Below are positions 1-54,947 of a DNA stretch of 54,947 bases, in pieces. This DNA is from Microcella sp. (GTDB taxonomy: Bacteria; Actinomycetota; Actinomycetes; Actinomycetales; Microbacteriaceae), in the NCBI GenBank assembly GCA_030158585.1, contig JAOASR010000067.1:2328-57274 (forward strand). Reading direction: 5' to 3'. Made by a program: the position numbers and the translations under genes. Each line of letters begins with the position of its first letter. The stretch's first letter is position 1. A model generated the notes under the pieces. That model did not search any database. It was not told the origin of the DNA and worked only from the letters and a program-made list of their open reading frames with translations.

Positions 1-2261
1 CCGCCGATTCGGGCTCGCTGTTCGCCGCAGGCGACGGCGTGTCGGAGGACCGCACGACGCTGACCTTCACGGGCACGCTCGACGGCCCCGATCTGACGAA
101 GTGCGCGGTCGCCAGTGCCACCCTCGACATCACCGCTGCCACCTGCACCCTCGGCGAGCAGCTGAACCCTGACGAGTACGTGGTCGTCGGTGCGACGCTC
201 ACCTCGTCATCGGTGGTCGACGGCGTCTACACGGTGGTCTTCACCGCCGATTCGGGCTCGCTGTTCGCCGCAGGCGACGGCGTGTCGGAGGACCGCACCA
301 CGCTGACGCTCACGGGCACGCTGGCTGGGGTCGACCTGACTCTCTGCCCGGTGGCGACCGCATCGCTCGCCTTCATTGACCCGACCTGCGACGACGACCA
401 GATGCTCGACGAGGACAGCTTCGACATGGTCAACGCGACGCTCGTGTCGGCTGACGTCGTCGACGGCGAGTACACGGTGGTGTTCGAAGCCGAGGGCGAT
501 GCGCTCTTCGCGGTCGGCGACGGCGTCTCTCCGGATCGCACGACGCTGACCCTGACGGGCACGCTCGACCCGAACGACGAGCGTCTCTGCCTCGCGGTCG
601 AGGCCTCCTTCACTCTGCCGCCCGCGACGTGTGAGGTCGGCGAGGACTGGGAGAACCCGATCATCGTCGCCGACGCTGGCGTGATCTCGGGCGAGCCGCA
701 GTACGACTCAGAGGCGCAGACCGTGTCGATCATGTTCACCGCGACCGCTGCGTACATCTTCGTGATCGAGGTCGAGGGTGAGCCGACGTTCTCGAAGACG
801 CTGACGCTGACGCTCGATGTCGCCGAACGCGACCCGTCGCTGTGTGGCGAGCCGACCTACGAGATCCCGGTGATGGACGCCACGTGCGAGCTGGGCGAGA
901 TCCTCGATGTCGAGGGCATCTCTGCCGAGAACGCGACCTTCGTGGTCGTCGATGACGGCTCGGAGTCGGGCACCTATGAGATCGAGTTCACCGCGGACGA
1001 CGATTACCGGTTCGCCGATGACCAGAAGAAGCTGACGGTCACGGGTGAGCTCGCCGACCGTGATCCTTCTCTGTGCGAGGAGCCCTCGTTCGACATTCCG
1101 GTGACAGACGCGACGTGCGAGCTGGGCGAGATCCTCGATGTCGAGGGCATCTCCGCCGAGAACGCGAGCTTCGCCGTCGTCGATGACGGCTCGGAGTCGG
1201 GCACCTATGAGATCGAGTTCACCGCGGACGACGATTACCGGTTCGCCGGTGATCTGCGCGAGATCACGGTGACCGGAGAGCTCGCCGGACCGGACACGGA
1301 GCTGTGCCTCGAGGCGATCGCTGCGATCGCCGTCACCGATGCTGACTGCTTCTTCGACTCGGTGCTCGATGAGGAGGGCTTCACCGCCGAGAACGCCGAA
1401 TTCGAGGTCACGGTCTACAACGTCGAGACTCGGGAGTACGAGGTCGTCTTCACGGCCGACTACGGCTACCGATTCGACACGTCGCTCGCCGGGGTCAGTG
1501 AGGACGGCAGAACTCAGACGTTCTCCGGAACGCTCGACGCCGCCGACCCGAACGGTGACGGGTGCGTGCTTCCCATCACCGACGCATCCATCACGTTCGT
1601 GGACGCCACGTGCCTCGCGCCCGAGTCGCTCGACGAGGACGGCTTCGAATTCGACTCCGAACTCGCCTCGCTGCAGAGCGTGACGTACGACGGTCTCGAC
1701 TACGAGGTCGTGTTCGTGACGATCGGCGACGACACGGTGTTCTTCCAGAGCAGCGAGCCGGTCGAGGGGCGCACGGTCTCCGAAGACGGGAAGGTGCTGA
1801 CCTTCACCGGAACGCTCGATGGCCCGAACGCGGAGCTCTGCCCCGACCTTCCGACCGCCCCCGTGACGACAGCATCTGTCACGTGGGTGCTGCCGGACTG
1901 CCTGGGCAACCCCGGGAGCTTCACGCTCCGGAGCGAGCCCGGTGTGATCTGGACCGTTGATGGTGTGGTCGTGGAGGGGAACAAGACCTACACGGCGGCG
2001 ATCGGATCGACGCCGAGCATCGAGGCGAGCCTCGAGCCGGCAAGCGAGGAGTTCCCGACGGGCTTCGGATGGAACGACGAGAACCAGCGCACTGTCTGGA
2101 ACCTGTCGTTCCCTGCGGCTGATGACTGCCTGCCGACTCTGGCCATCACGGGTGCGTCGAACGCGCTCAGCGGTCTGGGCATGGTCGCTGTTCTGATCAT
2201 GATGGCCGGCACCGGTCTCGTGGTCGCTCGTCGCCGGGAGGCGGCTCGTATCCAGGGCTAG
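1..2261 (+). CDS. Sortase-anchored repeat surface protein, 5' truncated
   Basis: The frame is open to the window edge, so the true start and signal peptide lie outside; 752 residues are visible. The protein is a string of roughly 77-81-residue repeats, each with a pair of cysteines (a T-C near its start, an L-C at its end) and a conserved EYxVVFTAD / EIEFTADDDYRF core. Adjacent copies are very similar at DNA level (884-1016 against 1115-1247, offset 231 bp; 3-55 against 246-298, offset 243 bp). The C-terminus has LAITG at visible residue 713, a hydrophobic segment and an RRR-rich tail, the classic sortase signal in its actinobacterial LAxTG form. Inferred role: covalently attached surface fibre or adhesin, with repeats possibly locked by intramolecular disulfides. 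The gene at 2723 is a paralogue. No sortase is visible in the window. The ligand is unknown. Confidence 0.85.
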   Translation, partial: ADSGSLFAAGDGVSEDRTTLTFTGTLDGPDLTKCAVASATLDITAATCTLGEQLNPDEYVVVGATLTSSSVVDGVYTVVFTADSGSLFAAGDGVSEDRTTLTLTGTLAGVDLTLCPVATASLAFIDPTCDDDQMLDEDSFDMVNATLVSADVVDGEYTVVFEAEGDALFAVGDGVSPDRTTLTLTGTLDPNDERLCLAVEASFTLPPATCEVGEDWENPIIVADAGVISGEPQYDSEAQTVSIMFTATAAYIFVIEVEGEPTFSKTLTLTLDVAERDPSLCGEPTYEIPVMDATCELGEILDVEGISAENATFVVVDDGSESGTYEIEFTADDDYRFADDQKKLTVTGELADRDPSLCEEPSFDIPVTDATCELGEILDVEGISAENASFAVVDDGSESGTYEIEFTADDDYRFAGDLREITVTGELAGPDTELCLEAIAAIAVTDADCFFDSVLDEEGFTAENAEFEVTVYNVETREYEVVFTADYGYRFDTSLAGVSEDGRTQTFSGTLDAADPNGDGCVLPITDASITFVDATCLAPESLDEDGFEFDSELASLQSVTYDGLDYEVVFVTIGDDTVFFQSSEPVEGRTVSEDGKVLTFTGTLDGPNAELCPDLPTAPVTTASVTWVLPDCLGNPGSFTLRSEPGVIWTVDGVVVEGNKTYTAAIGSTPSIEASLEPASEEFPTGFGWNDENQRTVWNLSFPAADDCLPTLAITGASNALSGLGMVAVLIMMAGTGLVVARRREAARIQG
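884..1247 (+). repeat. Near-identical tandem repeat inside the surface protein gene
   Basis: Two copies of about 133 bp (884-1016 and 1115-1247) are offset by 231 bp, exactly 77 codons, and differ at only a few positions. They encode the ELGEILDVEGISAENA to ADDDYRFA part of the repeat. Being in frame and this similar, they could expand or contract by recombination without breaking the gene. Confidence 0.85.
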
Positions 2262-2264
2262 TAC

Positions 2265-2285
2265 CCGGCCCTTCTGCGGGGCCGG
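2265..2285 (+). terminator. Hairpin just after the first surface protein gene
   Basis: CCGGCCC (2265-2271) pairs with GGGCCGG (2279-2285) around a 7-nt loop, 3 nt after the stop codon. No T-run follows. The same structure recurs at 4934-4954. Confidence 0.55.
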
Positions 2286-2373
2286 AGCAGCGACGCGACC
2301 CGAAAACGCCTCGCCGCTCCGGCTCCGCTCCTTCCTCGTCCGGGTGACCGGGTGGGGAGCATCCGCATCATGT

Positions 2374-2407
2374 GAACCGGGTGTCGTCTTCAGGCGGCAC
2401 CCGGTTC
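2374..2407 (+). terminator. Strong hairpin downstream of the first surface protein gene
   Basis: GAACCGGGTG (2374-2383) pairs perfectly with CACCCGGTTC (2398-2407). It is duplicated at 5043-5076. No U-tract follows, as is common in high-GC actinobacteria. Confidence 0.6.
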
Positions 2408-2415
2408 TGCGTGTG

Positions 2416-2722
2416 CCGCGTGAAACCGTGGAATGGAGCTGAGCAAAACTTGGGCCCCAATAAAGGGGTAGACGGAACGGTCCATGTTGCCGCGCGAACC
2501 TCCGGGGCAATAACGTCGGGTCTGACTCAGGATCCGGCTCACCCGACGTTCGTCGGATCGCCGAGTCGGCAGTACCCGAACACCCAGGTCGACGTTCCCC
2601 GACGGCGGCCGACTCGCGCTCGTGATTCCTCCCCCGGATGACCGAGAGCGCTACCCGATTACCCGATACCTGGCGTGCCCGCTTCTGCGGCGCGCCCGGC
2701 TCCGACCCCCCAGGAGCACACC
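2416..2722. other. Intergenic region before the second surface protein gene
   Basis: About 300 bp with no convincing gene. It holds a relatively AT-rich pocket with CCCC-AATAAA-GGGG (2455-2468), which could be a promoter or small hairpin, and the ribosome binding site AGGAG at 2712-2716. Just after the repeat boundary, CCGCGTGA (2416-2423) resembles the sequence around the start of the 5096 gene (5092-5099), hinting that the duplication once reached that start. Confidence 0.4.
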
Positions 2723-4930
2723 ATGCTGCATAAGCGACTTCTCGCTGCGGCCACTGCGACTTTCCTCGCCCTCGGCATGGCCGTCGGCGGAGCGAGCCCC
2801 GCGATGGCTGCCAAGCCCGGCGACGCCGGCAAACCCGTCAGTTCGTCCACCCCTGTCGTCACCGGGGCCGTCACCACCATCGATGACAATGGCCTGACCT
2901 GCGACAAGGTCGATGGCTACAGCAAGCCCGACTCGATGAATGCGAGCAGCGGTACCTACACGGCGCAGGCGCCGGACGCTTGGGGCTCCGTCAGCTGGGA
3001 TGGCAGCGTCTTCAGCTGGTCGCTCAACTCTGGTTGGGACGTCGACTTCTGCGTCAAGGGCGGCACCAAGGTCGTCCTGATCGACACGAGCGAGTTCGAC
3101 GGCACCTCCTACGACTTCAAGTCCGCTACGGGCAACGGCATCTCCCACGTGGGCTTCGACATCATCGGCTTCACCCTTCCGCTGGTCGCGGCGTCGACGT
3201 CGTCGACCCCTGAGAACTGCCTCGATGGCAACGGCTCGATCACCTTCGCCGGTGACGAGGGCGTGACCTACACGGTCGAGGGCATCGACGGAACTTTTGA
3301 GCCCGGCGATGTGCTCGATGGTCTGAACGCTGGCGAGTACGAGATCACGGCGATCGCTCCGAGCGGCTACGGCATCGATGGTGACGCGAGCTTCACTGAG
3401 ACGGTCGGCAGCACGTCGATCGACTGCGAGCTGCCGCTCGTCGAGGCGTCGACGTCGTCGACCCCTGAGAACTGCCTCGATGGCAACGGCTCGATCACCT
3501 TCGCCGGTGACGAGGGCGTGACCTACACGGTCGAGGGCATCGACGGAACTTTTGAGCCCGGCGATGTGCTCGATGGTCTGAACGCTGGCGAGTACGAGAT
3601 CACGGCGATCGCTCCTAGCGGCTACGGCATTGGTGGTGACGCGAGCTTCACTGAGACGGTGGGCAGCACCTCGATCCTCTGCACGCTCCCGCTCGTCGAG
3701 GCGTCGACCTCGTCGAGCCCGGAGAACTGCCTCGATGGCAACGGCTCGATCACCTTCATCGGTGACGAGGGTGTGACCTTCACGGTCGAGGGCATCGATG
3801 GAACCTTCGAGCCCGGTGACGAGCTCGACGGCCTCAACGCGGGCGACTACGAGATCACCGCGAGCGCACCGAGCGGCTACGGCATCGACGGCGACGCGAC
3901 GTTCACCGAGACGGTCGGCAGCACGTCGGTCGACTGCCCCGTCGAACCGCTCGACGCGACCGCGTCGGCAGATCCGACCCCGACCAACTGCCTCGATGGC
4001 AACGGCTCGATCACCTTCGGCGATGACGCTGGCGTCACCTACACGGTCGAGGGCATCGAGGGCGAGTTCGGTCCCGGTGACACGATCGACAACCTGACCG
4101 CAGGCGAGTACGCGATCACCGCGACGGCCGACGAGGGCTACGAGCTGACGAACTCGGGCGAGTTCAGCGTCGAGGTCGAGTTCGAGTTCGTCGACTGCGA
4201 GCCGCCGACCTTCGGCACCGCGAGCGTGACGTTCGACTGGACCGCTCCGACCTGCGAGCTGCCCGGCGCCGTCTCCATCAACGAGGAGCTCACCTCGAAC
4301 GCTGTGCTCATCGAGCCGGAGTTCGAGATGGCCGCGATGTCGGAGCAGACGTTCACGTTCCGCGCCGCGGTGGACTCGGTCTTCAGCGCGTCGGAGGGAC
4401 CGTTCCTGATCCCCGCCACCGGCCCTGGAGCTCCGACGATCATCTCGACTGAGATCACCGAAGAGGGCACGCTGCTCACCGTCGTGATCTCGATCCCGGC
4501 GAAGATCGTCGACACCGTGCTCTGCGGTGACCTGACGACCAAGCCGCTCACCGAGGGCTCGGTCACGTTCACGCAGCCGGACTGCCTCGGCAACCCGGGC
4601 AGCTTCACGCTGAGCAACGAGCCCGGCGTCGTCTGGACCGTCGACGGCGTCGTCGTGGAGGGCAACAAGACCTACACCGCCGCAGCCGGCTCGACGCCGA
4701 CGATCGTTGCGTCGCTCGTCGACTCGGAGGAGTTCGGCTTCCAGCCCGGTCAGCAGACGGTCTGGAACCTGTCGTTCATCGCCCCGACGAACTGCGACCT
4801 GACCACTCTGGCCATCACGGGTGCGTCGAACGCGCTCAGTGGTCTGGGCATGGTCGCGATCCTGATCATGATGGCCGGCACCGGTCTCGTGGTCGCTCGT
4901 CGCCGGGAGGCGGCTCGTATCCAGGGCTAG
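2723..4930 (+). CDS. Sortase-anchored repeat surface protein (paralogue)
   Basis: 735 residues starting at an ATG with AGGAG 6 nt upstream. A Sec signal peptide occupies residues 1-33 (two basic residues, hydrophobic core, ...SPAMAA). A unique N-terminal domain (~35-155) is followed by four ~85-residue repeats carrying ENCLDGNGSITF, GVTYTVEGIDG and LNAGEYEITA, which look like the prealbumin/Cna-B-type folds of Gram-positive surface proteins. Next comes a domain shared with the upstream paralogue (DCLGNPGSFTL, VWTVDGVVVEGNKTY), then LAITG at residues 696-700, a membrane segment and an RRR tail. Inferred to be a sortase substrate displayed on the wall. The C-terminal 40 residues are nearly identical to the preceding gene, while the repeat domains are unrelated in sequence. 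Ligand unknown. Confidence 0.88.
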   Translation: MLHKRLLAAATATFLALGMAVGGASPAMAAKPGDAGKPVSSSTPVVTGAVTTIDDNGLTCDKVDGYSKPDSMNASSGTYTAQAPDAWGSVSWDGSVFSWSLNSGWDVDFCVKGGTKVVLIDTSEFDGTSYDFKSATGNGISHVGFDIIGFTLPLVAASTSSTPENCLDGNGSITFAGDEGVTYTVEGIDGTFEPGDVLDGLNAGEYEITAIAPSGYGIDGDASFTETVGSTSIDCELPLVEASTSSTPENCLDGNGSITFAGDEGVTYTVEGIDGTFEPGDVLDGLNAGEYEITAIAPSGYGIGGDASFTETVGSTSILCTLPLVEASTSSSPENCLDGNGSITFIGDEGVTFTVEGIDGTFEPGDELDGLNAGDYEITASAPSGYGIDGDATFTETVGSTSVDCPVEPLDATASADPTPTNCLDGNGSITFGDDAGVTYTVEGIEGEFGPGDTIDNLTAGEYAITATADEGYELTNSGEFSVEVEFEFVDCEPPTFGTASVTFDWTAPTCELPGAVSINEELTSNAVLIEPEFEMAAMSEQTFTFRAAVDSVFSASEGPFLIPATGPGAPTIISTEITEEGTLLTVVISIPAKIVDTVLCGDLTTKPLTEGSVTFTQPDCLGNPGSFTLSNEPGVVWTVDGVVVEGNKTYTAAAGSTPTIVASLVDSEEFGFQPGQQTVWNLSFIAPTNCDLTTLAITGASNALSGLGMVAILIMMAGTGLVVARRREAARIQG
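3191..3961 (+). repeat. Three tandem in-frame repeats, 255 bp period
   Basis: Units begin at 3191, 3446 and 3701 (period 255 bp, 85 codons), with a diverged fourth unit from 3962. Units 1 and 2 are almost identical at DNA level up to about 3600. This is a candidate length-variable region of the surface protein. Confidence 0.88.
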
Positions 4931-5084
4931 TACCCGGCCCTTCTGCGGGGCCGGAGCAGCGACGCGACCCGAAAACGCCTCGCCGCTCCGGCTCCGCTCC
5001 TTCCTCGTCCGGGTGACCGGGTGGGGAGCATCCGCATCATGTGAACCGGGTGTCGTCTTCAGGCGGCACCCGGTTCTGCGTGTG
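4805..5084 (+). repeat. 280-bp direct repeat, copy 2 (partner 2136-2415)
   Basis: Second copy of the anchor-region-plus-downstream block. It ends 11 nt before the start codon of the 5096 gene, so the shared noncoding part forms nearly all of the spacer between the two genes. Confidence 0.9.
5043..5076 (+). terminator. Duplicated hairpin after the second surface protein gene
   Basis: Identical 10-bp stem to 2374-2407 (GAACCGGGTG / CACCCGGTTC). It lies 19 nt before the GTG of the next gene. Confidence 0.6.
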
Positions 5085-5095
5085 AGCATCGCCGC

Positions 5096-5506
5096 GTGAT
5101 CAGCACCTCTCTCGCCCGCCAGCTGCGCGACGCCGGCCTGCGCTGGAAGCCCGCCTCGGGCGACCGCTTCCAGATCGACCGCCCCGAGCTCGACGGCGAC
5201 GTCTTCACCGTGAGCGACCTCACCATCGAGCCGCACGAGTACTCGACCGGCACGGTGCTCGGCTTCAACGGGACGACCGAGTGGGCGCTCGACTCCGTCG
5301 CGGTCGAGGATGCCCTGTGGCTGCCGCGGGAGGACCAGCTGCGCGACCTCCTGCGCGGAGCGTTCGTGCGACTCGAGCGCGACGACGACTCCTACCGCGT
5401 CGTACTGCGGGCCGCGTCGGGCGACGAGGTCGAGTTCGAGAGCGTCTCAGCCCCCGAGGCCTACGGACTCGCACTGCTCTCGGTGCTCGAGCGGGTCACC
5501 GCCTGA
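5096..5506 (+). CDS. Small hypothetical cytosolic protein
   Basis: 136 residues from a GTG start (MISTSLARQLRDAGL...). No signal peptide or membrane segment. The protein is acidic with two tryptophans and reads like a compact alpha/beta domain. Homologues in related genera are, as I recall, sometimes labelled pilus assembly CpaE, but no CpaE/ParA Walker motif is present and I do not support that name. It follows the duplicated terminator and converges on hemA, so it appears to be transcribed alone. Function unknown. Confidence 0.7.
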   Translation: MISTSLARQLRDAGLRWKPASGDRFQIDRPELDGDVFTVSDLTIEPHEYSTGTVLGFNGTTEWALDSVAVEDALWLPREDQLRDLLRGAFVRLERDDDSYRVVLRAASGDEVEFESVSAPEAYGLALLSVLERVTA

Positions 5507-5552
5507 TCGGGGCTCTGCCGCGACGGCACCTCATGCTGGCCAACGCGCCACA

Positions 5553-5612
5553 CCGCGCTGTTCCGGGCAACCAGGACTGACGAGGGCGCCCGGTGTGCCC
5601 GAAACAGCGCGG
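5553..5612. terminator. Large bidirectional hairpin between convergent genes
   Basis: A 17-nt arm at 5553-5569 pairs with 5596-5612 at 16 of 17 positions around a 26-nt loop. With one mismatch and a bulge the pairing extends outward to about 5545-5619. It lies between the 5096 gene (+) and hemA (-). Confidence 0.7.
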
Positions 5613-5666
5613 AGTGCGCCGGGGCACCGACGGGGCGGGGGGCAGTGAGGCGCGAGAGGCAGGCAG

Positions 5667-6998
5667 CTACGCCGAGGCGGCGTTCGGCGCAGAGGGCGCC
5701 GAGCCGAGCTCAGCGGCGTCGAGCGCCGCGACCGTCGGCGCGACCGGCGACGGCGCGGCCGCCGCAGCGGCCCCCGCGCGACCCACCGGCAGCCCGAAGA
5801 GCGTCTCGATCGCGGCCGCGACATCGACCCCGCGCCCTGCCACGGCGTGCCGGCGAGCGAGCGTCGACGGCGTGTGCAGGAACACGCTCGTCAGGTGACG
5901 CAGGGCCTCCTCGACCCGGCCGTCGGTGTCGCCGCGGCGGCGGGCCCGCTCGATCTCGTCGTCGACGAGCTCGAGCACGTGCTGGCGCAGGGCCACGATC
6001 GACGGCTCGACCGCGGCGGCGGTGACGTACGCGTGGGCTGATTCGGCGACGACGCTGCGCGCCTCCTCTTCTGCCGACCAGTGCACGAGCGGAGCGTGCA
6101 GCCTGATCGTCTCGAGGTCGAGCAGCGTCACACCCTCGATCTCGCCGACCGCGGCATCGACGTTGCGGGGCAGGCCGAGGTCGACGACGTACGCGGGCGC
6201 CTCCGCCGGCACGTCCGCGGCCGACAGACTCAGCCGCGTCGTGCACGTGATGACGACGTCGGCCCCGCTCATCGCGGCGGTGAGGTCGTTGGTCCAGTCG
6301 AGGCCGTGGCGCGTGCCGAAGACCTGGGCGCGGCCGCTCGGCGAGTAGACGGTGATGCTCTCGGCGCCGCGGTCGCGCAGCGCGGCGACGGTCGTCGCGG
6401 CGTAGCGGCCGGTGCCGACGAGCACGACGCGCGCCGAGCCCCAGTCGGCGAGGCGGCTGCCGACGAGGTCGAGGGCGAGGCGCGCGAGGCTGCGGCCGGT
6501 GCGGCTCGCGTCGCCCTGGGCGCGCGCCGCGCGAGCGGTGCGAATGGCCTCCTGGAAGACGCGATCGAGACGACCGGTGGATGCTCCGCTCGCGCGAGCC
6601 GCCTGAGCGGCTCGACGCACCTGCCCGGCGATCTCCTCCTCGCCGACCGCGACCGACTCGAGACCGGCCGAGACCGCGAAGAGGTGGTGCACGGCGGCGG
6701 GGGAGTCGAGCACCTCGGCGGTCGCCGCGACGTCGGCGGGAGCATCCGCCCCCACCGCATCGAGCGCGCGCGAGACGGAAGCCCGCACGAGCGCGTGCGT
6801 GTCATCGGGAGTCGCGTCGGCGGGAGCGTCGACGTCGAGGTAGACCTCGAGGCGGTTGCACGTGGCGACCGTGATGGCTCCGCGCACCGAGGCGTCGGTG
6901 GCGCGCACGGCCTCGCTCAGGGCGTCGGCGTCGACCGCGAGCCGCTCGAGAACCTCGAACGGCGTGTTGCGGTGATTGGCGGTGACGCAGAGAAGCAC
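5667..6998 (-). CDS. hemA: Glutamyl-tRNA reductase
   Basis: 443 residues. Makes glutamate-1-semialdehyde from Glu-tRNA with NADPH, the committed step of C5 heme synthesis. The N-terminal catalytic domain shows the family opening LLCVTANHRNTPFEVLERL and the active-site Cys47 in ATCNR. The dinucleotide-binding domain begins near VVLVGTGRYAATTVAAL, and a helical dimerisation region follows, ending in an Ala/Pro-rich tail. Start is GTG at 6998, with TAGAAT exactly 6 nt upstream, so the mRNA is probably leaderless. It is divergent from the hemE-hemL array; its product passes to HemL, the last gene of that array. Confidence 0.95.
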   Translation of the reverse strand: MLLCVTANHRNTPFEVLERLAVDADALSEAVRATDASVRGAITVATCNRLEVYLDVDAPADATPDDTHALVRASVSRALDAVGADAPADVAATAEVLDSPAAVHHLFAVSAGLESVAVGEEEIAGQVRRAAQAARASGASTGRLDRVFQEAIRTARAARAQGDASRTGRSLARLALDLVGSRLADWGSARVVLVGTGRYAATTVAALRDRGAESITVYSPSGRAQVFGTRHGLDWTNDLTAAMSGADVVITCTTRLSLSAADVPAEAPAYVVDLGLPRNVDAAVGEIEGVTLLDLETIRLHAPLVHWSAEEEARSVVAESAHAYVTAAAVEPSIVALRQHVLELVDDEIERARRRGDTDGRVEEALRHLTSVFLHTPSTLARRHAVAGRGVDVAAAIETLFGLPVGRAGAAAAAAPSPVAPTVAALDAAELGSAPSAPNAASA

Positions 6999-7004
6999 GG
7001 GGCG

Positions 7005-7010
7005 ATTCTA
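7005..7010 (-). promoter_or_regulatory. -10 element of leaderless hemA
   Basis: TAGAAT on the minus strand, followed by 6 nt and the GTG start. Confidence 0.7.
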
Positions 7011-7161
7011 CGTTGCTGAAAGTGGGAGCCCCGTCCGTGGCGGCCGCCAGCGACCCGCGAGAATCGACCCCCCCGAATATGCGCCCGAGTGCCGTGCCGG
7101 TGCCGCCGAGCCGGGCGCTCAGCCCGCCTCCAGCCCCGGCGGGCTCTCGGAAAGCACGGCC

Positions 7162-7167
7162 TATCCT
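7162..7167 (+). promoter_or_regulatory. -10 element of the leaderless hem operon
   Basis: TATCCT, followed by 6 nt and the GTG of hemE at 7174. The 150 bp between this and the hemA promoter contain no gene. Confidence 0.7.
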
Positions 7168-7173
7168 TGACCA

Positions 7174-8238
7174 GTGCCGTTGAGCCCCTCCCACCCTCTT
7201 GTCGACGGTCGCACAGCGAACGCGCCGCTCATTCGCGCCTACCGCGGCGACCGCCCCGAGCGCACCCCCGTGTGGTTCATGCGTCAGGCCGGCCGATCGC
7301 TGCCCGAGTACCGCGAACTGCGGGCCGGCGGCGACATGCTGCAGGCGTGCCTCACCCCTGAGCTCGCGAGCGAGATCACGCTCCAGCCGGTGCGTCGTCA
7401 CGGCGTCGACGCGGGCATCTTCTTCAGCGACATCGTCGTGCCGGTGCTGCTCGCGGGCGTCGACGTGCGCATCGTCGGCGGCCGCGGCCCCGTGATCGAC
7501 GAGCCGATCCGCACCGCGAGCGACGTGCTCAAGCTGCGCCCCATAGACCCCGCGAGCCTCGACCCCGTGCGCGAGGCCGTCGCGATGACGGTCGCCGAGC
7601 TCGGCAGCACGCCGCTCATCGGCTTCGCCGGCGCCCCCTTCACTCTCGCGGCCTACCTCGTCGAGGGCGGCCCGTCGAAAGACCAGATGCGCGCCCGCGC
7701 CCTCATGCACAGCGACCCGCAGACGTGGGCGACGCTGCTCAACTGGTGCGCCGACATCACGGGCGAGTTCCTGCGGGCCCAGATCGAGGCGGGTGCGAGC
7801 GCCGCGCAGCTCTTCGACTCGTGGATCGGCTCCGTCTCGCAGAACGACTACCTGCGCCGCGTCGCCCCGCACTCGAAGCGCGCCTTCAGCCACCTGCGCG
7901 GCCTCGACGTGCCGAAGGTGCACTTCGGTCTCGGCACCGAGCGCATCCTGCCCGACATCGCGAACCTCGGCGTCGACGCGATCGGCATCGACTGGCGACT
8001 GCCGCTCGACGAGGCCAACGAGATTCTCGGCGGCCGCTTCCCGCTGCAGGGCAACATCGACCCCGCCTTCCTCGGCGCTCGCTGGCCCACCCTCAAGGCG
8101 CACGTCGACGCCGTGCTCGAGCACGGCCGCACCGCCCCCGCGCACGTCGTCAACCTCGGCCACGGCGTGCCGCCCGAGACCGACCCCGACGTGCTGACCG
8201 GCCTCGTGCGGTACATACACGGAGAGCTGCCCGACTGA
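7174..8238 (+). CDS. hemE: Uroporphyrinogen decarboxylase
   Basis: 354 residues, normal family length. Decarboxylates the four acetate side chains of uroporphyrinogen III to give coproporphyrinogen III. Signature WFMRQAGRSLPEYR near residue 30, the GAPFTLA motif in the middle and NLGHGVPPET near the C-terminus are all intact. GTG start chosen because TATCCT lies 6 nt upstream (leaderless). The stop overlaps the ATG of the next gene (TGATG), so this is the first gene of a seven-gene translationally coupled array. Confidence 0.96.
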   Translation: MPLSPSHPLVDGRTANAPLIRAYRGDRPERTPVWFMRQAGRSLPEYRELRAGGDMLQACLTPELASEITLQPVRRHGVDAGIFFSDIVVPVLLAGVDVRIVGGRGPVIDEPIRTASDVLKLRPIDPASLDPVREAVAMTVAELGSTPLIGFAGAPFTLAAYLVEGGPSKDQMRARALMHSDPQTWATLLNWCADITGEFLRAQIEAGASAAQLFDSWIGSVSQNDYLRRVAPHSKRAFSHLRGLDVPKVHFGLGTERILPDIANLGVDAIGIDWRLPLDEANEILGGRFPLQGNIDPAFLGARWPTLKAHVDAVLEHGRTAPAHVVNLGHGVPPETDPDVLTGLVRYIHGELPD

Positions 8239-9674
8239 TGCGCGAGACCCTCGTCGTCGGCGCCGGCATCGCGGGCCTCGTGGTGGCGCGCGAGCTCGTG
8301 CTGCAGGGCCACCGCGTGCGCGTGCTCGAAGCCGAGTCGCGCGCCGGCGGCCAGCTGCTGCAGAAGACGATCGCGGGCATCCCCCTCGACGCAGGAGCCG
8401 AGGCCTTCGCCACCCGCGGCGGCACCGTGCGGGCCTACCTCGAGCGGCTCGGCCTCGCCGACCGCATCATCGCCCCCCTCGACGCCCCCGCCTGGCTGCA
8501 CGCCCGCACGGGCACGACGGTGCCGCTGCCCGCGGTGAGCCTGCTCGGCATCCCCGCGGCCCCGCTCGCCGAGGACGTCGTCGCGGTCGTGGGTCGCAAA
8601 GCCGCGTGGCGCGGCATGGCGGATGCTCTGCTCCCCGGCCCCGTCGGCGCGAAGTCGGCGACGCTCGGTGAGCTCGTGCGGCGGCGCATGGGCGACGGAA
8701 TCCTCGAGCAGCTCGTCGCCCCCGTCGTCGAGGGGATCCACTCGAAGCACCCCGACGACCTGCCGGTGAGCGTCGCGCCCGGGCTCGTGCACCACCTGCT
8801 GCGCGAGAACTCGCTCGCTCGCGCCGTCGCCCGCCTGCGCACCGACGCCCCCGCGGGCTCGCTCGTCGCCGGCCTCGAGGGCGGCATGCGGATGCTCGTC
8901 GACACGCTGCTCGCCGAGCTCGACCGCTACGGCGTGCCGATCGAGTACGGCGTGCGCGTTGCCGAGGTGCACCCCGACCGCGTCGTGCTCGCGGTCGACC
9001 CGGATGCTGCGCGCGGGTCGGTCGTCGGCATCGACCCCGACCTCGCCACGGTCGACCCCGCCGACCCGGCCGACGACCTCGACGAGCCCGAGGGCGAGGT
9101 GCGCGAGGGCCTCGTCGTCGTCGCGGCGCCCGGCCTCGTCGACCCCGCCGACGGCCGTGCCGCGACCCGCACCGCGACGCACCTCATGACCCTCGTGATC
9201 GAGGCCGGCACCGACGCCGCCCGCGCGCTCGCCGAGAACCCGCGCGGCACGGGCGTGCTCGTCGCGCGCGGCACCGACGTGACCGCGCGCGCCCTCACGC
9301 ACGTGAGCGCCAAGTGGGCCTGGGTGCGCGAGGCCGCCGCCGGGCGCGAGGTGCTGCGGCTCAGCTACGAGAGCCTGCCGAGCGCTGACACCGCGCGGCG
9401 CGATGCCGAGCTGCTGCTCGGCGTCACGATTCCCGAGACCGCGGTCGTCGCGGCCGAGGCGACCACCTGGCTGCGCGCCGGTCGCATCGAGGCCGACGAC
9501 AGCATCCCCCTTGTCGGTGAGCAGGTGTCGGGCACCGGTCTTGCGAGCGTCATCGACCACGCGCACCGCCTCGCCGAGCGCCTCGGCGCACCGGGCGCCG
9601 ACGCCCCCACGAGCACCCCCGCTGCTGAGAGCAGCGCCGACCCCGCAGCATCCACCGAGAGGAACGCATCGTGA
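8238..9674 (+). CDS. cgoX: Coproporphyrinogen III oxidase (HemY/HemG type)
   Basis: 478 residues. A flavoenzyme with an N-terminal FAD-binding motif (TLVVGAGIAGLVVARELVLQGH) and the C-terminal FAD segment ...GTGLASVIDHAHRLAERLG. Annotated in older schemes as protoporphyrinogen oxidase HemY. With HemQ in the same operon, the substrate is predicted to be coproporphyrinogen III, oxidised to coproporphyrin III with O2. Oddities: an Asp/Pro/Glu-rich insert (DPDLATVDPADPADDLDEPEGE) and a ~30-residue Ala/Ser/Pro tail after the conserved core. The start ATG overlaps the hemE stop; the stop overlaps chdC (GTGA). Confidence 0.93.
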   Translation: MRETLVVGAGIAGLVVARELVLQGHRVRVLEAESRAGGQLLQKTIAGIPLDAGAEAFATRGGTVRAYLERLGLADRIIAPLDAPAWLHARTGTTVPLPAVSLLGIPAAPLAEDVVAVVGRKAAWRGMADALLPGPVGAKSATLGELVRRRMGDGILEQLVAPVVEGIHSKHPDDLPVSVAPGLVHHLLRENSLARAVARLRTDAPAGSLVAGLEGGMRMLVDTLLAELDRYGVPIEYGVRVAEVHPDRVVLAVDPDAARGSVVGIDPDLATVDPADPADDLDEPEGEVREGLVVVAAPGLVDPADGRAATRTATHLMTLVIEAGTDAARALAENPRGTGVLVARGTDVTARALTHVSAKWAWVREAAAGREVLRLSYESLPSADTARRDAELLLGVTIPETAVVAAEATTWLRAGRIEADDSIPLVGEQVSGTGLASVIDHAHRLAERLGAPGADAPTSTPAAESSADPAASTERNAS

Positions 9675-10336
9675 GCGACCAGCTCGCCTACACCGTGTAC
9701 GTCGTGCTTCGGCGCGACCCGCACCGCCCCGCGACCGGGGGCGGCGTGCAGCAGGCCGTCGAGGCCGTGACCGCCGATGGCGTGACCGTGCGCGGCATCT
9801 ACGACGTGAGCGGCCTGCGCGCCGACGCCGACATCATGCTCTGGCTGCACGGGCCCGACCCCGAGAAGATTCAGACCGCGGTTCGCACGCTGCGCCGCAG
9901 CGCTCTGCTGAGCAGCCTCCTGCCGACGTGGAACGCCATGGGCGTGCACGTGCAGGCCGAGTTCAGCCGCAGCCACGCTCCCGCCTTCATGCTCGGCAAG
10001 GAGCCCAAGCAGTGGCTCTGCGTCTACCCCTTCGTGCGCTCGTACGAGTGGTACCTGCTGCCCGACGAGGAGCGCCGCGACATGCTCGCCGAGCACGGCC
10101 GCAAGGGCAGCGCCTTCACGAACGTGCTCGCCAACACGGTCGCGAGCTTCGCCCTCGGCGACTACGAGTGGCTGCTCGGGCTCGAGAGCGACGAGCTGCT
10201 CGATCTCGTCGACATGATGCGCGACCTGCGCTACACCGAGGCGCGCCGCCACGTGCGCGAAGAGGTTCCCTTCTACACCGGCCGTCGTCTCGACGACGAC
10301 GCGCTCGACGCTCAGATCCTGGAGGTCATCAAGTGA
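9671..10336 (+). CDS. chdC: Coproheme decarboxylase (HemQ)
   Basis: 221 residues, chlorite-dismutase-like fold. Converts coproheme III to heme b with peroxide. The catalytic tyrosine lies in the YPFVRSYEWY stretch (Tyr119), and a histidine fit for axial heme ligation is in LAEHGRKG. This gene marks the Gram-positive/actinobacterial coproporphyrin branch. GTG start overlaps the cgoX stop, and its own stop overlaps cpfC by GTGA. Confidence 0.94.
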   Translation: MSDQLAYTVYVVLRRDPHRPATGGGVQQAVEAVTADGVTVRGIYDVSGLRADADIMLWLHGPDPEKIQTAVRTLRRSALLSSLLPTWNAMGVHVQAEFSRSHAPAFMLGKEPKQWLCVYPFVRSYEWYLLPDEERRDMLAEHGRKGSAFTNVLANTVASFALGDYEWLLGLESDELLDLVDMMRDLRYTEARRHVREEVPFYTGRRLDDDALDAQILEVIK

Positions 10337-11610
10337 CACTGCGCCAGCCCAACATCACGAATGGTCTCGGCCCCGACGGCCTCGCCGTCGTCGTCGACCT
10401 GACCGAGGGCCGCTACGAGGGCGAGCAGTTCGCCCGCGCCGCGACCGACACCGCCCAGCAGTACGCCGTGCCCGGCCACGTCGAGGAGGGCGTCGCCTAC
10501 GACGCCGTCATCCTCGCCGGCTTCGGCGGCCCCGAGGGGCAGGACGACGTCATCCCGTTCCTGCGCAACGTGACGCGCGGCCGCGGCATCCCCGACGAGC
10601 GCCTGGAAGAGGTCGCGCACCACTACCGCCACTTCGGCGGCGTGAGCCCGATCAACGAGCAGAACCGCCAGCTGCAGGCGGCGCTGCAGGCCGAGGCCGA
10701 CCGCCGCGGCCTCGGCATCCCGATCTACTGGGGCAACCGCAACTGGGATCCCTACCTCCCCGAGGCCCTGCAGCAGGCCTTCGACGACGGCCACCGCACG
10801 ATCCTGGGGCTGGCGACGAGCGCCTACTCGAGCTTCTCGAGCTGCCGCCAGTACCGCGAGGACTTCGCGAAGGCCCTCGACGCGACGGGCCTCTGGGGCC
10901 AGGTGCGCATCGACAAGGTCGGCCAGTTCTTCGATTCGCCCGGCTTCGTCGCCCCCTTCGTGACGGGGGTGGTGGATGCTCTGCGCACGCTCCTCGCGGA
11001 GGGCGCCGACCTCGCGACCACTCGCGTGCTGTTCGCGACCCACAGCATCCCGACCTCCGACGCCGAGCGCAGCGGCCCGCGCGACGTGGACTGGGGCGAG
11101 GGCGGAGCGTACGCCGCCCAGCACCTCGCGGTGAGCGAGGTCATCATGCAGAAGGCGCTCGCCGAGCTGCGGGCGGAAGGATCGGACATCCCCGACGTCG
11201 ACTGGCAGCTCGTCTACCAGAGCCGCTCGGGCCCCCCGACGCAGCCATGGCTCGAGCCCGACATCAACGACGCGATCGCCGACCACGCCGCGGCGGGCGC
11301 GACCGCGATCGTCATGGTGCCGGTCGGCTTCGTGAGCGACCACATGGAGGTCATGTGGGATCTCGACACCGAGGCGATGGAGACGTGCGAGGAGCACGGC
11401 CTGCGCGCCCTGCGCGTGCCGACCCCCGGCGTCGACCCGGTCTACGTGAGCGGCCTCATCGACCTCGTCGAGGAGCGCCTGAGCGGCGCCGCGAAGAGCG
11501 AGCGCGTGCGCGAGACGACCCTCGGCCCCTGGTACGACGTGTGCCGCCCGGGCTGCTGCGAGAACGTGCGCGCCGGGTTCAAGCCGGCGATCTCGGGTCT
11601 GCAGCCGTGA
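10333..11610 (+). CDS. cpfC: Coproporphyrin III ferrochelatase
   Basis: 425 residues. Inserts Fe2+ into coproporphyrin III. Motifs: [27 protein letters not shown], the metal-site segment FATHSIP, and [12 protein letters not shown] near the C-terminus. The C-terminal cysteines (VCRPGCCEN) plus the Cys in [12 protein letters not shown] match the pattern of ferrochelatases with a [2Fe-2S] cluster, as known in actinobacteria. GTG start is within a GTGA overlap with chdC. Also called hemH. Confidence 0.94.
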
Positions 11611-12593
11611 TCCGGCTCGGCACGCGCGGCAGCGCACTCGCTCTCGCGCAGTCGCAGCGCGTCGCCGACTCGATCGCGGCCCGCACGGGCGAGGAGGTCG
11701 AGCTCGTGCGCATCGTGACCCACGGCGACGTCTCGACCGCGCCCCTGGCCACGATGTCACAGACGGCACCGGGCGGCGTCGGGGTGTTCGTCGCCGCCGT
11801 GCGCGAGTCGCTGCTCGCCGAGGAGTGCGACGTCGTGGTGCACTCGCTCAAGGATCTGCCGACGTCTCCGCACCCCGGGCTGCTCGTCGCCGCGATGCCG
11901 AAGCGCGCCGACGCGCGCGACGCGGCGATCGTGCGCGACGGCATCGCGCTCGCCGATCTGCCCGCGGGCTCTCGCGTGGGCACCGGATCGCCCCGCCGCC
12001 AGGCGCAGCTGCGCCGCCGGTTCCCCGACCTCGAGGTCGTCGAGCTGCGCGGCAACGTCGACACGCGCCTCGCGCGCGTGCTTGGCCGCGAGGCCGGCGT
12101 CGCGGCCGACGGCTCGCCCATCGAGGCCATGACGCCCGACCTCGACGGCGTGATCCTCGCCGCCGCGGGCCTCGAGCGCCTCGACCGGCTCGACGTCGTC
12201 ACCGAGTTTCTCGGCATCGACGGCTGGCCCACCGCCCCCGGGCAGGGCTGCCTCGCGATCGAGACGCGCACCGACCTCAGCGGCCCGCTCAAGAAGGCGC
12301 TGCAGGCCCTCGACCACCGCTCGACGCGACTCGCCGTCGAGGCCGAGCGCGCGGTGCTGCGCCGCCTCGAGGCCGGCTGCTCGGCGCCGCTCGGTGCTCA
12401 CGCCTTCATCGACGGCGACATGATGTTCCTCGCCGCGCGCGTCTACTCGCCCGAGGGCGAGCAGGTCTCGGCCGCCCACGCGCTCTACATCGACGACGCC
12501 GACGACCCGGTCGAGGAGCTCGCCGCGCGCGTCGCCGACGAGCTGCTGGCGAACGGGGCCGCAGCGCTCGCGCCCCTGGGCGGCGACCGATGA
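11607..12593 (+). CDS. hemC: Hydroxymethylbilane synthase (porphobilinogen deaminase)
   Basis: 328 residues. Polymerises four porphobilinogens to hydroxymethylbilane on a dipyrromethane cofactor attached to the cysteine of [12 protein letters not shown] (Cys258). Other motifs: [15 protein letters not shown] at the N-terminus, [20 protein letters not shown] and [13 protein letters not shown] start overlaps the cpfC stop; ATGA overlap with hemB. Its product is the substrate of the HemD encoded at 16524. Confidence 0.96.
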
Positions 12594-13576
12594 GCGATCT
12601 CGGGCCCAGCATCCGCCCCCGCCGTCTGCGGCAGAGCGCTGCGATGCGCCGCCTCGTCGGTGAGACCGACCTGCGCCCGCGCCACCTCGTGCTGCCGCTG
12701 TTCGTGCGCGAGGGCGCGACCGAGGCGCAGCCCATCGCCTCGATGCCGGGCGTCGAGCAGCACTCGCTCGACAGCCTGCGCGCGATCGCCGTGCGCGCGG
12801 CCGAGGCCGGGCTCGGCGGGGTCATGCTGTTCGGCGTTCCCGCGGTGCGCGACGCGATCGGGTCGGGCGCGACCGACCCCGAGGGCATCCTCAACGTCGC
12901 CGCCCGCGCGCTCGCCGCCGAGGTCGGCGACGCGCTCGTGGTGCAGACCGATCTCTGCCTCGACGAGTTCACCGACCACGGCCACTGCGGTGTGCTGGAT
13001 GCCCGTGGCCGCGTCGACAACGACGCCACCCTTGAGCGCTACGCCGACATGGCCGTCGCGCAGGCGCAGGCGGGCGCTCAGGTGCTGGGCTTGAGCGGCA
13101 TGATGGACGGCCAGACCGCCGTCGCCCGCGCCGCGCTCGACGAGGCCGGCTTCACCGACGTCGCCCTGCTCGCCTACTCGGCGAAGTACGCCTCGGCGTT
13201 CTACGGGCCCTTCCGCGACGCGGTCGAGTCGCAGCTGCAGGGCGATCGCCGCACCTACCAGCTCGACCCCGGCAACGGGCGCGAGGGCCTGCGCGAGGCG
13301 CTGCTCGACCTCGACGAGGGCGCCGACATCGTCATGGTCAAGCCCGCGCTCGCCTACCTCGACGTGCTGCGCCAGGTCGCCGACGTGTCGACCGTGCCCG
13401 TCTGGGCCTACATGGTCTCGGGCGAGTACGCGATGATCGCCGCCGCCGCGCAGAACGGCTGGATCGACGGCGATCGCGCGCAGCTCGAGGCGCTCACCTC
13501 GATCCGCCGCGCGGGCGCCGACGCCGTGCTCAGCTACGCCGCACTCGACCTCGCCGAGAAGGGGCTCCTGTCATGA
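12590..13576 (+). CDS. hemB: Delta-aminolevulinic acid dehydratase (porphobilinogen synthase)
   Basis: 328 residues. Condenses two 5-aminolevulinates. Schiff-base lysines are visible at K199 ([13 protein letters not shown]) and K251 (MVKPAL). The metal-site segment [14 protein letters not shown] carries two cysteines. The usual APS(D/G)MMDG motif reads GLSGMMDG here, a mild departure. ATG start overlaps the hemC stop, and its stop overlaps hemL (ATGA). Confidence 0.95.
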
Positions 13577-14943
13577 CCCGGTTCATCTCCGGTCGCACGC
13601 CGACCACGAACGCCGAGGCCTTCGAGCGCGCGCTCGTCGTCACGCCCGGCGGGGTCAACTCGCCCGTGCGCGCGTTCCGCTCCGTCGGCGGCACGCCCGT
13701 CTTCCTCGCGAGCGGCCATGGCCCCTACGTGCGGGATGTGGAGGGCACCGAGTACGTCGACCTCGTGGGGCAGTGGGGTCCCGCGCTGCTGGGCCACGCG
13801 CATCCCGACGTCATCGCGGCCGCGCACGCCGCCGTCGACCGCGGCCTCGGATTCGGCGCCGCGTCGACCGGCGAGGTCGAGCTCGCCGAGCTCGTGCTCG
13901 ACCGGCTCACGCTCACCGGCCCCGACGGCGCCGAACGCCGGGCCATCGAGAAACTGCGCCTCGTCTCGACCGGCACCGAGGCGACCATGACGGCCATCCG
14001 GCTCGCGCGCGGCGCCACCGGCCGCCCGCTGCTCGTGAAATTCGCCGGGCACTACCACGGGCACTCCGACTCGCTGCTGTCGGAGGCGGGCTCGGGCATC
14101 GCGACGCTCGGCATCCCCGGCTCCGCGGGCATCACGCCCGAGACGGCCGCCCAGACGATCGTCATCCCCTACAACGACGAGGATGCCCTCGCGGCGGTCT
14201 TCGCCGCGCACGGCGACCGCATCGCGGCGGTCATCACCGAGGCCGCCGCCGCGAACATGGGCGTCGTGCCGCCGAGGCCCGGCTTCAACAGGCTGCTCGC
14301 CGACACCGCGCACGCGCACGGTGCGCTGCTCATCAGCGACGAGGTCATGACGGGCTTCCGCTCGACGGCCGCGGGCTGGTGGGGGCTCGAGGAGCGCGAG
14401 GGCGTTCCGTACGACGCCGACCTCACGACCTTCGGCAAGATCATCGGCGGAGGCCTGCCGCTCGCGGGCCTCGGCGGTCGCGCCGAGATCCTCGACCTGC
14501 TCGCGCCGCTCGGCCCCGTTTACCAGGCGGGCACGCTGAGCGGGAACCCGGTCGCTGTAGCGACGGGAGCAGCGATGCTCCGCGGAGCGGGCCCCGAGGT
14601 CTACGACCACCTGCCGCGCGTCGCCCGCACGATCGCCGACGGGCTGTCGAGCGCGCTGACGGCCGAGGGTGTCGCGCACACCGTCGCGTGGGCGGGCTCG
14701 CAGTTCTCGATCTTCTTCCGCGACTCGGCGCCGCAGAACTACGCCGAGGCGCAGGCGCAGGAGACCTGGCGCTTCGGCCCGTTCTTCCACGCGATGCTCG
14801 AGCACGGAGTCTCGCTGCCCCCGAGCGTCTACGAGGCGTGGTTCGTCTCGGCCGCGCATGACGACGCGGCGGTCGAGCGCGTGCTCGCGGCGGCGGCGCC
14901 CGCGGCCCGCGCGGCGGCGGCCGCGCAGCCCGCGCTGCAGTAG
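13573..14943 (+). CDS. hemL: Glutamate-1-semialdehyde 2,1-aminomutase
   Basis: 456 residues, PLP fold type I. Converts glutamate-1-semialdehyde (the HemA product) to 5-aminolevulinate. The opening [13 protein letters not shown] is typical; the PLP lysine is K289 in [25 protein letters not shown] follows. Last gene of the overlapping hem array, followed by about 370 bp of noncoding DNA. Confidence 0.95.
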
Positions 14944-15029
14944 TCGCACGAACGCCGAACGGGCCGGGGGAGCAGCTGCTCCGCACGACCCGCGCCGCAT
15001 CATCCCGGCACTCCCGCGGAGTCGTCTTC

Positions 15030-15110
15030 CCACATGACGTCACTCCGGCGCCCGGCGGACGACTTATTGAGGTGATTCGACGGACAACGCCAGCAGGTGA
15101 CGTCATGTGG
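15030..15110. promoter_or_regulatory. Long-spaced inverted repeat with TGACGTCA cores
   Basis: CCACATGACGTCAC (15030-15043) and its exact reverse complement (15097-15110) are separated by 53 bp. Each arm contains the palindrome TGACGTCA, so it could be two operator sites for one dimeric regulator, or the ends of a small mobile or structured element. Confidence 0.6.
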
Positions 15111-15228
15111 CAACGGCAACAAACGCTGGCGCCGCATCGAGAGTCCGCCGCAGCAGGCGGAACCCCGAAGCGAGCGGCACGTCTGGGAACTGGCTCCACG
15201 TCTCCTTCACGCGCGAAGGCCCCCGCAC

Positions 15229-15288
15229 TAGCCTGGAGGTTCGCGAGCTGCCGATCGGCTCGCGGACTACGTGAACGACTACGTGAAC
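15229..15288 (+). promoter_or_regulatory. Promoter, 5' hairpin and tandem 12-mer upstream of the small envelope operon
   Basis: TAGCCT (15229-15234) is a likely -10. Just downstream CGCGAGC (15242-15248) pairs with GCTCGCG (15258-15264), which would fold at the very 5' end of the transcript. It is followed at once by GACTACGTGAAC twice in tandem (15265-15276, 15277-15288). Confidence 0.5.
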
Positions 15289-15316
15289 AAAGAGGATTGA
15301 AGAGAGAGGTACGACA

Positions 15317-15655
15317 ATGCGCGGAAAGATTCTGTTCCTGACCGGACTGGGCGTCGGCTACGTGTTCGGCACGAAGGCCGGCCGTGAGAAGTACAACCAG
15401 ATCTCCGAGGCGGCGTCGAAGTTCTGGAACGACCCTCGCGTCAAGACGCGCGTCGACCAGGTCGAGGGCTTCGTCAAGGAGAAGGCCCCCGAGGTCGCCG
15501 AGTTCGTGAGCGGCAACGCCAAGAACGCGGCCTCGAAGGTCGGCGGCAAGAAGAACGGCGGCTCGACCAAGCCCAGCGGCTCGGACACCACGCCCACGCC
15601 GACGCCGAGCAGCTCCACGAGCACGACGCCGTCGGGCTCGACGAGCACCTCCTGA
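15317..15655 (+). CDS. Small YtxH-like envelope protein
   Basis: 112 residues with a GAGAGG-type ribosome binding site 8 nt upstream. A short N-terminal hydrophobic stretch (ILFLTGLGVGYVFG) carries the GYVFGTKAGREKY signature common to small actinobacterial YtxH-like proteins. Then follow a charged helix (residues ~25-75) and a Ser/Thr/Pro tail with SGST and TPTP runs, likely outside or flexible. First of three small genes (15317, 15675, 16112). Role unknown; an envelope or stress function is inferred only from the neighbours. Confidence 0.75.
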   Translation: MRGKILFLTGLGVGYVFGTKAGREKYNQISEAASKFWNDPRVKTRVDQVEGFVKEKAPEVAEFVSGNAKNAASKVGGKKNGGSTKPSGSDTTPTPTPSSSTSTTPSGSTSTS

Positions 15656-15674
15656 CCGGCAGCGGAGACGCCCG

Positions 15675-16103
15675 ATGACGACTCCCCGCACGCCCACGTC
15701 GCCCGCCGTCGCCGCATCGGCCGAGCGGCGCGGACTCTTCGCGCTCATCGCCGATGTGCCCAAGCTCATCGGTGACCTGGTGCGCGCCGAGATCGCGTCG
15801 CTGAAGGCCGAGATCGCCGAGAAGGCGAAGGCGGCCGGCATCGGCATCGGACTGCTCGTGGGTGCGGGCGTGTTCGCGTTCTTCGCGGCGCTCGTGCTCA
15901 TCGCCGCTGCGGTGCTCGCCCTCGCCCTCGTGCTTCCGGTCTGGGCGTCGGCGCTCATCATCGGCGTGGTGCTGCTGACCATCGCGGGCATCATCGCCGC
16001 CGTCGGGGTGCGCGCGCTCAAGCGCGGCATGCCCCCGACCCCCACCGACACTCTCGAGAGTGTTCAGGAAGACGTCCGCGCCGTGCGCGGACTGAGGAAG
16101 TGA
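15675..16103 (+). CDS. Phage-holin-family (actinobacterial holin superfamily III) membrane protein
   Basis: 142 residues. An N-terminal amphipathic helix (LIADVPKLIGDLVRAEIASLKAEIAEKAK) is followed by two transmembrane helices (~57-83 and ~88-112) and a basic C-terminal tail. This is the layout of PF07332-type proteins, which despite the name are chromosomal membrane proteins with no proven lytic role. ATG with GGAGA upstream. Its TGA lies inside the GTGAGG that serves as ribosome binding site of the next gene. Confidence 0.8.
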   Translation: MTTPRTPTSPAVAASAERRGLFALIADVPKLIGDLVRAEIASLKAEIAEKAKAAGIGIGLLVGAGVFAFFAALVLIAAAVLALALVLPVWASALIIGVVLLTIAGIIAAVGVRALKRGMPPTPTDTLESVQEDVRAVRGLRK

Positions 16104-16111
16104 GGTCTGAC

Positions 16112-16405
16112 ATGACCGATTCACCCAGCACCCCGTCCACCACTTCCGGCGCGGGATACTCGCCCGCGACGACCGGCCCCTCGGGCGCCCCGTCGTCGGC
16201 GTCGGTCGAAGAGACCCGCCGCAAGCTCGAAGAGACCCTCGACGCGATCGAGGAGAAGCTCGACGTCAAGAAGCGCGCGAGCGAGGTCGGCGACCGCGTG
16301 CAGCGCTCGTACGCCGAGAACCCCGTTCCGTGGATCATCGGCGCGACGGCCGTCGCCGTCGGCGTCATCGGTCTCGTCGCCTGGGCGATCTTCTCCGACG
16401 ACTAA
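16112..16405 (+). CDS. DUF3618 membrane protein
   Basis: 97 residues from ATG 16112, which has a GAGG-type ribosome binding site; a GTG at 16100 overlapping the previous stop is the alternative. Signature VEETRRKLEETLDAIEEKLDV, then a helix and a single C-terminal membrane segment (WIIGATAVAVGVIGLVAWAIF). DUF3618 proteins regularly accompany holin-family and YtxH-like proteins in actinobacteria, so the three probably act together at the membrane. Function unknown. Confidence 0.85.
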   Translation: MTDSPSTPSTTSGAGYSPATTGPSGAPSSASVEETRRKLEETLDAIEEKLDVKKRASEVGDRVQRSYAENPVPWIIGATAVAVGVIGLVAWAIFSDD

Positions 16406-16447
16406 GCCACTGCACCGCTGACGACCACGGTCGTCGCCCGCACCGTC

Positions 16448-16494
16448 AACGGCGCCCCTCGCAGGCCGGTATTCCGGCACCGAGGGGCGCCGTT
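16448..16494 (+). terminator. Long hairpin after the small envelope operon
   Basis: AACGGCGCCCCTCG (16448-16461) pairs perfectly with 16481-16494, and inside the loop GCCGG pairs with CCGGC around TATT. Very stable; no T-run. Confidence 0.75.
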
Positions 16495-16523
16495 CGTCGA
16501 TTAGGCGCGCTCGCCTCTTCGGG

Positions 16524-17372
16524 GTGACAATGAAAGAGATGTCCTCTTCTGCGCGAGATGTGATCGTCGACCGCACGCCCACTGGGGCGCTGCCGGTGAT
16601 CAAACCCCTGCTCGGATGGCGCGTGCTCGTGCCCCGCGGGGGCAAGTGGGGCGACGGCATCGCGGCGGGTCTGCGCGCGTTCGGTGCCGCCCCGGTCATC
16701 GCGCCGCTCATCAACTTCGCCGGCACCGAGAACCCTGACGAGCTCACGGCCGAGCTCGACCGCCTGCGCGACGGCGCCTTCGGCTGGCTCGTCGTCACGA
16801 GCGCCACGACCGTCGACGTGCTCGTCGGCCAGGGCGTGCGAGTGCCCGAGGGCACGCGCGTCGCCGCCGTCGGCGAGACGACCGCCAACGCTCTGCAGCT
16901 CGCCGGGTATCCGGTGCACTTCGTGCCGAGCGACCACTCGGCGCGCGGGCTCGTCAAGGAATGGCCGGGCACGGCTGAGCACGGCGAGGTGCTCGTCCCG
17001 CAGTCCGAGATCGCCGAGCCGACTCTCGTCAGCGGGTTGCGTGAGCGCGGGGTCGCCGCGCGATTCGTGAGCGCGTACCGCACCGTCGGGGTGGCGGCCC
17101 CCGCATCCGTCATCGACGATGTCGCCGAAGGCCGCATCCAGGCGCTGATCGTGAGCTCGGGCAGCGTCGCCCGTCAGATCGCCGACCAGTTCGCGCCGCT
17201 GCCCGAGTCGACCGTCGTCGTGTGCATCGGCCCGCGCACGGCCTTCGACGCGCGCGCCGCGGGCCTTCGGGTCGACCGCATCGCCGAGGAGCGCTCGTCG
17301 GCCGCGCTGATCCGCGCCCTCGCCGAGTACGCGATGGACCCGGACGACCGCCGCCCGCCCGTCATCCCGTAG
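16524..17372 (+). CDS. hemD: Uroporphyrinogen-III synthase
   Basis: Up to 282 residues. Closes hydroxymethylbilane to uroporphyrinogen III. Sequence is poorly conserved in this family, but the two-lobed pattern is clear: WRVLVPRGGKWGDGIAAGLRAFGA, FGWLVVTSATTVDVL, RVAAVGETTANALQLAGY, and in the second lobe VLVPQSEIAEPTLVSGLRERG, VSSGSVARQIADQF and CIGPRTAFDARAAGL. It lies 1.6 kb from the hem array and completes it. Start uncertain among GTG 16524, ATG 16530 and ATG 16542. It converges on pfkA with a 26-nt gap. Confidence 0.88.
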   Translation: MTMKEMSSSARDVIVDRTPTGALPVIKPLLGWRVLVPRGGKWGDGIAAGLRAFGAAPVIAPLINFAGTENPDELTAELDRLRDGAFGWLVVTSATTVDVLVGQGVRVPEGTRVAAVGETTANALQLAGYPVHFVPSDHSARGLVKEWPGTAEHGEVLVPQSEIAEPTLVSGLRERGVAARFVSAYRTVGVAAPASVIDDVAEGRIQALIVSSGSVARQIADQFAPLPESTVVVCIGPRTAFDARAAGLRVDRIAEERSSAALIRALAEYAMDPDDRRPPVIP

Positions 17373-17398
17373 GCGGATGCTCGGCGCGAGCCGTGCGC

Positions 17399-18424
17399 TC
17401 AGCCGAAGAGCAGCGCGGCCTCGTCGTACCGCGACTGCGGCACCGTCTTCAGCTTTCCGAGCGCCTCCTCGAACGGCACGTGCACGATCTCGGTGCCGCG
17501 CAGTGCGACCATGCGGCCCCAGTGGCCCTCGTTGACGGCGGCGATCGACGCCATGCCGAGGCGCGTGGCGAGCACGCGGTCGAAGGCGCTCGGGGTGCCG
17601 CCGCGCTGGATGTGGCCGAGGGTCGTGGCGCGGGTCTCGATGCCGGTGCGCTCTTCGATGAGCGGGGCGATGCGCTCGCCGATGCCGCCGAGGCGGGGGC
17701 GGCCGAAGGCGTCGAGCCCGCGCTCGGAGTGCGGCTCGTCGTCGTCGGGCAGCGTGAAGCCCTCGGCGACGACGACGAGCGGCGCGCGGCCGCGGTCGTA
17801 GGCGCTCTTCACCCACGTGGCGACCTGGTCGAGGCTCGTCTTCTGCTCGGGGATGAGGATCGCGTGCGCGCCGGCGGCCATGCCCGAGTGCAGCGCGATC
17901 CAGCCGACGTGGCGACCCATGACCTCGGCGACCATGCAGCGGTTGTGCGCGTCGCCGGTCGTGCGTAGGCGGTCCATGGCCTCGGTCGCGATGCCGACGG
18001 CCGTGTCGAACCCGAAGGTGTAGTCGGTGGCGTCGAGGTCGTTGTCGACGGTCTTGGGCACTCCGACGATCTTGACGCCAGCATCCGTCAGTCGCTTCGC
18101 GGCCGCGAGAGTGCCCTCGCCTCCGATCGCGATGAGGGCATCGAGGCCGTTGTCTGCCATGACCTCGTTGATGCGGTCGACGCCACCGCGACCCTCGAAC
18201 GGGTTCGTGCGGCTCGTGCCGAGAATGGTGCCGCCCTGCTTGCTGACGCCCTTCACCTCGTGGCGCGACAGGGGCAGGGTGTCGTTCTCGACGAGGCCCT
18301 TCCAGCCGTCTTTGAAGCCCACGAACTCGTGCGTGTGAACCGTCGTGCCGACGAGAACGGCCCCGCGGATGACGGCGTTGAGGCCGGGAGCGTCGCCGCC
18401 GGAGGTCAGCATTCCAATGCGCAT
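17399..18424 (-). CDS. pfkA: 6-phosphofructokinase, actinobacterial group III type
   Basis: 341 residues. Phosphorylates fructose 6-phosphate. Motifs: MLTSGGDAPGLNAVIRG at the N-terminus, IGGEGTLAAAKRL, GVPKTVDNDLD and MGRHVGWIAL. The residue equivalent to E. coli Gly104 is Gly (GGEG), typical of ATP use. The residue equivalent to Gly124 is Lys (PKT instead of PGT), as in PPi-dependent enzymes. This mixed pattern is known from ATP-dependent actinobacterial PFKs, so ATP is the better guess. ATG start has TAGATA 6 nt upstream (leaderless). Confidence 0.92.
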   Translation of the reverse strand: MRIGMLTSGGDAPGLNAVIRGAVLVGTTVHTHEFVGFKDGWKGLVENDTLPLSRHEVKGVSKQGGTILGTSRTNPFEGRGGVDRINEVMADNGLDALIAIGGEGTLAAAKRLTDAGVKIVGVPKTVDNDLDATDYTFGFDTAVGIATEAMDRLRTTGDAHNRCMVAEVMGRHVGWIALHSGMAAGAHAILIPEQKTSLDQVATWVKSAYDRGRAPLVVVAEGFTLPDDDEPHSERGLDAFGRPRLGGIGERIAPLIEERTGIETRATTLGHIQRGGTPSAFDRVLATRLGMASIAAVNEGHWGRMVALRGTEIVHVPFEEALGKLKTVPQSRYDEAALLFG

Positions 18425-18430
18425 GGGCTC

Positions 18431-18436
18431 TATCTA
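18431..18436 (-). promoter_or_regulatory. -10 element of leaderless pfkA
   Basis: TAGATA on the minus strand, then 6 nt to the ATG at 18424. Confidence 0.65.
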
Positions 18437-18477
18437 AGTAGGTGTCGGGGGGTCGCGCGAAAACGAGGCGTTCGCAC

Positions 18478-18523
18478 CAGAGGCTCGCGCCTCTGTCGCG
18501 TGCGGTGCGCCCAGGACTATATT
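18478..18523 (+). promoter_or_regulatory. Hairpin/operator and -10 upstream of the 18586 gene
   Basis: CAGAGGC (18478-18484) and GCCTCTG (18489-18495) form a 7-4-7 palindrome about 22 bp before the -10-like TATATT (18518-18523). It sits between the divergent pfkA and 18586 promoters. Confidence 0.45.
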
Positions 18524-18585
18524 TCGCGCTGAGGGCCGCTCGCGACCCGTCCACCCCGCTCCACCGTCTGCGACAGGAGAACCCG

Positions 18586-19038
18586 ATGACCGACCCCACC
18601 GCCCCCGGCGACCCGGCCGCGCAGCCCGCCGCTCCGGCCGCGCCCGCAGCGCCCGCAGCCCAGCCCGCGCCGCCCTCGTACCCTCCGGCGCCGCCGGCTC
18701 CCGCCTACTCGGCGCCCGGCACCGCGACGGGCGAGGACCCGGGGAAGACGCTCGGCATCGTCGCCCTGATCCTCGCCTTCGTCTTCCAGCTGCTCGGCCT
18801 CATCCTCGGCATCGTGGCCCGCAACAAGTCGAAGGCCGCCGGCTACAAGAACGGCATCGCGACCGCCGCCATCTGGCTCAGCGTCGTCTTCATGGTGCTC
18901 GGTCTCATCCTCGGCATCGCCTTCATCGTCGGCGGCGCCGCGATCTTCGGCGGCGTCATCGGCCAGGTCGCCGAGGTCTGCCAAGAGCTCGGCCCGGGCG
19001 TCTGGGAGATCGACGGCATGACCTACACCTGCGAATAG
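18586..19038 (+). CDS. Pro/Ala-rich N-tail DUF4190-like membrane protein
   Basis: 150 residues from an ATG with AGGAGA 5 nt upstream. Residues 1-45 are a Pro/Ala-rich disordered cytoplasmic tail. Two transmembrane helices (ALILAFVFQLLGLILGIVA; AIWLSVVFMVLGLILGIAFIVGGAAIF) surround the loop RNKSKAAGYKNG, a layout seen in DUF4190-type proteins. A short extracellular tail has two cysteines (EVCQELGP...TYTCE) that could form a disulfide. Function unknown. Confidence 0.8.
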   Translation: MTDPTAPGDPAAQPAAPAAPAAPAAQPAPPSYPPAPPAPAYSAPGTATGEDPGKTLGIVALILAFVFQLLGLILGIVARNKSKAAGYKNGIATAAIWLSVVFMVLGLILGIAFIVGGAAIFGGVIGQVAEVCQELGPGVWEIDGMTYTCE

Positions 19039-19055
19039 CTCGCACTCATCACCGA

Positions 19056-19094
19056 CCGGGGCGGCGGGGCGCATCGAGCGCTCAGCCGCCCCGG
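19056..19094 (+). terminator. Hairpin between the 18586 and 19109 genes
   Basis: CCGGGGCGGC (19056-19065) pairs perfectly with GCCGCCCCGG (19085-19094). The -10 of the next gene (TAGTTT) begins 1 nt after the stem. Confidence 0.65.
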
Positions 19095-19095
19095 C

Positions 19096-19101
19096 TAGTT
19101 T
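19096..19101 (+). promoter_or_regulatory. -10 element of the leaderless PPOX gene
   Basis: TAGTTT, then 7 nt to the ATG at 19109. Confidence 0.6.
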
Positions 19102-19108
19102 TCGCCTC

Positions 19109-19534
19109 ATGACCTCCGAGCCCTCCGCCCTTCTCGCGCTGGCCGACGAGCAGTACGTGCTGCTCGTGACGACCCGTCGTTCGGGCGTCGACGTCGCCAC
19201 GCCGGTGTGGGTGGGCCGCGATGGCGACTCGCTCGTCGTCACGACGGCGCGCGATGCCGGCAAGACGAAGCGCATCCGCTACACCCCGCGCGTCACGTTG
19301 CAGGCGTGCGATCGCGTCGGCAAGCCCACCCCCGGAGCCCCCGTCGTCGAGGGCCACGCGATCGTCGACGAGAGCCCCGAGGGGCGAGAGCGCCTCGTAG
19401 CTCTGTTCAAGAAGAAGTACGGGGCGCAGTACCTCGCGATCCTCGGCCTGCAGAAGCTGCGCGGCACGACCGACCGCTCGGTCACGCTGCGCATCACCGC
19501 GCCCGTCGCGGCGGGCGGGCACCCGGCCGAGTAG
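19109..19534 (+). CDS. PPOX-class F420-dependent oxidoreductase
   Basis: 141 residues, a split-barrel flavin/deazaflavin-binding fold. Characteristic opening (YVLLVTTRRSGVDVATPVWVGRDGDSLVVTT) and the TARDAGKTKRIRYTPRVTLQACDRVGKP stretch of the TIGR03666-like family, known from actinobacteria. Substrate unknown. ATG start with TAGTTT 7 nt upstream. The LLM enzyme at 48823 is a second candidate F420 user in the window. Confidence 0.85.
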   Translation: MTSEPSALLALADEQYVLLVTTRRSGVDVATPVWVGRDGDSLVVTTARDAGKTKRIRYTPRVTLQACDRVGKPTPGAPVVEGHAIVDESPEGRERLVALFKKKYGAQYLAILGLQKLRGTTDRSVTLRITAPVAAGGHPAE

Positions 19535-19554
19535 GCGACGTCGGATGCTCCGCC

Positions 19555-19560
19555 TACCCT
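19555..19560 (+). promoter_or_regulatory. -10 element of the leaderless glycosylase gene
   Basis: TACCCT, then 7 nt to the ATG at 19568. Confidence 0.6.
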
Positions 19561-19567
19561 TTTCCGC

Positions 19568-20614
19568 ATGACGAGCCTCGCCGACCCGCGCCCCGCGCCG
19601 GGCCCGGCGACTCCCGACGCGGCGGGCGTCTACGCCCCCGGCCGGTCCGTGGATCTGCGGCTCACGCTCTTCCCGCTGCGCCGCGGCCACGCCGACCCGA
19701 CGATGCAGTGGACGGCCGACGGCGCCGCCTGGCGCACCCAGCGCACGCCCGAGGGCCCGGCCCTGCTGCGGATGCTCGCCCACCGCTCGACCGCGCCCGA
19801 CGGCTCGCTCGCCACTGAGGTGCAGCTCGCCGCCTGGGGCCCGGGCGCCGCGTGGTCGATCGCGCAGGCGCCCGAGCTGCTCGGCGAGGGGGATGACTGG
19901 AGCGCGCTCGATTCCCTGCTCGAGCCCGGGGCGCTCGAGGGCGTCGCGGGTGCCGACGCGGCGGCGCTCGATCCCGAGGTCGTGGCCGGGCTCGCGCGCG
20001 TGCGACGCCGCCATGCGGGGCTGCGGCTGCTGCGCACGGGCATCGTGCTCGACTCGGCGGTCGCGGCCGTGCTCGAGCAGAAGGTCACGGGGGTCGAGGC
20101 CCGACGCGCGTGGCGCACGCTCATCAGGCAGCACGGCAAGGCGTCGCCGGGGCCCGCGCCGGAGGGCATGAAGGTGTTGCCCGGTGCCGAGCGGTGGCGC
20201 AGCATCCCCGATCACGACTGGCACCGGGCGGGAGTCGGCCCGCAGCGCATGGCCACACTGCGGCGCGTGACGGCCGTCGCGCCGGCGCTCGAGCGCACGC
20301 TCGCGCACGGCCGCGGGGGTGCCGCGGTGGCGGCGGCGCTCACGTCGATCCCGGGCGTAGGCATCTGGACCGCCGCCGAGATCACGCAGCGCGCGCACGG
20401 CGACGCCGATGCGATCAGCGTCGGCGACTTTCACCTCGCGGGGCTCGTCGGCTACGCGCTCACCGGCACGCGCACCGATGATGCGGGGATGGTGCGGCTG
20501 CTCGCCCCGTTCTCCGGTCACCGGCAGCGGATCGTGCGGCTGATCATGCAGCTCGGCTACCAGGCGCCCCGGCAGGGTGCCCGCATGACGATTCAGGACC
20601 ACCGCCGGCACTGA
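19568..20614 (+). CDS. DNA-3-methyladenine glycosylase, AlkA/HhH-GPD family
   Basis: 348 residues. The C-terminal half carries the helix-hairpin-helix LTSIPGVGIWTAAEIT and, shortly after, the catalytic aspartate in ISVGDFHLAG (Asp287), the HhH-GPD hallmark. No [4Fe-4S] cysteines, so it is AlkA-like rather than MutY/Nth-like. The N-terminal ~170 residues are diverged. Inferred to excise alkylated bases. ATG start with TACCCT 7 nt upstream. Confidence 0.87.
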   Translation: MTSLADPRPAPGPATPDAAGVYAPGRSVDLRLTLFPLRRGHADPTMQWTADGAAWRTQRTPEGPALLRMLAHRSTAPDGSLATEVQLAAWGPGAAWSIAQAPELLGEGDDWSALDSLLEPGALEGVAGADAAALDPEVVAGLARVRRRHAGLRLLRTGIVLDSAVAAVLEQKVTGVEARRAWRTLIRQHGKASPGPAPEGMKVLPGAERWRSIPDHDWHRAGVGPQRMATLRRVTAVAPALERTLAHGRGGAAVAAALTSIPGVGIWTAAEITQRAHGDADAISVGDFHLAGLVGYALTGTRTDDAGMVRLLAPFSGHRQRIVRLIMQLGYQAPRQGARMTIQDHRRH

Positions 20615-20619
20615 GCCGG

Positions 20620-20672
20620 GGCCCCGCTTGGAGGAGGCCGACAGCCGGTGCGACGCGTGGGCGCGCGGGGCC
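20620..20672 (+). terminator. GC-rich inverted repeat after the glycosylase gene
   Basis: GGCCCCGC (20620-20627) is the reverse complement of GCGGGGCC (20665-20672). The 37-nt loop makes it a weak terminator call. Confidence 0.35.
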
Positions 20673-20678
20673 TAGCCT
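20673..20678 (+). promoter_or_regulatory. -10 element of the leaderless thioesterase gene
   Basis: TAGCCT, then 7 nt to the GTG at 20686. Confidence 0.6.
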
Positions 20679-20685
20679 CGGCCGG

Positions 20686-21234
20686 GTGAACATGATCTTC
20701 CGTCTGCTGCTGCTCAGCATCCGCTCGCGATTCGGGCCCCGGCTCGCCCCGACGGAGGTGGCGCGCACGACGTTCCGGGTGCTGCCGACCGACCTCGATG
20801 TGCTCAACCACATGAACAACGGCGTGTACCTGTCGATCATGGATCTCGGCCGCATCGACCTCATGGCGCGCTCGGGCGTGTGGCCCGAGTTGCAGCGCCG
20901 CGGCTACTACCCCGTCGTCGTGAGCTCGACGATCACCTATCGACGCTCGCTCGAGCCGTGGCAGAGATTCGTGGTCGAGAGCCGCATCGTCGGGCTCGAC
21001 GACGTCGCCGGCTACGTCGAGCAGCGCTTCGTGCGCGACGGCGAGGTGTGTGCGCGCGGCGTCATCAAGGCGCGGTTCCTGAAGAAGTCGGGCGGCATCG
21101 TGCCGATCACCGAGCTCGCCGAGCTCTTCGGCCTCGATCCCGACGACCACCCGCTGCCTGAGTGGCTCGCGCACTGGAGCGCCGCCGCGAGTCTGCCGCC
21201 GCGCCGCGAGCCGACGCCGAGCGTCTGGGACTGA
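20686..21234 (+). CDS. Hotdog-fold acyl-CoA thioesterase
   Basis: 182 residues. Hotdog signature PTDLDVLNHMNNGVYLSIMDLGRIDLM (residues ~37-63), where the Asp and HMNNG loop are the usual 4HBT active-site region, followed by VSSTITYRRSLEPWQRF. Matches the THEM6-like bacterial thioesterase group, which hydrolyses acyl-CoA; chain-length preference cannot be read from sequence. GTG start chosen because TAGCCT lies 7 nt upstream. Confidence 0.85.
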   Translation: MNMIFRLLLLSIRSRFGPRLAPTEVARTTFRVLPTDLDVLNHMNNGVYLSIMDLGRIDLMARSGVWPELQRRGYYPVVVSSTITYRRSLEPWQRFVVESRIVGLDDVAGYVEQRFVRDGEVCARGVIKARFLKKSGGIVPITELAELFGLDPDDHPLPEWLAHWSAAASLPPRREPTPSVWD

Positions 21235-21271
21235 GCGGGGGACGGGGGTCGCTCGGGCCCCGCTAACTCGA

Positions 21272-21277
21272 TACCGT
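21272..21277 (+). promoter_or_regulatory. -10 element of the leaderless DUF202 operon
   Basis: TACCGT, then 6 nt to the GTG at 21284. Confidence 0.5.
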
Positions 21278-21283
21278 GCGAGG

Positions 21284-21709
21284 GTGAGCCAGAATCGCGA
21301 CACCCAGCACGAGCACCCGAACCCCACCGAGCCCGACGACCGCAAGCCGCGGTCCGTCTACGGCGTCGGCGCCGAGCCCGACGTGCAGGCGAGCCTCGCG
21401 AACGAGCGCACCGCCCTGTCGTGGATCCGCACCGGCCTCGCTCTCGTCGCCGGCGGCGTCGCCCTCGCGACCCTCGCGAGCTTCGGCGAGCTGCCGACAG
21501 TCATCATCGCCATCGCGGGGCTCGCGAGCCTCGGCGGCGGGCTGCTCGCCGTCTACTCGCTGATCAGCTGGCGCCGCAACGAGCGCGCGCTGCGCCTGCA
21601 GGAGCCGCTGCCCCCGCCCTCGGCGCTGCCGTGGCTCGTGGGCGCAGTCGTCGCGGTCTCGATCTTCCTCGCCGCGTTCGCCGCGTTCCAGGCGCTCACG
21701 GGCGTCTGA
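21284..21709 (+). CDS. DUF202 (YidH-like) membrane protein
   Basis: 141 residues. A charged N-tail is followed by the family signature LANERTALSWIRTGLALVAGGVAL, and there are three predicted transmembrane helices (about 50-70, 76-96, 117-137). Function of the family is not established. Its stop overlaps the next gene's start (TGATG), and the next gene is of the same family, suggesting a heteromeric membrane pair. Confidence 0.88.
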   Translation: MSQNRDTQHEHPNPTEPDDRKPRSVYGVGAEPDVQASLANERTALSWIRTGLALVAGGVALATLASFGELPTVIIAIAGLASLGGGLLAVYSLISWRRNERALRLQEPLPPPSALPWLVGAVVAVSIFLAAFAAFQALTGV

Positions 21710-22074
21710 TGACGGCGGCGGATGCTGCGCCCTCGTCGCACGGCGGCGGCGGGTCAGGCGAAGAGGGGCTCGACGGCCGCGCCGGCCCGGCCAATCGCAC
21801 GACCCTGTCGTGGCAGCGCACGGCGGCGTCGTCCGCTCTCGTCGGACTCTTCGCGGCGTTCACGGCATTCCGGCTCGGCGAGCTCGGCGTCGCGGTCGCG
21901 GCTGGAGCGGTCGCGCTCGGCGCGCTCATCCTCGGCGCGACGAACCCGCGCGTCTCGCGCCATCACCCCGAGCTGCGGCATCCGTACGGCTACATCGTGC
22001 GCGGCGCGATCGTGCTCGCGCTGACGGGGCTCGTCGGCGCGGCCGTCGCTGTGTACGCGCTCATCGGGGGCTGA
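21709..22074 (+). CDS. Second DUF202 membrane protein
   Basis: 121 residues from the ATG that overlaps the previous stop. Signature [26 protein letters not shown], then two further membrane helices ([44 protein letters not shown]). N-terminal tail is Gly/Ser-rich. A tandem DUF202 pair is a common actinobacterial arrangement. Confidence 0.87.
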
Positions 22075-22153
22075 GCGGGGTCGCCTCCTGTTGGGTCATT
22101 GTGGCGGTGGTGAAGCGCCGTCGAGGCTGGCCCGAAACGGACAAGATGTGCCA

Positions 22154-22885
22154 ATGCGGGTGGGCGTGTACATCGACGGGTTCAATCTCTACTACGGAGC
22201 GCGAAGTCTTTGCGGTAGATCGACCCCCGGCTGGCGCTGGCTCGACCTCCGGCGACTTGCCGACCAGCTCGTTCGCGACCATTCGGGGTGGGACGGCGCC
22301 GAAAACTCTCGTGTCGTCTACTGCACCGCCCGGATCAGCGGCGCAGCGAACGAGTCGGGACAACGAGATCAAGATGTCTATCTGCGAGCTCTCCGTGCCC
22401 ACGAGTCGATCGATGAGCTCGCTCTCGGGAACTACGTCTCACGAGTTGCGACGGCACCCCTCGCGGTTGCGGATAGAAAGGGCAGGCCGGTTCTCGCCAG
22501 GCCGCACTGGCCGATCATGGTCAAGGACTCCGCCGGTGCCGACGATGGGTCCGCCACCTTCATGGCGTCCGTCGCGAGGCGCGAGGAGAAGGGGTCCGAC
22601 GTGAACGTCGCGTCGCACCTGCTCATCGACGTCCTGGAGCAGAGGGTGGATGCGGCGATCGTCATCAGCAACGACAGCGACTTGGAGTTCCCGATCGCTC
22701 AGTCTCGTCGCCGCGTGCCGTTGGGTCTGGTGAATCCCACGCCCAGCTATCGCGCCGGGAAGCTGGGCGGTGCGACATCAGACGGAGTAGGTGGTCACTG
22801 GTGGCACCAGCTGACGGCCGAAGAGATTCGGGCCGCTCAGTTGCCTCACGTGGTCGGATCGACGAGGCGCCCTGCCGGTTGGTGA
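22154..22885 (+). CDS. NYN-domain (PIN-like) putative RNase
   Basis: 243 residues from ATG 22154; an upstream in-frame GTG at 22091 is possible, and neither has a good ribosome binding site. The NYN fold is clear: [11 protein letters not shown] at the start (Asp8), [16 protein letters not shown] (Asp149) and [12 protein letters not shown] (Asp174/Asp176), which together form the acidic metal site of PIN/NYN nucleases. Presumed RNA cleavage in the cytosol; target unknown. No antitoxin-like partner is adjacent. Lower GC and different codon use from its neighbours suggest later acquisition. A canonical terminator follows at 22947. Confidence 0.87.
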
Positions 22886-22893
22886 GATGCCCG

Positions 22894-22929
22894 GGTCGGC
22901 CCGCTCTGCCGCATCTAGGTCGGCCTGCT
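22894..22929 (+). repeat. Two copies of GGTCGGCC(C/T)GCT, 24 bp apart
   Basis: Copies at 22894-22905 and 22918-22929 lie between the NYN stop codon and the terminator; the second abuts the -10-like TAATAT. Confidence 0.45.
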
Positions 22930-22934
22930 AATAT
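22929..22934 (+). promoter_or_regulatory. -10-like TAATAT just upstream of a terminator
   Basis: TAATAT at 22929-22934 is the best -10 match in this part of the window. It is not followed by any coding start, only by the 22947 terminator 13 nt later. Confidence 0.35.
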
Positions 22935-22946
22935 CGGGGGCATACC

Positions 22947-22974
22947 ACTCGGTCCCTCTGGGGCCGAGTTTTTT
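22947..22974 (+). terminator. Canonical intrinsic terminator after the NYN gene
   Basis: ACTCGGTCCC (22947-22956) pairs with GGGGCCGAGT (22960-22969) through one G-T wobble around a 3-nt loop, followed by a T5 run at 22970-22974. It is the clearest rho-independent terminator in the window. Confidence 0.9.
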
Positions 22975-22987
22975 CTTGTCCGCCGCC

Positions 22988-24574
22988 CTAGCGGCTCTCG
23001 AGCACCGCCATCGCCGCGTTGTGCCCGCCGATCGCCGAGACGGCGCCGCCACGCTGGGCGCCGGCTCCGCAGAAGAGGATGCCCGGCAGGCCCGTGTCGA
23101 CGCCCCAGCGCGCGGCGGGAGTCGAGAGGTCGGCGCCGTCCTCCGCCCACGGCCACGACAGGTCGCCGTGGAAGATGCTGCCGGCGGGCAGTCGCAGGGC
23201 GTGCTCGAGGTCGCGCGTGGTCTTCGTCTCGAGGCACGGGGCGCCGTCGCCGTCGGTCATGAGCAGGTCTTCGACGGGCTCGGCGAGCACCGAGTTGAGA
23301 GAGTCGAGCACGCCGCGCTCGAGGCGGGCGCGCATCGCGTCGTTCGTGCCCTCGGTGAGCAGCCGGTCGGGAGTGTGCAGGGCGAAGACGGTGAGGGTGT
23401 GGGCTCCGGCGGCCTGCAGCTCGGGCGACAGGATCGACGGGTCGGTCAGCGAGTGGCAGTAGATCTCGGCTGGGATCGGGTCGGGGATGCGGTGCTCGGC
23501 GGCGGCGTCGTAGGCCGACTGCAGCTGCGACCACGTCTCGTTGATGTGGAAGGTGCCGCCGAACGCCGCCGCCGGGTCGATGCTCGCATCGCGCAGGCGG
23601 GGCAGGCGCGTCAGCAGCATGTTGACCTTGACCTGGGCGCCCTCTGCATCGAGGGCGGATGTGCCGTGCTCGTCGTCGGCGCTGCCCGCGGCGAGCAGTC
23701 GCGCGAGCTCCTGCGGCGAGCAGCCGACGAGCACGTGGTCGGCGGCGATGCGGCGGTCTGTCTCACCCTGCCGCACCGTGACGACGCGGTCGGGGCTCAG
23801 CGCGGTCACGTCGGCGTTCGTGGTGAGGATGCTCCCGGCCAGTCGCGCGGCTCGCGCGAGCTCGCCGCTCACGGCGCCCATGCCGCCGACGGGAACGTTC
23901 CAGTCACCCGTGCCCCCGCCGATCACGTGGTACAGGAAGCAGCGGTTGGCGTTGAGGGTGGAATCCACGTTCGGGGCGAAGGTGCCGATGAGCGCGTCGG
24001 TGTAGACGACCCCGCGCACGAGGTCGTCGGCGAAGGTCTGCGCGATCGCGGAGCCCACGGGCTGCTCGATGAGGGCATCCCACACCGCGTCGTCGGCGAC
24101 GGCCGCGCGCGCCTCGGAGCGCGTCAGCAGCGGGTCGGTCACGCTCGGGAAGAGCCCGCGGGCGAGGCGTTGCGTTCCCTCGTAGAAGCGGCCCCACGCG
24201 TCGGCGTCGGCGCTCGCCCCCAGGGCCGCAAACGAGGCGGCGGTCGCGGCGGCGTCGTGATTGTCGACGAGGAGGCCGCGGTCGGTTCCGGGCAGCGGCG
24301 TGTACGACGAGTAGCGGCGGGGCGCGAGGCGGATGCTCAGCCCGAGGTCGTCGATGATGCGCTGCGGCAGCAGGCTCACGAGGTACGAGTAGCGGCTGAG
24401 CCGGGCATCCACGCCGGGGAAGGCCTGGGCCGAGATCGCGGCGCCGCCGAGCACCTCGAGGCGCTCGAGCACCTCGACCTCGAGGCCCGCGCGGCTCAGG
24501 TAGGCGGCCGCGGCGAGGGCGTTGTGGCCTCCGCCGATGATGACGACGTCGCGGCGTTCGGTGGCAGGGGTCAC
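22988..24574 (-). CDS. Phytoene-desaturase-like FAD oxidoreductase (PYROXD2/CrtI family)
   Basis: 528 residues from a GTG start with AAGGAG 9 nt upstream. An N-terminal Rossmann FAD motif (VVIIGGGHNALAAAAYLSRAG), then GGAAISAQAFPG, and the C-terminal ...LPGILFCGAGAQRGGAVSAIGGHNAAMAVLESR closing FAD segment. This branch resembles PYROXD2-type amine-oxidase-fold proteins more than dedicated carotenoid desaturases, and no crt genes are nearby. Substrate unknown; a carotenoid role should not be assumed. Confidence 0.82.
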   Translation of the reverse strand: MTPATERRDVVIIGGGHNALAAAAYLSRAGLEVEVLERLEVLGGAAISAQAFPGVDARLSRYSYLVSLLPQRIIDDLGLSIRLAPRRYSSYTPLPGTDRGLLVDNHDAAATAASFAALGASADADAWGRFYEGTQRLARGLFPSVTDPLLTRSEARAAVADDAVWDALIEQPVGSAIAQTFADDLVRGVVYTDALIGTFAPNVDSTLNANRCFLYHVIGGGTGDWNVPVGGMGAVSGELARAARLAGSILTTNADVTALSPDRVVTVRQGETDRRIAADHVLVGCSPQELARLLAAGSADDEHGTSALDAEGAQVKVNMLLTRLPRLRDASIDPAAAFGGTFHINETWSQLQSAYDAAAEHRIPDPIPAEIYCHSLTDPSILSPELQAAGAHTLTVFALHTPDRLLTEGTNDAMRARLERGVLDSLNSVLAEPVEDLLMTDGDGAPCLETKTTRDLEHALRLPAGSIFHGDLSWPWAEDGADLSTPAARWGVDTGLPGILFCGAGAQRGGAVSAIGGHNAAMAVLESR

Positions 24575-24682
24575 GGGCTCGGGCTCCTTCGCGGCGGTGC
24601 GATCCCGCGGCGGTGCGGGCGGGTTCCGTCAGCCTACGACGGCGCCGCTATGACGGGCCTGAGGTCCCGGCGTCGACCAAAT

Positions 24683-24751
24683 GAAGGGAGCGCGCCCTGA
24701 GTCCGCGGCGTGTCGGGGCGACACGCCGTCGCGAGTCGCCCCACTCCCTTC
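24683..24751. terminator. Nested double stem-loop after the LysR gene
   Basis: Inner stem CGGCGTGTCG (24706-24715) pairs perfectly with CGACACGCCG (24719-24728) around a 3-nt loop. Outer stem GAAGGGAG (24683-24690) pairs with CTCCCTTC (24744-24751). It lies between the LysR stop and the CrtI-like gene, both on the minus strand. Confidence 0.75.
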
Positions 24752-24770
24752 TTTTCGTCGACCGCTGCGG

Positions 24771-25667
24771 TCAGCCGGCGACCGCGCGGGCGAGCACGTC
24801 GCGCACCGCGACGATCGCGGGGCGCGACGCCGACGAGCGGCGCGCGGCCGTGAACACCTCGCGCGACGGTGAGCCCGGCAGGTCGACGAGCCGCACCGAC
24901 GGGCGCCCGCCCATCCAGAGCAGGTCGGGCAGCAGGGCGACCGCGTGCCCCGCCTCGATGAGCCGCACGTGCGCCTGCAGGTCGGCCGTCTCGAAGCGCA
25001 CGTCGGGCTCGAAGCCCGCGAGCCGGCACTGCTGCTCGGCCCAGTGGCGTGACGCGGTGCCGCGCGGCTCCATGACCCAGGCGGCGTCGGCCGCGTCGGC
25101 GAGCGAGGTGAGCGCAGCATCCGCCCGAATGCCCAGCCGCAGGGCGTCGCGATGCAGCGGCACGCGGTCGAGCTCGCGCCGCAGCGGGGCGGCGTGCGCG
25201 GGGTACTGCTCGGCGATGACGAGGTCGAACTCGCGCGCCCACACCTCGTCGAGCGCCGATTCGGGTTCGCGCTGCGTCACCTCGACACGCAGCGATGGAT
25301 GCTCCGCCTCGAGCAGCGACAGCGCGCGGGGCACGATGCCGAGCGCCGCCGACTGGAACACCGCGAGCCGCACGGTTCCCCGCAGCGGCTCGTCCGCGGC
25401 GACGGCGACGGATGCTCCCAGCGCCGATTCGAGGCGCTCCATCTCGTCGAGGACGCGGCCCGCACCCTCGGCGAGCAGCTCGCCCTGCGGGGTCAGCTGC
25501 ACGCCGCGGCCGACGCGCTCGAGCAGGGGAACCCCCGCCTCGAGCTCGAGCTGCGCGAGCTGCTGCGAGATCGTCGACGGGCTGTACGAGAGGGCGCGCG
25601 CGACGGCGTGCAGACTGCCGCGGCGCTGCACCTCGCGCAGCAGGCTGAGGCGGCGCAGATCGAGCAC
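24771..25667 (-). CDS. LysR-family regulator, probable regulator of putA
   Basis: 298 residues starting at GTG 25667, with AAGGAGG 5 nt upstream; an ORF extension to 25751 has no such site. N-terminal winged HTH (LDLRRLSLLREVQRRGSLHAVARALSYSPSTISQQLAQLE), linker helix, then an effector-binding domain (GTVRLAVFQSAALGIVPRAL...). Divergent from putA with a symmetric 23-bp element between them, so proline or a related metabolite is a plausible effector. It may activate putA and repress itself; this is inference from the arrangement. Confidence 0.88.
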   Translation of the reverse strand: MLDLRRLSLLREVQRRGSLHAVARALSYSPSTISQQLAQLELEAGVPLLERVGRGVQLTPQGELLAEGAGRVLDEMERLESALGASVAVAADEPLRGTVRLAVFQSAALGIVPRALSLLEAEHPSLRVEVTQREPESALDEVWAREFDLVIAEQYPAHAAPLRRELDRVPLHRDALRLGIRADAALTSLADAADAAWVMEPRGTASRHWAEQQCRLAGFEPDVRFETADLQAHVRLIEAGHAVALLPDLLWMGGRPSVRLVDLPGSPSREVFTAARRSSASRPAIVAVRDVLARAVAG

Positions 25668-25681
25668 GGGGCCTCCTTGCA

Positions 25682-25704
25682 ATTGTTCGATCAGACCGAA
25701 CAAT
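25682..25704. promoter_or_regulatory. Candidate LysR operator between lysR and putA
   Basis: ATTGTTCG (25682-25689), 7-nt spacer, CGAACAAT (25697-25704): a perfect 8-bp dyad in the only AT-rich part of the divergent region, 15 bp upstream of the regulator's start. Confidence 0.75.
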
Positions 25705-25826
25705 ACTGTGCGCAAATGCTCGCTTTTCTCGACGCGCCGCCCGGCGCACACTGAGACTCATCGGGCCCCGCGGCGCCGTGCGGTGTGCGCACGGCCGGGC
25801 CCCTCAGCACGGAGGCTGACAGGCTG

Positions 25827-28800
25827 ATGACCATGAGCACCCCGATCGATCACCCGCTCGACAGCTCACGCGACGGCGCCGGCGACGGCACCCACAGCGG
25901 CACCGACAACGGCGCAGCCATGACGCGGCCCGACGCGCCCGCCCAGAGCGCCGTGCACGACGTCACTCGCGACCTCGACTCCCTCGCCCCGCTCGCCGAC
26001 GAGGCCGTCGCGCTCGTGCGCCGCTGGCTCGACGAGGCCGGCGGGGCCAAGCCCGACGCCGCGGCCGCACGCCTCGCCGGTCTGCTCAAAGACCCCGACG
26101 GCCTGCACTTCGCGATCGGCTTCGTCGACCGCGTCGCCCGGCCCGAAGACCTGCGCGTCGCCGCCCGCAACCTCGAAGAGCTCAGCGAGCGCATCCCTCG
26201 TTTCCTCCCCGCGCCGCTGCGCGGCCTCATCGCCGTCGGCGGCGGGTTCGCGCGCTTCCTGCCGAACCCGATCATCCCGATCTCGCGCCGCGTGCTGCGC
26301 AGCATGGTCGGCCACCTCATCGTCGACGCGAGCGACGCCAAGCTCGGCGCGACGCTGACGAAGCTGCGCGAGAACGGCGACCGACTCAACATCAACCTGC
26401 TCGGCGAGGCGGTGCTGGGCGACGCGGAGGCGGACAAGCGCCTGGCGGGCATCCACGCCCTCGTCGCTCGCGACGACGTCGACTACGTGTCGGTCAAGGT
26501 CTCGTCGATCGTCAGCCAGCTGTCGATGTGGGCGTTCGACGAGACCGTCACGCGCGTCGTCGAGCGTCTCGTGCCGCTCTACGAGGAGGCGTCGCGCACG
26601 GGCACGTTCCTCAACCTCGACATGGAGGAGTTCCGCGACCTCGACCTCACGATCGCCGTCTTCGAGCGCCTGCTCGACCGGCCGTCGCTGCAGCAGTACG
26701 AGGCCGGCATCGTGCTGCAGGCGTACCTGCCCGAGGCGGTTCCGGCGCTCGAGCGGCTCACCGCGTGGGCGCAGCGCCGCCGGGCCCTCGGCGGCGCGGG
26801 CATCAAGGTGCGCGTCGTCAAGGGCGCGAACCTCGCCATGGAGCGCGTCGACGCCGCCGTGCACGGCTGGCCCGTCGCGGTGCTGCCGAGCAAGCAGGCG
26901 AGCGACGCCAACTACAAGCGCGTGCTCGAGCTCGCCCTGCGCCCCGACCGCGTCGACGCCGTGCGCATCGGCGTCGCGGGCCACAACCTGTTCGACATCG
27001 CCTGGGCGCACCTGCTCGCCGGCTCGCGCGGGGTCGCGAATCGCGTCGAGTTCGAGATGCTGCTCGGCATGGCGCCCGACCAGACCGAGGCGGTGCGCCG
27101 CACGGTCGGCTCGCTGCTGCTCTACACGCCCGTCGTGCACCCGGAGGACTTCGAGTCGGCCATCAGCTACCTGATCCGCCGCCTCGAGGAGAACGCGAGC
27201 ACCGAGAACTTCCTCTCCGGCGCCTTCGAGCTCGCGAACTCGCACCAGATCTTCGCGCGAGAGCAGGGCCGCTTCCTCGCCTCGCTCGCCGACCTCATCG
27301 ATCACCCGGGCGCGCCGGAAGCGCACCGCGTGCAGAACCGGCTGACGGGGGCGGATGCTGCGCGCGAGCTGCCCCTCGGGGCGTCGCTCGACTCCGTGGG
27401 TGTGCGCGAGAACTTCGACAACGAGCCCGACACCGACCCGGCGCTGCCCGCCAACCGGGAGTGGGGCCGCGCGATCCTCGCGCGCGCCGCCACGACGCAG
27501 CTGGGTGCCGACGCCGTGGCCGCCGCCGCGATCGCGACGCCGTCGGCCCTGGAGCGCGAGATCGCGGATGCCCGCACCGCAGCATCCACCTGGGCCTCGC
27601 GCTCGGCCGACGATCGCGCCGACGTGCTGCACGCCGCGGGCCGCATGATGGCCGCGCGTCGCGCCGAACTGCTCGAGGTCATGGTCGCCGAGGCGGGCAA
27701 GACGCTCGCCGAGGGCGACCCCGAGATCAGTGAGGCGATCGACTTCGCCCACTACTACGCCGAGAGCGCGCGCGAGCTGTCGCGCGTCGACGGGGCGCGC
27801 TTCGAGCCGGTGCGGTTGACGGTCGTCGTGCCGCCGTGGAACTTCCCGGTCGCGATTCCGGCCGGTGGGGTGCTGGCGGCGCTCGCCGCGGGCAGTGCCG
27901 TCATCATCAAGCCGGCGCCGCAGGTGCGCCGCTGCGCCGCGGTCATGGTGCAGGCGCTGTGGGATGCGGGCGTGCCGCGAGACGTGCTGCGGTTCGTCGA
28001 CGTGCCCGAGAACGCGCTCGGCCAGCAGCTCATGAGCCACCCGGCCGTCGACCGCGTCGTGCTCACGGGAGCCTTCGAGACGGCGGCGCTGTTCCGCTCG
28101 TGGCGCGCCGACCTGCCGCTGCTCGCCGAGACGAGCGGCAAGAACGCGATCGTCGTGACGCCCTCGGCCGACTTCGATCTCGCCGCCGCTGACCTCGCGC
28201 GCTCGGCGTTCGGCCATGCGGGGCAGAAGTGCTCGGCGGCGTCGCTCGGCATTCTCGTCGGGTCGGTCGCCGATTCGCCGGCGTTCCGCCGTCAGCTGGT
28301 GGATGCTGTGCGCACGCTGCGCGTCGGCTCGCCCCTCGACCCCACCACGGTCGTCGGCCCACTCATCGAGCCCGCGGCCGGCAAGCTGCTGCGCGCCCTG
28401 ACGGAGCTCGCGCCGGGGGAGGAGTGGCTCATCGAGCCGCGCCAGCTCGACGACTCGGGGCGGCTCTGGTCGCCGGGAGTGCGGCTGGGCGTCGCGCCGG
28501 GCAGCGAGTTCCACACCACGGAGTACTTCGGGCCCGTACTGGGCCTCATGCGCGCGCGCGACCTCGACGAGGCGCTCGAGCTGCAGAACACGACGCCGTT
28601 CGGGCTCACGGCGGGGCTGCACTCGCTCGACGCGTCCGAGGTCGACCACTGGGCCGAGCGCGTCGAGGCCGGCAACCTTTACGTCAACCGCGGCATCACG
28701 GGCGCGATCGTGCGCCGCCAGCCGTTCGGAGGCTGGAAGCGCTCGAGCGTCGGCGGCTCGACGAAGGCCGGGGGGCCGTCGTACGTGGGCGGGTTCGGCA

Positions 28801-29477
28801 CGTGGATGCCCGTCGCGCGCTCGCCGAAGCAGAACCTGAGCTTCCGGGGCCTGAGCGCGCCGGTGCGCCGCGTCCTCGAGGCGGCGCAGCCGGGGCTCGA
28901 CTTCACGGGGTTCGACTTTGCGCGGGCGGGGGCCCTCTCGGATGAGCGCGCGTGGGCCGACGAGTTCGGAGTCTCGCGCGACGTGAGCGACCTCGGCGTC
29001 GAGCGCAACGTGCTGCGGTACCGGGCCTGCTCGTCGCCCGTGGTGGTGCGCCTGGCGGCCGGGGGGTCGGTGGGCTCGCTCGTGCGCGTGCTGCTCGCCG
29101 CGGTGCGGGCGGGGGCGCCCGTCGCGGTGTCGACGCCGATCGCGCTGCCGTCGGCGCTGCTGTCGCTCGCGGAGGAGTTCGACTCGCCGCTCGCCGCGGC
29201 CTCGTTCGTGATCGAGAGCGATGCGGCGTTCACGGAGCGCGTCGTCGCGGAGCGGCCCGCGCGCATCCGCCTCATCGGTGCGGAGAGCGGTGCGGCAGAT
29301 CAGGCGCGCGAGCTCTTCGCCGCCCTCGACGGAGACCCCGACGTCGCGATCTGGTCGGGCCCCGTCACGGCCGCGGGCCGCGTCGAGCTGCTGCCGTTGG
29401 TGCGCGAGCAGTCGGTGAGCGTCACGGCGCACCGCTTCGGCAACCCGTACCCGGCGCTCGCCGAGCTGCCGCTGTAG
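25827..29477 (+). CDS. putA: Bifunctional proline dehydrogenase / L-glutamate gamma-semialdehyde dehydrogenase
   Basis: About 1216 residues from ATG 25827 (GGAGG 11 nt upstream; ATG 25833 and GTG 25785 are alternatives). The proline dehydrogenase barrel covers roughly 130-480 (DYVSVKVSSIVSQLS, FLNLDMEEFRDLDLT, IKVRVVKGANLAMER, RIGVAGHNLFDIAWAHLLA). The aldehyde dehydrogenase spans about 570-1040, with PPWNFPVAIPAGG, the general base in LAETSGKN (Glu768) and the nucleophile in HAGQKCSAAS (Cys802). A further ~190-residue C-terminal segment ending in VTAHRFGNPYPALAELPL matches the extra ALDH-like domain of longer PutA types. No N-terminal ribbon-helix-helix DNA-binding domain, so regulation is probably left to the divergent LysR. 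Oxidises proline to glutamate, with electrons going to FAD and NAD+. Confidence 0.95.
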   Translation: MTMSTPIDHPLDSSRDGAGDGTHSGTDNGAAMTRPDAPAQSAVHDVTRDLDSLAPLADEAVALVRRWLDEAGGAKPDAAAARLAGLLKDPDGLHFAIGFVDRVARPEDLRVAARNLEELSERIPRFLPAPLRGLIAVGGGFARFLPNPIIPISRRVLRSMVGHLIVDASDAKLGATLTKLRENGDRLNINLLGEAVLGDAEADKRLAGIHALVARDDVDYVSVKVSSIVSQLSMWAFDETVTRVVERLVPLYEEASRTGTFLNLDMEEFRDLDLTIAVFERLLDRPSLQQYEAGIVLQAYLPEAVPALERLTAWAQRRRALGGAGIKVRVVKGANLAMERVDAAVHGWPVAVLPSKQASDANYKRVLELALRPDRVDAVRIGVAGHNLFDIAWAHLLAGSRGVANRVEFEMLLGMAPDQTEAVRRTVGSLLLYTPVVHPEDFESAISYLIRRLEENASTENFLSGAFELANSHQIFAREQGRFLASLADLIDHPGAPEAHRVQNRLTGADAARELPLGASLDSVGVRENFDNEPDTDPALPANREWGRAILARAATTQLGADAVAAAAIATPSALEREIADARTAASTWASRSADDRADVLHAAGRMMAARRAELLEVMVAEAGKTLAEGDPEISEAIDFAHYYAESARELSRVDGARFEPVRLTVVVPPWNFPVAIPAGGVLAALAAGSAVIIKPAPQVRRCAAVMVQALWDAGVPRDVLRFVDVPENALGQQLMSHPAVDRVVLTGAFETAALFRSWRADLPLLAETSGKNAIVVTPSADFDLAAADLARSAFGHAGQKCSAASLGILVGSVADSPAFRRQLVDAVRTLRVGSPLDPTTVVGPLIEPAAGKLLRALTELAPGEEWLIEPRQLDDSGRLWSPGVRLGVAPGSEFHTTEYFGPVLGLMRARDLDEALELQNTTPFGLTAGLHSLDASEVDHWAERVEAGNLYVNRGITGAIVRRQPFGGWKRSSVGGSTKAGGPSYVGGFGTWMPVARSPKQNLSFRGLSAPVRRVLEAAQPGLDFTGFDFARAGALSDERAWADEFGVSRDVSDLGVERNVLRYRACSSPVVVRLAAGGSVGSLVRVLLAAVRAGAPVAVSTPIALPSALLSLAEEFDSPLAAASFVIESDAAFTERVVAERPARIRLIGAESGAADQARELFAALDGDPDVAIWSGPVTAAGRVELLPLVREQSVSVTAHRFGNPYPALAELPL

Positions 29478-29534
29478 GGCGGCCGCGGTCGTTCGGCGGG
29501 CGCTATCGCTCTCGTCCGACTCGCGTCTGGCGTC

Positions 29535-29589
29535 CTTCGACAAGTACGGACGCGGCGAACACTCTTCACTCGTTCCGTACTTGTCGAAG
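29535..29589. terminator. 16-bp perfect stem between convergent genes
   Basis: CTTCGACAAGTACGGA (29535-29550) pairs perfectly with 29574-29589 around a 23-nt loop. It lies between putA (+) and the GntR gene (-), so it can stop both. The CTTCGACAAG/CTTGTCGAAG core also resembles a dispersed palindrome I recall from related genomes. Confidence 0.75.
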
Positions 29590-29624
29590 CGTGCCGGGTG
29601 CGCCGGCGCGCGGGCTGCGGCGGC

Positions 29625-29981
29625 TCAGGCTCGCAGCGCGGCGCGCACGAGGGCGAGTGCGGCGTCATCAGCGAGGCCGAGGCGGCGGATGCGGTCGGCG
29701 AACTGGCGCGCAGCATCCTGAGCCTGGCGCTCGGTCGGGTCGCCCTGCGGCGCGACGAACGAGCCGGCGCGACCGCGAGTCTCGATGATGCCGTCGGCCT
29801 CGAGCTCGCGGTAGGCGCGCGCGACGGTGTTGACGGCGAGGCCGAGCTCCTCGGCGAGGGCGCGCACGGTCGGCAGCTTCGCGCCGCCCGTCAGCGCTCC
29901 CGACGCGACCGCGTCGCGCACCTGCACGCGCAGCTGCTCGAACGGCGGCGTCGCCGAGCGCGGGTCGATCGTGACGATCAT
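29625..29981 (-). CDS. GntR-family regulator, YtrA type
   Basis: 118 residues. N-terminal winged HTH with the GntR signature FEQLRVQVRDAVASGALTGGAKLPTVRALAEELGLAVNTVARAYRELEADGIIETR, then a short C-terminal helical tail of only ~45 residues, which defines the YtrA subfamily. The ATG overlaps the stop of the upstream membrane protein gene (ATGA), so they form one operon. YtrA-type regulators usually repress their own operon. A TGTA-N4-TACA dyad in the promoter at 30961 is the likely site. Confidence 0.9.
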   Translation of the reverse strand: MIVTIDPRSATPPFEQLRVQVRDAVASGALTGGAKLPTVRALAEELGLAVNTVARAYRELEADGIIETRGRAGSFVAPQGDPTERQAQDAARQFADRIRRLGLADDAALALVRAALRA

Positions 29982-30895
29982 GATGCGATGGTCCCAGATT
30001 CCGGCTGCGGTGCGGGCCACAGTGCGCGCCGGAAGTGCCGCGTCGTGCGGTGATCGAGCATGACGATGAGCATCACGATCGCGAGTGCGAGCGTCGCGTA
30101 TACGGCGACGCCCGAGACGACGCTCGCCATGTTCGGGTCGGGCAGGGCGCCTCTCGCGAGCTCTGCAGCGAGGAGAGGAACCGCGATCATCGCGGGCAGC
30201 GCCGGCACCGCGAGCAGATCGCGCACGCTCTCGGCGCGCAGCGCGTCGCTCCACGCGAGAGTCGCGGCATCACCGCTCAACGGTCGCATCGCGGCGATCG
30301 CTCGGCTCGCCACGACCCACATCGCGAGAAGAGCGGCCGCGATCGCGGCGAGGGATGACCCTAGAGCCGTCCACGAGGTCGCCCCGTCAGGTGCAGGCGT
30401 CACGCCCGACGTGACGACCTGGAGGGCGGCGAGCGAGACCGCGACCGCGACCACGCCGACCACGAGCCCGATGGCACGTGAAGGCACGAGATCGGTGATC
30501 TTCACGCGCTCGAGGCGAGCGACCGGGTTGCCGAAGCTCGTGCGGCGCGGGTCGATCATCACGACTGCGACCGCCACGGCTCCCGCTACCGCGAAGCTGA
30601 CCGGCGCGATGAGCTGCGAGAGAGAAGACGCTCCGGCGCCGCTGCCGGCTCCGACCACCAGGAACCCCGCGACCCACGCGAGAGCGAACGCCCACGACCA
30701 TGCACCCTGCCGGCGCGCCACGACTCGGAGCAGCTCGGGCTCGAGAGCTTCGGGCACCGCGAGGTCGACCCGGGTCGAGAGTGCGAGCAGCTGCTTCTGC
30801 CGCCAGGCGAGCGACCGCGTGCGCACGAGGGCGACCGCGAACAGCACCGCGAAAGCGGCGACGGGGATCGCGATCCACAGCACCACGTCGTTCAT
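29978..30895 (-). CDS. Polytopic membrane protein of the GntR operon
   Basis: 305 residues from ATG 30895; a TTG at 30973 would add 26 residues but would cross the promoter-like DNA. About seven to eight hydrophobic segments, the first at residues 5-23, with a cytoplasmic loop containing RTRSLAWRQKQLLALSTRVDLAVPEA and a second at MIDPRRTSFGNPVARLERVKITDLVPSRA. YtrA-type regulators usually govern ABC exporters; here there is no ATPase, only this membrane protein. I do not recognise the family. The start overlaps the stop of a 12-codon leader ORF. Confidence 0.75.
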   Translation of the reverse strand: MNDVVLWIAIPVAAFAVLFAVALVRTRSLAWRQKQLLALSTRVDLAVPEALEPELLRVVARRQGAWSWAFALAWVAGFLVVGAGSGAGASSLSQLIAPVSFAVAGAVAVAVVMIDPRRTSFGNPVARLERVKITDLVPSRAIGLVVGVVAVAVSLAALQVVTSGVTPAPDGATSWTALGSSLAAIAAALLAMWVVASRAIAAMRPLSGDAATLAWSDALRAESVRDLLAVPALPAMIAVPLLAAELARGALPDPNMASVVSGVAVYATLALAIVMLIVMLDHRTTRHFRRALWPAPQPESGTIAS

Positions 30896-30930
30896 CGGAT
30901 GCTCGCAACGACGATCACTGAGCTCGACAT
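30892..30930 (-). CDS. 12-codon leader ORF coupled to the membrane protein gene
   Basis: ATG at 30930 preceded by a strong ribosome binding site (GAGGAG, 5 nt spacing), encoding MSSSVIVVASIR. Its TGA (30894-30892) overlaps the ATG of the membrane protein gene, which has no ribosome binding site of its own. This suggests translational coupling or a leader peptide. Confidence 0.5.
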   Translation of the reverse strand: MSSSVIVVASIR

Positions 30931-30960
30931 GAGCACTCCTCTGTTCGCGGTTCGAATCAA

Positions 30961-30972
30961 TGTAGCAATACA
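30961..30972. promoter_or_regulatory. Candidate YtrA-type operator TGTA-GCAA-TACA
   Basis: TGTA (30961-30964) and TACA (30969-30972) are symmetric and overlap a minus-strand promoter-like stretch 31 bp upstream of the leader ORF. Confidence 0.5.
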
Positions 30973-31028
30973 AAACCGCGCTGTCGAGCGCTCAGGCGAT
31001 CAACCCCGACGAGGCAACGCCCGCGCGC

Positions 31029-32495
31029 CTAGACCCCGGCGTGCCGCTCGAGGAACCCGTACACCTCGGTGCGATCCACCCCCGGCAGCGTCTCGCGCGG
31101 CATCGCGGCGAGCAGCGACGAGTTGATGCGCGCCTGTGGGCGAGCCGCGCCGGCCCAGCGGGCGGCGAGCTCGGGCGGAGCATCCTGACAGCACGACGCA
31201 TCGGGGCACGTCGACTCACCGCGCCGCGTGGTCTCGCGCCCGCGGAACCACTTCACGTGCGCGAAGGGCGTGCCCACCGAGATCGAGAACTCGCCCGCCG
31301 AGCCCGATTCGATGCGCGAGGTGCACCAGTAGGTTCCGGTCGGCTTGTCGGTGTACTGGTGGAACGGGCTGAACCGGTCGGGCTCGTCGAACACCTGCCG
31401 CGCCGACCACTTCCGGCACACGCTCTGCCCCTCGACGGCGCCGAGCGCGTCGGTCGGGAAGCGCACCGAGTCGTTCTCGTACGCCTTCGACAGCACTCCC
31501 GCCGCCGAGACCTTGAGGAAGTGCACGGGGATTCCGAGGTGCTCTGTCGCGAGGTTCGTGAACCGATGCGCGGCCGTCTCGTACGACACGGCGAAGCGGT
31601 CGCGCAGATCCTCGACCGAGAGCTCGCGCTTCGCCTTGGCCGCCTGCAGGAACGCGACCGCGTCGGCCTCGGCGACGAGCAGCGCGCCCGCGAGGTAGTT
31701 CGTCTCGACGCGCTGCCGCAGGAACTCGGCGTACGACGTCGGCTCGGGACGCTGCAGCACGTGCGCCGCGAGCGCCTGCAGCAGGTTCGTGCGCGGGTCG
31801 CGCCCCGGAGCGTTCTGCACCGGCAGGTAGATGCGCCCGTTCTCGAGGTCGGTAATCGTGCGCGTCGAGCTCGGCAGGTCGGTGACGTAGTGCAGAGAGA
31901 AGCCCAGGTGCGCGGCGAGCTCGGCGGCGAGGCGCTGCGACAGCGGCCCACCCGTGTGCCCGATCGCTTTCAGCAGCCCCGCGGCCGTCTGCTCGAGCTC
32001 GCCGAAGTAGTTGCCGCGCGCCCGCATCTCGCCGCGCAGCTCGGCGTTCGCGCGCCGCGCCTCCTCGGGCGTCGCCGCGCGCTCGCGGTGCACGCGCTCG
32101 AGCTCGGCATGCAACGACAGGATCGTGCGCATCGCGTCGTCCGACAGCGATTTCCGCACGGGCAGGGCGGGGATGCCCAGGGCCGAGAACAGCGGACCCT
32201 CCTGGACGCGCATCAACGCGATCTCGAGCGCCGCCCGCCCGGTGGGAGCCTCGGAGCTCAGCAGCTTCTCGAGGCTCACGTCGAGCGCCCGCGCGATCGC
32301 CTGCAGCTCGCCGAGCTTCGCCTCGCGCTTGCCGTTCTCGAGCACCGAGACGTGCGAGGTCGCGACGCCGATGCGCTCACCCAGCTCGGCGAGAGTCAGG
32401 CCCGCGTCGGAGCGGAGCTGGCGGATGCGGCGGCCGAGGGTGAGGGAATCGAGCACCTCTTCAGCGTGGCCGGGGGACTGAGCGCGGTCGAGCAT
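31029..32495 (-). CDS. ramB: RamB-like XRE-family regulator of acetate/short-chain acid metabolism
   Basis: 488 residues. An N-terminal XRE helix-turn-helix (RRIRQLRSDAGLTLAELGERIGVATSHVSVLENGKREAKLGELQAIARAL) is followed by a long IrrE-like/DUF2083 region, in which the zinc-peptidase motif is degenerate (AAHVLQR). A Cys-rich C-terminus follows (CRKW, YWCTSR, STCPDASCCQD). This is the architecture of corynebacterial RamB and mycobacterial relatives, which control glyoxylate-cycle genes. Divergence from malate synthase supports that role. Start at ATG 32495; an in-frame ATG at 32531 with TATGCT nearby is an alternative. Confidence 0.85.
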   Translation of the reverse strand: MLDRAQSPGHAEEVLDSLTLGRRIRQLRSDAGLTLAELGERIGVATSHVSVLENGKREAKLGELQAIARALDVSLEKLLSSEAPTGRAALEIALMRVQEGPLFSALGIPALPVRKSLSDDAMRTILSLHAELERVHRERAATPEEARRANAELRGEMRARGNYFGELEQTAAGLLKAIGHTGGPLSQRLAAELAAHLGFSLHYVTDLPSSTRTITDLENGRIYLPVQNAPGRDPRTNLLQALAAHVLQRPEPTSYAEFLRQRVETNYLAGALLVAEADAVAFLQAAKAKRELSVEDLRDRFAVSYETAAHRFTNLATEHLGIPVHFLKVSAAGVLSKAYENDSVRFPTDALGAVEGQSVCRKWSARQVFDEPDRFSPFHQYTDKPTGTYWCTSRIESGSAGEFSISVGTPFAHVKWFRGRETTRRGESTCPDASCCQDAPPELAARWAGAARPQARINSSLLAAMPRETLPGVDRTEVYGFLERHAGV

Positions 32496-32518
32496 GCGAC
32501 GAGCATCCCACACCGGCC

Positions 32519-32587
32519 TTTTCGGAAGCATAGAAAAACACGCATATTTCAGTCCTTCTTCGGGGATGCGCACGCCCGTTCTTCGGG
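32519..32587. promoter_or_regulatory. Divergent ramB-aceB regulatory region
   Basis: Contains an AT-rich stretch (32528-32550) and the direct repeat TTCTTCGGG at 32556-32564 and 32579-32587, plus a related TTTTCGGAAG at 32519-32528. Candidate regulator-binding and promoter elements. The aceB leader is about 100 nt. Confidence 0.45.
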
Positions 32588-32676
32588 AAGTGTGAGTGTC
32601 ACGGCGGCACCGTGCCGACCGAAGCGAGAGCCGCACGACACGCGGCGCGACACGACTCATCACGGGACGAGACATC

Positions 32677-34368
32677 ATGACCACGACCACGAACACCCGC
32701 CTCACCATCGCCGGGCCGATGCGGCCGCGCTACGACGAGATCCTCACGCCCGAGGCGCTCGCCTTCGTCGCCGAGCTGCACCGCCGGTTCGCTGGCGAGC
32801 GCCACGAGCGCCTCGCCGACCGCATGCGTCGCCGCTACGAGCTCGGCAACGGGCGCGACCTCGGCTTCCTGACCGAGACGGCGGATGTCCGGGCCGACTC
32901 CTCCTGGCGCGTCGCGGGAGCGGGCCCCGGCCTTGACGACCGCCGCATCGAGATCACGGGCCCGACCGACCCGAAGATGACCATCAACGCGCTGAACTCG
33001 GGAGCCAACGTGTGGCTCGCCGACCTCGAAGACGCGACGAGCCCGACGTGGGGCAACATCATCGAGGGGCAGCTGTCGCTGCGCGACGCGATTCGCGAGC
33101 AGCTGTCGTTCACCTCGCCGAGTGTTGAGGGGGCGCCGGGCAAGGAGTACCGGGTCACCGCCGAGCGCACGCCCACGATCGTGATGCGGCCGCGCGGCTG
33201 GCACCTCGTCGAGAAGCACATCGAGTACACCGACCGCACCGGCCTGCGTCTCGCCGCGAGCGCGAGCCTCGTCGACTTCGGGCTCTACGCGTTCCACAAC
33301 GCGGCCGAGCTCGTCGCGCGCGGCCGCGGCCCGTACTTCTACCTGGCGAAGCTCGAGAACCACCGCGAGGCGCGCCTCTGGAACGACGTCTTCACCTTCA
33401 CCGAAGAGGCGCTCGGGCTCGCGCACGGCACCATCCGCGCGACGGTGCTCATCGAGACCTTCCCGGCGGCGTTCGAGATGGAGGAGATCCTCTACGAGCT
33501 GCGCGATCACTGCGCGGGCCTTAACGCCGGACGCTGGGACTACGTGTTCTCGATCATCAAGAACTACCGCGGCCGCGGCCAGTGGTTCGTGCTGCCCGAC
33601 CGCGACCGCATCCTCATGACGCTGCCGTTCATGCGGGCCTACACCGAGCTGCTCGTGCAGACGTGCCACAAGCGCGGCGCGCACGCGATCGGCGGCATGA
33701 GCGCGTTCATCCCGAACCGTCGCGACCCCGAGGTCACGGCGCGGGCGCTCGAGCGCGTGGCGGCCGACAAGCGCCGCGAGGCCGGCGACGGCTTCGACGG
33801 CTCGTGGGTCGCGCACCCCGACCTGATCCCCGTCGCGCGCGCCGAGTTCGATGCCGTGCTCGGCGACCGCCCGAACCAGCTCGACCGTCAGCGCGACGAC
33901 GTGCACGTCACGGCGCGCGACCTGCTCGACATCCGTTCGGCGGGTGGCGAGGTGACGCTCGCGGGCGTGCGCGCCAACATCTCGATCACCGTGCGCTACC
34001 TCGAGGCATGGCTGCGCGGCCTCGGAGCCGTCGCTCTCGACAACCTCATGGAGGACGCCGCGACCGCCGAGATCAGCCGCTCGCAGCTGTGGCAGTGGAT
34101 CCACCAGGACCACGTCACCGTCGAGGGTGAGCAGGTCACGCGCGAGCTCGTCGAGGGGATGCTCGGCGAGGTGCTCGGCTCGCTGCCGCGCGCTGCGGGC
34201 GACCGGTACGCCGAGGCCGAGGACCTGTTCCGCACGGTGACGCTGCAGGAGGAGTTCCCGACGTTCCTGACGGTGCCGGGGTACACGCGGTACCTCGTCG
34301 AGTCGGGCGAGGCCGACGCCGACGCCGCCGAGGCGCAGGAGGAGTCGGCCGAGGCGCGCGCCGCCTGA
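32677..34368 (+). CDS. aceB: Malate synthase A
   Basis: 563 residues. Condenses glyoxylate and acetyl-CoA to malate in the glyoxylate shunt. Motifs: ITGPTDPKMTINALNSGANVWLADLEDA, VMRPRGWHLVEKH (the catalytic Arg region), the ETFPAAFEMEEILYELRDH acidic site that binds Mg, GRWDYVFSIIKN, and HAIGGMSAFIPNR. Length fits the A form (~530-560), not the ~720-residue G form. ATG chosen at 32677, with GGGACGAG 6 nt upstream. The partner isocitrate lyase gene is not in the window. Confidence 0.95.
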   Translation: MTTTTNTRLTIAGPMRPRYDEILTPEALAFVAELHRRFAGERHERLADRMRRRYELGNGRDLGFLTETADVRADSSWRVAGAGPGLDDRRIEITGPTDPKMTINALNSGANVWLADLEDATSPTWGNIIEGQLSLRDAIREQLSFTSPSVEGAPGKEYRVTAERTPTIVMRPRGWHLVEKHIEYTDRTGLRLAASASLVDFGLYAFHNAAELVARGRGPYFYLAKLENHREARLWNDVFTFTEEALGLAHGTIRATVLIETFPAAFEMEEILYELRDHCAGLNAGRWDYVFSIIKNYRGRGQWFVLPDRDRILMTLPFMRAYTELLVQTCHKRGAHAIGGMSAFIPNRRDPEVTARALERVAADKRREAGDGFDGSWVAHPDLIPVARAEFDAVLGDRPNQLDRQRDDVHVTARDLLDIRSAGGEVTLAGVRANISITVRYLEAWLRGLGAVALDNLMEDAATAEISRSQLWQWIHQDHVTVEGEQVTRELVEGMLGEVLGSLPRAAGDRYAEAEDLFRTVTLQEEFPTFLTVPGYTRYLVESGEADADAAEAQEESAEARAA

Positions 34369-34392
34369 AAAGTCCGGCTGTCCACTTACCGC

Positions 34393-34469
34393 GGGGAGGG
34401 CGACGCGCAACGACGCGCAACGACGCGGCTCGTCCTCCCCGAGCGCCGGCCCCCGCGGGTTGGGGGCCG
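34393..34469 (+). terminator. Double hairpin after aceB enclosing a 10-bp tandem repeat
   Basis: An 11-bp stem (34393-34403 with 34430-34440, one G-T pair) encloses CGACGCGCAA x2 plus CGACGCG (34401-34427). A second perfect 8-bp stem CGGCCCCC/GGGGGCCG lies at 34447-34454 and 34462-34469. Confidence 0.65.
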
Positions 34470-34515
34470 TCAGAGCTGCGTCGCCCAGGACCGAAAGGGG
34501 AACCACTTGTACCGG

Positions 34516-34535
34516 CTGTCACCCTGGGGTGACAG
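34516..34535 (+). promoter_or_regulatory. 8-4-8 palindrome upstream of the LAETG surface protein
   Basis: CTGTCACC and GGTGACAG flank CTGG. It is centred about 70 bp before the start codon, upstream of the -10 at 34584: a likely operator, or a late terminator of aceB. Confidence 0.5.
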
Positions 34536-34583
34536 AAGTTCGCCCAACGTCACCGTCTTCTGAGGACCGACTTCGTTCGAGGT

Positions 34584-34589
34584 TAGGGT
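34584..34589 (+). promoter_or_regulatory. -10 element of the leaderless surface-protein gene
   Basis: TAGGGT, then 6 nt to the ATG at 34596. Confidence 0.65.
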
Positions 34590-34595
34590 CGCGGG

Positions 34596-35333
34596 ATGAA
34601 GAAGAGAATCAGCGCAGTTCTCGCGGTCATGCTCGTGTCCGGCTCGGTTCTGGGAACGGCGAGCGCTGCGTCCGCAGACACCCTGACGTGGGACTTAGAA
34701 GTGTCCCGCGATGCGTTCGAGGCGACACTAGGTGAGGCCCCGAGCGCGGACCATGTCGTGGGCGGTTGGGTTTACCCGCCGACTAGCGCGTCGAACTACT
34801 GGGAGACCTGGACGGGGTCCTTCGAGCCGATGAGCGATTGCTTCCAGCTCACGAGCACGGGTGCCGTTGCCGACGGTCAGATGACCGGGCGGATCGACAT
34901 CGAAACGACGTACAACGCGACGACCATACTGTGTCCTCCGGGCGTCTATACCCGCACCGTTCAGCTCAAGAACGACACGGACTCGGTGGTTGACAGTCTG
35001 TTCATCACCCTCACTCTCGGTGATCTTCCTCCGGATGATGGTGGTGTGACTCCTCCGGATGATGGTGGTGTGACTCCTCCGGACGATGGCCTTAGAGATG
35101 ATGCGACTCCCGAAGGCGAAGACAAGAGCGACCCCCGCGCTGCGGGTGGAACTCAGGACGGCAAAGTCACCGAGACTGTCGGCGACAGAGGCCCCGAAGT
35201 CAAGGATGCGGAGGCACACAGCCCGCGCCTCCTGGCCGAGACCGGTGTCGAGCTACCCGGCCCGCTCTTCCTGGGCGCGCTGCTTCTCGCTTTCGGGATC
35301 CTGCTGACGGTGCGCAAGCCTGCCGCGCGCTGA
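34596..35333 (+). CDS. LAETG sortase-anchored surface protein
   Basis: 245 residues. Sec signal peptide (MKKRISAVLAVMLVSGSVLGTASAASA), a globular domain of ~115 residues with three tryptophan-containing strands and two cysteines (SDCFQL, ILCPPG), then a stalk containing PPDDGGVT repeats and an acidic Pro/Asp/Glu stretch. LAETG at 213-217, a membrane helix and an RKPAAR tail complete the sorting signal. Globular domain not recognised. Lower GC than its neighbours. Together with the two proteins at the left end, this is the third LAxTG substrate in the window. Confidence 0.85.
   Translation: MKKRISAVLAVMLVSGSVLGTASAASADTLTWDLEVSRDAFEATLGEAPSADHVVGGWVYPPTSASNYWETWTGSFEPMSDCFQLTSTGAVADGQMTGRIDIETTYNATTILCPPGVYTRTVQLKNDTDSVVDSLFITLTLGDLPPDDGGVTPPDDGGVTPPDDGLRDDATPEGEDKSDPRAAGGTQDGKVTETVGDRGPEVKDAEAHSPRLLAETGVELPGPLFLGALLLAFGILLTVRKPAAR
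35028..35089 (+). repeat. 24-bp tandem repeat in the stalk of the surface protein
   Basis: Units starting at 35028, 35052 and 35076 (period 24 bp) encode PPDDGGVT. The first two are identical; the third is partial and slightly diverged. In-frame and prone to slippage. Confidence 0.85.
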
Positions 35334-35350
35334 TCCGCCTCCACGGGCGT

Positions 35351-35368
35351 CCGCCGTTCCTTCGGCGG
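35351..35368. terminator. Short hairpin between convergent genes
   Basis: CCGCCG-TTCCTT-CGGCGG lies between the surface protein gene (+) and the Lrp gene (-). Confidence 0.5.
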
Positions 35369-35414
35369 CGGGTGCCCAGCCGCTCCCTGTGGGGAGCCGA
35401 CTCGGCCGGCCCGC

Positions 35415-35852
35415 CTAGTCGTGCGCGCGGTCGACGAGCCGCGAGAACACGATCGCCGAGCGGGTGTGGTCGACGTTGGGTGCCGACCGCACCCGTTCGA
35501 GCGCTTCCTCCATGCTCGGGATGTCGCGCGATCGCAGCCGCACGATCGCATCGGCGTCGCCCGTGACGGTGCCGGCCTCGACGACCTCGGGCACCGCGAG
35601 CAGGATGCGCCGCAGCTCGTCGGGTGCCACGGTGCCGCGGCAGAACAGCTCGACGTACGCCTCGACGGCGAGCCCTTCGACGGCCGGGTCGACCTGCACT
35701 GTGAAGCCGCGGATGACCCGCTCGGCGATGAGCTTGTCGACGCGACGCTTGACGGCCGAGGCGCTGAGTCCGACGACGTCGCCGATGTCGCCGTACCCGG
35801 CGCGGGCGTTCTGACGCAGCTGATCGATGATGCGCGAATCGATGGCGTCCAT
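35415..35852 (-). CDS. Lrp/AsnC-family regulator
   Basis: 145 residues. N-terminal HTH (AIDSRIIDQLRQNARAGYGDIGDVVGLSASAVKRRVDKLIAERVIRGF), then a RAM-type ligand-binding domain (LAVEAYVELFCRGTVAPDELRRIL... VTGDADAIVRLRSRD). Ligand is presumably an amino acid. Start ATG has TAGCGT 6 nt upstream, and the 6-nt spacer is TAGCGC. Divergent from the iron transporter operon, but a regulatory link to it is not shown. Confidence 0.9.
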   Translation of the reverse strand: MDAIDSRIIDQLRQNARAGYGDIGDVVGLSASAVKRRVDKLIAERVIRGFTVQVDPAVEGLAVEAYVELFCRGTVAPDELRRILLAVPEVVEAGTVTGDADAIVRLRSRDIPSMEEALERVRSAPNVDHTRSAIVFSRLVDRAHD

Positions 35853-35858
35853 GCGCTA

Positions 35859-35864
35859 ACGCTA
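35859..35864 (-). promoter_or_regulatory. -10 element of the leaderless Lrp gene
   Basis: TAGCGT on the minus strand, then 6 nt to the ATG at 35852. Confidence 0.6.
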
Positions 35865-35937
35865 GCGACAGGCGGTCGGCGGCGGGCATCCGCTGCAGAG
35901 AAGAGGGCGGATGCCCGTGGCTGGCGCTTCTCAGGAA

Positions 35938-35953
35938 GTAAGGCTAGCCTTAC
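35938..35953. promoter_or_regulatory. DtxR/IdeR-type iron box of the Fe3+ transporter
   Basis: GTAAGGCTAGCCTTAC is a perfect 16-bp palindrome matching the TTAGGTTAGCCTAACCTAA-type box of actinobacterial iron repressors. It contains TAGCCT, a likely -10, so a bound repressor would block transcription. Confidence 0.85.
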
Positions 35954-36014
35954 CTCTGGCAGCGTCGCCGCGTCCTGCACCTCGTCCTCCCACAGCCCTC
36001 GGAGTCGTTCTCTC

Positions 36015-37037
36015 ATGCGCTCGTTCCGCCGTGTCTCTCTGCTCGCCCTGCCCCTCGCCGGCCTCATGCTCGCCGGGTGCGCGACGCCCGCCGAGGAGGA
36101 GAGCGACGCGGCGTTCACGCTCTACTCCGGCCGCGACGAAGACCTCGTGCAGCCGCTCATCGACCAGTTCACCGACGAGACCGGCATCGAGGTCGAGGTG
36201 CGCTACGGCAACACCGCCGAGCTCGGCTCGCTGCTGCTCGAGGAGGGCGACGCGACACCCGCCGACGTCTTCCTGTCGCAGGATGCCGGTGCGCTCGGCG
36301 CCCTCAGCGCGGCCGGACTCTTCGAGATCCTGCCCGACGACATCGCCGACGCCGTGCCCGCGGGCTTCACCTCGACCGACGGCAGCTGGGTCGGCCTCAC
36401 CGGCCGCGCGCGCGTCATCGTCTACGACGGCGAGCGCCTCACGGCCGACGAGCTGCCCGACACGATCGACGGCTACGTGACCGACGAGTGGGAGGGCCGC
36501 CTCGGCGTCGCGCCGACGAACGCGAGCTTCCAGTCGTTCGTCACCGCGCTGCGCGTGCTCGAGGGCGAAGAGGGGGCCGAAGCGTGGGCACAGGCGCTCG
36601 CCGACAACGACCCGCAGATCTTCGAGTCGAACATCCCCATCCTCACGGCCGTGAACGACGGCGCGCTCGAGGCGGGCCTGCTCAACCACTACTACTGGTT
36701 CCGTCAGGCGAACGAGGTGGGCGTCGAGAACATGCGCGCCCAGCTGAAGTTCCTGCAGGCGGGCGACCCGGGCGGCATCGTCAACGTCACCGGCGCGGGC
36801 CTGCTGCAGGGCGCCGCCGACAACGCCGACGCTCTCGCGTTCATCGAGTACCTGCTGTCGGAGGACGGCCAGCGCTACTTCGTCGAGGAGACCTTCGAGT
36901 ACCCGCTCGTGCCCGGCATCGAGGCGCCCGAAGGTCTGCCCTCGCTCGAATCGCTCGTGAACCCCGAGCTCGACCTCAGCGACCTCGAGTCGCTTGAGCA
37001 GACGCAGGAGCTCCTGGCCCGCGTAGGGCTGATCTAG
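36015..37037 (+). CDS. Fe3+ ABC transporter substrate-binding lipoprotein
   Basis: 340 residues. Lipoprotein signal with lipobox LAGC (Cys22). The mature FbpA/FutA-type iron-binding protein opens with FTLYSGRDEDLVQPLIDQFTDETGIEVEVRYGNTAELGSLL; the paired tyrosines in LLNHYYWFRQ are the usual Fe3+ ligands. Tethered outside the membrane, it delivers Fe3+ to the permease encoded next. Preceded by the iron box at 35938, so probably induced by iron starvation. Five-prime UTR about 58 nt. Confidence 0.92.
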   Translation: MRSFRRVSLLALPLAGLMLAGCATPAEEESDAAFTLYSGRDEDLVQPLIDQFTDETGIEVEVRYGNTAELGSLLLEEGDATPADVFLSQDAGALGALSAAGLFEILPDDIADAVPAGFTSTDGSWVGLTGRARVIVYDGERLTADELPDTIDGYVTDEWEGRLGVAPTNASFQSFVTALRVLEGEEGAEAWAQALADNDPQIFESNIPILTAVNDGALEAGLLNHYYWFRQANEVGVENMRAQLKFLQAGDPGGIVNVTGAGLLQGAADNADALAFIEYLLSEDGQRYFVEETFEYPLVPGIEAPEGLPSLESLVNPELDLSDLESLEQTQELLARVGLI

Positions 37038-37066
37038 CCGCGCCCCGCACAGCGTTTCGCCGAGCC

Positions 37067-37080
37067 GGGTCTTCCGACCC
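37067..37080 (+). terminator. Small hairpin between the binding protein and permease genes
   Basis: GGGTC-TTCC-GACCC, 29 nt after the stop of the binding-protein gene. Possible attenuator giving more binding protein than permease. Confidence 0.4.
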
Positions 37081-37116
37081 TGCCGAATCCCATCCACGAA
37101 ATGGTCGACTAGCAGC

Positions 37117-38721
37117 ATGACCCTCGCGCCTCCCGCAGAGGCCGCACCGGAGCTTCCGGTCGCGGCCTCGGAGGTGTCGCTGCGTGCGGCTGGCGCACGG
37201 GCCTCGGCCGGGCGGACTCCGCTGTGGCTCGTGCTGCTCGGGTCGCTCGCTGCGCTCGCGGCGAGCATCCCCCTGGTCTATCTGCTCGTGCGCGGCACCG
37301 AGTCGGGCCTCGACCGCATCATCGAGACGCTCAGCCGTGGGCGGGTGCTCGAGTACGCGGCGAACTCGCTCGGCCTCGCCGCGGCGACGACGGCCACGGC
37401 GCTCGTGCTCGGCACCGCGGTCGCGTTCACGCTGTCGCGGCTGCGGGTGCCGTTCCCGCGCGTGTGGCTGCTCGCGTCGTCGCTGCCGCTCGCCGTGCCG
37501 TCGTTCATCGCCGGGTACGGCTGGCTCGTGCTCGTGCCGAGCGCGCAAGGATTCGTGCCGTCGTGGCTGCTGCTGTCGGCGGTGACGATGCCGTACGTCG
37601 CGCTGCCGGTCGCCGCTGCGCTGCGCGGGGCATCCGGCGACCTCGAGGGCGTCGCCCGCACCCTGGGTCGCGGGCCCTTCTCGGCCTTCTTCGTCGCGAC
37701 GTGGCCGCAGGTGCGGCCGGCGGCGATCGCGGGCGGGCTGCTCGTGGCGCTGTACGCGCTGAGCGACTTCGGGCTCGTGGCGATGATGCGGTTCCCGACG
37801 CTGACGTGGGGCATCAACGCGGCCTACTCGGCAAGCTTCGACCGCGCGCAGGCCGCGATTCTCGCGCTGCTGCTCGTCGTCATGGCGCTGCTCGTCGTCG
37901 TGGGCGAGCGCAGCGCTCGCGGTCGCGTGCCGCGCGGAGCCGCTCGCGCCGTCGCCCCCCGAACGATCGGGCGGGGGATGCTCGTGGCGCTGCTTCCCGT
38001 CGTGGCGGCGGCCCCCGTGGTGGGCGTTGCGATCCCGCTCCTGGGTCTGACGACGCGACTCGTGCAGGCCGAGACGCTGCGCGAGCTCGACGTGCCGCGA
38101 CTGCTCGCGGCGGTCGGCTCGACGGTCGGAGTCGCGCTCGCCGCTGCCGCGCTCGCGGTCGTGCTCGCGCTGCCCATCGCGGCGCTCGGCGCCCGCTACC
38201 GCGGCCGCCTCGTCTCGGCGATCGAGTCGGTGGGTTACCTCGGGCACGCGCTGCCCGGCATCGTGGTCGGGCTGTCGCTCGTGTTCTTCTCGCTCGCGGT
38301 GCTGCCGGTGCTCTACCAGAGCGTCGTCGTGCTCGTCTTCGCCTACGCGGTGCTGTTCATGCCGAAGGCGATCGGCACGATGCGGTCGGGTCTCGCCGAC
38401 GTGCCGACGTCGCTCGTGTCGGTCGCGCGCACGCTCGGCGATTCGCCTCTGCGGGCGTGGTGGCGCGTGACGGTGCCGCTCGCGCTGCCGAGCGTCGGCA
38501 TCGGCGCCCTGCTGGTGGCGATCGCGACCATGAAAGAATTGCCCGCGACGCTGCTGCTGCGCCCGACCGGAATTCAGACACTTGCGACAGAGTTGTGGAA
38601 CAGGACGGTCGTGTTCGAGTTCGGCGCCGCCGCCCCGTACGCCGCGGTGCTCGTGCTGATCGCCGCGGTTCCCGCGATGGTGCTGTCCGGCATCCGCAGC
38701 ACGGCCAAGGAGGAGTTGTGA
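37117..38721 (+). CDS. Fe3+ ABC transporter permease, fused two-domain type
   Basis: 534 residues with about twelve transmembrane helices, built as two tandem BPD_transp_1 domains as in FbpB/SfuB. Each half has its EAA-like coupling loop: GASGDLEGVARTLGRGPFSAFF (first) and GLADVPTSLVSVARTLGDSPLRAWWRVTVPLALP (second). Moves Fe3+ across the membrane with the ATPase encoded next (GTGA overlap) and the binding protein encoded before it. Confidence 0.92.
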   Translation: MTLAPPAEAAPELPVAASEVSLRAAGARASAGRTPLWLVLLGSLAALAASIPLVYLLVRGTESGLDRIIETLSRGRVLEYAANSLGLAAATTATALVLGTAVAFTLSRLRVPFPRVWLLASSLPLAVPSFIAGYGWLVLVPSAQGFVPSWLLLSAVTMPYVALPVAAALRGASGDLEGVARTLGRGPFSAFFVATWPQVRPAAIAGGLLVALYALSDFGLVAMMRFPTLTWGINAAYSASFDRAQAAILALLLVVMALLVVVGERSARGRVPRGAARAVAPRTIGRGMLVALLPVVAAAPVVGVAIPLLGLTTRLVQAETLRELDVPRLLAAVGSTVGVALAAAALAVVLALPIAALGARYRGRLVSAIESVGYLGHALPGIVVGLSLVFFSLAVLPVLYQSVVVLVFAYAVLFMPKAIGTMRSGLADVPTSLVSVARTLGDSPLRAWWRVTVPLALPSVGIGALLVAIATMKELPATLLLRPTGIQTLATELWNRTVVFEFGAAAPYAAVLVLIAAVPAMVLSGIRSTAKEEL

Positions 38722-39773
38722 GCGACCTCGTCGTCAGCGGCGCGAGCGTGACCCACGGGTCGACGCTCGCGGTCGATGACGTGTCGATGACGATCCGCTC
38801 GGGCGAGCTCGTAGCGCTGCTCGGACCCTCGGGCTGCGGCAAGACGTCGCTGCTGCTGTCGATCGCGGGGCTGCTGCCGCTGCAGTCCGGCTCGATCTCG
38901 GTCGGAGCGCGCGAGATCTCGCGCCCGGGCCGCGTCGTGCCGCCCGAGAAGCGCGGCATCGGCTGGGTGCCGCAGGAGGCCTCGCTCTTCCCGCACCTGA
39001 GTGTCGGCGAGAACATCGGCTTCGCGGTGCCGCGCGGTCGCGGTCGGGCTGACCGCATCTCAGAGCTCGCGTCGCTCGTCGGCCTCGGTGCCCTCACGAA
39101 TCGGGCCCCCAACCAGCTCTCGGGCGGGCAGGCGCAGCGCGTCGCCCTCGCCCGCGCTCTCGCTCCGCGCCCCGAGGTGCTGCTGCTCGACGAGCCGTTC
39201 GCCGCGCTCGACACCCAGCTGCGCACGGGCCTGCGCCGCGAGGTCGCCGAGCTGCTGCGCGCCCAGGGCACCACCTCGCTGCTCGTCACGCACGACCAGG
39301 AGGAGGCGCTCACCCTCGCCGACCGCGTCGCCGTGCTGCGCGACGGGCACCTGGAGCAGTTCGGAACCCCGGAAGAGATCTACCAGCACCCCGCGAGCGA
39401 CTGGGTCGCCCAGTTCGTCGGCGATGTCGTCGAGCTCGAGGGCCGCTGGCGCGGAGGCCGCGTCACGTGCGCGCTCGGCGCGGTCGAGGCCGCCGCGGTC
39501 GGCTTCACCCCCGCCGACGGCGACGCCGTGCGCCTCATGCTGCGCCCCGAGTGGATCGTGCCGCGTCACGACCTGCTCGCGCACGCGGCGGCGGGGGCGG
39601 ATGCCCGGGTCGCGTCGATCTCGTACGCCGGCCACGACGCGATGCTGAGCTGCGATCTCACCACGGGCCTCACGGTGCGCATGCGCATGGCGGCCGTCGA
39701 CCTGCCGGGGGTCGGCGACGATCTGCGGCTCGCGGTGCAGCGGCCGGGGCTCGCGTTCCCCGCGGTCGCGTAG
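38718..39773 (+). CDS. Fe3+ ABC transporter ATPase
   Basis: 351 residues from a GTG overlapping the permease stop, with AAGGAGGAG upstream. Walker A GPSGCGKTS, Q-loop VPQEASLFPHLSV, signature LSGGQAQRV, Walker B VLLLDEPFAALD and H-loop LLVTHDQEEALT. A C-terminal TOBE-like domain of ~110 residues ends the protein. FbpC type; powers iron import. Confidence 0.92.
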   Translation: MSDLVVSGASVTHGSTLAVDDVSMTIRSGELVALLGPSGCGKTSLLLSIAGLLPLQSGSISVGAREISRPGRVVPPEKRGIGWVPQEASLFPHLSVGENIGFAVPRGRGRADRISELASLVGLGALTNRAPNQLSGGQAQRVALARALAPRPEVLLLDEPFAALDTQLRTGLRREVAELLRAQGTTSLLVTHDQEEALTLADRVAVLRDGHLEQFGTPEEIYQHPASDWVAQFVGDVVELEGRWRGGRVTCALGAVEAAAVGFTPADGDAVRLMLRPEWIVPRHDLLAHAAAGADARVASISYAGHDAMLSCDLTTGLTVRMRMAAVDLPGVGDDLRLAVQRPGLAFPAVA

Positions 39774-39815
39774 TCGCGGCGCCGCGCCCCCGCGCGCCCG
39801 TGTCTGAGGCGAAAT

Positions 39816-39857
39816 GTGGCGAATGAGCCGGAATGTTTCGACTCACTCGCCACTTTT
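39816..39857 (+). terminator. Terminator after the iron transporter operon
   Basis: A 12-nt arm (39816-39827) pairs with 39842-39853 at 11 positions, followed by TTTT (39854-39857). Confidence 0.75.
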
Positions 39858-39888
39858 CGGCTCACTCGCGCGGTCCAGGCGCCGAGCC

Positions 39889-39894
39889 TAGGCT
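39889..39894 (+). promoter_or_regulatory. -10 element of the leaderless kynureninase gene
   Basis: TAGGCT, then 6 nt to the GTG at 39901. Confidence 0.65.
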
Positions 39895-39900
39895 GACCGG

Positions 39901-41136
39901 GTGACCGACGCCGCCCACCTGCCGAACCCCGCCGCGCTCGACTCCGCCGACCCGCTCGCGCCCGTCGTCGACCGCTTCGTGCCGGGCGACGACCTCGTCG
40001 CCTACCTCGACGGCAACTCGCTCGGCCGACCGCTGCGGGTGACGCTCGAGGCGCTCCCCGAGTTCGTGAGCACGCAGTGGGGCGGGCGGCTCATCCGCGG
40101 GTGGGACGAGGGCTGGCTCACTCTCGCCGAGCGGCTGGGCGACCGCATCGGGGCCGCGTGCCTCGGCGCAGCATCCGGTCAGACGATCGTCGCCGACTCG
40201 ACGACGGTGCTCATCTTCAAGCTGCTGCGCGCCGCGATCGCCGCGCGCGGCACGCACGCGCCCGGTCACGCCGCCCGCGACGAGCTCGTGATCGCGCGCG
40301 ACGAGTTCCCGACCGACCGCTTCATCGTCGAGCGCCTCGCCGACGACCACGGGCTCACCGTGCACTGGCTCGATGTGCCGCACGACGGCGGGGTCACGCC
40401 CGAGCTCATCGCCGAGGTCGTGAGCGAGCGCACGATCGCCGCGCTGCTCGGCGGCGTCGCCTACCGCAGCGCGTGGTGGGCCGACATGGCCGCGGTCACG
40501 GGCATCGTGCAGGCCCACGGCGCGCTCGTCATCTGGGACTGCTCGCACGCCGTCGGCTCGGTGCCGCTCGAGCTCGACGCGTGGGGCGTCGACATGGCGG
40601 TCGGATGCTCGTACAAGTACCTGAACGGAGGCCCGGGCGCTCCCGCCTGGGCCTACGTCGCCGCGCGGCACCAGGCGCAGCTGCGCAACCCGATCCCCGG
40701 GTGGCTGGGCGCGGCCGAGCCGTTCAGCATGACGGCCGGGTTCGAGCCCGCGCCGGGCATCCGCCGTCTCGTCAGCGGAACCCCGCCGATTCTGGGCATG
40801 CAGCCGATCGCGCACATGATGGCCGAGATCGAGGCGGCGGGCATGCCGGCGATCAGGGCGAAGTCGGTCGCGCTGACCGAGTACGCGATCGCGCTCGTCG
40901 ACGCTCTGATTCCGGATGCGGTGCTCGCGTCGCCGCGCGAGGCCTCGCGTCGCGGGGGCCACATCACGGTCGACCACCCGAATGCTCGGCGGGCCGTCGA
41001 GCGGCTCTGGGGCGAGGGAGTCATCCCCGACTTCCGGCACCCGAGCGGCGTGCGCATCGGACTGTCGCCGCTCAGCACGAGCTTCGCGGAGGTCGAGCGG
41101 GGCATCCGGGCGCTCGCGGCGGCGCTCGCCGACTGA
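39901..41136 (+). CDS. kynU: Kynureninase
   Basis: 411 residues, PLP fold type I. Splits kynurenine (or 3-hydroxykynurenine) to (3-hydroxy)anthranilate and alanine. Diagnostic stretches are YLDGNSLGRPL near the N-terminus, WDCSHAVGSVPLELD (the PLP Asp) and CSYKYLNGGPGAPAW with the PLP lysine (K239). Stands alone: no tryptophan dioxygenase or formamidase gene is adjacent. GTG start supported by TAGGCT 6 nt upstream. An aminotransferase class V role is less likely given the intact NGGPG motif. Confidence 0.88.
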   Translation: MTDAAHLPNPAALDSADPLAPVVDRFVPGDDLVAYLDGNSLGRPLRVTLEALPEFVSTQWGGRLIRGWDEGWLTLAERLGDRIGAACLGAASGQTIVADSTTVLIFKLLRAAIAARGTHAPGHAARDELVIARDEFPTDRFIVERLADDHGLTVHWLDVPHDGGVTPELIAEVVSERTIAALLGGVAYRSAWWADMAAVTGIVQAHGALVIWDCSHAVGSVPLELDAWGVDMAVGCSYKYLNGGPGAPAWAYVAARHQAQLRNPIPGWLGAAEPFSMTAGFEPAPGIRRLVSGTPPILGMQPIAHMMAEIEAAGMPAIRAKSVALTEYAIALVDALIPDAVLASPREASRRGGHITVDHPNARRAVERLWGEGVIPDFRHPSGVRIGLSPLSTSFAEVERGIRALAAALAD

Positions 41137-41163
41137 GCCGGGTCGGCCGCGCGCGCTGCCGAC

Positions 41164-41190
41164 TGTGATTGTCGGCGGTCACCAATCACA
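41164..41190. promoter_or_regulatory. 8-bp dyad between kynU and the 41263 gene
   Basis: TGTGATTG (41164-41171) and CAATCACA (41183-41190) are exact reverse complements with an 11-nt spacer, in AT-rich DNA 28 bp after kynU. Could be the kynU terminator or an operator for the next gene, whose possible -10 (TAGTGT) is at 41193-41198. Confidence 0.55.
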
Positions 41191-41262
41191 ATTAGTGTTT
41201 AGTCGGCGACGCGTTCTGGGCTGCACGAGGTTGCCCAGCTCGGCCGAGAGCAAGGATCACAA

Positions 41263-42474
41263 GTGACTGACGTCGAGATAGTCCGACTCGAAACCGAGCT
41301 GCCCCCCGAAGAGGCGACAGAAGAAATTGCGAAGGCGGTAAGTGCTCGGCACTCGATCGCTCGTCGCTACGTCTTGCGGCTCAGGCGTCGCAATCCAGAG
41401 GCGACTCCTGCTGAAGTCATCGCGTTATTGGAGCGGCACTACCGCACGTCGATCAGTGCTGCGGGGGCGATGATCGCCGCCGGCGCGATCGCAGCCGATG
41501 TCGGAATTGCGCTCATCCCCGTGGCGGGCGCGGCGGCAGTAGGGGTGAAGAGCGCTGGCCAGCAGGCGGCAAAGAAGGCAGGCAAGGAAGCGGTCAAGGT
41601 CGCGGCGAAGAATATGGCCCTCGGCGCCGCAAAGTCTGGCGCGAAACAAGCTGCCGCCCTGCTCCCCGCCGGCGACGAGCAACTTCAATTCGAAATCACT
41701 GCTGTCTTCGCTCTTGCGCTCGCGGATATTCATGGAATGACACTCGACCAAGATCAAGCGCACGCTCTCGTCTACGGGCTCACTAATGGACGGGTGAACG
41801 GTAATCAGATAGCTCAGATGGCGTCAGACGTCGCCGATTCCGGTCCGACCGGGGTTATCGAGACGAGCCGGCGAATCAGCGCAGGGAAGGACGATTGGTC
41901 ACACTGGGCGAACACCCTTGCCGACGCTCTTCCCGGCGGGGCGGCGCAGAACCTCGTGCGTACTATCCAGACGGGCGAGCTCCAGGGAGTTCAAGAGAAT
42001 CTGTCCGGCAAGCAAAGAGCTGCAGTCGAGTACGGAGTCGGGGCGCTCGCCGGGGGCGTAACGCGATTCGTATTCGGCAGAGATGTCATCGATGAGTCGA
42101 GGAGAGCCTTCGCAGAGCCGCCGGCGGAATTTCCGGCGCATCTCGCCCTCGCGGCAGCCAAAACGGTCGGCGATGACGACGGTGAAGGAAATCGAGCCAT
42201 TGCTGCGCTCGAGGATGCCGCGCGAGCAACCGGCACCTGGTTTGTCGATGCGGCCGGGACGGTTCGAGTCGGCGTGTCGTCCGGCGCGGCGGCAGCGGGA
42301 GCAGGAATGGCCCTGGCCGCTGGCACAGTTTCTCGACCGTTCCGAAGCGTTGACCTGGACGGCGACGGCATCCCCGACGAACCACAGGCGCTTTCGAAGA
42401 TCAAGAGTGTTGCCAGCCTTCTGAAGCCGAGGAAGCGCAATTCCGAGGAGCTGCCGGACGAGATTCCTTCCTAG
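41263..42474 (+). CDS. Unrecognised lower-GC protein with glycine/alanine-rich helices
   Basis: 403 residues from GTG 41263 (AAGGA 6 nt upstream). Residues ~1-60 are charged and helical. A Gly/Ala hydrophobic stretch (AAGAMIAAGAIAADVGIALI, then PVAGAAAVGV; ~66-95) could enter a membrane, followed by a Lys/Ala-rich amphipathic helix and a domain with ITAVFALALADIHGMTLDQDQAHALVYGLTNG, faintly like EcsC-type proteins. A second Gly/Ala stretch lies at ~335-355. The end carries a calcium-loop-like DLDGDGIPDE and a basic/acidic tail. No signal peptide. Clearly lower GC and freer codon use than its neighbours, so probably acquired. Flanked by convergent ABC exporter genes; function unknown. Confidence 0.7.
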   Translation: MTDVEIVRLETELPPEEATEEIAKAVSARHSIARRYVLRLRRRNPEATPAEVIALLERHYRTSISAAGAMIAAGAIAADVGIALIPVAGAAAVGVKSAGQQAAKKAGKEAVKVAAKNMALGAAKSGAKQAAALLPAGDEQLQFEITAVFALALADIHGMTLDQDQAHALVYGLTNGRVNGNQIAQMASDVADSGPTGVIETSRRISAGKDDWSHWANTLADALPGGAAQNLVRTIQTGELQGVQENLSGKQRAAVEYGVGALAGGVTRFVFGRDVIDESRRAFAEPPAEFPAHLALAAAKTVGDDDGEGNRAIAALEDAARATGTWFVDAAGTVRVGVSSGAAAAGAGMALAAGTVSRPFRSVDLDGDGIPDEPQALSKIKSVASLLKPRKRNSEELPDEIPS

Positions 42475-42482
42475 GCCCGCCC

Positions 42483-43370
42483 CTACTTCTTCCCGAGCGC
42501 CGCGAACTTCGCGATCGACAGCGGCACGAACACGATCAGCAGCACGGCGATGCCGATGAGCACGGTGAGGATGGGGTTCTGCGCCGTCCACGCGTCGCCG
42601 ACGGGCGTGCCGGCGGGCACGTTGCCGAAGAGCTCGCGGGCCGACTGCACGAGGGCCGAGACGGGGTTCCACTCCGAGAAGATGCGCAGCGGCGTGGGCA
42701 GGTTCTCGGTCGGCACGAACGCGTTCGAGATGAACGTGAGCGGGAACAGCACGAGGAACGAGACGTTGTTGATGATCTCGGGGCTGCGCACGCTCATGCC
42801 GAGGAACGCCATGAGCCACGAGAACGCGTACGCGAACAGCAGCAGCAGGGCGACTCCGGCAAGGAACCCGCCGAGCGACGACTCGACCCGCCAACCGACG
42901 AGCCAGCCGGTACCCATCATGACGAGCATCGACAGGCCGTTGATGACGAGGTCGCCGTTGGTGCGGCCGACGAGCACGGCGGCGCCGTTCATCGGCAGCG
43001 TGCGGAACCGGTCGATGATGCCGTCCTTGAGATCCTGCGCCATCGCCGAGCCCGAGTAGGTCGAGCCGAACACGACGGTCTGGGCGAAGATGCCCGCCAT
43101 GAGGAATGACGTGTAGCCGCCGGGCACGTCGATCGCGGCGCCGAAGACGTAGGTGAACAGCAGCACGAACATGATCGGCTGCAGCAGCGTGAACACGAGG
43201 ATGTCGGGCACGCGGATGATCTTCATGAGGTTGCGGCGCGTGGCGATCCACCCGTCGCTGAGGAACCTCCCGATCGCCGTCCCCGGCTCCGGCTGCAGGG
43301 TCGCGGATGCTCGGCTCGCGCCGACGCCGCCGCTCGCGCCGGGCATCCCGCTCGCGCCGACGGTGCTCAT
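42483..43370 (-). CDS. ABC-2 type transporter permease (DrrB-like)
   Basis: 295 residues with six transmembrane helices. Typical DrrB features: RNLMKIIRVPDILVFTLLQPIMFVLLFTYVFG, the GIFAQTVVFGSTYSGSAMAQDLKDGIIDRFRTLPM segment, and FVPTENLPTPLRIFSEWNPVSALVQSARELFGN. The start overlaps the ATPase stop (ATGA). Pairs with the ATPase to export an unknown hydrophobic compound. Confidence 0.92.
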   Translation of the reverse strand: MSTVGASGMPGASGGVGASRASATLQPEPGTAIGRFLSDGWIATRRNLMKIIRVPDILVFTLLQPIMFVLLFTYVFGAAIDVPGGYTSFLMAGIFAQTVVFGSTYSGSAMAQDLKDGIIDRFRTLPMNGAAVLVGRTNGDLVINGLSMLVMMGTGWLVGWRVESSLGGFLAGVALLLLFAYAFSWLMAFLGMSVRSPEIINNVSFLVLFPLTFISNAFVPTENLPTPLRIFSEWNPVSALVQSARELFGNVPAGTPVGDAWTAQNPILTVLIGIAVLLIVFVPLSIAKFAALGKK

Positions 43371-44350
43371 GCCGCGCCCTTCTCGTTCTCGGCCGCATCC
43401 TCTGCCGCGTGCCCGGTGAGCTGCAGGAAGACGTCGTCGAGCGTCGGCCTGCGCATGCCCGCGTCGTGCAGAGAGATGCCCGCGGCGGTGACCTCGCCGA
43501 CGATGCGACTGAGGGCCGTCGGCCCGTCGTCGACCGGCACGACCCACGTCTTGCTCTCGTTCGACGGCACCGCCTCGCCCGTGCCGTGGCGCTGCAGGAT
43601 GCCGCGCACGGTCTCAGTCTCATCGGCGTCGACGAGGGTGAGCGCGACGCGCTGCCCGCCGACCGAGGCCTTGAGCTCGTCGGCCGTGCCCTCGGCGATC
43701 ACGCGGCCCTCGTCGATGACCGAGATCGAGTCGGCGAGACGATCGGCCTCTTCGAGATACTGCGTCGTAAGCAGCACGGTCGTGCCCTCGCTCACGAGGC
43801 TCTCGATGACATCCCACAGCGCGAGCCGACTGCGCGGGTCGAGGCCCGTGGTCGGCTCGTCGAGGAAGAGCACCGGAGGGTTGATCACGAGCGCACCCGC
43901 GAGGTCGATGCGCCGCCGCATGCCGCCCGAGAAGCCCTTGACCACGCGGTTCTGCGCCTCGACGAGGTCGAAGAGCTCGATGAGTTCGCGCGCCCTCTCT
44001 TTCGCCCGCTTGGCGCCCAGGTGGTAGAGCCGGCCCACCATCTCGAGGTTCTCGAAGCCCGTGAGGTTCTCGTCGACGGCGGCGTACTGGCCGCTCGCGC
44101 CGATCATGCGCCGCACGCGATCGGGGTCGGCGAGCACGTCGACCCCGTCGATCACCGCCGAGCCCGAGTCGGGGCTGATGAGGGTCGTGAGCACCTTGAC
44201 GGTGGTCGTCTTGCCGGCGCCGTTCGGGCCGAGCAGGGCGGTGACGGTTCCCTGCGGAACCTGCAGCGAAAGCCCGTCGAGGGCGCGCACGACGGGCGCC
44301 CCCTTGGGCGTGTAGGTCTTGACGAGATCGCTCGCCTCGATGAAGGGCAT
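43367..44350 (-). CDS. Daunorubicin-resistance-type ABC transporter ATPase (DrrA-like)
   Basis: 327 residues from ATG 44350, chosen because TAGCAT lies 7 nt upstream (leaderless); an upstream in-frame start at 44380 would lie across that promoter. Walker A GPNGAGKTT, Q-loop GQYAAVDENLTG, signature FSGGMRRRI, Walker B PVLFLDEPTTGLD and a C-terminal DrrA-type extension (TLDDVFLQLTGH). Drives the permease encoded next. Confidence 0.93.
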   Translation of the reverse strand: MPFIEASDLVKTYTPKGAPVVRALDGLSLQVPQGTVTALLGPNGAGKTTTVKVLTTLISPDSGSAVIDGVDVLADPDRVRRMIGASGQYAAVDENLTGFENLEMVGRLYHLGAKRAKERARELIELFDLVEAQNRVVKGFSGGMRRRIDLAGALVINPPVLFLDEPTTGLDPRSRLALWDVIESLVSEGTTVLLTTQYLEEADRLADSISVIDEGRVIAEGTADELKASVGGQRVALTLVDADETETVRGILQRHGTGEAVPSNESKTWVVPVDDGPTALSRIVGEVTAAGISLHDAGMRRPTLDDVFLQLTGHAAEDAAENEKGAA

Positions 44351-44357
44351 GCGCGGG

Positions 44358-44363
44358 ATGCTA
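44358..44363 (-). promoter_or_regulatory. -10 element of the leaderless drrA-like gene
   Basis: TAGCAT on the minus strand, then 7 nt to the ATG at 44350. Confidence 0.6.
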
Positions 44364-44431
44364 CTCCTGGCCGGCGACATCGCGGGACCCCGCCGAGCGC
44401 CTCGACTCGCGGCGCTCCTGCCCGAAGCGGC

Positions 44432-44491
44432 GTCTATCGGTCACTCGTTGCGGGGCCTCTCGCCCGACCCCGCAACGCGCGACCGATAGAC
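44432..44491. repeat. 60-nt palindromic element between divergent genes
   Basis: Arms 44432-44455 and 44468-44491 match at 22 of 24 positions (GTCTATCGGTC... and CGTTGCGGGG...) around a 12-nt loop. Because both flanking genes point away, this cannot serve as their terminator. Confidence 0.85.
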
Positions 44492-44500
44492 GGGGAAAGT

Positions 44501-44543
44501 GGCAGGTGGGCAGGTGGGCAGGTGTGCGGGCGCGCGGGCGCGC
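44501..44543 (+). repeat. Two adjoining 8-bp tandem repeats
   Basis: GGCAGGTG three times (44501-44524), then after one T GCGGGCGC twice (44526-44541), ending 26 bp before the -10 of the 44581 gene. In the -35/upstream region of that promoter. Confidence 0.8.
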
Positions 44544-44568
44544 AGGCCTGGCCGTCAGGGGCCGCGAG

Positions 44569-44574
44569 TAGCGT
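44569..44574 (+). promoter_or_regulatory. -10 element of the leaderless acyl-CoA dehydrogenase-like gene
   Basis: TAGCGT, then 6 nt to the ATG at 44581. Confidence 0.65.
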
Positions 44575-44580
44575 GGAAGC

Positions 44581-45786
44581 ATGACCACCGAGCCGCGCAC
44601 CGTGCTCACTCCCGAGCTCCTGCAGAGCATCCGCGATCGGGCCGGTGACTACGACGCACGCAACGCGTTCTTCTTCGACGACCTCGATGACCTGCGCGCC
44701 GCCGGCTACCTGCGCCCGCGCAGCCTCACCGCCGCGGCGCGCGATCAGCGGCTGCTTGCGGCGCACGCTCCGGCGACGGCGCTCGGCATGACGATGCACC
44801 TCGTCTGGATGGGCGTCGCGCGCGACCTCGCCGCCGCGGGCGATGAGAGCCTGCGCTGGGTGCACGACGACTGCGCGGCGGGCGAGCTCTTCGCCTTCGC
44901 GATCAGCGAGCAGGGAAACGACCGCGTCATGACCGACTCGGTCACGCGGGTCGACCGCGTCGACCCCGGCACTGACGGTCGCGGCGCGGGCTGGTCGTTC
45001 ACCGGCACGAAGATCTTCACGAGCCTGAGCCCCGCGTGGACAAGACTCGGCACACTCGGTCTCCATACCCCGGCCGGCAACGAGCCCACCGACGGCACAG
45101 CCCCCCAGATCATCCACGGCTTCTTCACCCGCACCGCCCCCGTCTCGACCCCCGGCCGCCTCGAGCTGCGCCCCACTCCCGGCATCACCCTCACCCCCGA
45201 CTGGGACACCCTCGGCATGCGCGCCACCCAGAGCTGGACGACCCGGCTCGAGCAGGCCTTCATCCCCGACGAGCGCGTGTCGCGCATCCTGCCCGTCGGC
45301 CCGACGCTCGACCCGTTCCTCCTCGCGATCTCGGCCAACTTCCTCACGCTCATGGCCGCCGTCTACGCGGGGCTCGCCGACCGCGCCCTCGAGCTCGCCG
45401 TCGAGTCGGCGCACCGGCGCACGAGTCTCAAAAACGCGGGGGCGCCCCAGTCGGCCGACCCCGACGTCCGCTGGCGCGTGGCGGATGCCGCGCTCGCCCT
45501 CGACGCGCTGGCCCCCCAGATCGAGGCTGTCTGCCGCGATCGCGACGCCGGTGTCGACCGGGGTGCGCGGTGGTTCCGCGACCTGGCGGGGCTCAAGCAG
45601 CGCGCCGTCGTCACCGCGCGCGAGGTCGTCGACGAGTGCATGCACATCGCCGGGGGAGGGGCCTATCGCACGTCGGCCGAGCTCAGCCGCCTGCAGCGCG
45701 ACGTGCTCGCCGGCATCTACCACCCGAGCGACCCCGAGAGCGTGCACTCCACGATCGCCGCCGACCTGCTGGGGCCGTTGCCGTGA
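44581..45786 (+). CDS. Acyl-CoA dehydrogenase-family flavoprotein
   Basis: 401 residues. Three-part ACAD fold: a helical N-terminus (~1-95), a middle beta-domain with FAFAISEQGN, WSFTGTKIFTSLSPAWTRLGTL and DWDTLGMRATQSW (the substrate/FAD loop region), and a C-terminal four-helix domain ending in HIAGGGAYRTSAELSRLQRDV. It could be a dehydrogenase or a flavin monooxygenase of this fold; sequence alone does not decide. GTGA overlap with the next gene. Leaderless-type start. Confidence 0.82.
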   Translation: MTTEPRTVLTPELLQSIRDRAGDYDARNAFFFDDLDDLRAAGYLRPRSLTAAARDQRLLAAHAPATALGMTMHLVWMGVARDLAAAGDESLRWVHDDCAAGELFAFAISEQGNDRVMTDSVTRVDRVDPGTDGRGAGWSFTGTKIFTSLSPAWTRLGTLGLHTPAGNEPTDGTAPQIIHGFFTRTAPVSTPGRLELRPTPGITLTPDWDTLGMRATQSWTTRLEQAFIPDERVSRILPVGPTLDPFLLAISANFLTLMAAVYAGLADRALELAVESAHRRTSLKNAGAPQSADPDVRWRVADAALALDALAPQIEAVCRDRDAGVDRGARWFRDLAGLKQRAVVTAREVVDECMHIAGGGAYRTSAELSRLQRDVLAGIYHPSDPESVHSTIAADLLGPLP

Positions 45787-46124
45787 GCGGCGACCGCCCC
45801 GCCGAGCAGATCAGCGTCGAGCTCATTCGCATCGACGAGTGCCCCAACTGGTCCGACACCGCGAATGACCTGCGCGGCCTGCTCGTCGAGCTGGGCCGCG
45901 ACGACATCCCCGTGACGGTGCGCCGCGTGGCGACGGGAGGTGAGGCGCTCGCCGCGGGCTTCGCCGGCTCGCCGACGATCCTGCTCGACGGCGTCGACCC
46001 GTTCCCGAGCGGCGGCCCGACCGGCGAGCTCGCCTGCCGCGTCTACATCACCGAGGCGGGGCTGCGAGGCCGGCCGAGCCGCGAGCAGCTGCGGGCGCTG
46101 CTCGCCGAGCGCTTCGGCCGCTGA
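45783..46124 (+). CDS. Small thioredoxin-fold-like protein
   Basis: 113 residues from the GTG overlapping the previous stop. Pattern ISVELIRIDECPNWSDTANDL...VTVRRVATGGEALAAGFAGSPTILLDGVDPF resembles thioredoxin-like proteins that carry a CPxW/CPNx single-cysteine motif and the cis-Pro region GSPTILLDG. No CxxC, so not a classical thioredoxin. Could help redox or metal handling with its operon partner; function unproven. Confidence 0.7.
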   Translation: MSGDRPAEQISVELIRIDECPNWSDTANDLRGLLVELGRDDIPVTVRRVATGGEALAAGFAGSPTILLDGVDPFPSGGPTGELACRVYITEAGLRGRPSREQLRALLAERFGR

Positions 46125-46170
46125 CACCGACACGACGGGATAACGCGATCCCCGCACCACTGGCCGGGTC

Positions 46171-46176
46171 TACCCT
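46171..46176 (+). promoter_or_regulatory. -10-like TACCCT upstream of the 46261 membrane protein gene
   Basis: TACCCT at 46171-46176 would give a leader of about 80 nt. Weak call. Confidence 0.35.
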
Positions 46177-46260
46177 GGCGGGCAACGGCCGCCACCCCGG
46201 GAACCCCTTCGCGTGAGGCGCGCGAGGCCCCGTGCGGTCGCGAATGGAGGTCGCCCGACC

Positions 46261-47133
46261 ATGCGCACCGAGCCCCTCGCCGACACCGGCTCCGTCACCG
46301 TGCCGCCCCGCACCACGCGCGGCACCGACGAGAAGCGGCGGATGCTCCTCCGCTGCCTCCTCGTCGTGCTCGCGATCGGCCAGCCCGTGTCGTCGCTCGT
46401 CTTCGACTGGCTCTCACCCACGACGCTGCAGTCGGGGGCGGAGTTCTCACCGCTCGTCCCGCCCGGCGCCTGGTTCGCCATCTGGGGCCTCATCATCATC
46501 GCGAGCATCGCCTATGCGCTCGCGCAGGCCCGGCCCTCGACGCTCACGCCTCTGCCGAGCATCCGCGATCGCCTCGTCGGCCCGCTCGGCGTCGTCTTCG
46601 CGTGCTTCGGCCTGTGGCTCGCGACCGCCGCGCTCGGGCAGGACAACCCGCTCGGCCTCGTCGTCTTCGTCGTCATCATCTGCGCCCACGTCGTCGCCTG
46701 GACCCGCGTCGTGCGCGCCCGCGACGAGCTCGCCACCTGGAACCCGCCCGAGCGAGGCCTGCTCTACCTCATGCTCGGCACGTACTCGGGCTGGACATCC
46801 ATGGCGTTCTTCGTGCAGATCGGCACCGTCATGCAGGGCGCCGGAGCGCCCGTCGACACGGCGTGGGGCCAGATCTGGCAGCTGCTCGTGCTGCTCGCCG
46901 CGAGCGGCGTCGCCGTGTGGTTCGTGCTCGTCTCGCGCGGCTCGATCGTCTACGCCGCGACCATCACGTACGCGCTCATCGGCGTCGGCATCAGCACCGG
47001 CGCGGCCGGGCTGACGCTTCTGGTGGTCGCGTGCGTCGTCGGGGTCACGCTGGTGTGGGCATCCGTCATCGTCATCAGAGCGTCGGATGCTCGGCACCCA
47101 GCCCCCGTCGCGCCGGGATCTGCGCGCCGCTAG
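46261..47133 (+). CDS. Polytopic membrane protein with TspO/MBR-like segment
   Basis: 290 residues from ATG 46261 (GGAGG 10 nt upstream; a GTG at 46213 is an alternative). About eight transmembrane helices. LVPPGAWFAIWGLIIIASIAYAL is reminiscent of the PPGWVFGIVW motif of TspO/MBR proteins, but the protein is longer than the usual five-helix TspO. Ligand unknown. Its TAG stop shares CTAG with the stop of the convergent esterase gene. Confidence 0.72.
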   Translation: MRTEPLADTGSVTVPPRTTRGTDEKRRMLLRCLLVVLAIGQPVSSLVFDWLSPTTLQSGAEFSPLVPPGAWFAIWGLIIIASIAYALAQARPSTLTPLPSIRDRLVGPLGVVFACFGLWLATAALGQDNPLGLVVFVVIICAHVVAWTRVVRARDELATWNPPERGLLYLMLGTYSGWTSMAFFVQIGTVMQGAGAPVDTAWGQIWQLLVLLAASGVAVWFVLVSRGSIVYAATITYALIGVGISTGAAGLTLLVVACVVGVTLVWASVIVIRASDARHPAPVAPGSARR

Positions 47134-47837
47134 TCGATCCAGTCGAGCTCGCGCAGCCACTCGGCGCAGTCGCGCGTCCAGTGCCGAGCGACGCCGGCCT
47201 CCTCGCCGCCGGCGACGCCTTCGACGAGGCCGAGCCCGTGCCGCCCGCGCGGGTAGACGTGCAACGCGTGCGGCACCTCGTGCTCGGCGAGCGCGCGGCC
47301 CAGCAGGTAGGCGTGCTCGACGGGCACGAGCGCATCCTCGGCCGTGTGCCACACGAACATCGGCGGAGCCCCCCGCGTCACGAGCCGATCGATCGAGAGC
47401 GCGCGACGCGTCCACGGCCAGGCGCGCAGCCCGATGAGCTGCTCGCGCGACCCGCGGTGCGTCGGCAGCTGCATCGACACCACGGGGTAGCCGAGCACGG
47501 CGGCGTCGACGAGCCCGCTCACGGCGGCGTGACCGGCGAGGTGCCCGCCGGCTGAGAACCCGACGATGCCGATGCGCTCGACGCCGTGCGCGCGCAGCTC
47601 GCCGATGTGGCGCCGCACCGCGTGAAAGGGCCCAGGATGCCGCGACTTCACCGGGTATCGCAGCACGTCGGCCTCGAGCCCGAGCCCGCGCAGCCACTCG
47701 GCGACCGGCTCGCCCTCGTGGTCGGCGAGGCGCGCGTATCCGCCTCCGGGCAGCACGACGACGTGCGTGCGCGGGCGCTCGCCGGATGCCCGCCCCGTGT
47801 CGCGCGGAGAGCCGCCAGCCTCCGGCGCGCCCGTCAT
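47130..47837 (-). CDS. Alpha/beta hydrolase (esterase-like)
   Basis: 235 residues. Oxyanion-hole stretch VVLPGGGYARLADHEGEPVA, nucleophile elbow GFSAGGHLAG (Ser95), acid in HTAEDALVPVEHAY and catalytic His in RGRHGLGLVEG: a complete triad of the acetyl-esterase/BD-FAE type. No signal peptide, so cytosolic. ATG overlaps the stop of the serine hydrolase gene (ATGA), forming one operon with it and the LLM gene. Confidence 0.88.
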   Translation of the reverse strand: MTGAPEAGGSPRDTGRASGERPRTHVVVLPGGGYARLADHEGEPVAEWLRGLGLEADVLRYPVKSRHPGPFHAVRRHIGELRAHGVERIGIVGFSAGGHLAGHAAVSGLVDAAVLGYPVVSMQLPTHRGSREQLIGLRAWPWTRRALSIDRLVTRGAPPMFVWHTAEDALVPVEHAYLLGRALAEHEVPHALHVYPRGRHGLGLVEGVAGGEEAGVARHWTRDCAEWLRELDWID

Positions 47838-48811
47838 CGCGCGCTCATGACCGCGTTCAGCAGCTGATCCCAGTCGACTCCGACCTCGGGCCGCCACGAG
47901 TCGAGCCGGTTCGTCAGCGCCACGACGCACAGGCCCGCGTCGCGCGACATCCAGAACTGCGTGCCCGTCCAGCCGGTGTGGCCGTAGAGCGAGTGGTCGA
48001 GCAGGCCAGGGCGGTGCGGCAGGTTCCAGGTGAGCCCGAAGTTCTCGAAGCGCTTGATCGGGTCGGCGTCGATGACCGGCAGGCCCGTCGTGCGCGAGCG
48101 CTGCATCGCCGCGAGCGTCGTTGGATGCACGACACGACCGTCGCCGGCGAGCAGCGACTGCCCGATCGCGAGCAGGTCGTGCACCGAGCCGACCGCTCCT
48201 GCCGCCGGGTGCTGCGCCGCGAACACGAGCGAGGGGTCGTGCCCGGCGAGGTCGGCGTCGTGGATCTCGTGCGCATCGGCCGGGTCGAACGAGAGCGAGC
48301 CGGCGCCGGCCGCATCCGCCAGCTGCTGGAACAGGTCGGTGAACTCGGCGCCCGTCGCGTGCTCGAGAATCGCGACCGCGCCCTCGAAGGCGAGGTTGTT
48401 GTAACGCCGGAGGGTGCCGGGCACCGACTCGAGCTCGGCGACAGCGAGCAGCTCCCGCAGCGAGGCCGAGCCGCCGAGCTCGTGATCGACGAGACCCGAG
48501 GTGTGGCTCAGCAGCTGGCCGAGGGTCACGTCACCTGCGGGCGACTGGGGCAGAGCATCCCGCAGCGGGGTCTCGCTCGTGAGCAGGCCCTGCTCGATCG
48601 CGCGCGCGATCGTGAGGCCCGTGAGCGGCTTCGTCACCGAGTAGAGGGCGTAGCGGTCGTCGACCGTCGCGGTGCGGCTGCCGTCGCTGCCGAACGCCTC
48701 AAGCGCGAGCACGCCGTCGGCCGAGCAGATGCCGAGCACGCCCGTGGGCAGCTGGCCCGAGTCGACGCGGGCGCGCAACCAGTCGAGGGCGTGGCCGAAG
48801 GTTCTGGTCAT
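47834..48811 (-). CDS. Serine hydrolase, beta-lactamase class C family
   Basis: 325 residues. SxxK motif SVTK (Ser58-Lys61), the YxN-type RRYNNLAFEG, and the C-terminal YGHTGWTGTQFW (HTG in place of KTG). This is the family of esterases and D-aminopeptidase-like enzymes rather than of true resistance enzymes, and there is no signal peptide. It follows the LLM gene by 11 nt and overlaps the esterase gene. Confidence 0.88.
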   Translation of the reverse strand: MTRTFGHALDWLRARVDSGQLPTGVLGICSADGVLALEAFGSDGSRTATVDDRYALYSVTKPLTGLTIARAIEQGLLTSETPLRDALPQSPAGDVTLGQLLSHTSGLVDHELGGSASLRELLAVAELESVPGTLRRYNNLAFEGAVAILEHATGAEFTDLFQQLADAAGAGSLSFDPADAHEIHDADLAGHDPSLVFAAQHPAAGAVGSVHDLLAIGQSLLAGDGRVVHPTTLAAMQRSRTTGLPVIDADPIKRFENFGLTWNLPHRPGLLDHSLYGHTGWTGTQFWMSRDAGLCVVALTNRLDSWRPEVGVDWDQLLNAVMSAR

Positions 48812-48822
48812 GGATGCTCCGC

Positions 48823-49746
48823 TCAGCGCAGGCGCGCGATCACGTCGTGCGCGATGAGGTCGAGGTGGTCGAGGTCGGTCATGTCGACGGTCTGCAGGTA
48901 GATGCGGCTCGCGCCGAGGTCGCGCAGGCGCTCGATCTTCGCGGCGACCTGCGTCGGCGTGCCGACCAGGCGGGCGTCGTGGGACGAGTCGGGGTCGATG
49001 TCGCGGGCTAGGCAGCGGCGGCGGAGGGTCGCCTCGTCGTCGGCGACGATCGTCGGCAGCGCGACCGAGAGCCGCAGCGTCGACGGGTCGCGGCCCTCCT
49101 CCTGGCAGATGCGCACGACGTTCGCGAACTTCTCGGCGACGGTGGCCTCATCGACGAAGCCGATGTTGAACTCGGTCGCGTAGCGGGCGGCCAGCTGGGG
49201 AGTGCGGCGGGGGCCGCCGCCTCCCACGATGACGGGGATCTGGGGCTGAGCGGGCTTCGGCAGCGCGGGCGCGTTCTGCAGCTCGTAGTGGTCACCGGCG
49301 AACGAGTAGGTGGCGCCGGCGGGGGTGGCCCAGAGGCCCGTCACGATGGCGAGCTGCTCCTCGAGCATCCCGAAGCGCGCGGACGGGAAGGGGATGCCGT
49401 AGGCCGCGTGCTCCTTCTCGAACCAGCCCGTGCCGAGGCCGAGCTCGACGCGGCCGCCCGACATCTGGTCGACCTGCGCGACCTGGATGGCGAGGATCGC
49501 CGGCACGCGGAAGGTCGCCGACGACACGAGCGTGCCGAGGCGGATGCGGCTCGTGTCGCGCGCGAGCCCGGCGAGGGTCGTCCACGCGTCGGTGGGGCCG
49601 GGCAGCCCGTCGCCGTCGCCCATCACGTGATAGTGGTCGCTGCGGAACCACCCGTCGAACCCCAGCGCCTCGGCGCGGCCGGCGTGGGCGCGCTGCGTCT
49701 CGTAGTCGGCGCCCTGCTGGGGCTCGGTGAACGCGCAGAACTGCAT
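48823..49746 (-). CDS. LLM-class (luciferase-like) F420/flavin-dependent oxidoreductase
   Basis: 307 residues, TIM-barrel. Opening ...GRAEALGFDGWFRSDHYHVMG, then RIRLGTLVSSATFRVPAILAIQVAQVDQMSGGRVELGLGTGW and PVIVGGGGPRRTPQLAARYATEFN: standard LLM signatures with F420-type features. Substrate unknown. Start has GAGGAG upstream, and its likely -10 (TAGGCT) overlaps the stop codon of the Fic gene. Confidence 0.9.
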   Translation of the reverse strand: MQFCAFTEPQQGADYETQRAHAGRAEALGFDGWFRSDHYHVMGDGDGLPGPTDAWTTLAGLARDTSRIRLGTLVSSATFRVPAILAIQVAQVDQMSGGRVELGLGTGWFEKEHAAYGIPFPSARFGMLEEQLAIVTGLWATPAGATYSFAGDHYELQNAPALPKPAQPQIPVIVGGGGPRRTPQLAARYATEFNIGFVDEATVAEKFANVVRICQEEGRDPSTLRLSVALPTIVADDEATLRRRCLARDIDPDSSHDARLVGTPTQVAAKIERLRDLGASRIYLQTVDMTDLDHLDLIAHDVIARLR

Positions 49747-49768
49747 GGATGCTCCTCTGAAGTGGTTC

Positions 49769-49774
49769 AGCCTA
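49769..49774 (-). promoter_or_regulatory. -10 TAGGCT overlapping the Fic stop codon
   Basis: On the minus strand the stop TAG of the Fic gene (49774-49772) is the first half of TAGGCT. The LLM gene's ribosome binding site and ATG follow within 22 nt. Confidence 0.55.
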
Positions 49775-50887
49775 AAAGAGTGTGGGCGCAGGTTCCGGTG
49801 CCCGCTCCGATCGCGTCAACAGGGAGAAGAACTTCCGGTTGACGAAGATGAGGCTCTTGCCGACCTTGAGTGGGACGAGGATCTGAGCGTCTGCCAGCAG
49901 CTTGAGCCACTTTGTCGCCGTCGGCCGAGAGACGCTGCACCGGTCCATCACCGTGGTGATGCGGCAGAACGGCTGCTCGAAGAGCACGTCAAGAAGGTCG
50001 GCGTTCGCGCCACCCGGCAGCGCGGCCCGAAGCTCGGCCTGCATCTCGCGGTGGAGGGCCTGAATGTCATCGATCTTCTCGATCGTCGACAGTGCTGTCT
50101 GGCGGATCCCCTCCAGCATGAACGTGACCCAGTCCTCCCAGGCGGACTCGGCTGTCACCGCGAGGAGGAGCCGGTAGTACTCCGACTTGTTCTGGATGAT
50201 GTAGCGCGAGAGGTAGAGAATCGGCTCGCTGAGCAGTCCGCGGTCGATGAGGAGCAGTATGTTCACGATGCGTCCGGTTCGGCCGTTGCCGTCGGAGAAC
50301 GGATGAATCGCCTCGAACTGGTAGTGGGCCAAGGCCATGAGAACGAGCGGATCGAGGCTCGTGTTCGAGTGGATGAAGCGAGACCATGAGTCCAAGCGCT
50401 CCATCAGGAGTCGCTGGCCCTCGGGTGGCGTGTAGGTGGCCTCGCGAGTGACCGGGTTGCCGATGAACGTGCCCGGCAGGTCTCTCACGCGCATGTCGCG
50501 CGCCTGAAGTGTGGAGCAGATCGAGATCAGAGTGCCCGTCGACAGGGGCCTCTCTCGCACGCTGCGAACTCCGTCGAGAAGCGCGACCCGGTAACGCAGG
50601 GCCTCCTTCGCCTCAGGACGCGTTGACTCCTCGTCGAGCTGGTCCGCAGTGAACAGCTCGTCGGCCGTGGTCACGATGTTCTCGATCTCAGAGCTCGCCT
50701 GCGCCTCAAGGAGGGGAATGGAGTTGAGCAGGACCCTCGGGTTCGGTATTCGGCGCGCCGCCTGGTCAAGCGATGCCAGAGCGGCCCTTGCTTCGGCGAC
50801 CTGCTTCAGAATTCGCTTCGACTCCACGTCCGTCGGTGGCGGGAGGTCAGGCAAGTCGTTGAAGGGTGAGTCGGGGGCCCAGGTCAC
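49772..50887 (-). CDS. Fic-family protein (predicted AMP transferase) with N-terminal inhibitory helix
   Basis: 371 residues. Fic core HPFSDGNGRTGR (His195). The class II autoinhibitory motif (S/T)xxxE(G/N) is present as SSEIEN (residues 65-70), and an N-terminal Fic_N segment (LLNSIPLLEAQASSEIENI) precedes it. A C-terminal winged-HTH-like domain (ITTVMDRCSVSRPTATKWLKLLADAQIL) suggests DNA or adaptor binding. Presumed AMPylator held off by its own Glu. GTG start with TAAGGT 6 nt upstream. Lower GC than its neighbours. No antitoxin gene is adjacent. Confidence 0.92.
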   Translation of the reverse strand: MTWAPDSPFNDLPDLPPPTDVESKRILKQVAEARAALASLDQAARRIPNPRVLLNSIPLLEAQASSEIENIVTTADELFTADQLDEESTRPEAKEALRYRVALLDGVRSVRERPLSTGTLISICSTLQARDMRVRDLPGTFIGNPVTREATYTPPEGQRLLMERLDSWSRFIHSNTSLDPLVLMALAHYQFEAIHPFSDGNGRTGRIVNILLLIDRGLLSEPILYLSRYIIQNKSEYYRLLLAVTAESAWEDWVTFMLEGIRQTALSTIEKIDDIQALHREMQAELRAALPGGANADLLDVLFEQPFCRITTVMDRCSVSRPTATKWLKLLADAQILVPLKVGKSLIFVNRKFFSLLTRSERAPEPAPTLF

Positions 50888-50893
50888 AGTGCA

Positions 50894-50899
50894 ACCTTA
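50894..50899 (-). promoter_or_regulatory. -10 element of the leaderless Fic gene
   Basis: TAAGGT on the minus strand, then 6 nt to the GTG at 50887. Confidence 0.65.
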
Positions 50900-51064
50900 C
50901 GCACACGTCGGCTTCTCATGTCAAATATTCCCCCGAATTTTGCAATGACGAAGGCCATGGTCCCCAAAGTTTCACACGACCATCACTTCATCGCGACGAC
51001 CGTCACCCCTCGGCGCGGAGCTGCGCACGGTCGTCAGGGGGCGACAGGGTCGCGCCCCGCCCCC

Positions 51065-51070
51065 TACGCT
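51065..51070 (+). promoter_or_regulatory. -10 element of a leaderless leader ORF
   Basis: TACGCT, then 7 nt to the ATG at 51078. Confidence 0.5.
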
Positions 51071-51077
51071 CGGAAGC

Positions 51078-51119
51078 ATGACGACGACGCGGGGCCGCGC
51101 CTGCCGGAGCAGCAGCTGA
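51078..51119 (+). CDS. 13-codon leaderless leader ORF before the aldo/keto reductase
   Basis: Encodes MTTTRGRACRSSS; the TGA overlaps the ATG of the reductase gene (TGATG). The TACGCT-N7-ATG context is the same as at other genes here. If real, the reductase is translated by coupling, helped by GGAG 10 nt upstream of its own ATG. Confidence 0.45.
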   Translation: MTTTRGRACRSSS

Positions 51120-51961
51120 TGGCGTTCGAGCTGCCCGCGCGCGGGGTCGTCCTCGGCGTCGCCTCGCTCGTGCTCAAGGAGGGCGCGACGATCGACGCCG
51201 CCCTCGCCGTCGTCCGCGCCGCCGTCGACTCCGGTGTGCTCGCGATCGACACCGCACGCGCCTACGCCACGGTCGATGACGATGCCGCGGGAGAGCGCAT
51301 CGCGCAGGCCGCCCGCGCGCAGGCGCCGAGCATCCCGATCATCACGAAGGCCGGGCACTTCCGGGTGGCGAGCCACGCGTGGGACATCGACGGCTCAGCG
51401 GCGCGGGTGCGCGCCGACGCGCTCCGCAGCCGTGAGGTGCTGGGCGCCCCGCCGAGCCTGCTGCTGCTGCACCGGGCCGACCGCGTCGACGACCTCGACG
51501 CCTCGGTGCGCGAGCTCGCCTCGCTGCGCGATGAGGGCGTCGTCGAGGCGATCGGCCTCTCGAACGCGCCGGTCGAGCTGCTCGATCGGGCGCGCGCCAT
51601 CACCACGATCGACGCGGTCGAGAACCGCCTCGGCTTCGGGGTCGACGCGGCCACCGAGTACCGGTACTGCCGTGAGGCGGGCATCCCGTTTCTCGCGTAT
51701 GCGCCGTTCGGCGGGCCCAAGGCCGAGCCGCTGCCGACCCGCGTGCCTCGCGTGGCGGCGCTCGCGATAGCGCGCGGCGGGTCGGTGCACCGGTTCGCGC
51801 TCGCCGCGATGCTCGACGCGATGCCGGGCGCGTGGCCGGTCATCGGCTCAACACGGGTCGAGTCGGTGCTCGACTCGATCGCCGCGGGCGACCTCGAGGT
51901 CGATGCCGAGCTGCGGCAGGCGTTCGCCGACGATCTGCGCTCGCGCGGCGTCGGGCTCTGA
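51119..51961 (+). CDS. Aldo/keto reductase
   Basis: 280 residues from ATG 51119; an in-frame extension to 50918 would run through AT-rich promoter DNA and has no domain support. The AKR catalytic tetrad is visible: Asp and Tyr in LAIDTARAYATVDDDAAGERI, Lys in IIITKAGHF and His in LLLLHRADRVDD. Late stretches GLSNAPVELLDRA and FLAYAPFGG are typical. NADPH-dependent carbonyl reduction is inferred; substrate unknown. Confidence 0.85.
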   Translation: MAFELPARGVVLGVASLVLKEGATIDAALAVVRAAVDSGVLAIDTARAYATVDDDAAGERIAQAARAQAPSIPIITKAGHFRVASHAWDIDGSAARVRADALRSREVLGAPPSLLLLHRADRVDDLDASVRELASLRDEGVVEAIGLSNAPVELLDRARAITTIDAVENRLGFGVDAATEYRYCREAGIPFLAYAPFGGPKAEPLPTRVPRVAALAIARGGSVHRFALAAMLDAMPGAWPVIGSTRVESVLDSIAAGDLEVDAELRQAFADDLRSRGVGL

Positions 51962-51966
51962 TCGCT

Positions 51967-51980
51967 GGGCGTCAACGCCC
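51967..51980 (+). terminator. Small hairpin after the aldo/keto reductase gene
   Basis: GGGCG-TCAA-CGCCC, 6 nt after the stop codon. Confidence 0.4.
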
Positions 51981-52026
51981 TCGCAATCCGGGACCTTCGC
52001 CCCGGGCATCCGCGAACGCCGCTCAC

Positions 52027-52032
52027 TAGGCT
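52027..52032 (+). promoter_or_regulatory. -10 element of the DedA-like gene
   Basis: TAGGCT, giving a leader of about 24 nt that contains the GAGGAG ribosome binding site. Confidence 0.55.
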
Positions 52033-52062
52033 GAGGATGCCCGCCCCGCGACCGAGGAGACC

Positions 52063-52578
52063 ATGGAGTCGTTCGACACGGCCTTCGGCCTGCCGCTTCC
52101 GCTCGCCGTCGGCCTCTTCTACATCGTCGTGCTGCTGCGCGGCGGAGCCACGTACGCCCTCGGTCGCGGCGCGCGCGGCGGTGCCGGTCGCACGCGGCTC
52201 AAGGCCCGTCTCGAGTCGGCGCGCTTCCGCCGGGCCGAGCGCATCGTCGAGCGCTACGGCGCCCCCGTCGTCGCCGCGTCGTTCCTGACGGTCGGCTTCC
52301 AGACGCTCGCCAACCTCGCCGCGGGCGTGCTGCGGATGCCCCTCCTCGCGTACATCCCGGCCCTCGCGGTCGGCGGCTTCGCCTGGGCGCTCATCTGGGG
52401 CGCCGTCGGCGTCGCCACCTACGAGGCGATCGCCGAGCTCGCGATGCGCAGCCCCGTCGAGGCCGCGATCTTCGTCACGCTGCTCGTGGGCGTGCTCATC
52501 ACGATCGAGGTGCTCAACGTGCGTCGCCAGAAGCGCCGCGATGAGGCGTCCCTCGTCGAGGTCGTCACCGAGGCCTAG
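52063..52578 (+). CDS. DedA/VTT-domain-like membrane protein
   Basis: 171 residues with GAGGAG 3-8 nt upstream. VTT-type core RIVERYGAPVVAASFLTVGFQTLANLAAGVLRMPLLAYIPALAVGGFAWALIWG, with four membrane helices. It matches the second half of DedA-type proteins, but the usual conserved Arg in SRFIPGxR is replaced (SFLTVGFQT). Possibly lipid or ion transport; uncertain. Its stop TAG lies inside the -10 of the next gene. Confidence 0.75.
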   Translation: MESFDTAFGLPLPLAVGLFYIVVLLRGGATYALGRGARGGAGRTRLKARLESARFRRAERIVERYGAPVVAASFLTVGFQTLANLAAGVLRMPLLAYIPALAVGGFAWALIWGAVGVATYEAIAELAMRSPVEAAIFVTLLVGVLITIEVLNVRRQKRRDEASLVEVVTEA

Positions 52579-52581
52579 GCT
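52576..52581 (+). promoter_or_regulatory. -10 TAGGCT of the leaderless pfkB-type gene
   Basis: TAGGCT begins with the TAG stop codon of the preceding gene and is followed by 7 nt and the ATG at 52589. Confidence 0.6.
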
Positions 52582-52588
52582 CTCGGGC

Positions 52589-53557
52589 ATGACCGCGCCC
52601 GTCGCTCCGCTCGCGCCCGCAGCCCCGATCGTCACGCTCACGATCAACCCCGCGCTCGACCTCTCGACGACCACCGAGCGCGTCGAGCCCGAGCACAAGC
52701 TGCGCTGCGGCCCGAGCCGCACCGACGCCGGCGGCGGGGGGGTCAACGTGAGCCGCGTCATCCACCGCCTCGGCGGTCAGTCGATCGCGATCTACGCGGT
52801 CGGCGGCCCCACCGGTCAGGCCTATCGGCAGCTGCTCGAGGCCGACGGCATCATCGGCCGCGCGATCCCGATCGAGGGCTCGACGCGCGAGAACATCACG
52901 ATCGACGAGCTGTCCACCGGCCGCCAGTTCCGCTTCGTGCTGCAGGGCCCGCACCTCACAACCGACGAGTGGAGCGACGGCCTCGCCGCGACCCTGCGCG
53001 CCATGACGCCCGGCGGCTACCTCGTCGCGAGCGGCTCGCTCTCGCCCGGCGTGCCCGACGACTTCTACGCCCGGGTCGCGCGCGCCGCGAAGTCGCACGG
53101 CGTTCGCTGCATCGTGGATGCCTCGGGGCCGGCGCTCGCCGCCGCCCTCGCCGAGGGCGTGCACCTCGTCAAGCCGTCGGCGCGCGAGCTCGGCGAGCTC
53201 GTCGGTCGCGCCCTGCCCACGCTCGACGACAGGGTGGAGGCCGCCCGCGAGCTCGTCGCCCGCGGCGCGGCCGAGGTCGTCGCCCTCACGCTCGGCGGCG
53301 ACGGCGCCGTGCTCGTCACCGCCGACGGCGTCACCCACCTCGAGGTGCCGCCCGTCAAGGTGCGGTCGACGGTCGGCGCGGGCGACTCGTTCCTCGCCGC
53401 GCTCGTGCTGCGGCTCGCGCAGGGCCGCACGCTCGACGAGGCGTTCCGCGCCGGCGTCGCCGCGGGCAGCGCGACCGCCATGACCGAGGCGACCGAGCTG
53501 TGCCACCGCGACGACGTCGAGCGGCTCGAGGCGCAGCTGCTCGCGCAGCGCGACTGA
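52589..53557 (+). CDS. PfkB-family sugar kinase (6-phosphofructokinase II / 1-phosphofructokinase type)
   Basis: 322 residues. Hexose-phosphate kinase pattern: VTLTINPALDLSTTTERVEPEHKLRC, DAGGGGVNVSRVIHRLGG, VKPSARELGELVG, TLGGDGAVLVTADG and the catalytic VGAGDSF (Asp266). TINPALD and GGGGVNVSR place it with PfkB/FruK/LacC rather than ribokinase. No PTS genes are adjacent, so 6-phosphofructokinase II is a fair guess and could parallel PfkA at 17399. Confidence 0.87.
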   Translation: MTAPVAPLAPAAPIVTLTINPALDLSTTTERVEPEHKLRCGPSRTDAGGGGVNVSRVIHRLGGQSIAIYAVGGPTGQAYRQLLEADGIIGRAIPIEGSTRENITIDELSTGRQFRFVLQGPHLTTDEWSDGLAATLRAMTPGGYLVASGSLSPGVPDDFYARVARAAKSHGVRCIVDASGPALAAALAEGVHLVKPSARELGELVGRALPTLDDRVEAARELVARGAAEVVALTLGGDGAVLVTADGVTHLEVPPVKVRSTVGAGDSFLAALVLRLAQGRTLDEAFRAGVAAGSATAMTEATELCHRDDVERLEAQLLAQRD

Positions 53558-53635
53558 GGCGCCGGCCCCGGCAGCGCGGCCCCGCGCCTGCGCGAGCCCT
53601 GCACGAGCATCCACCGCCTGCACCCCCGGCCCGAC

Positions 53636-53661
53636 TAGAGTCGGACGCCGACCCGAAGGAG
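53636..53661 (+). promoter_or_regulatory. -10 and ribosome binding site of corA
   Basis: TAGAGT (53636-53641), then AAGGAG (53656-53661) 6 nt before the ATG. This gene keeps a conventional short leader. Confidence 0.55.
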
Positions 53662-53667
53662 CCGCTC

Positions 53668-54672
53668 ATGCCGATCATCGACACCGCGGTCTACGTCGAC
53701 GGCGCGCGCACGCCCGACCCGCCGACCCTCGACGTCGTCGCCGACCTCACGCGCGAGCGCGGCGGCCTCGCCTGGATCGGCATGTACCGCCCCACCCCCG
53801 ACGAGCTCGCGGGGGTCGCCGACGAGTTCGCGCTCAACGCGACCGCCGTCGAGGATGCCCACCACGGGCACCAGCGATCGAAGCTCGACCGGCACACCGA
53901 CGACGACTTCATCGTGCTCAAGCCAGCCCGCTACATCGACGTCGACGAGCGCGTCGACCTCGGAGAGCTGCACGTCTTCGTGGCCCCCGACGCGGTCATC
54001 ACGGTGCGGCACGCCGAGTCGCCGAACCTCGCCGCGGTGCGCCGCCGCCTCGAGGGCGACGCCGAGCTGCTCGCACTCGGGTCGCGCGCCGTGCTGTACG
54101 CGATCCTCGACCAGGTCGTCGACGAGTACGCGCCGGTGCTCGCCGGGCTCGAGAACGACATCGACGAGATCGAGGACGAGCTCTTCGCCGGCGACGACGC
54201 CGTGAGCCGCCGCATCTACGAGCTCTCGCGCGAGGTCATCGAGCTGCAGCGGGCGGTGCTGCCGCTGCCGAGCATCATCCGCACGCTCGCGATCGGCGTG
54301 CCCGACGGTCGGCTGCGCGACGCGTTCGCCGACGTTCTCGACCACGCCCTCAGGGTCGGCGAGCGCGTCGACACGTTCCGCGCGGTGCTGCAGAACGCGC
54401 TGCAGGTCAACGCGACGCTTGTGACGCAGCGGCAGAACACCGAGATGCGCGCGCTCAGCGAGGCCTCGCTCGTGCAGAGCAACGAGGTGCGCAAGATCTC
54501 CTCCTGGGCGGCGATCCTGTTCGCTCCCACCCTCGTCGGCACGATCTACGGCATGAACTTCGCGTTCATGCCCGAGCTCGACGAGCCGTGGGGGTACCCG
54601 GCGGCGCTCGCCGCGATGCTCGCCTCGAGCGTCGGGCTCTTCGCGATCTTCCGCGCGCGGCGCTGGCTGTAG
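53668..54672 (+). CDS. corA: CorA-family magnesium/cobalt transporter
   Basis: 334 residues. Large cytosolic alpha/beta funnel domain (1-~270), stalk helix with NTEMRALSEASLVQSNEVRKISSWAAI, two C-terminal transmembrane helices, and the pore signature GMN (295-297) in TIYGMNFAFMPEL. Basic RARRWL tail at the inner face. Pentameric divalent cation channel. Confidence 0.92.
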   Translation: MPIIDTAVYVDGARTPDPPTLDVVADLTRERGGLAWIGMYRPTPDELAGVADEFALNATAVEDAHHGHQRSKLDRHTDDDFIVLKPARYIDVDERVDLGELHVFVAPDAVITVRHAESPNLAAVRRRLEGDAELLALGSRAVLYAILDQVVDEYAPVLAGLENDIDEIEDELFAGDDAVSRRIYELSREVIELQRAVLPLPSIIRTLAIGVPDGRLRDAFADVLDHALRVGERVDTFRAVLQNALQVNATLVTQRQNTEMRALSEASLVQSNEVRKISSWAAILFAPTLVGTIYGMNFAFMPELDEPWGYPAALAAMLASSVGLFAIFRARRWL

Positions 54673-54726
54673 GTAGGGGTTCGCCGCGCCAGTTGGTGCG
54701 AGCGCGAAGACGTCGCCGCAAAAGTG

Positions 54727-54756
54727 TTAGACAAATGTACCGAAATGACCTACTGT
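54727..54756 (+). promoter_or_regulatory. Promoter of the lldD-like gene
   Basis: TTAGAC (54727-54732), 18-bp spacer, TACTGT (54751-54756), in the most AT-rich DNA of this end of the window. Repeated TGTT...GAC(A/C)AAT words at 54725 and 54754 could bind a GntR/LldR-type regulator. Confidence 0.55.
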
Positions 54757-54791
54757 TCTGACCAATCTCCTCCAGAGAAGGGCGGAACGCG

Positions 54792-54947
54792 ATGCAGCGA
54801 CAATTCCCACGACCACGGGATCTCGCCCCGCTGCTCCGATTCCAGAAGCCCGAACTCAACGGCAAGAAGCGCCGCCTCGATGCAGCCCTGACGATCGAGG
54901 ATCTGCGCACGATCGCCAAGCGGCGCACCCCGAAGGCGCCCTTCGAC
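54792..54947 (+). CDS. lldD: FMN-dependent L-lactate dehydrogenase / alpha-hydroxy-acid oxidase, 3' truncated
   Basis: The first 52 residues: [20 protein letters not shown], then [20 protein letters not shown], then [12 protein letters not shown]. This is the standard start of actinobacterial LldD-type enzymes ([21 protein letters not shown]). The catalytic part is beyond the window. Expected role: oxidise L-lactate to pyruvate at the membrane or in the cytosol. Confidence 0.82.

Follow-up and report, generated by a model that had tools for sequence, protein, structure and literature searches.

The palindrome at 44431–44492 of the window, by which we mean the whole 54,947-nt stretch of Microcella sp. 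DNA analysed here, is with near certainty a copy of a dispersed, REP-like repeat family. We are confident that the palindromes are paired with a gene for a nuclease-like protein, which in the full unit stands between two of them. The window element itself is best explained as a solo, non-autonomous copy, probably spread by the cognate nuclease.

The palindrome and its neighbours

The first-pass annotation had pointed to a 60-nt palindrome with no obvious function between two divergent leaderless promoters. Its geometry was as described: two 24-nt arms (44432–44455 and 44468–44491) with two mismatches enclose a 12-nt loop (44456–44467). The loop is variable among copies, and the inner part of the right arm, GCGCGACC, differs from the family consensus AACTGACC. 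The palindrome had been called the strongest fold in the window among those without an obvious job, and it ranked first among the 24 inverted repeats that a repeat finder reported there. The fold energies were -44.7 kcal/mol on the plus strand and -53.0 kcal/mol on the minus strand (z -5.5 and -8.0, respectively), and none of 200 shuffles folded equally well on either strand. Given this result and the nine copies detected in the source genome, a chance origin was rejected.

The ends and flanks were analysed in 36 elements chosen from the family. The base directly outside the palindrome was C on the left in 30 of the 36 members and G on the right in 32, and beyond this one base per side the members showed no clear conservation and no further dyad. 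The element is therefore best drawn as 62 bp, from 44431 to 44492 (C + 60 nt + G), a solo copy of the GTCTATCGGTCACTCGTTGC family; neither the element nor its arms and loop are assigned to a strand.

The neighbours are those of the earlier annotation. A gene for a DrrA-like ABC transporter ATPase (43370–44350, minus strand; PF00005, PF13732) starts at 44350, with an alternative in-frame ATG at 44380, and a gene for an acyl-CoA dehydrogenase (44581–45786, plus strand; PF08028, PF00441) lies on the other side, so that the palindrome is upstream of both. TAnCnT motifs were found a few bases before the starts on both sides in 12 aligned species; their forms in the window are TAGCAT and TAGCGT, with variants in the other species. 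This recurrence would fit the divergent leaderless promoters that had been proposed.

A scan of 44300–44640 found no terminator-like and no sigma-70-like sites, and the window had no Rfam match at the gathering score. The case that would have undone the annotation, a plain terminator in the gap, was not borne out: there is no T-run, and no terminator site was found in the scanned region. Two readings of the palindrome were thus rejected, that of a terminator (no T-run, position upstream of both genes) and that of a known RNA (no Rfam match). Among the three functions originally offered, insertion of a repeat element was upheld. A regulatory site dedicated to this promoter pair is unlikely: all 12 aligned species have the motifs, and only two of them have the palindrome family. 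A structured RNA is possible and found no support.

A dispersed repeat family

The genome search suggested by the annotation was positive: further pairs of the half-site GTCTATCGGTC, spaced 60 nt, occur in the source genome, which is 82.6% complete in 188 contigs. The covariance model R2 detected nine copies there. Eight copies align ungapped across 60 columns, with about 20 outer nucleotides conserved in each arm and a variable centre. With the same model, 20 of the 26 genomes searched in the genus had a family match at E<=0.01, those of G018 (only at E 0.004) and G009 (only at 0.009) being possibly due to chance; in the taxonomic family, 25 of 299 genomes had one at E<=0.001. Copy tallies are lower bounds; a copy beside the partner gene in G040, for example, is absent from the genome-wide tally. 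Among named genomes, a strict full-length pattern matched one record, Microbacteriaceae bacterium UBA6152.

Gene context was determined for 37 chosen genus elements. By a simple gene caller, 32 of the 37 were intergenic in loci that are 84% coding, and these 32 were distributed between convergent (17), codirectional (10) and divergent (5) gene pairs. No convincing target-site duplication was found in 36 family members, the best of 1352 settings giving z 3.65. The insertion of a repeat element is supported, because there are nine copies in the source genome, the ends are sharp and the corresponding gap has no palindrome in 11 of 19 species.

The arms covary. For this test, 45 elements (60 nt, one strand each, gene-flanking ones included) were picked from 110 strand-wise rows, and 13 pairs were changed on both sides among the 45 copies. 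The covariation score was 0.169 versus 0.095, with none of 500 shuffles as high. Another family in the class, described below, gave 15 pairs changed on both sides in 26 copies and a score of 0.296 versus 0.115, again with none of 500 shuffles as high; these 26 were chosen from 161 forward copies and have a length of 61 nt only. Pairings slid out of register scored far less in both sets. In this test, kinship among unstructured sequences can be enough to lift the score above that of shuffles, but it rarely (0–1%) lifts the count of changed pairs above theirs.

The source genome also carries two other units of the same plan, that is, a gene between two palindromes. One is on contig C76 (L254), where a gene at about 64–957 on the minus strand lies between 72-nt palindromes at 4–75 and 1146–1217; a solo palindrome of this second family, CACACCGCGCTGTT(T/C)CGGGCA, is at 5549–5616 of the window. 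The other is on contig C149 (L125, 1246–2475) and has palindromes of the GAGTCGAGAAGTGG type, for which an exact pattern matched in G002 only. Its left palindrome has mismatches, and its right palindrome contains a G-run and a gap of N, which probably reflect a fault of sequencing or assembly in the hairpin. A palindrome of a third family, CTTCGACAAGTACGGA, is at 29535–29589 of the window, with two more copies in the source genome (L004, 1370–1434; L008, near 1404–1456). No strand is assigned to the two window palindromes.

Presence and absence at matching sites

A comparison of the gap between the drrA-like and acyl-CoA dehydrogenase genes in relatives had been proposed as a check. The gap could be located in 19 species; all 19 loci were scanned at a hairpin score >=11, and 12 of them were aligned. 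The present family was found in two of the 19 species, the source genome and G024; no palindrome at this score was found in 11. In the same gap, other palindromes of 44–59 nt were present in G003, G021, G006, G013, G014 and G017. Those of G003 (score 20) and G013 (26) matched best, among 21 units, the flanks of the unit in their own species, where shuffled palindromes reached a maximum of 15. For the palindrome of G017, its own unit came second (22) behind one of the same branch in G020 (24). Those of G006 and G014 scored only 15 with their own units, equal to the null maximum, and that of G021 did not match its own units (11). As a separate observation, the gap holds palindromes of about 45–60 nt and of several sequences in eight species, as though insertions favoured this place.

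Other copies of the source genome were compared at their matching sites. The copy C162a is common to G024 and absent in G019; its site in G002 is not comparable, the downstream side being unaligned. The stretch with the copy C162b is missing in G024, G019 and G023, and G002 and G018 match one side only. The stretch with the copy on C55 is missing in G019 and G023 and is matched in G002. The whole C149 unit is missing in G018, where its flanks are joined. Matching sites thus differ in whether they hold a copy, through gain or loss. Beside the C162a copy there are also two other palindromic inserts, both missing in G024, and further palindromes, AATGAAGGGAG... and CCGAGTGCAGGAA..., lie on C162 close to the elements of L018 and L007.

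Pairing with a partner gene

In several genus species, copies about 1.2 kb apart bracket one gene, and in other genera copies adjoin a homolog of it. REase_MTES_1575/DUF559 signatures were recognised in the encoded protein, though only weakly in some members. Homologs found with profile A3 are widespread. In the genus they occur in 24 of 26 genomes (E<=1e-5); for the taxonomic family the count is 189 of 259 (E<=1e-8), and for the class it is 188 of 296 (E<=1e-10), all three counts including distant members. Of the seven closest genus genes, five lie between two members of the palindrome family, with one weak hit (E 0.005) among the ten; another has a member on one side, and the last has only a hit at E 0.13. 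Outside the genus, seven of 67 elements, in six genera, lie within 250 nt of such a gene, against an approximate expectation of 0.1, for which the gene counts of G312 and G330 were assumed (4); this holds among the matches listed, with no more than 8 candidates scored per genome in the family-wide gene search. A second element in G112 is 310 nt from the gene and falls outside the 250-nt limit.

The source genome, at 82.6% completeness, yielded no gene of the subfamily that goes with the window palindrome. G024, which shares the site in the drrA gap, has only a gene fragment with a stop, next to a copy. Copies are present and no close gene was found in G002, G019 and G023, and G040 has the gene with one copy beside it. 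Since the gene of its own branch is undetected in the source genome, broken in G024 and likewise lacking as a close match in G002, G019 and G023, the window copy may be a relic. In four genus species (L091–L094), a unit is found at one syntenic place, where the neighbouring genes resemble, by eye, those of a Tad/CpaF ATPase and a ZIP-type transporter.

Unit anatomy across the class

In other branches of the gene family, the palindromes at the two ends of the gene have a different sequence. This was examined in 55 loci, the best match per genome, three of 58 (L180, L204 and L215) having been removed because they were cut short; the set is biased to close homologs, because the best match of each genome was taken. 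A hairpin score >=13 was reached in 72 of 110 flanks versus nine of 109 ends of neighbouring genes (Fisher 1e-19, kinship ignored) and versus none of 110 shuffled flanks. The left and right flanks matched each other at a score >=16 in 18 of 27 family loci and 22 of 28 class loci (40/55, kinship ignored). Mismatched flank pairs reached this score in none of 81 cases in the family and three of 84 in the class (3/165).

The plan of the unit is a palindrome of about 60 nt, some 80 nt, an ORF of about 300 aa, and the palindrome again on or near the stop codon. At a hairpin score >=11, both palindromes were present at 38 of the 55 genes, one at 10 and none at seven. With start codons set by a simple rule, the upstream palindrome mostly ends 31–170 nt before the start codon, two ending at 215–218; relative to the stop codon, the downstream palindrome mostly begins within -57 to +40, with three exceptions farther out. 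The median palindrome length is about 60 nt, and the proteins have 277–331 aa with one exception of 134.

The two palindromes of one unit matched at a score >=20 in 34 of 38 cases, and among units with less than 40% protein identity none of 839 pairs had a palindrome match at this score. Palindrome likeness tracks protein likeness (Mantel 0.25, p 0.001; kinship ignored) in the 48 loci tested, the other seven of the 55 being without a palindrome.

In one family of the class, a palindrome of about 61 nt, GTTGATCATGG...CCATGATCAAC, was found in 13 of 26 genomes searched, with up to 46 copies per genome when the gene-adjoining ones are counted. Among the 17 searched genomes of that family, copies were present in all 12 that have an A3 gene at E<1e-28 and in one of the five that have no such gene (Fisher 0.002, kinship ignored). 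The arrangement was also found in a named genome: on the plasmid NZ_CP012477.1 of Arthrobacter sp. ERGS1:01, the hypothetical protein WP_054009319.1 is bracketed by such palindromes. Among 72,556 records the palindrome occurred in that one alone, at 15 places (both strands may count). Two further named homologs, L256 and L258, have a palindrome on one side only.

The partner protein

A Pfam search of 30 partner proteins (E<=0.01) gave PF18741 in 24, PF04480 in 19 and PF13338 in one, with no other family; in particular, no Y1 transposase family was matched. E199, R203, D232, E243, G246 and H249 are invariant or nearly so, and the closest solved structure is the endonuclease-like protein 3hrl (E 0.0011). 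The C-terminal half fits a PD-(D/E)XK nuclease of the Vsr/DUF559 kind, with conserved acidic residues of apparently catalytic type. The N-terminal half resembles AbiEi in part of the set: the PADLOC model PDLC02228 matched 13 of the 30 proteins (best 9e-12) and another AbiEi model matched 10 (best 1e-13). A single-sequence structure model of the UBA6152 protein was set aside (mean pLDDT 33). A pattern search for viral relatives gave 70 stretches, of which none was confirmed.

Proposed mechanism and alternative explanations

AbiEi antitoxins are DNA-binding proteins that recognise inverted repeats in the promoter of their own genes, and PD-(D/E)XK enzymes hydrolyse DNA. Since the partner protein joins an AbiEi-like half to a Vsr/DUF559-like nuclease half, it may be a binder and nickase of its own palindromes. 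In the full unit, palindrome, about 80 nt, a single ORF of about 300 aa and palindrome follow one another. Binding of the palindrome, possibly in an extruded hairpin or cruciform form, would most likely fall to the AbiEi-like half, and nicking to the nuclease half. Because enzymes of this kind hydrolyse DNA, new insertions would need host repair, which we conjecture could let palindromes, and less often entire units, arise at further intergenic positions or be lost. We infer the movement, the binding, the cutting and its chemistry, as well as the donor of the window copy, from the sequences and their arrangement. That the partner protein drives the dispersal seems to us somewhat better than an even bet; the detail of nicking and repair is doubtful.

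It is worth noting that there are other possible interpretations. The palindromes could be operators of an AbiEi-like regulator, which would repress its own gene through the flanking copies and control a regulon through the solo ones, the drrA-like and acyl-CoA dehydrogenase genes of the window included. The AbiEi models that match 13 and 10 of 30 proteins, the position of the window copy between divergent promoters and the location of one palindrome of each unit upstream of the gene are all consistent with this. The other palindrome of the unit, however, is on or near the stop codon, the intergenic genus copies lie between convergent genes in 17 of 32 cases and between divergent ones in only five, and the family is present in the drrA gap of two of 19 species. 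The invariant PD-(D/E)XK-like residues, moreover, suggest an enzyme. We therefore regard an operator function as unlikely.

The palindromes could also be REP or MITE elements of the usual sort, mobilised by some known transposase encoded elsewhere in the genome, with the DUF559 gene as a frequent passenger or target. This would account for their being short, mostly intergenic and dispersed, and for their likeness to REPs in the description of PMC3116915. A passenger, however, is not expected to bring its own matching pair of ends each time, and one gene family is found, with similar spacing, between palindromes of different families. Together with the lack of a target-site duplication in the 36 members, these points make this explanation quite unlikely.

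If the hairpins served transcript ends, as bidirectional terminators or mRNA stabilisers spread by chance duplication, the bias to convergent pairs (17/32) and the strong folding of the window copy on both strands would be understandable; the missing T-run, the position of the window copy upstream of both genes and the pairing with one gene family, which would be left unexplained, make this very improbable. A homing-like selfish nuclease, which would cleave cruciforms or palindromes and propagate through recombinational repair, the solo copies not being transposed, agrees with the Vsr/DUF559-like signatures and with palindromes at both unit ends. It is just as improbable: the solo copies occupy various intergenic positions whose flanks differ, a pattern that homing, acting between homologous sites, would leave unexplained.

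Comparison with known systems

Dispersal by the partner protein, the reading that we prefer, has its closest parallel in the REP/REPIN–RAYT systems. In both, short interspersed extragenic palindromes occur together with a cognate gene flanked by the same palindromes, several families are found per genome, and palindrome and protein change together. Here, however, the flanked gene encodes a Vsr/DUF559-like PD-(D/E)XK protein with no match to a Y1 HUH transposase, and unlike REPINs the copies are single hairpins of about 60 nt. REP/RAYT systems have a conserved guide tetranucleotide beside the hairpin, whereas only one base per side is conserved outside the hairpin in the family tested here; the stem interior may still hold a guide. 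Because the defining Y1 transposase is absent from the protein matches, we did not file the elements under REP/RAYT. In our reading, the system nevertheless works in the manner of REP/RAYT in the description of PMC3116915.

The unit also resembles a mobile element of another kind. IS200/IS605 elements have one gene between two hairpin ends and make no target-site duplication, and the same two features are seen here; the enzyme family is different, and solo hairpins can far outnumber gene units. As with MITEs, short non-autonomous copies match the ends of a larger gene-bearing unit; unlike in MITEs, no target-site duplication was found, and each end is a complete palindrome rather than half of a terminal inverted repeat. 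With the AbiE type IV toxin–antitoxin system the proteins may share an AbiEi-like N-terminal half, which PADLOC models recognise in part of them. In the present proteins, however, this half is fused to a nuclease-like half, and in L091–L094 the gene-flanking palindromes enclose just one predicted gene. By Pfam, the nuclease domain belongs to the same REase_MTES_1575/Vsr family as that treated in PMC3710099, where the account of the domain places it in giant multidomain proteins and does not mention palindromes.

Implications

In searches of the open-access literature of PubMed Central we recognised no description of a palindrome/nuclease pairing, and the results suggest that actinobacteria commonly carry a mobile-element pair of a kind not yet described. 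More tentatively, at a little under even chances, this could be class-wide mobile DNA of the Actinomycetia, in which a fusion of Vsr-like PD-(D/E)XK and AbiEi-like parts would spread its own palindromic ends of about 60 bp as a non-HUH, REP-like system. The findings call for caution in naming such hairpins terminators or RNAs. If the pairing has the meaning proposed here, a large protein family now annotated as hypothetical, DUF559 or AbiEi-like would acquire a function, and an origin would be found for many intergenic hairpins that are now unexplained in actinobacteria. There would then be a second way to move short palindromes, with hydrolysing nucleases in place of HUH transposases.
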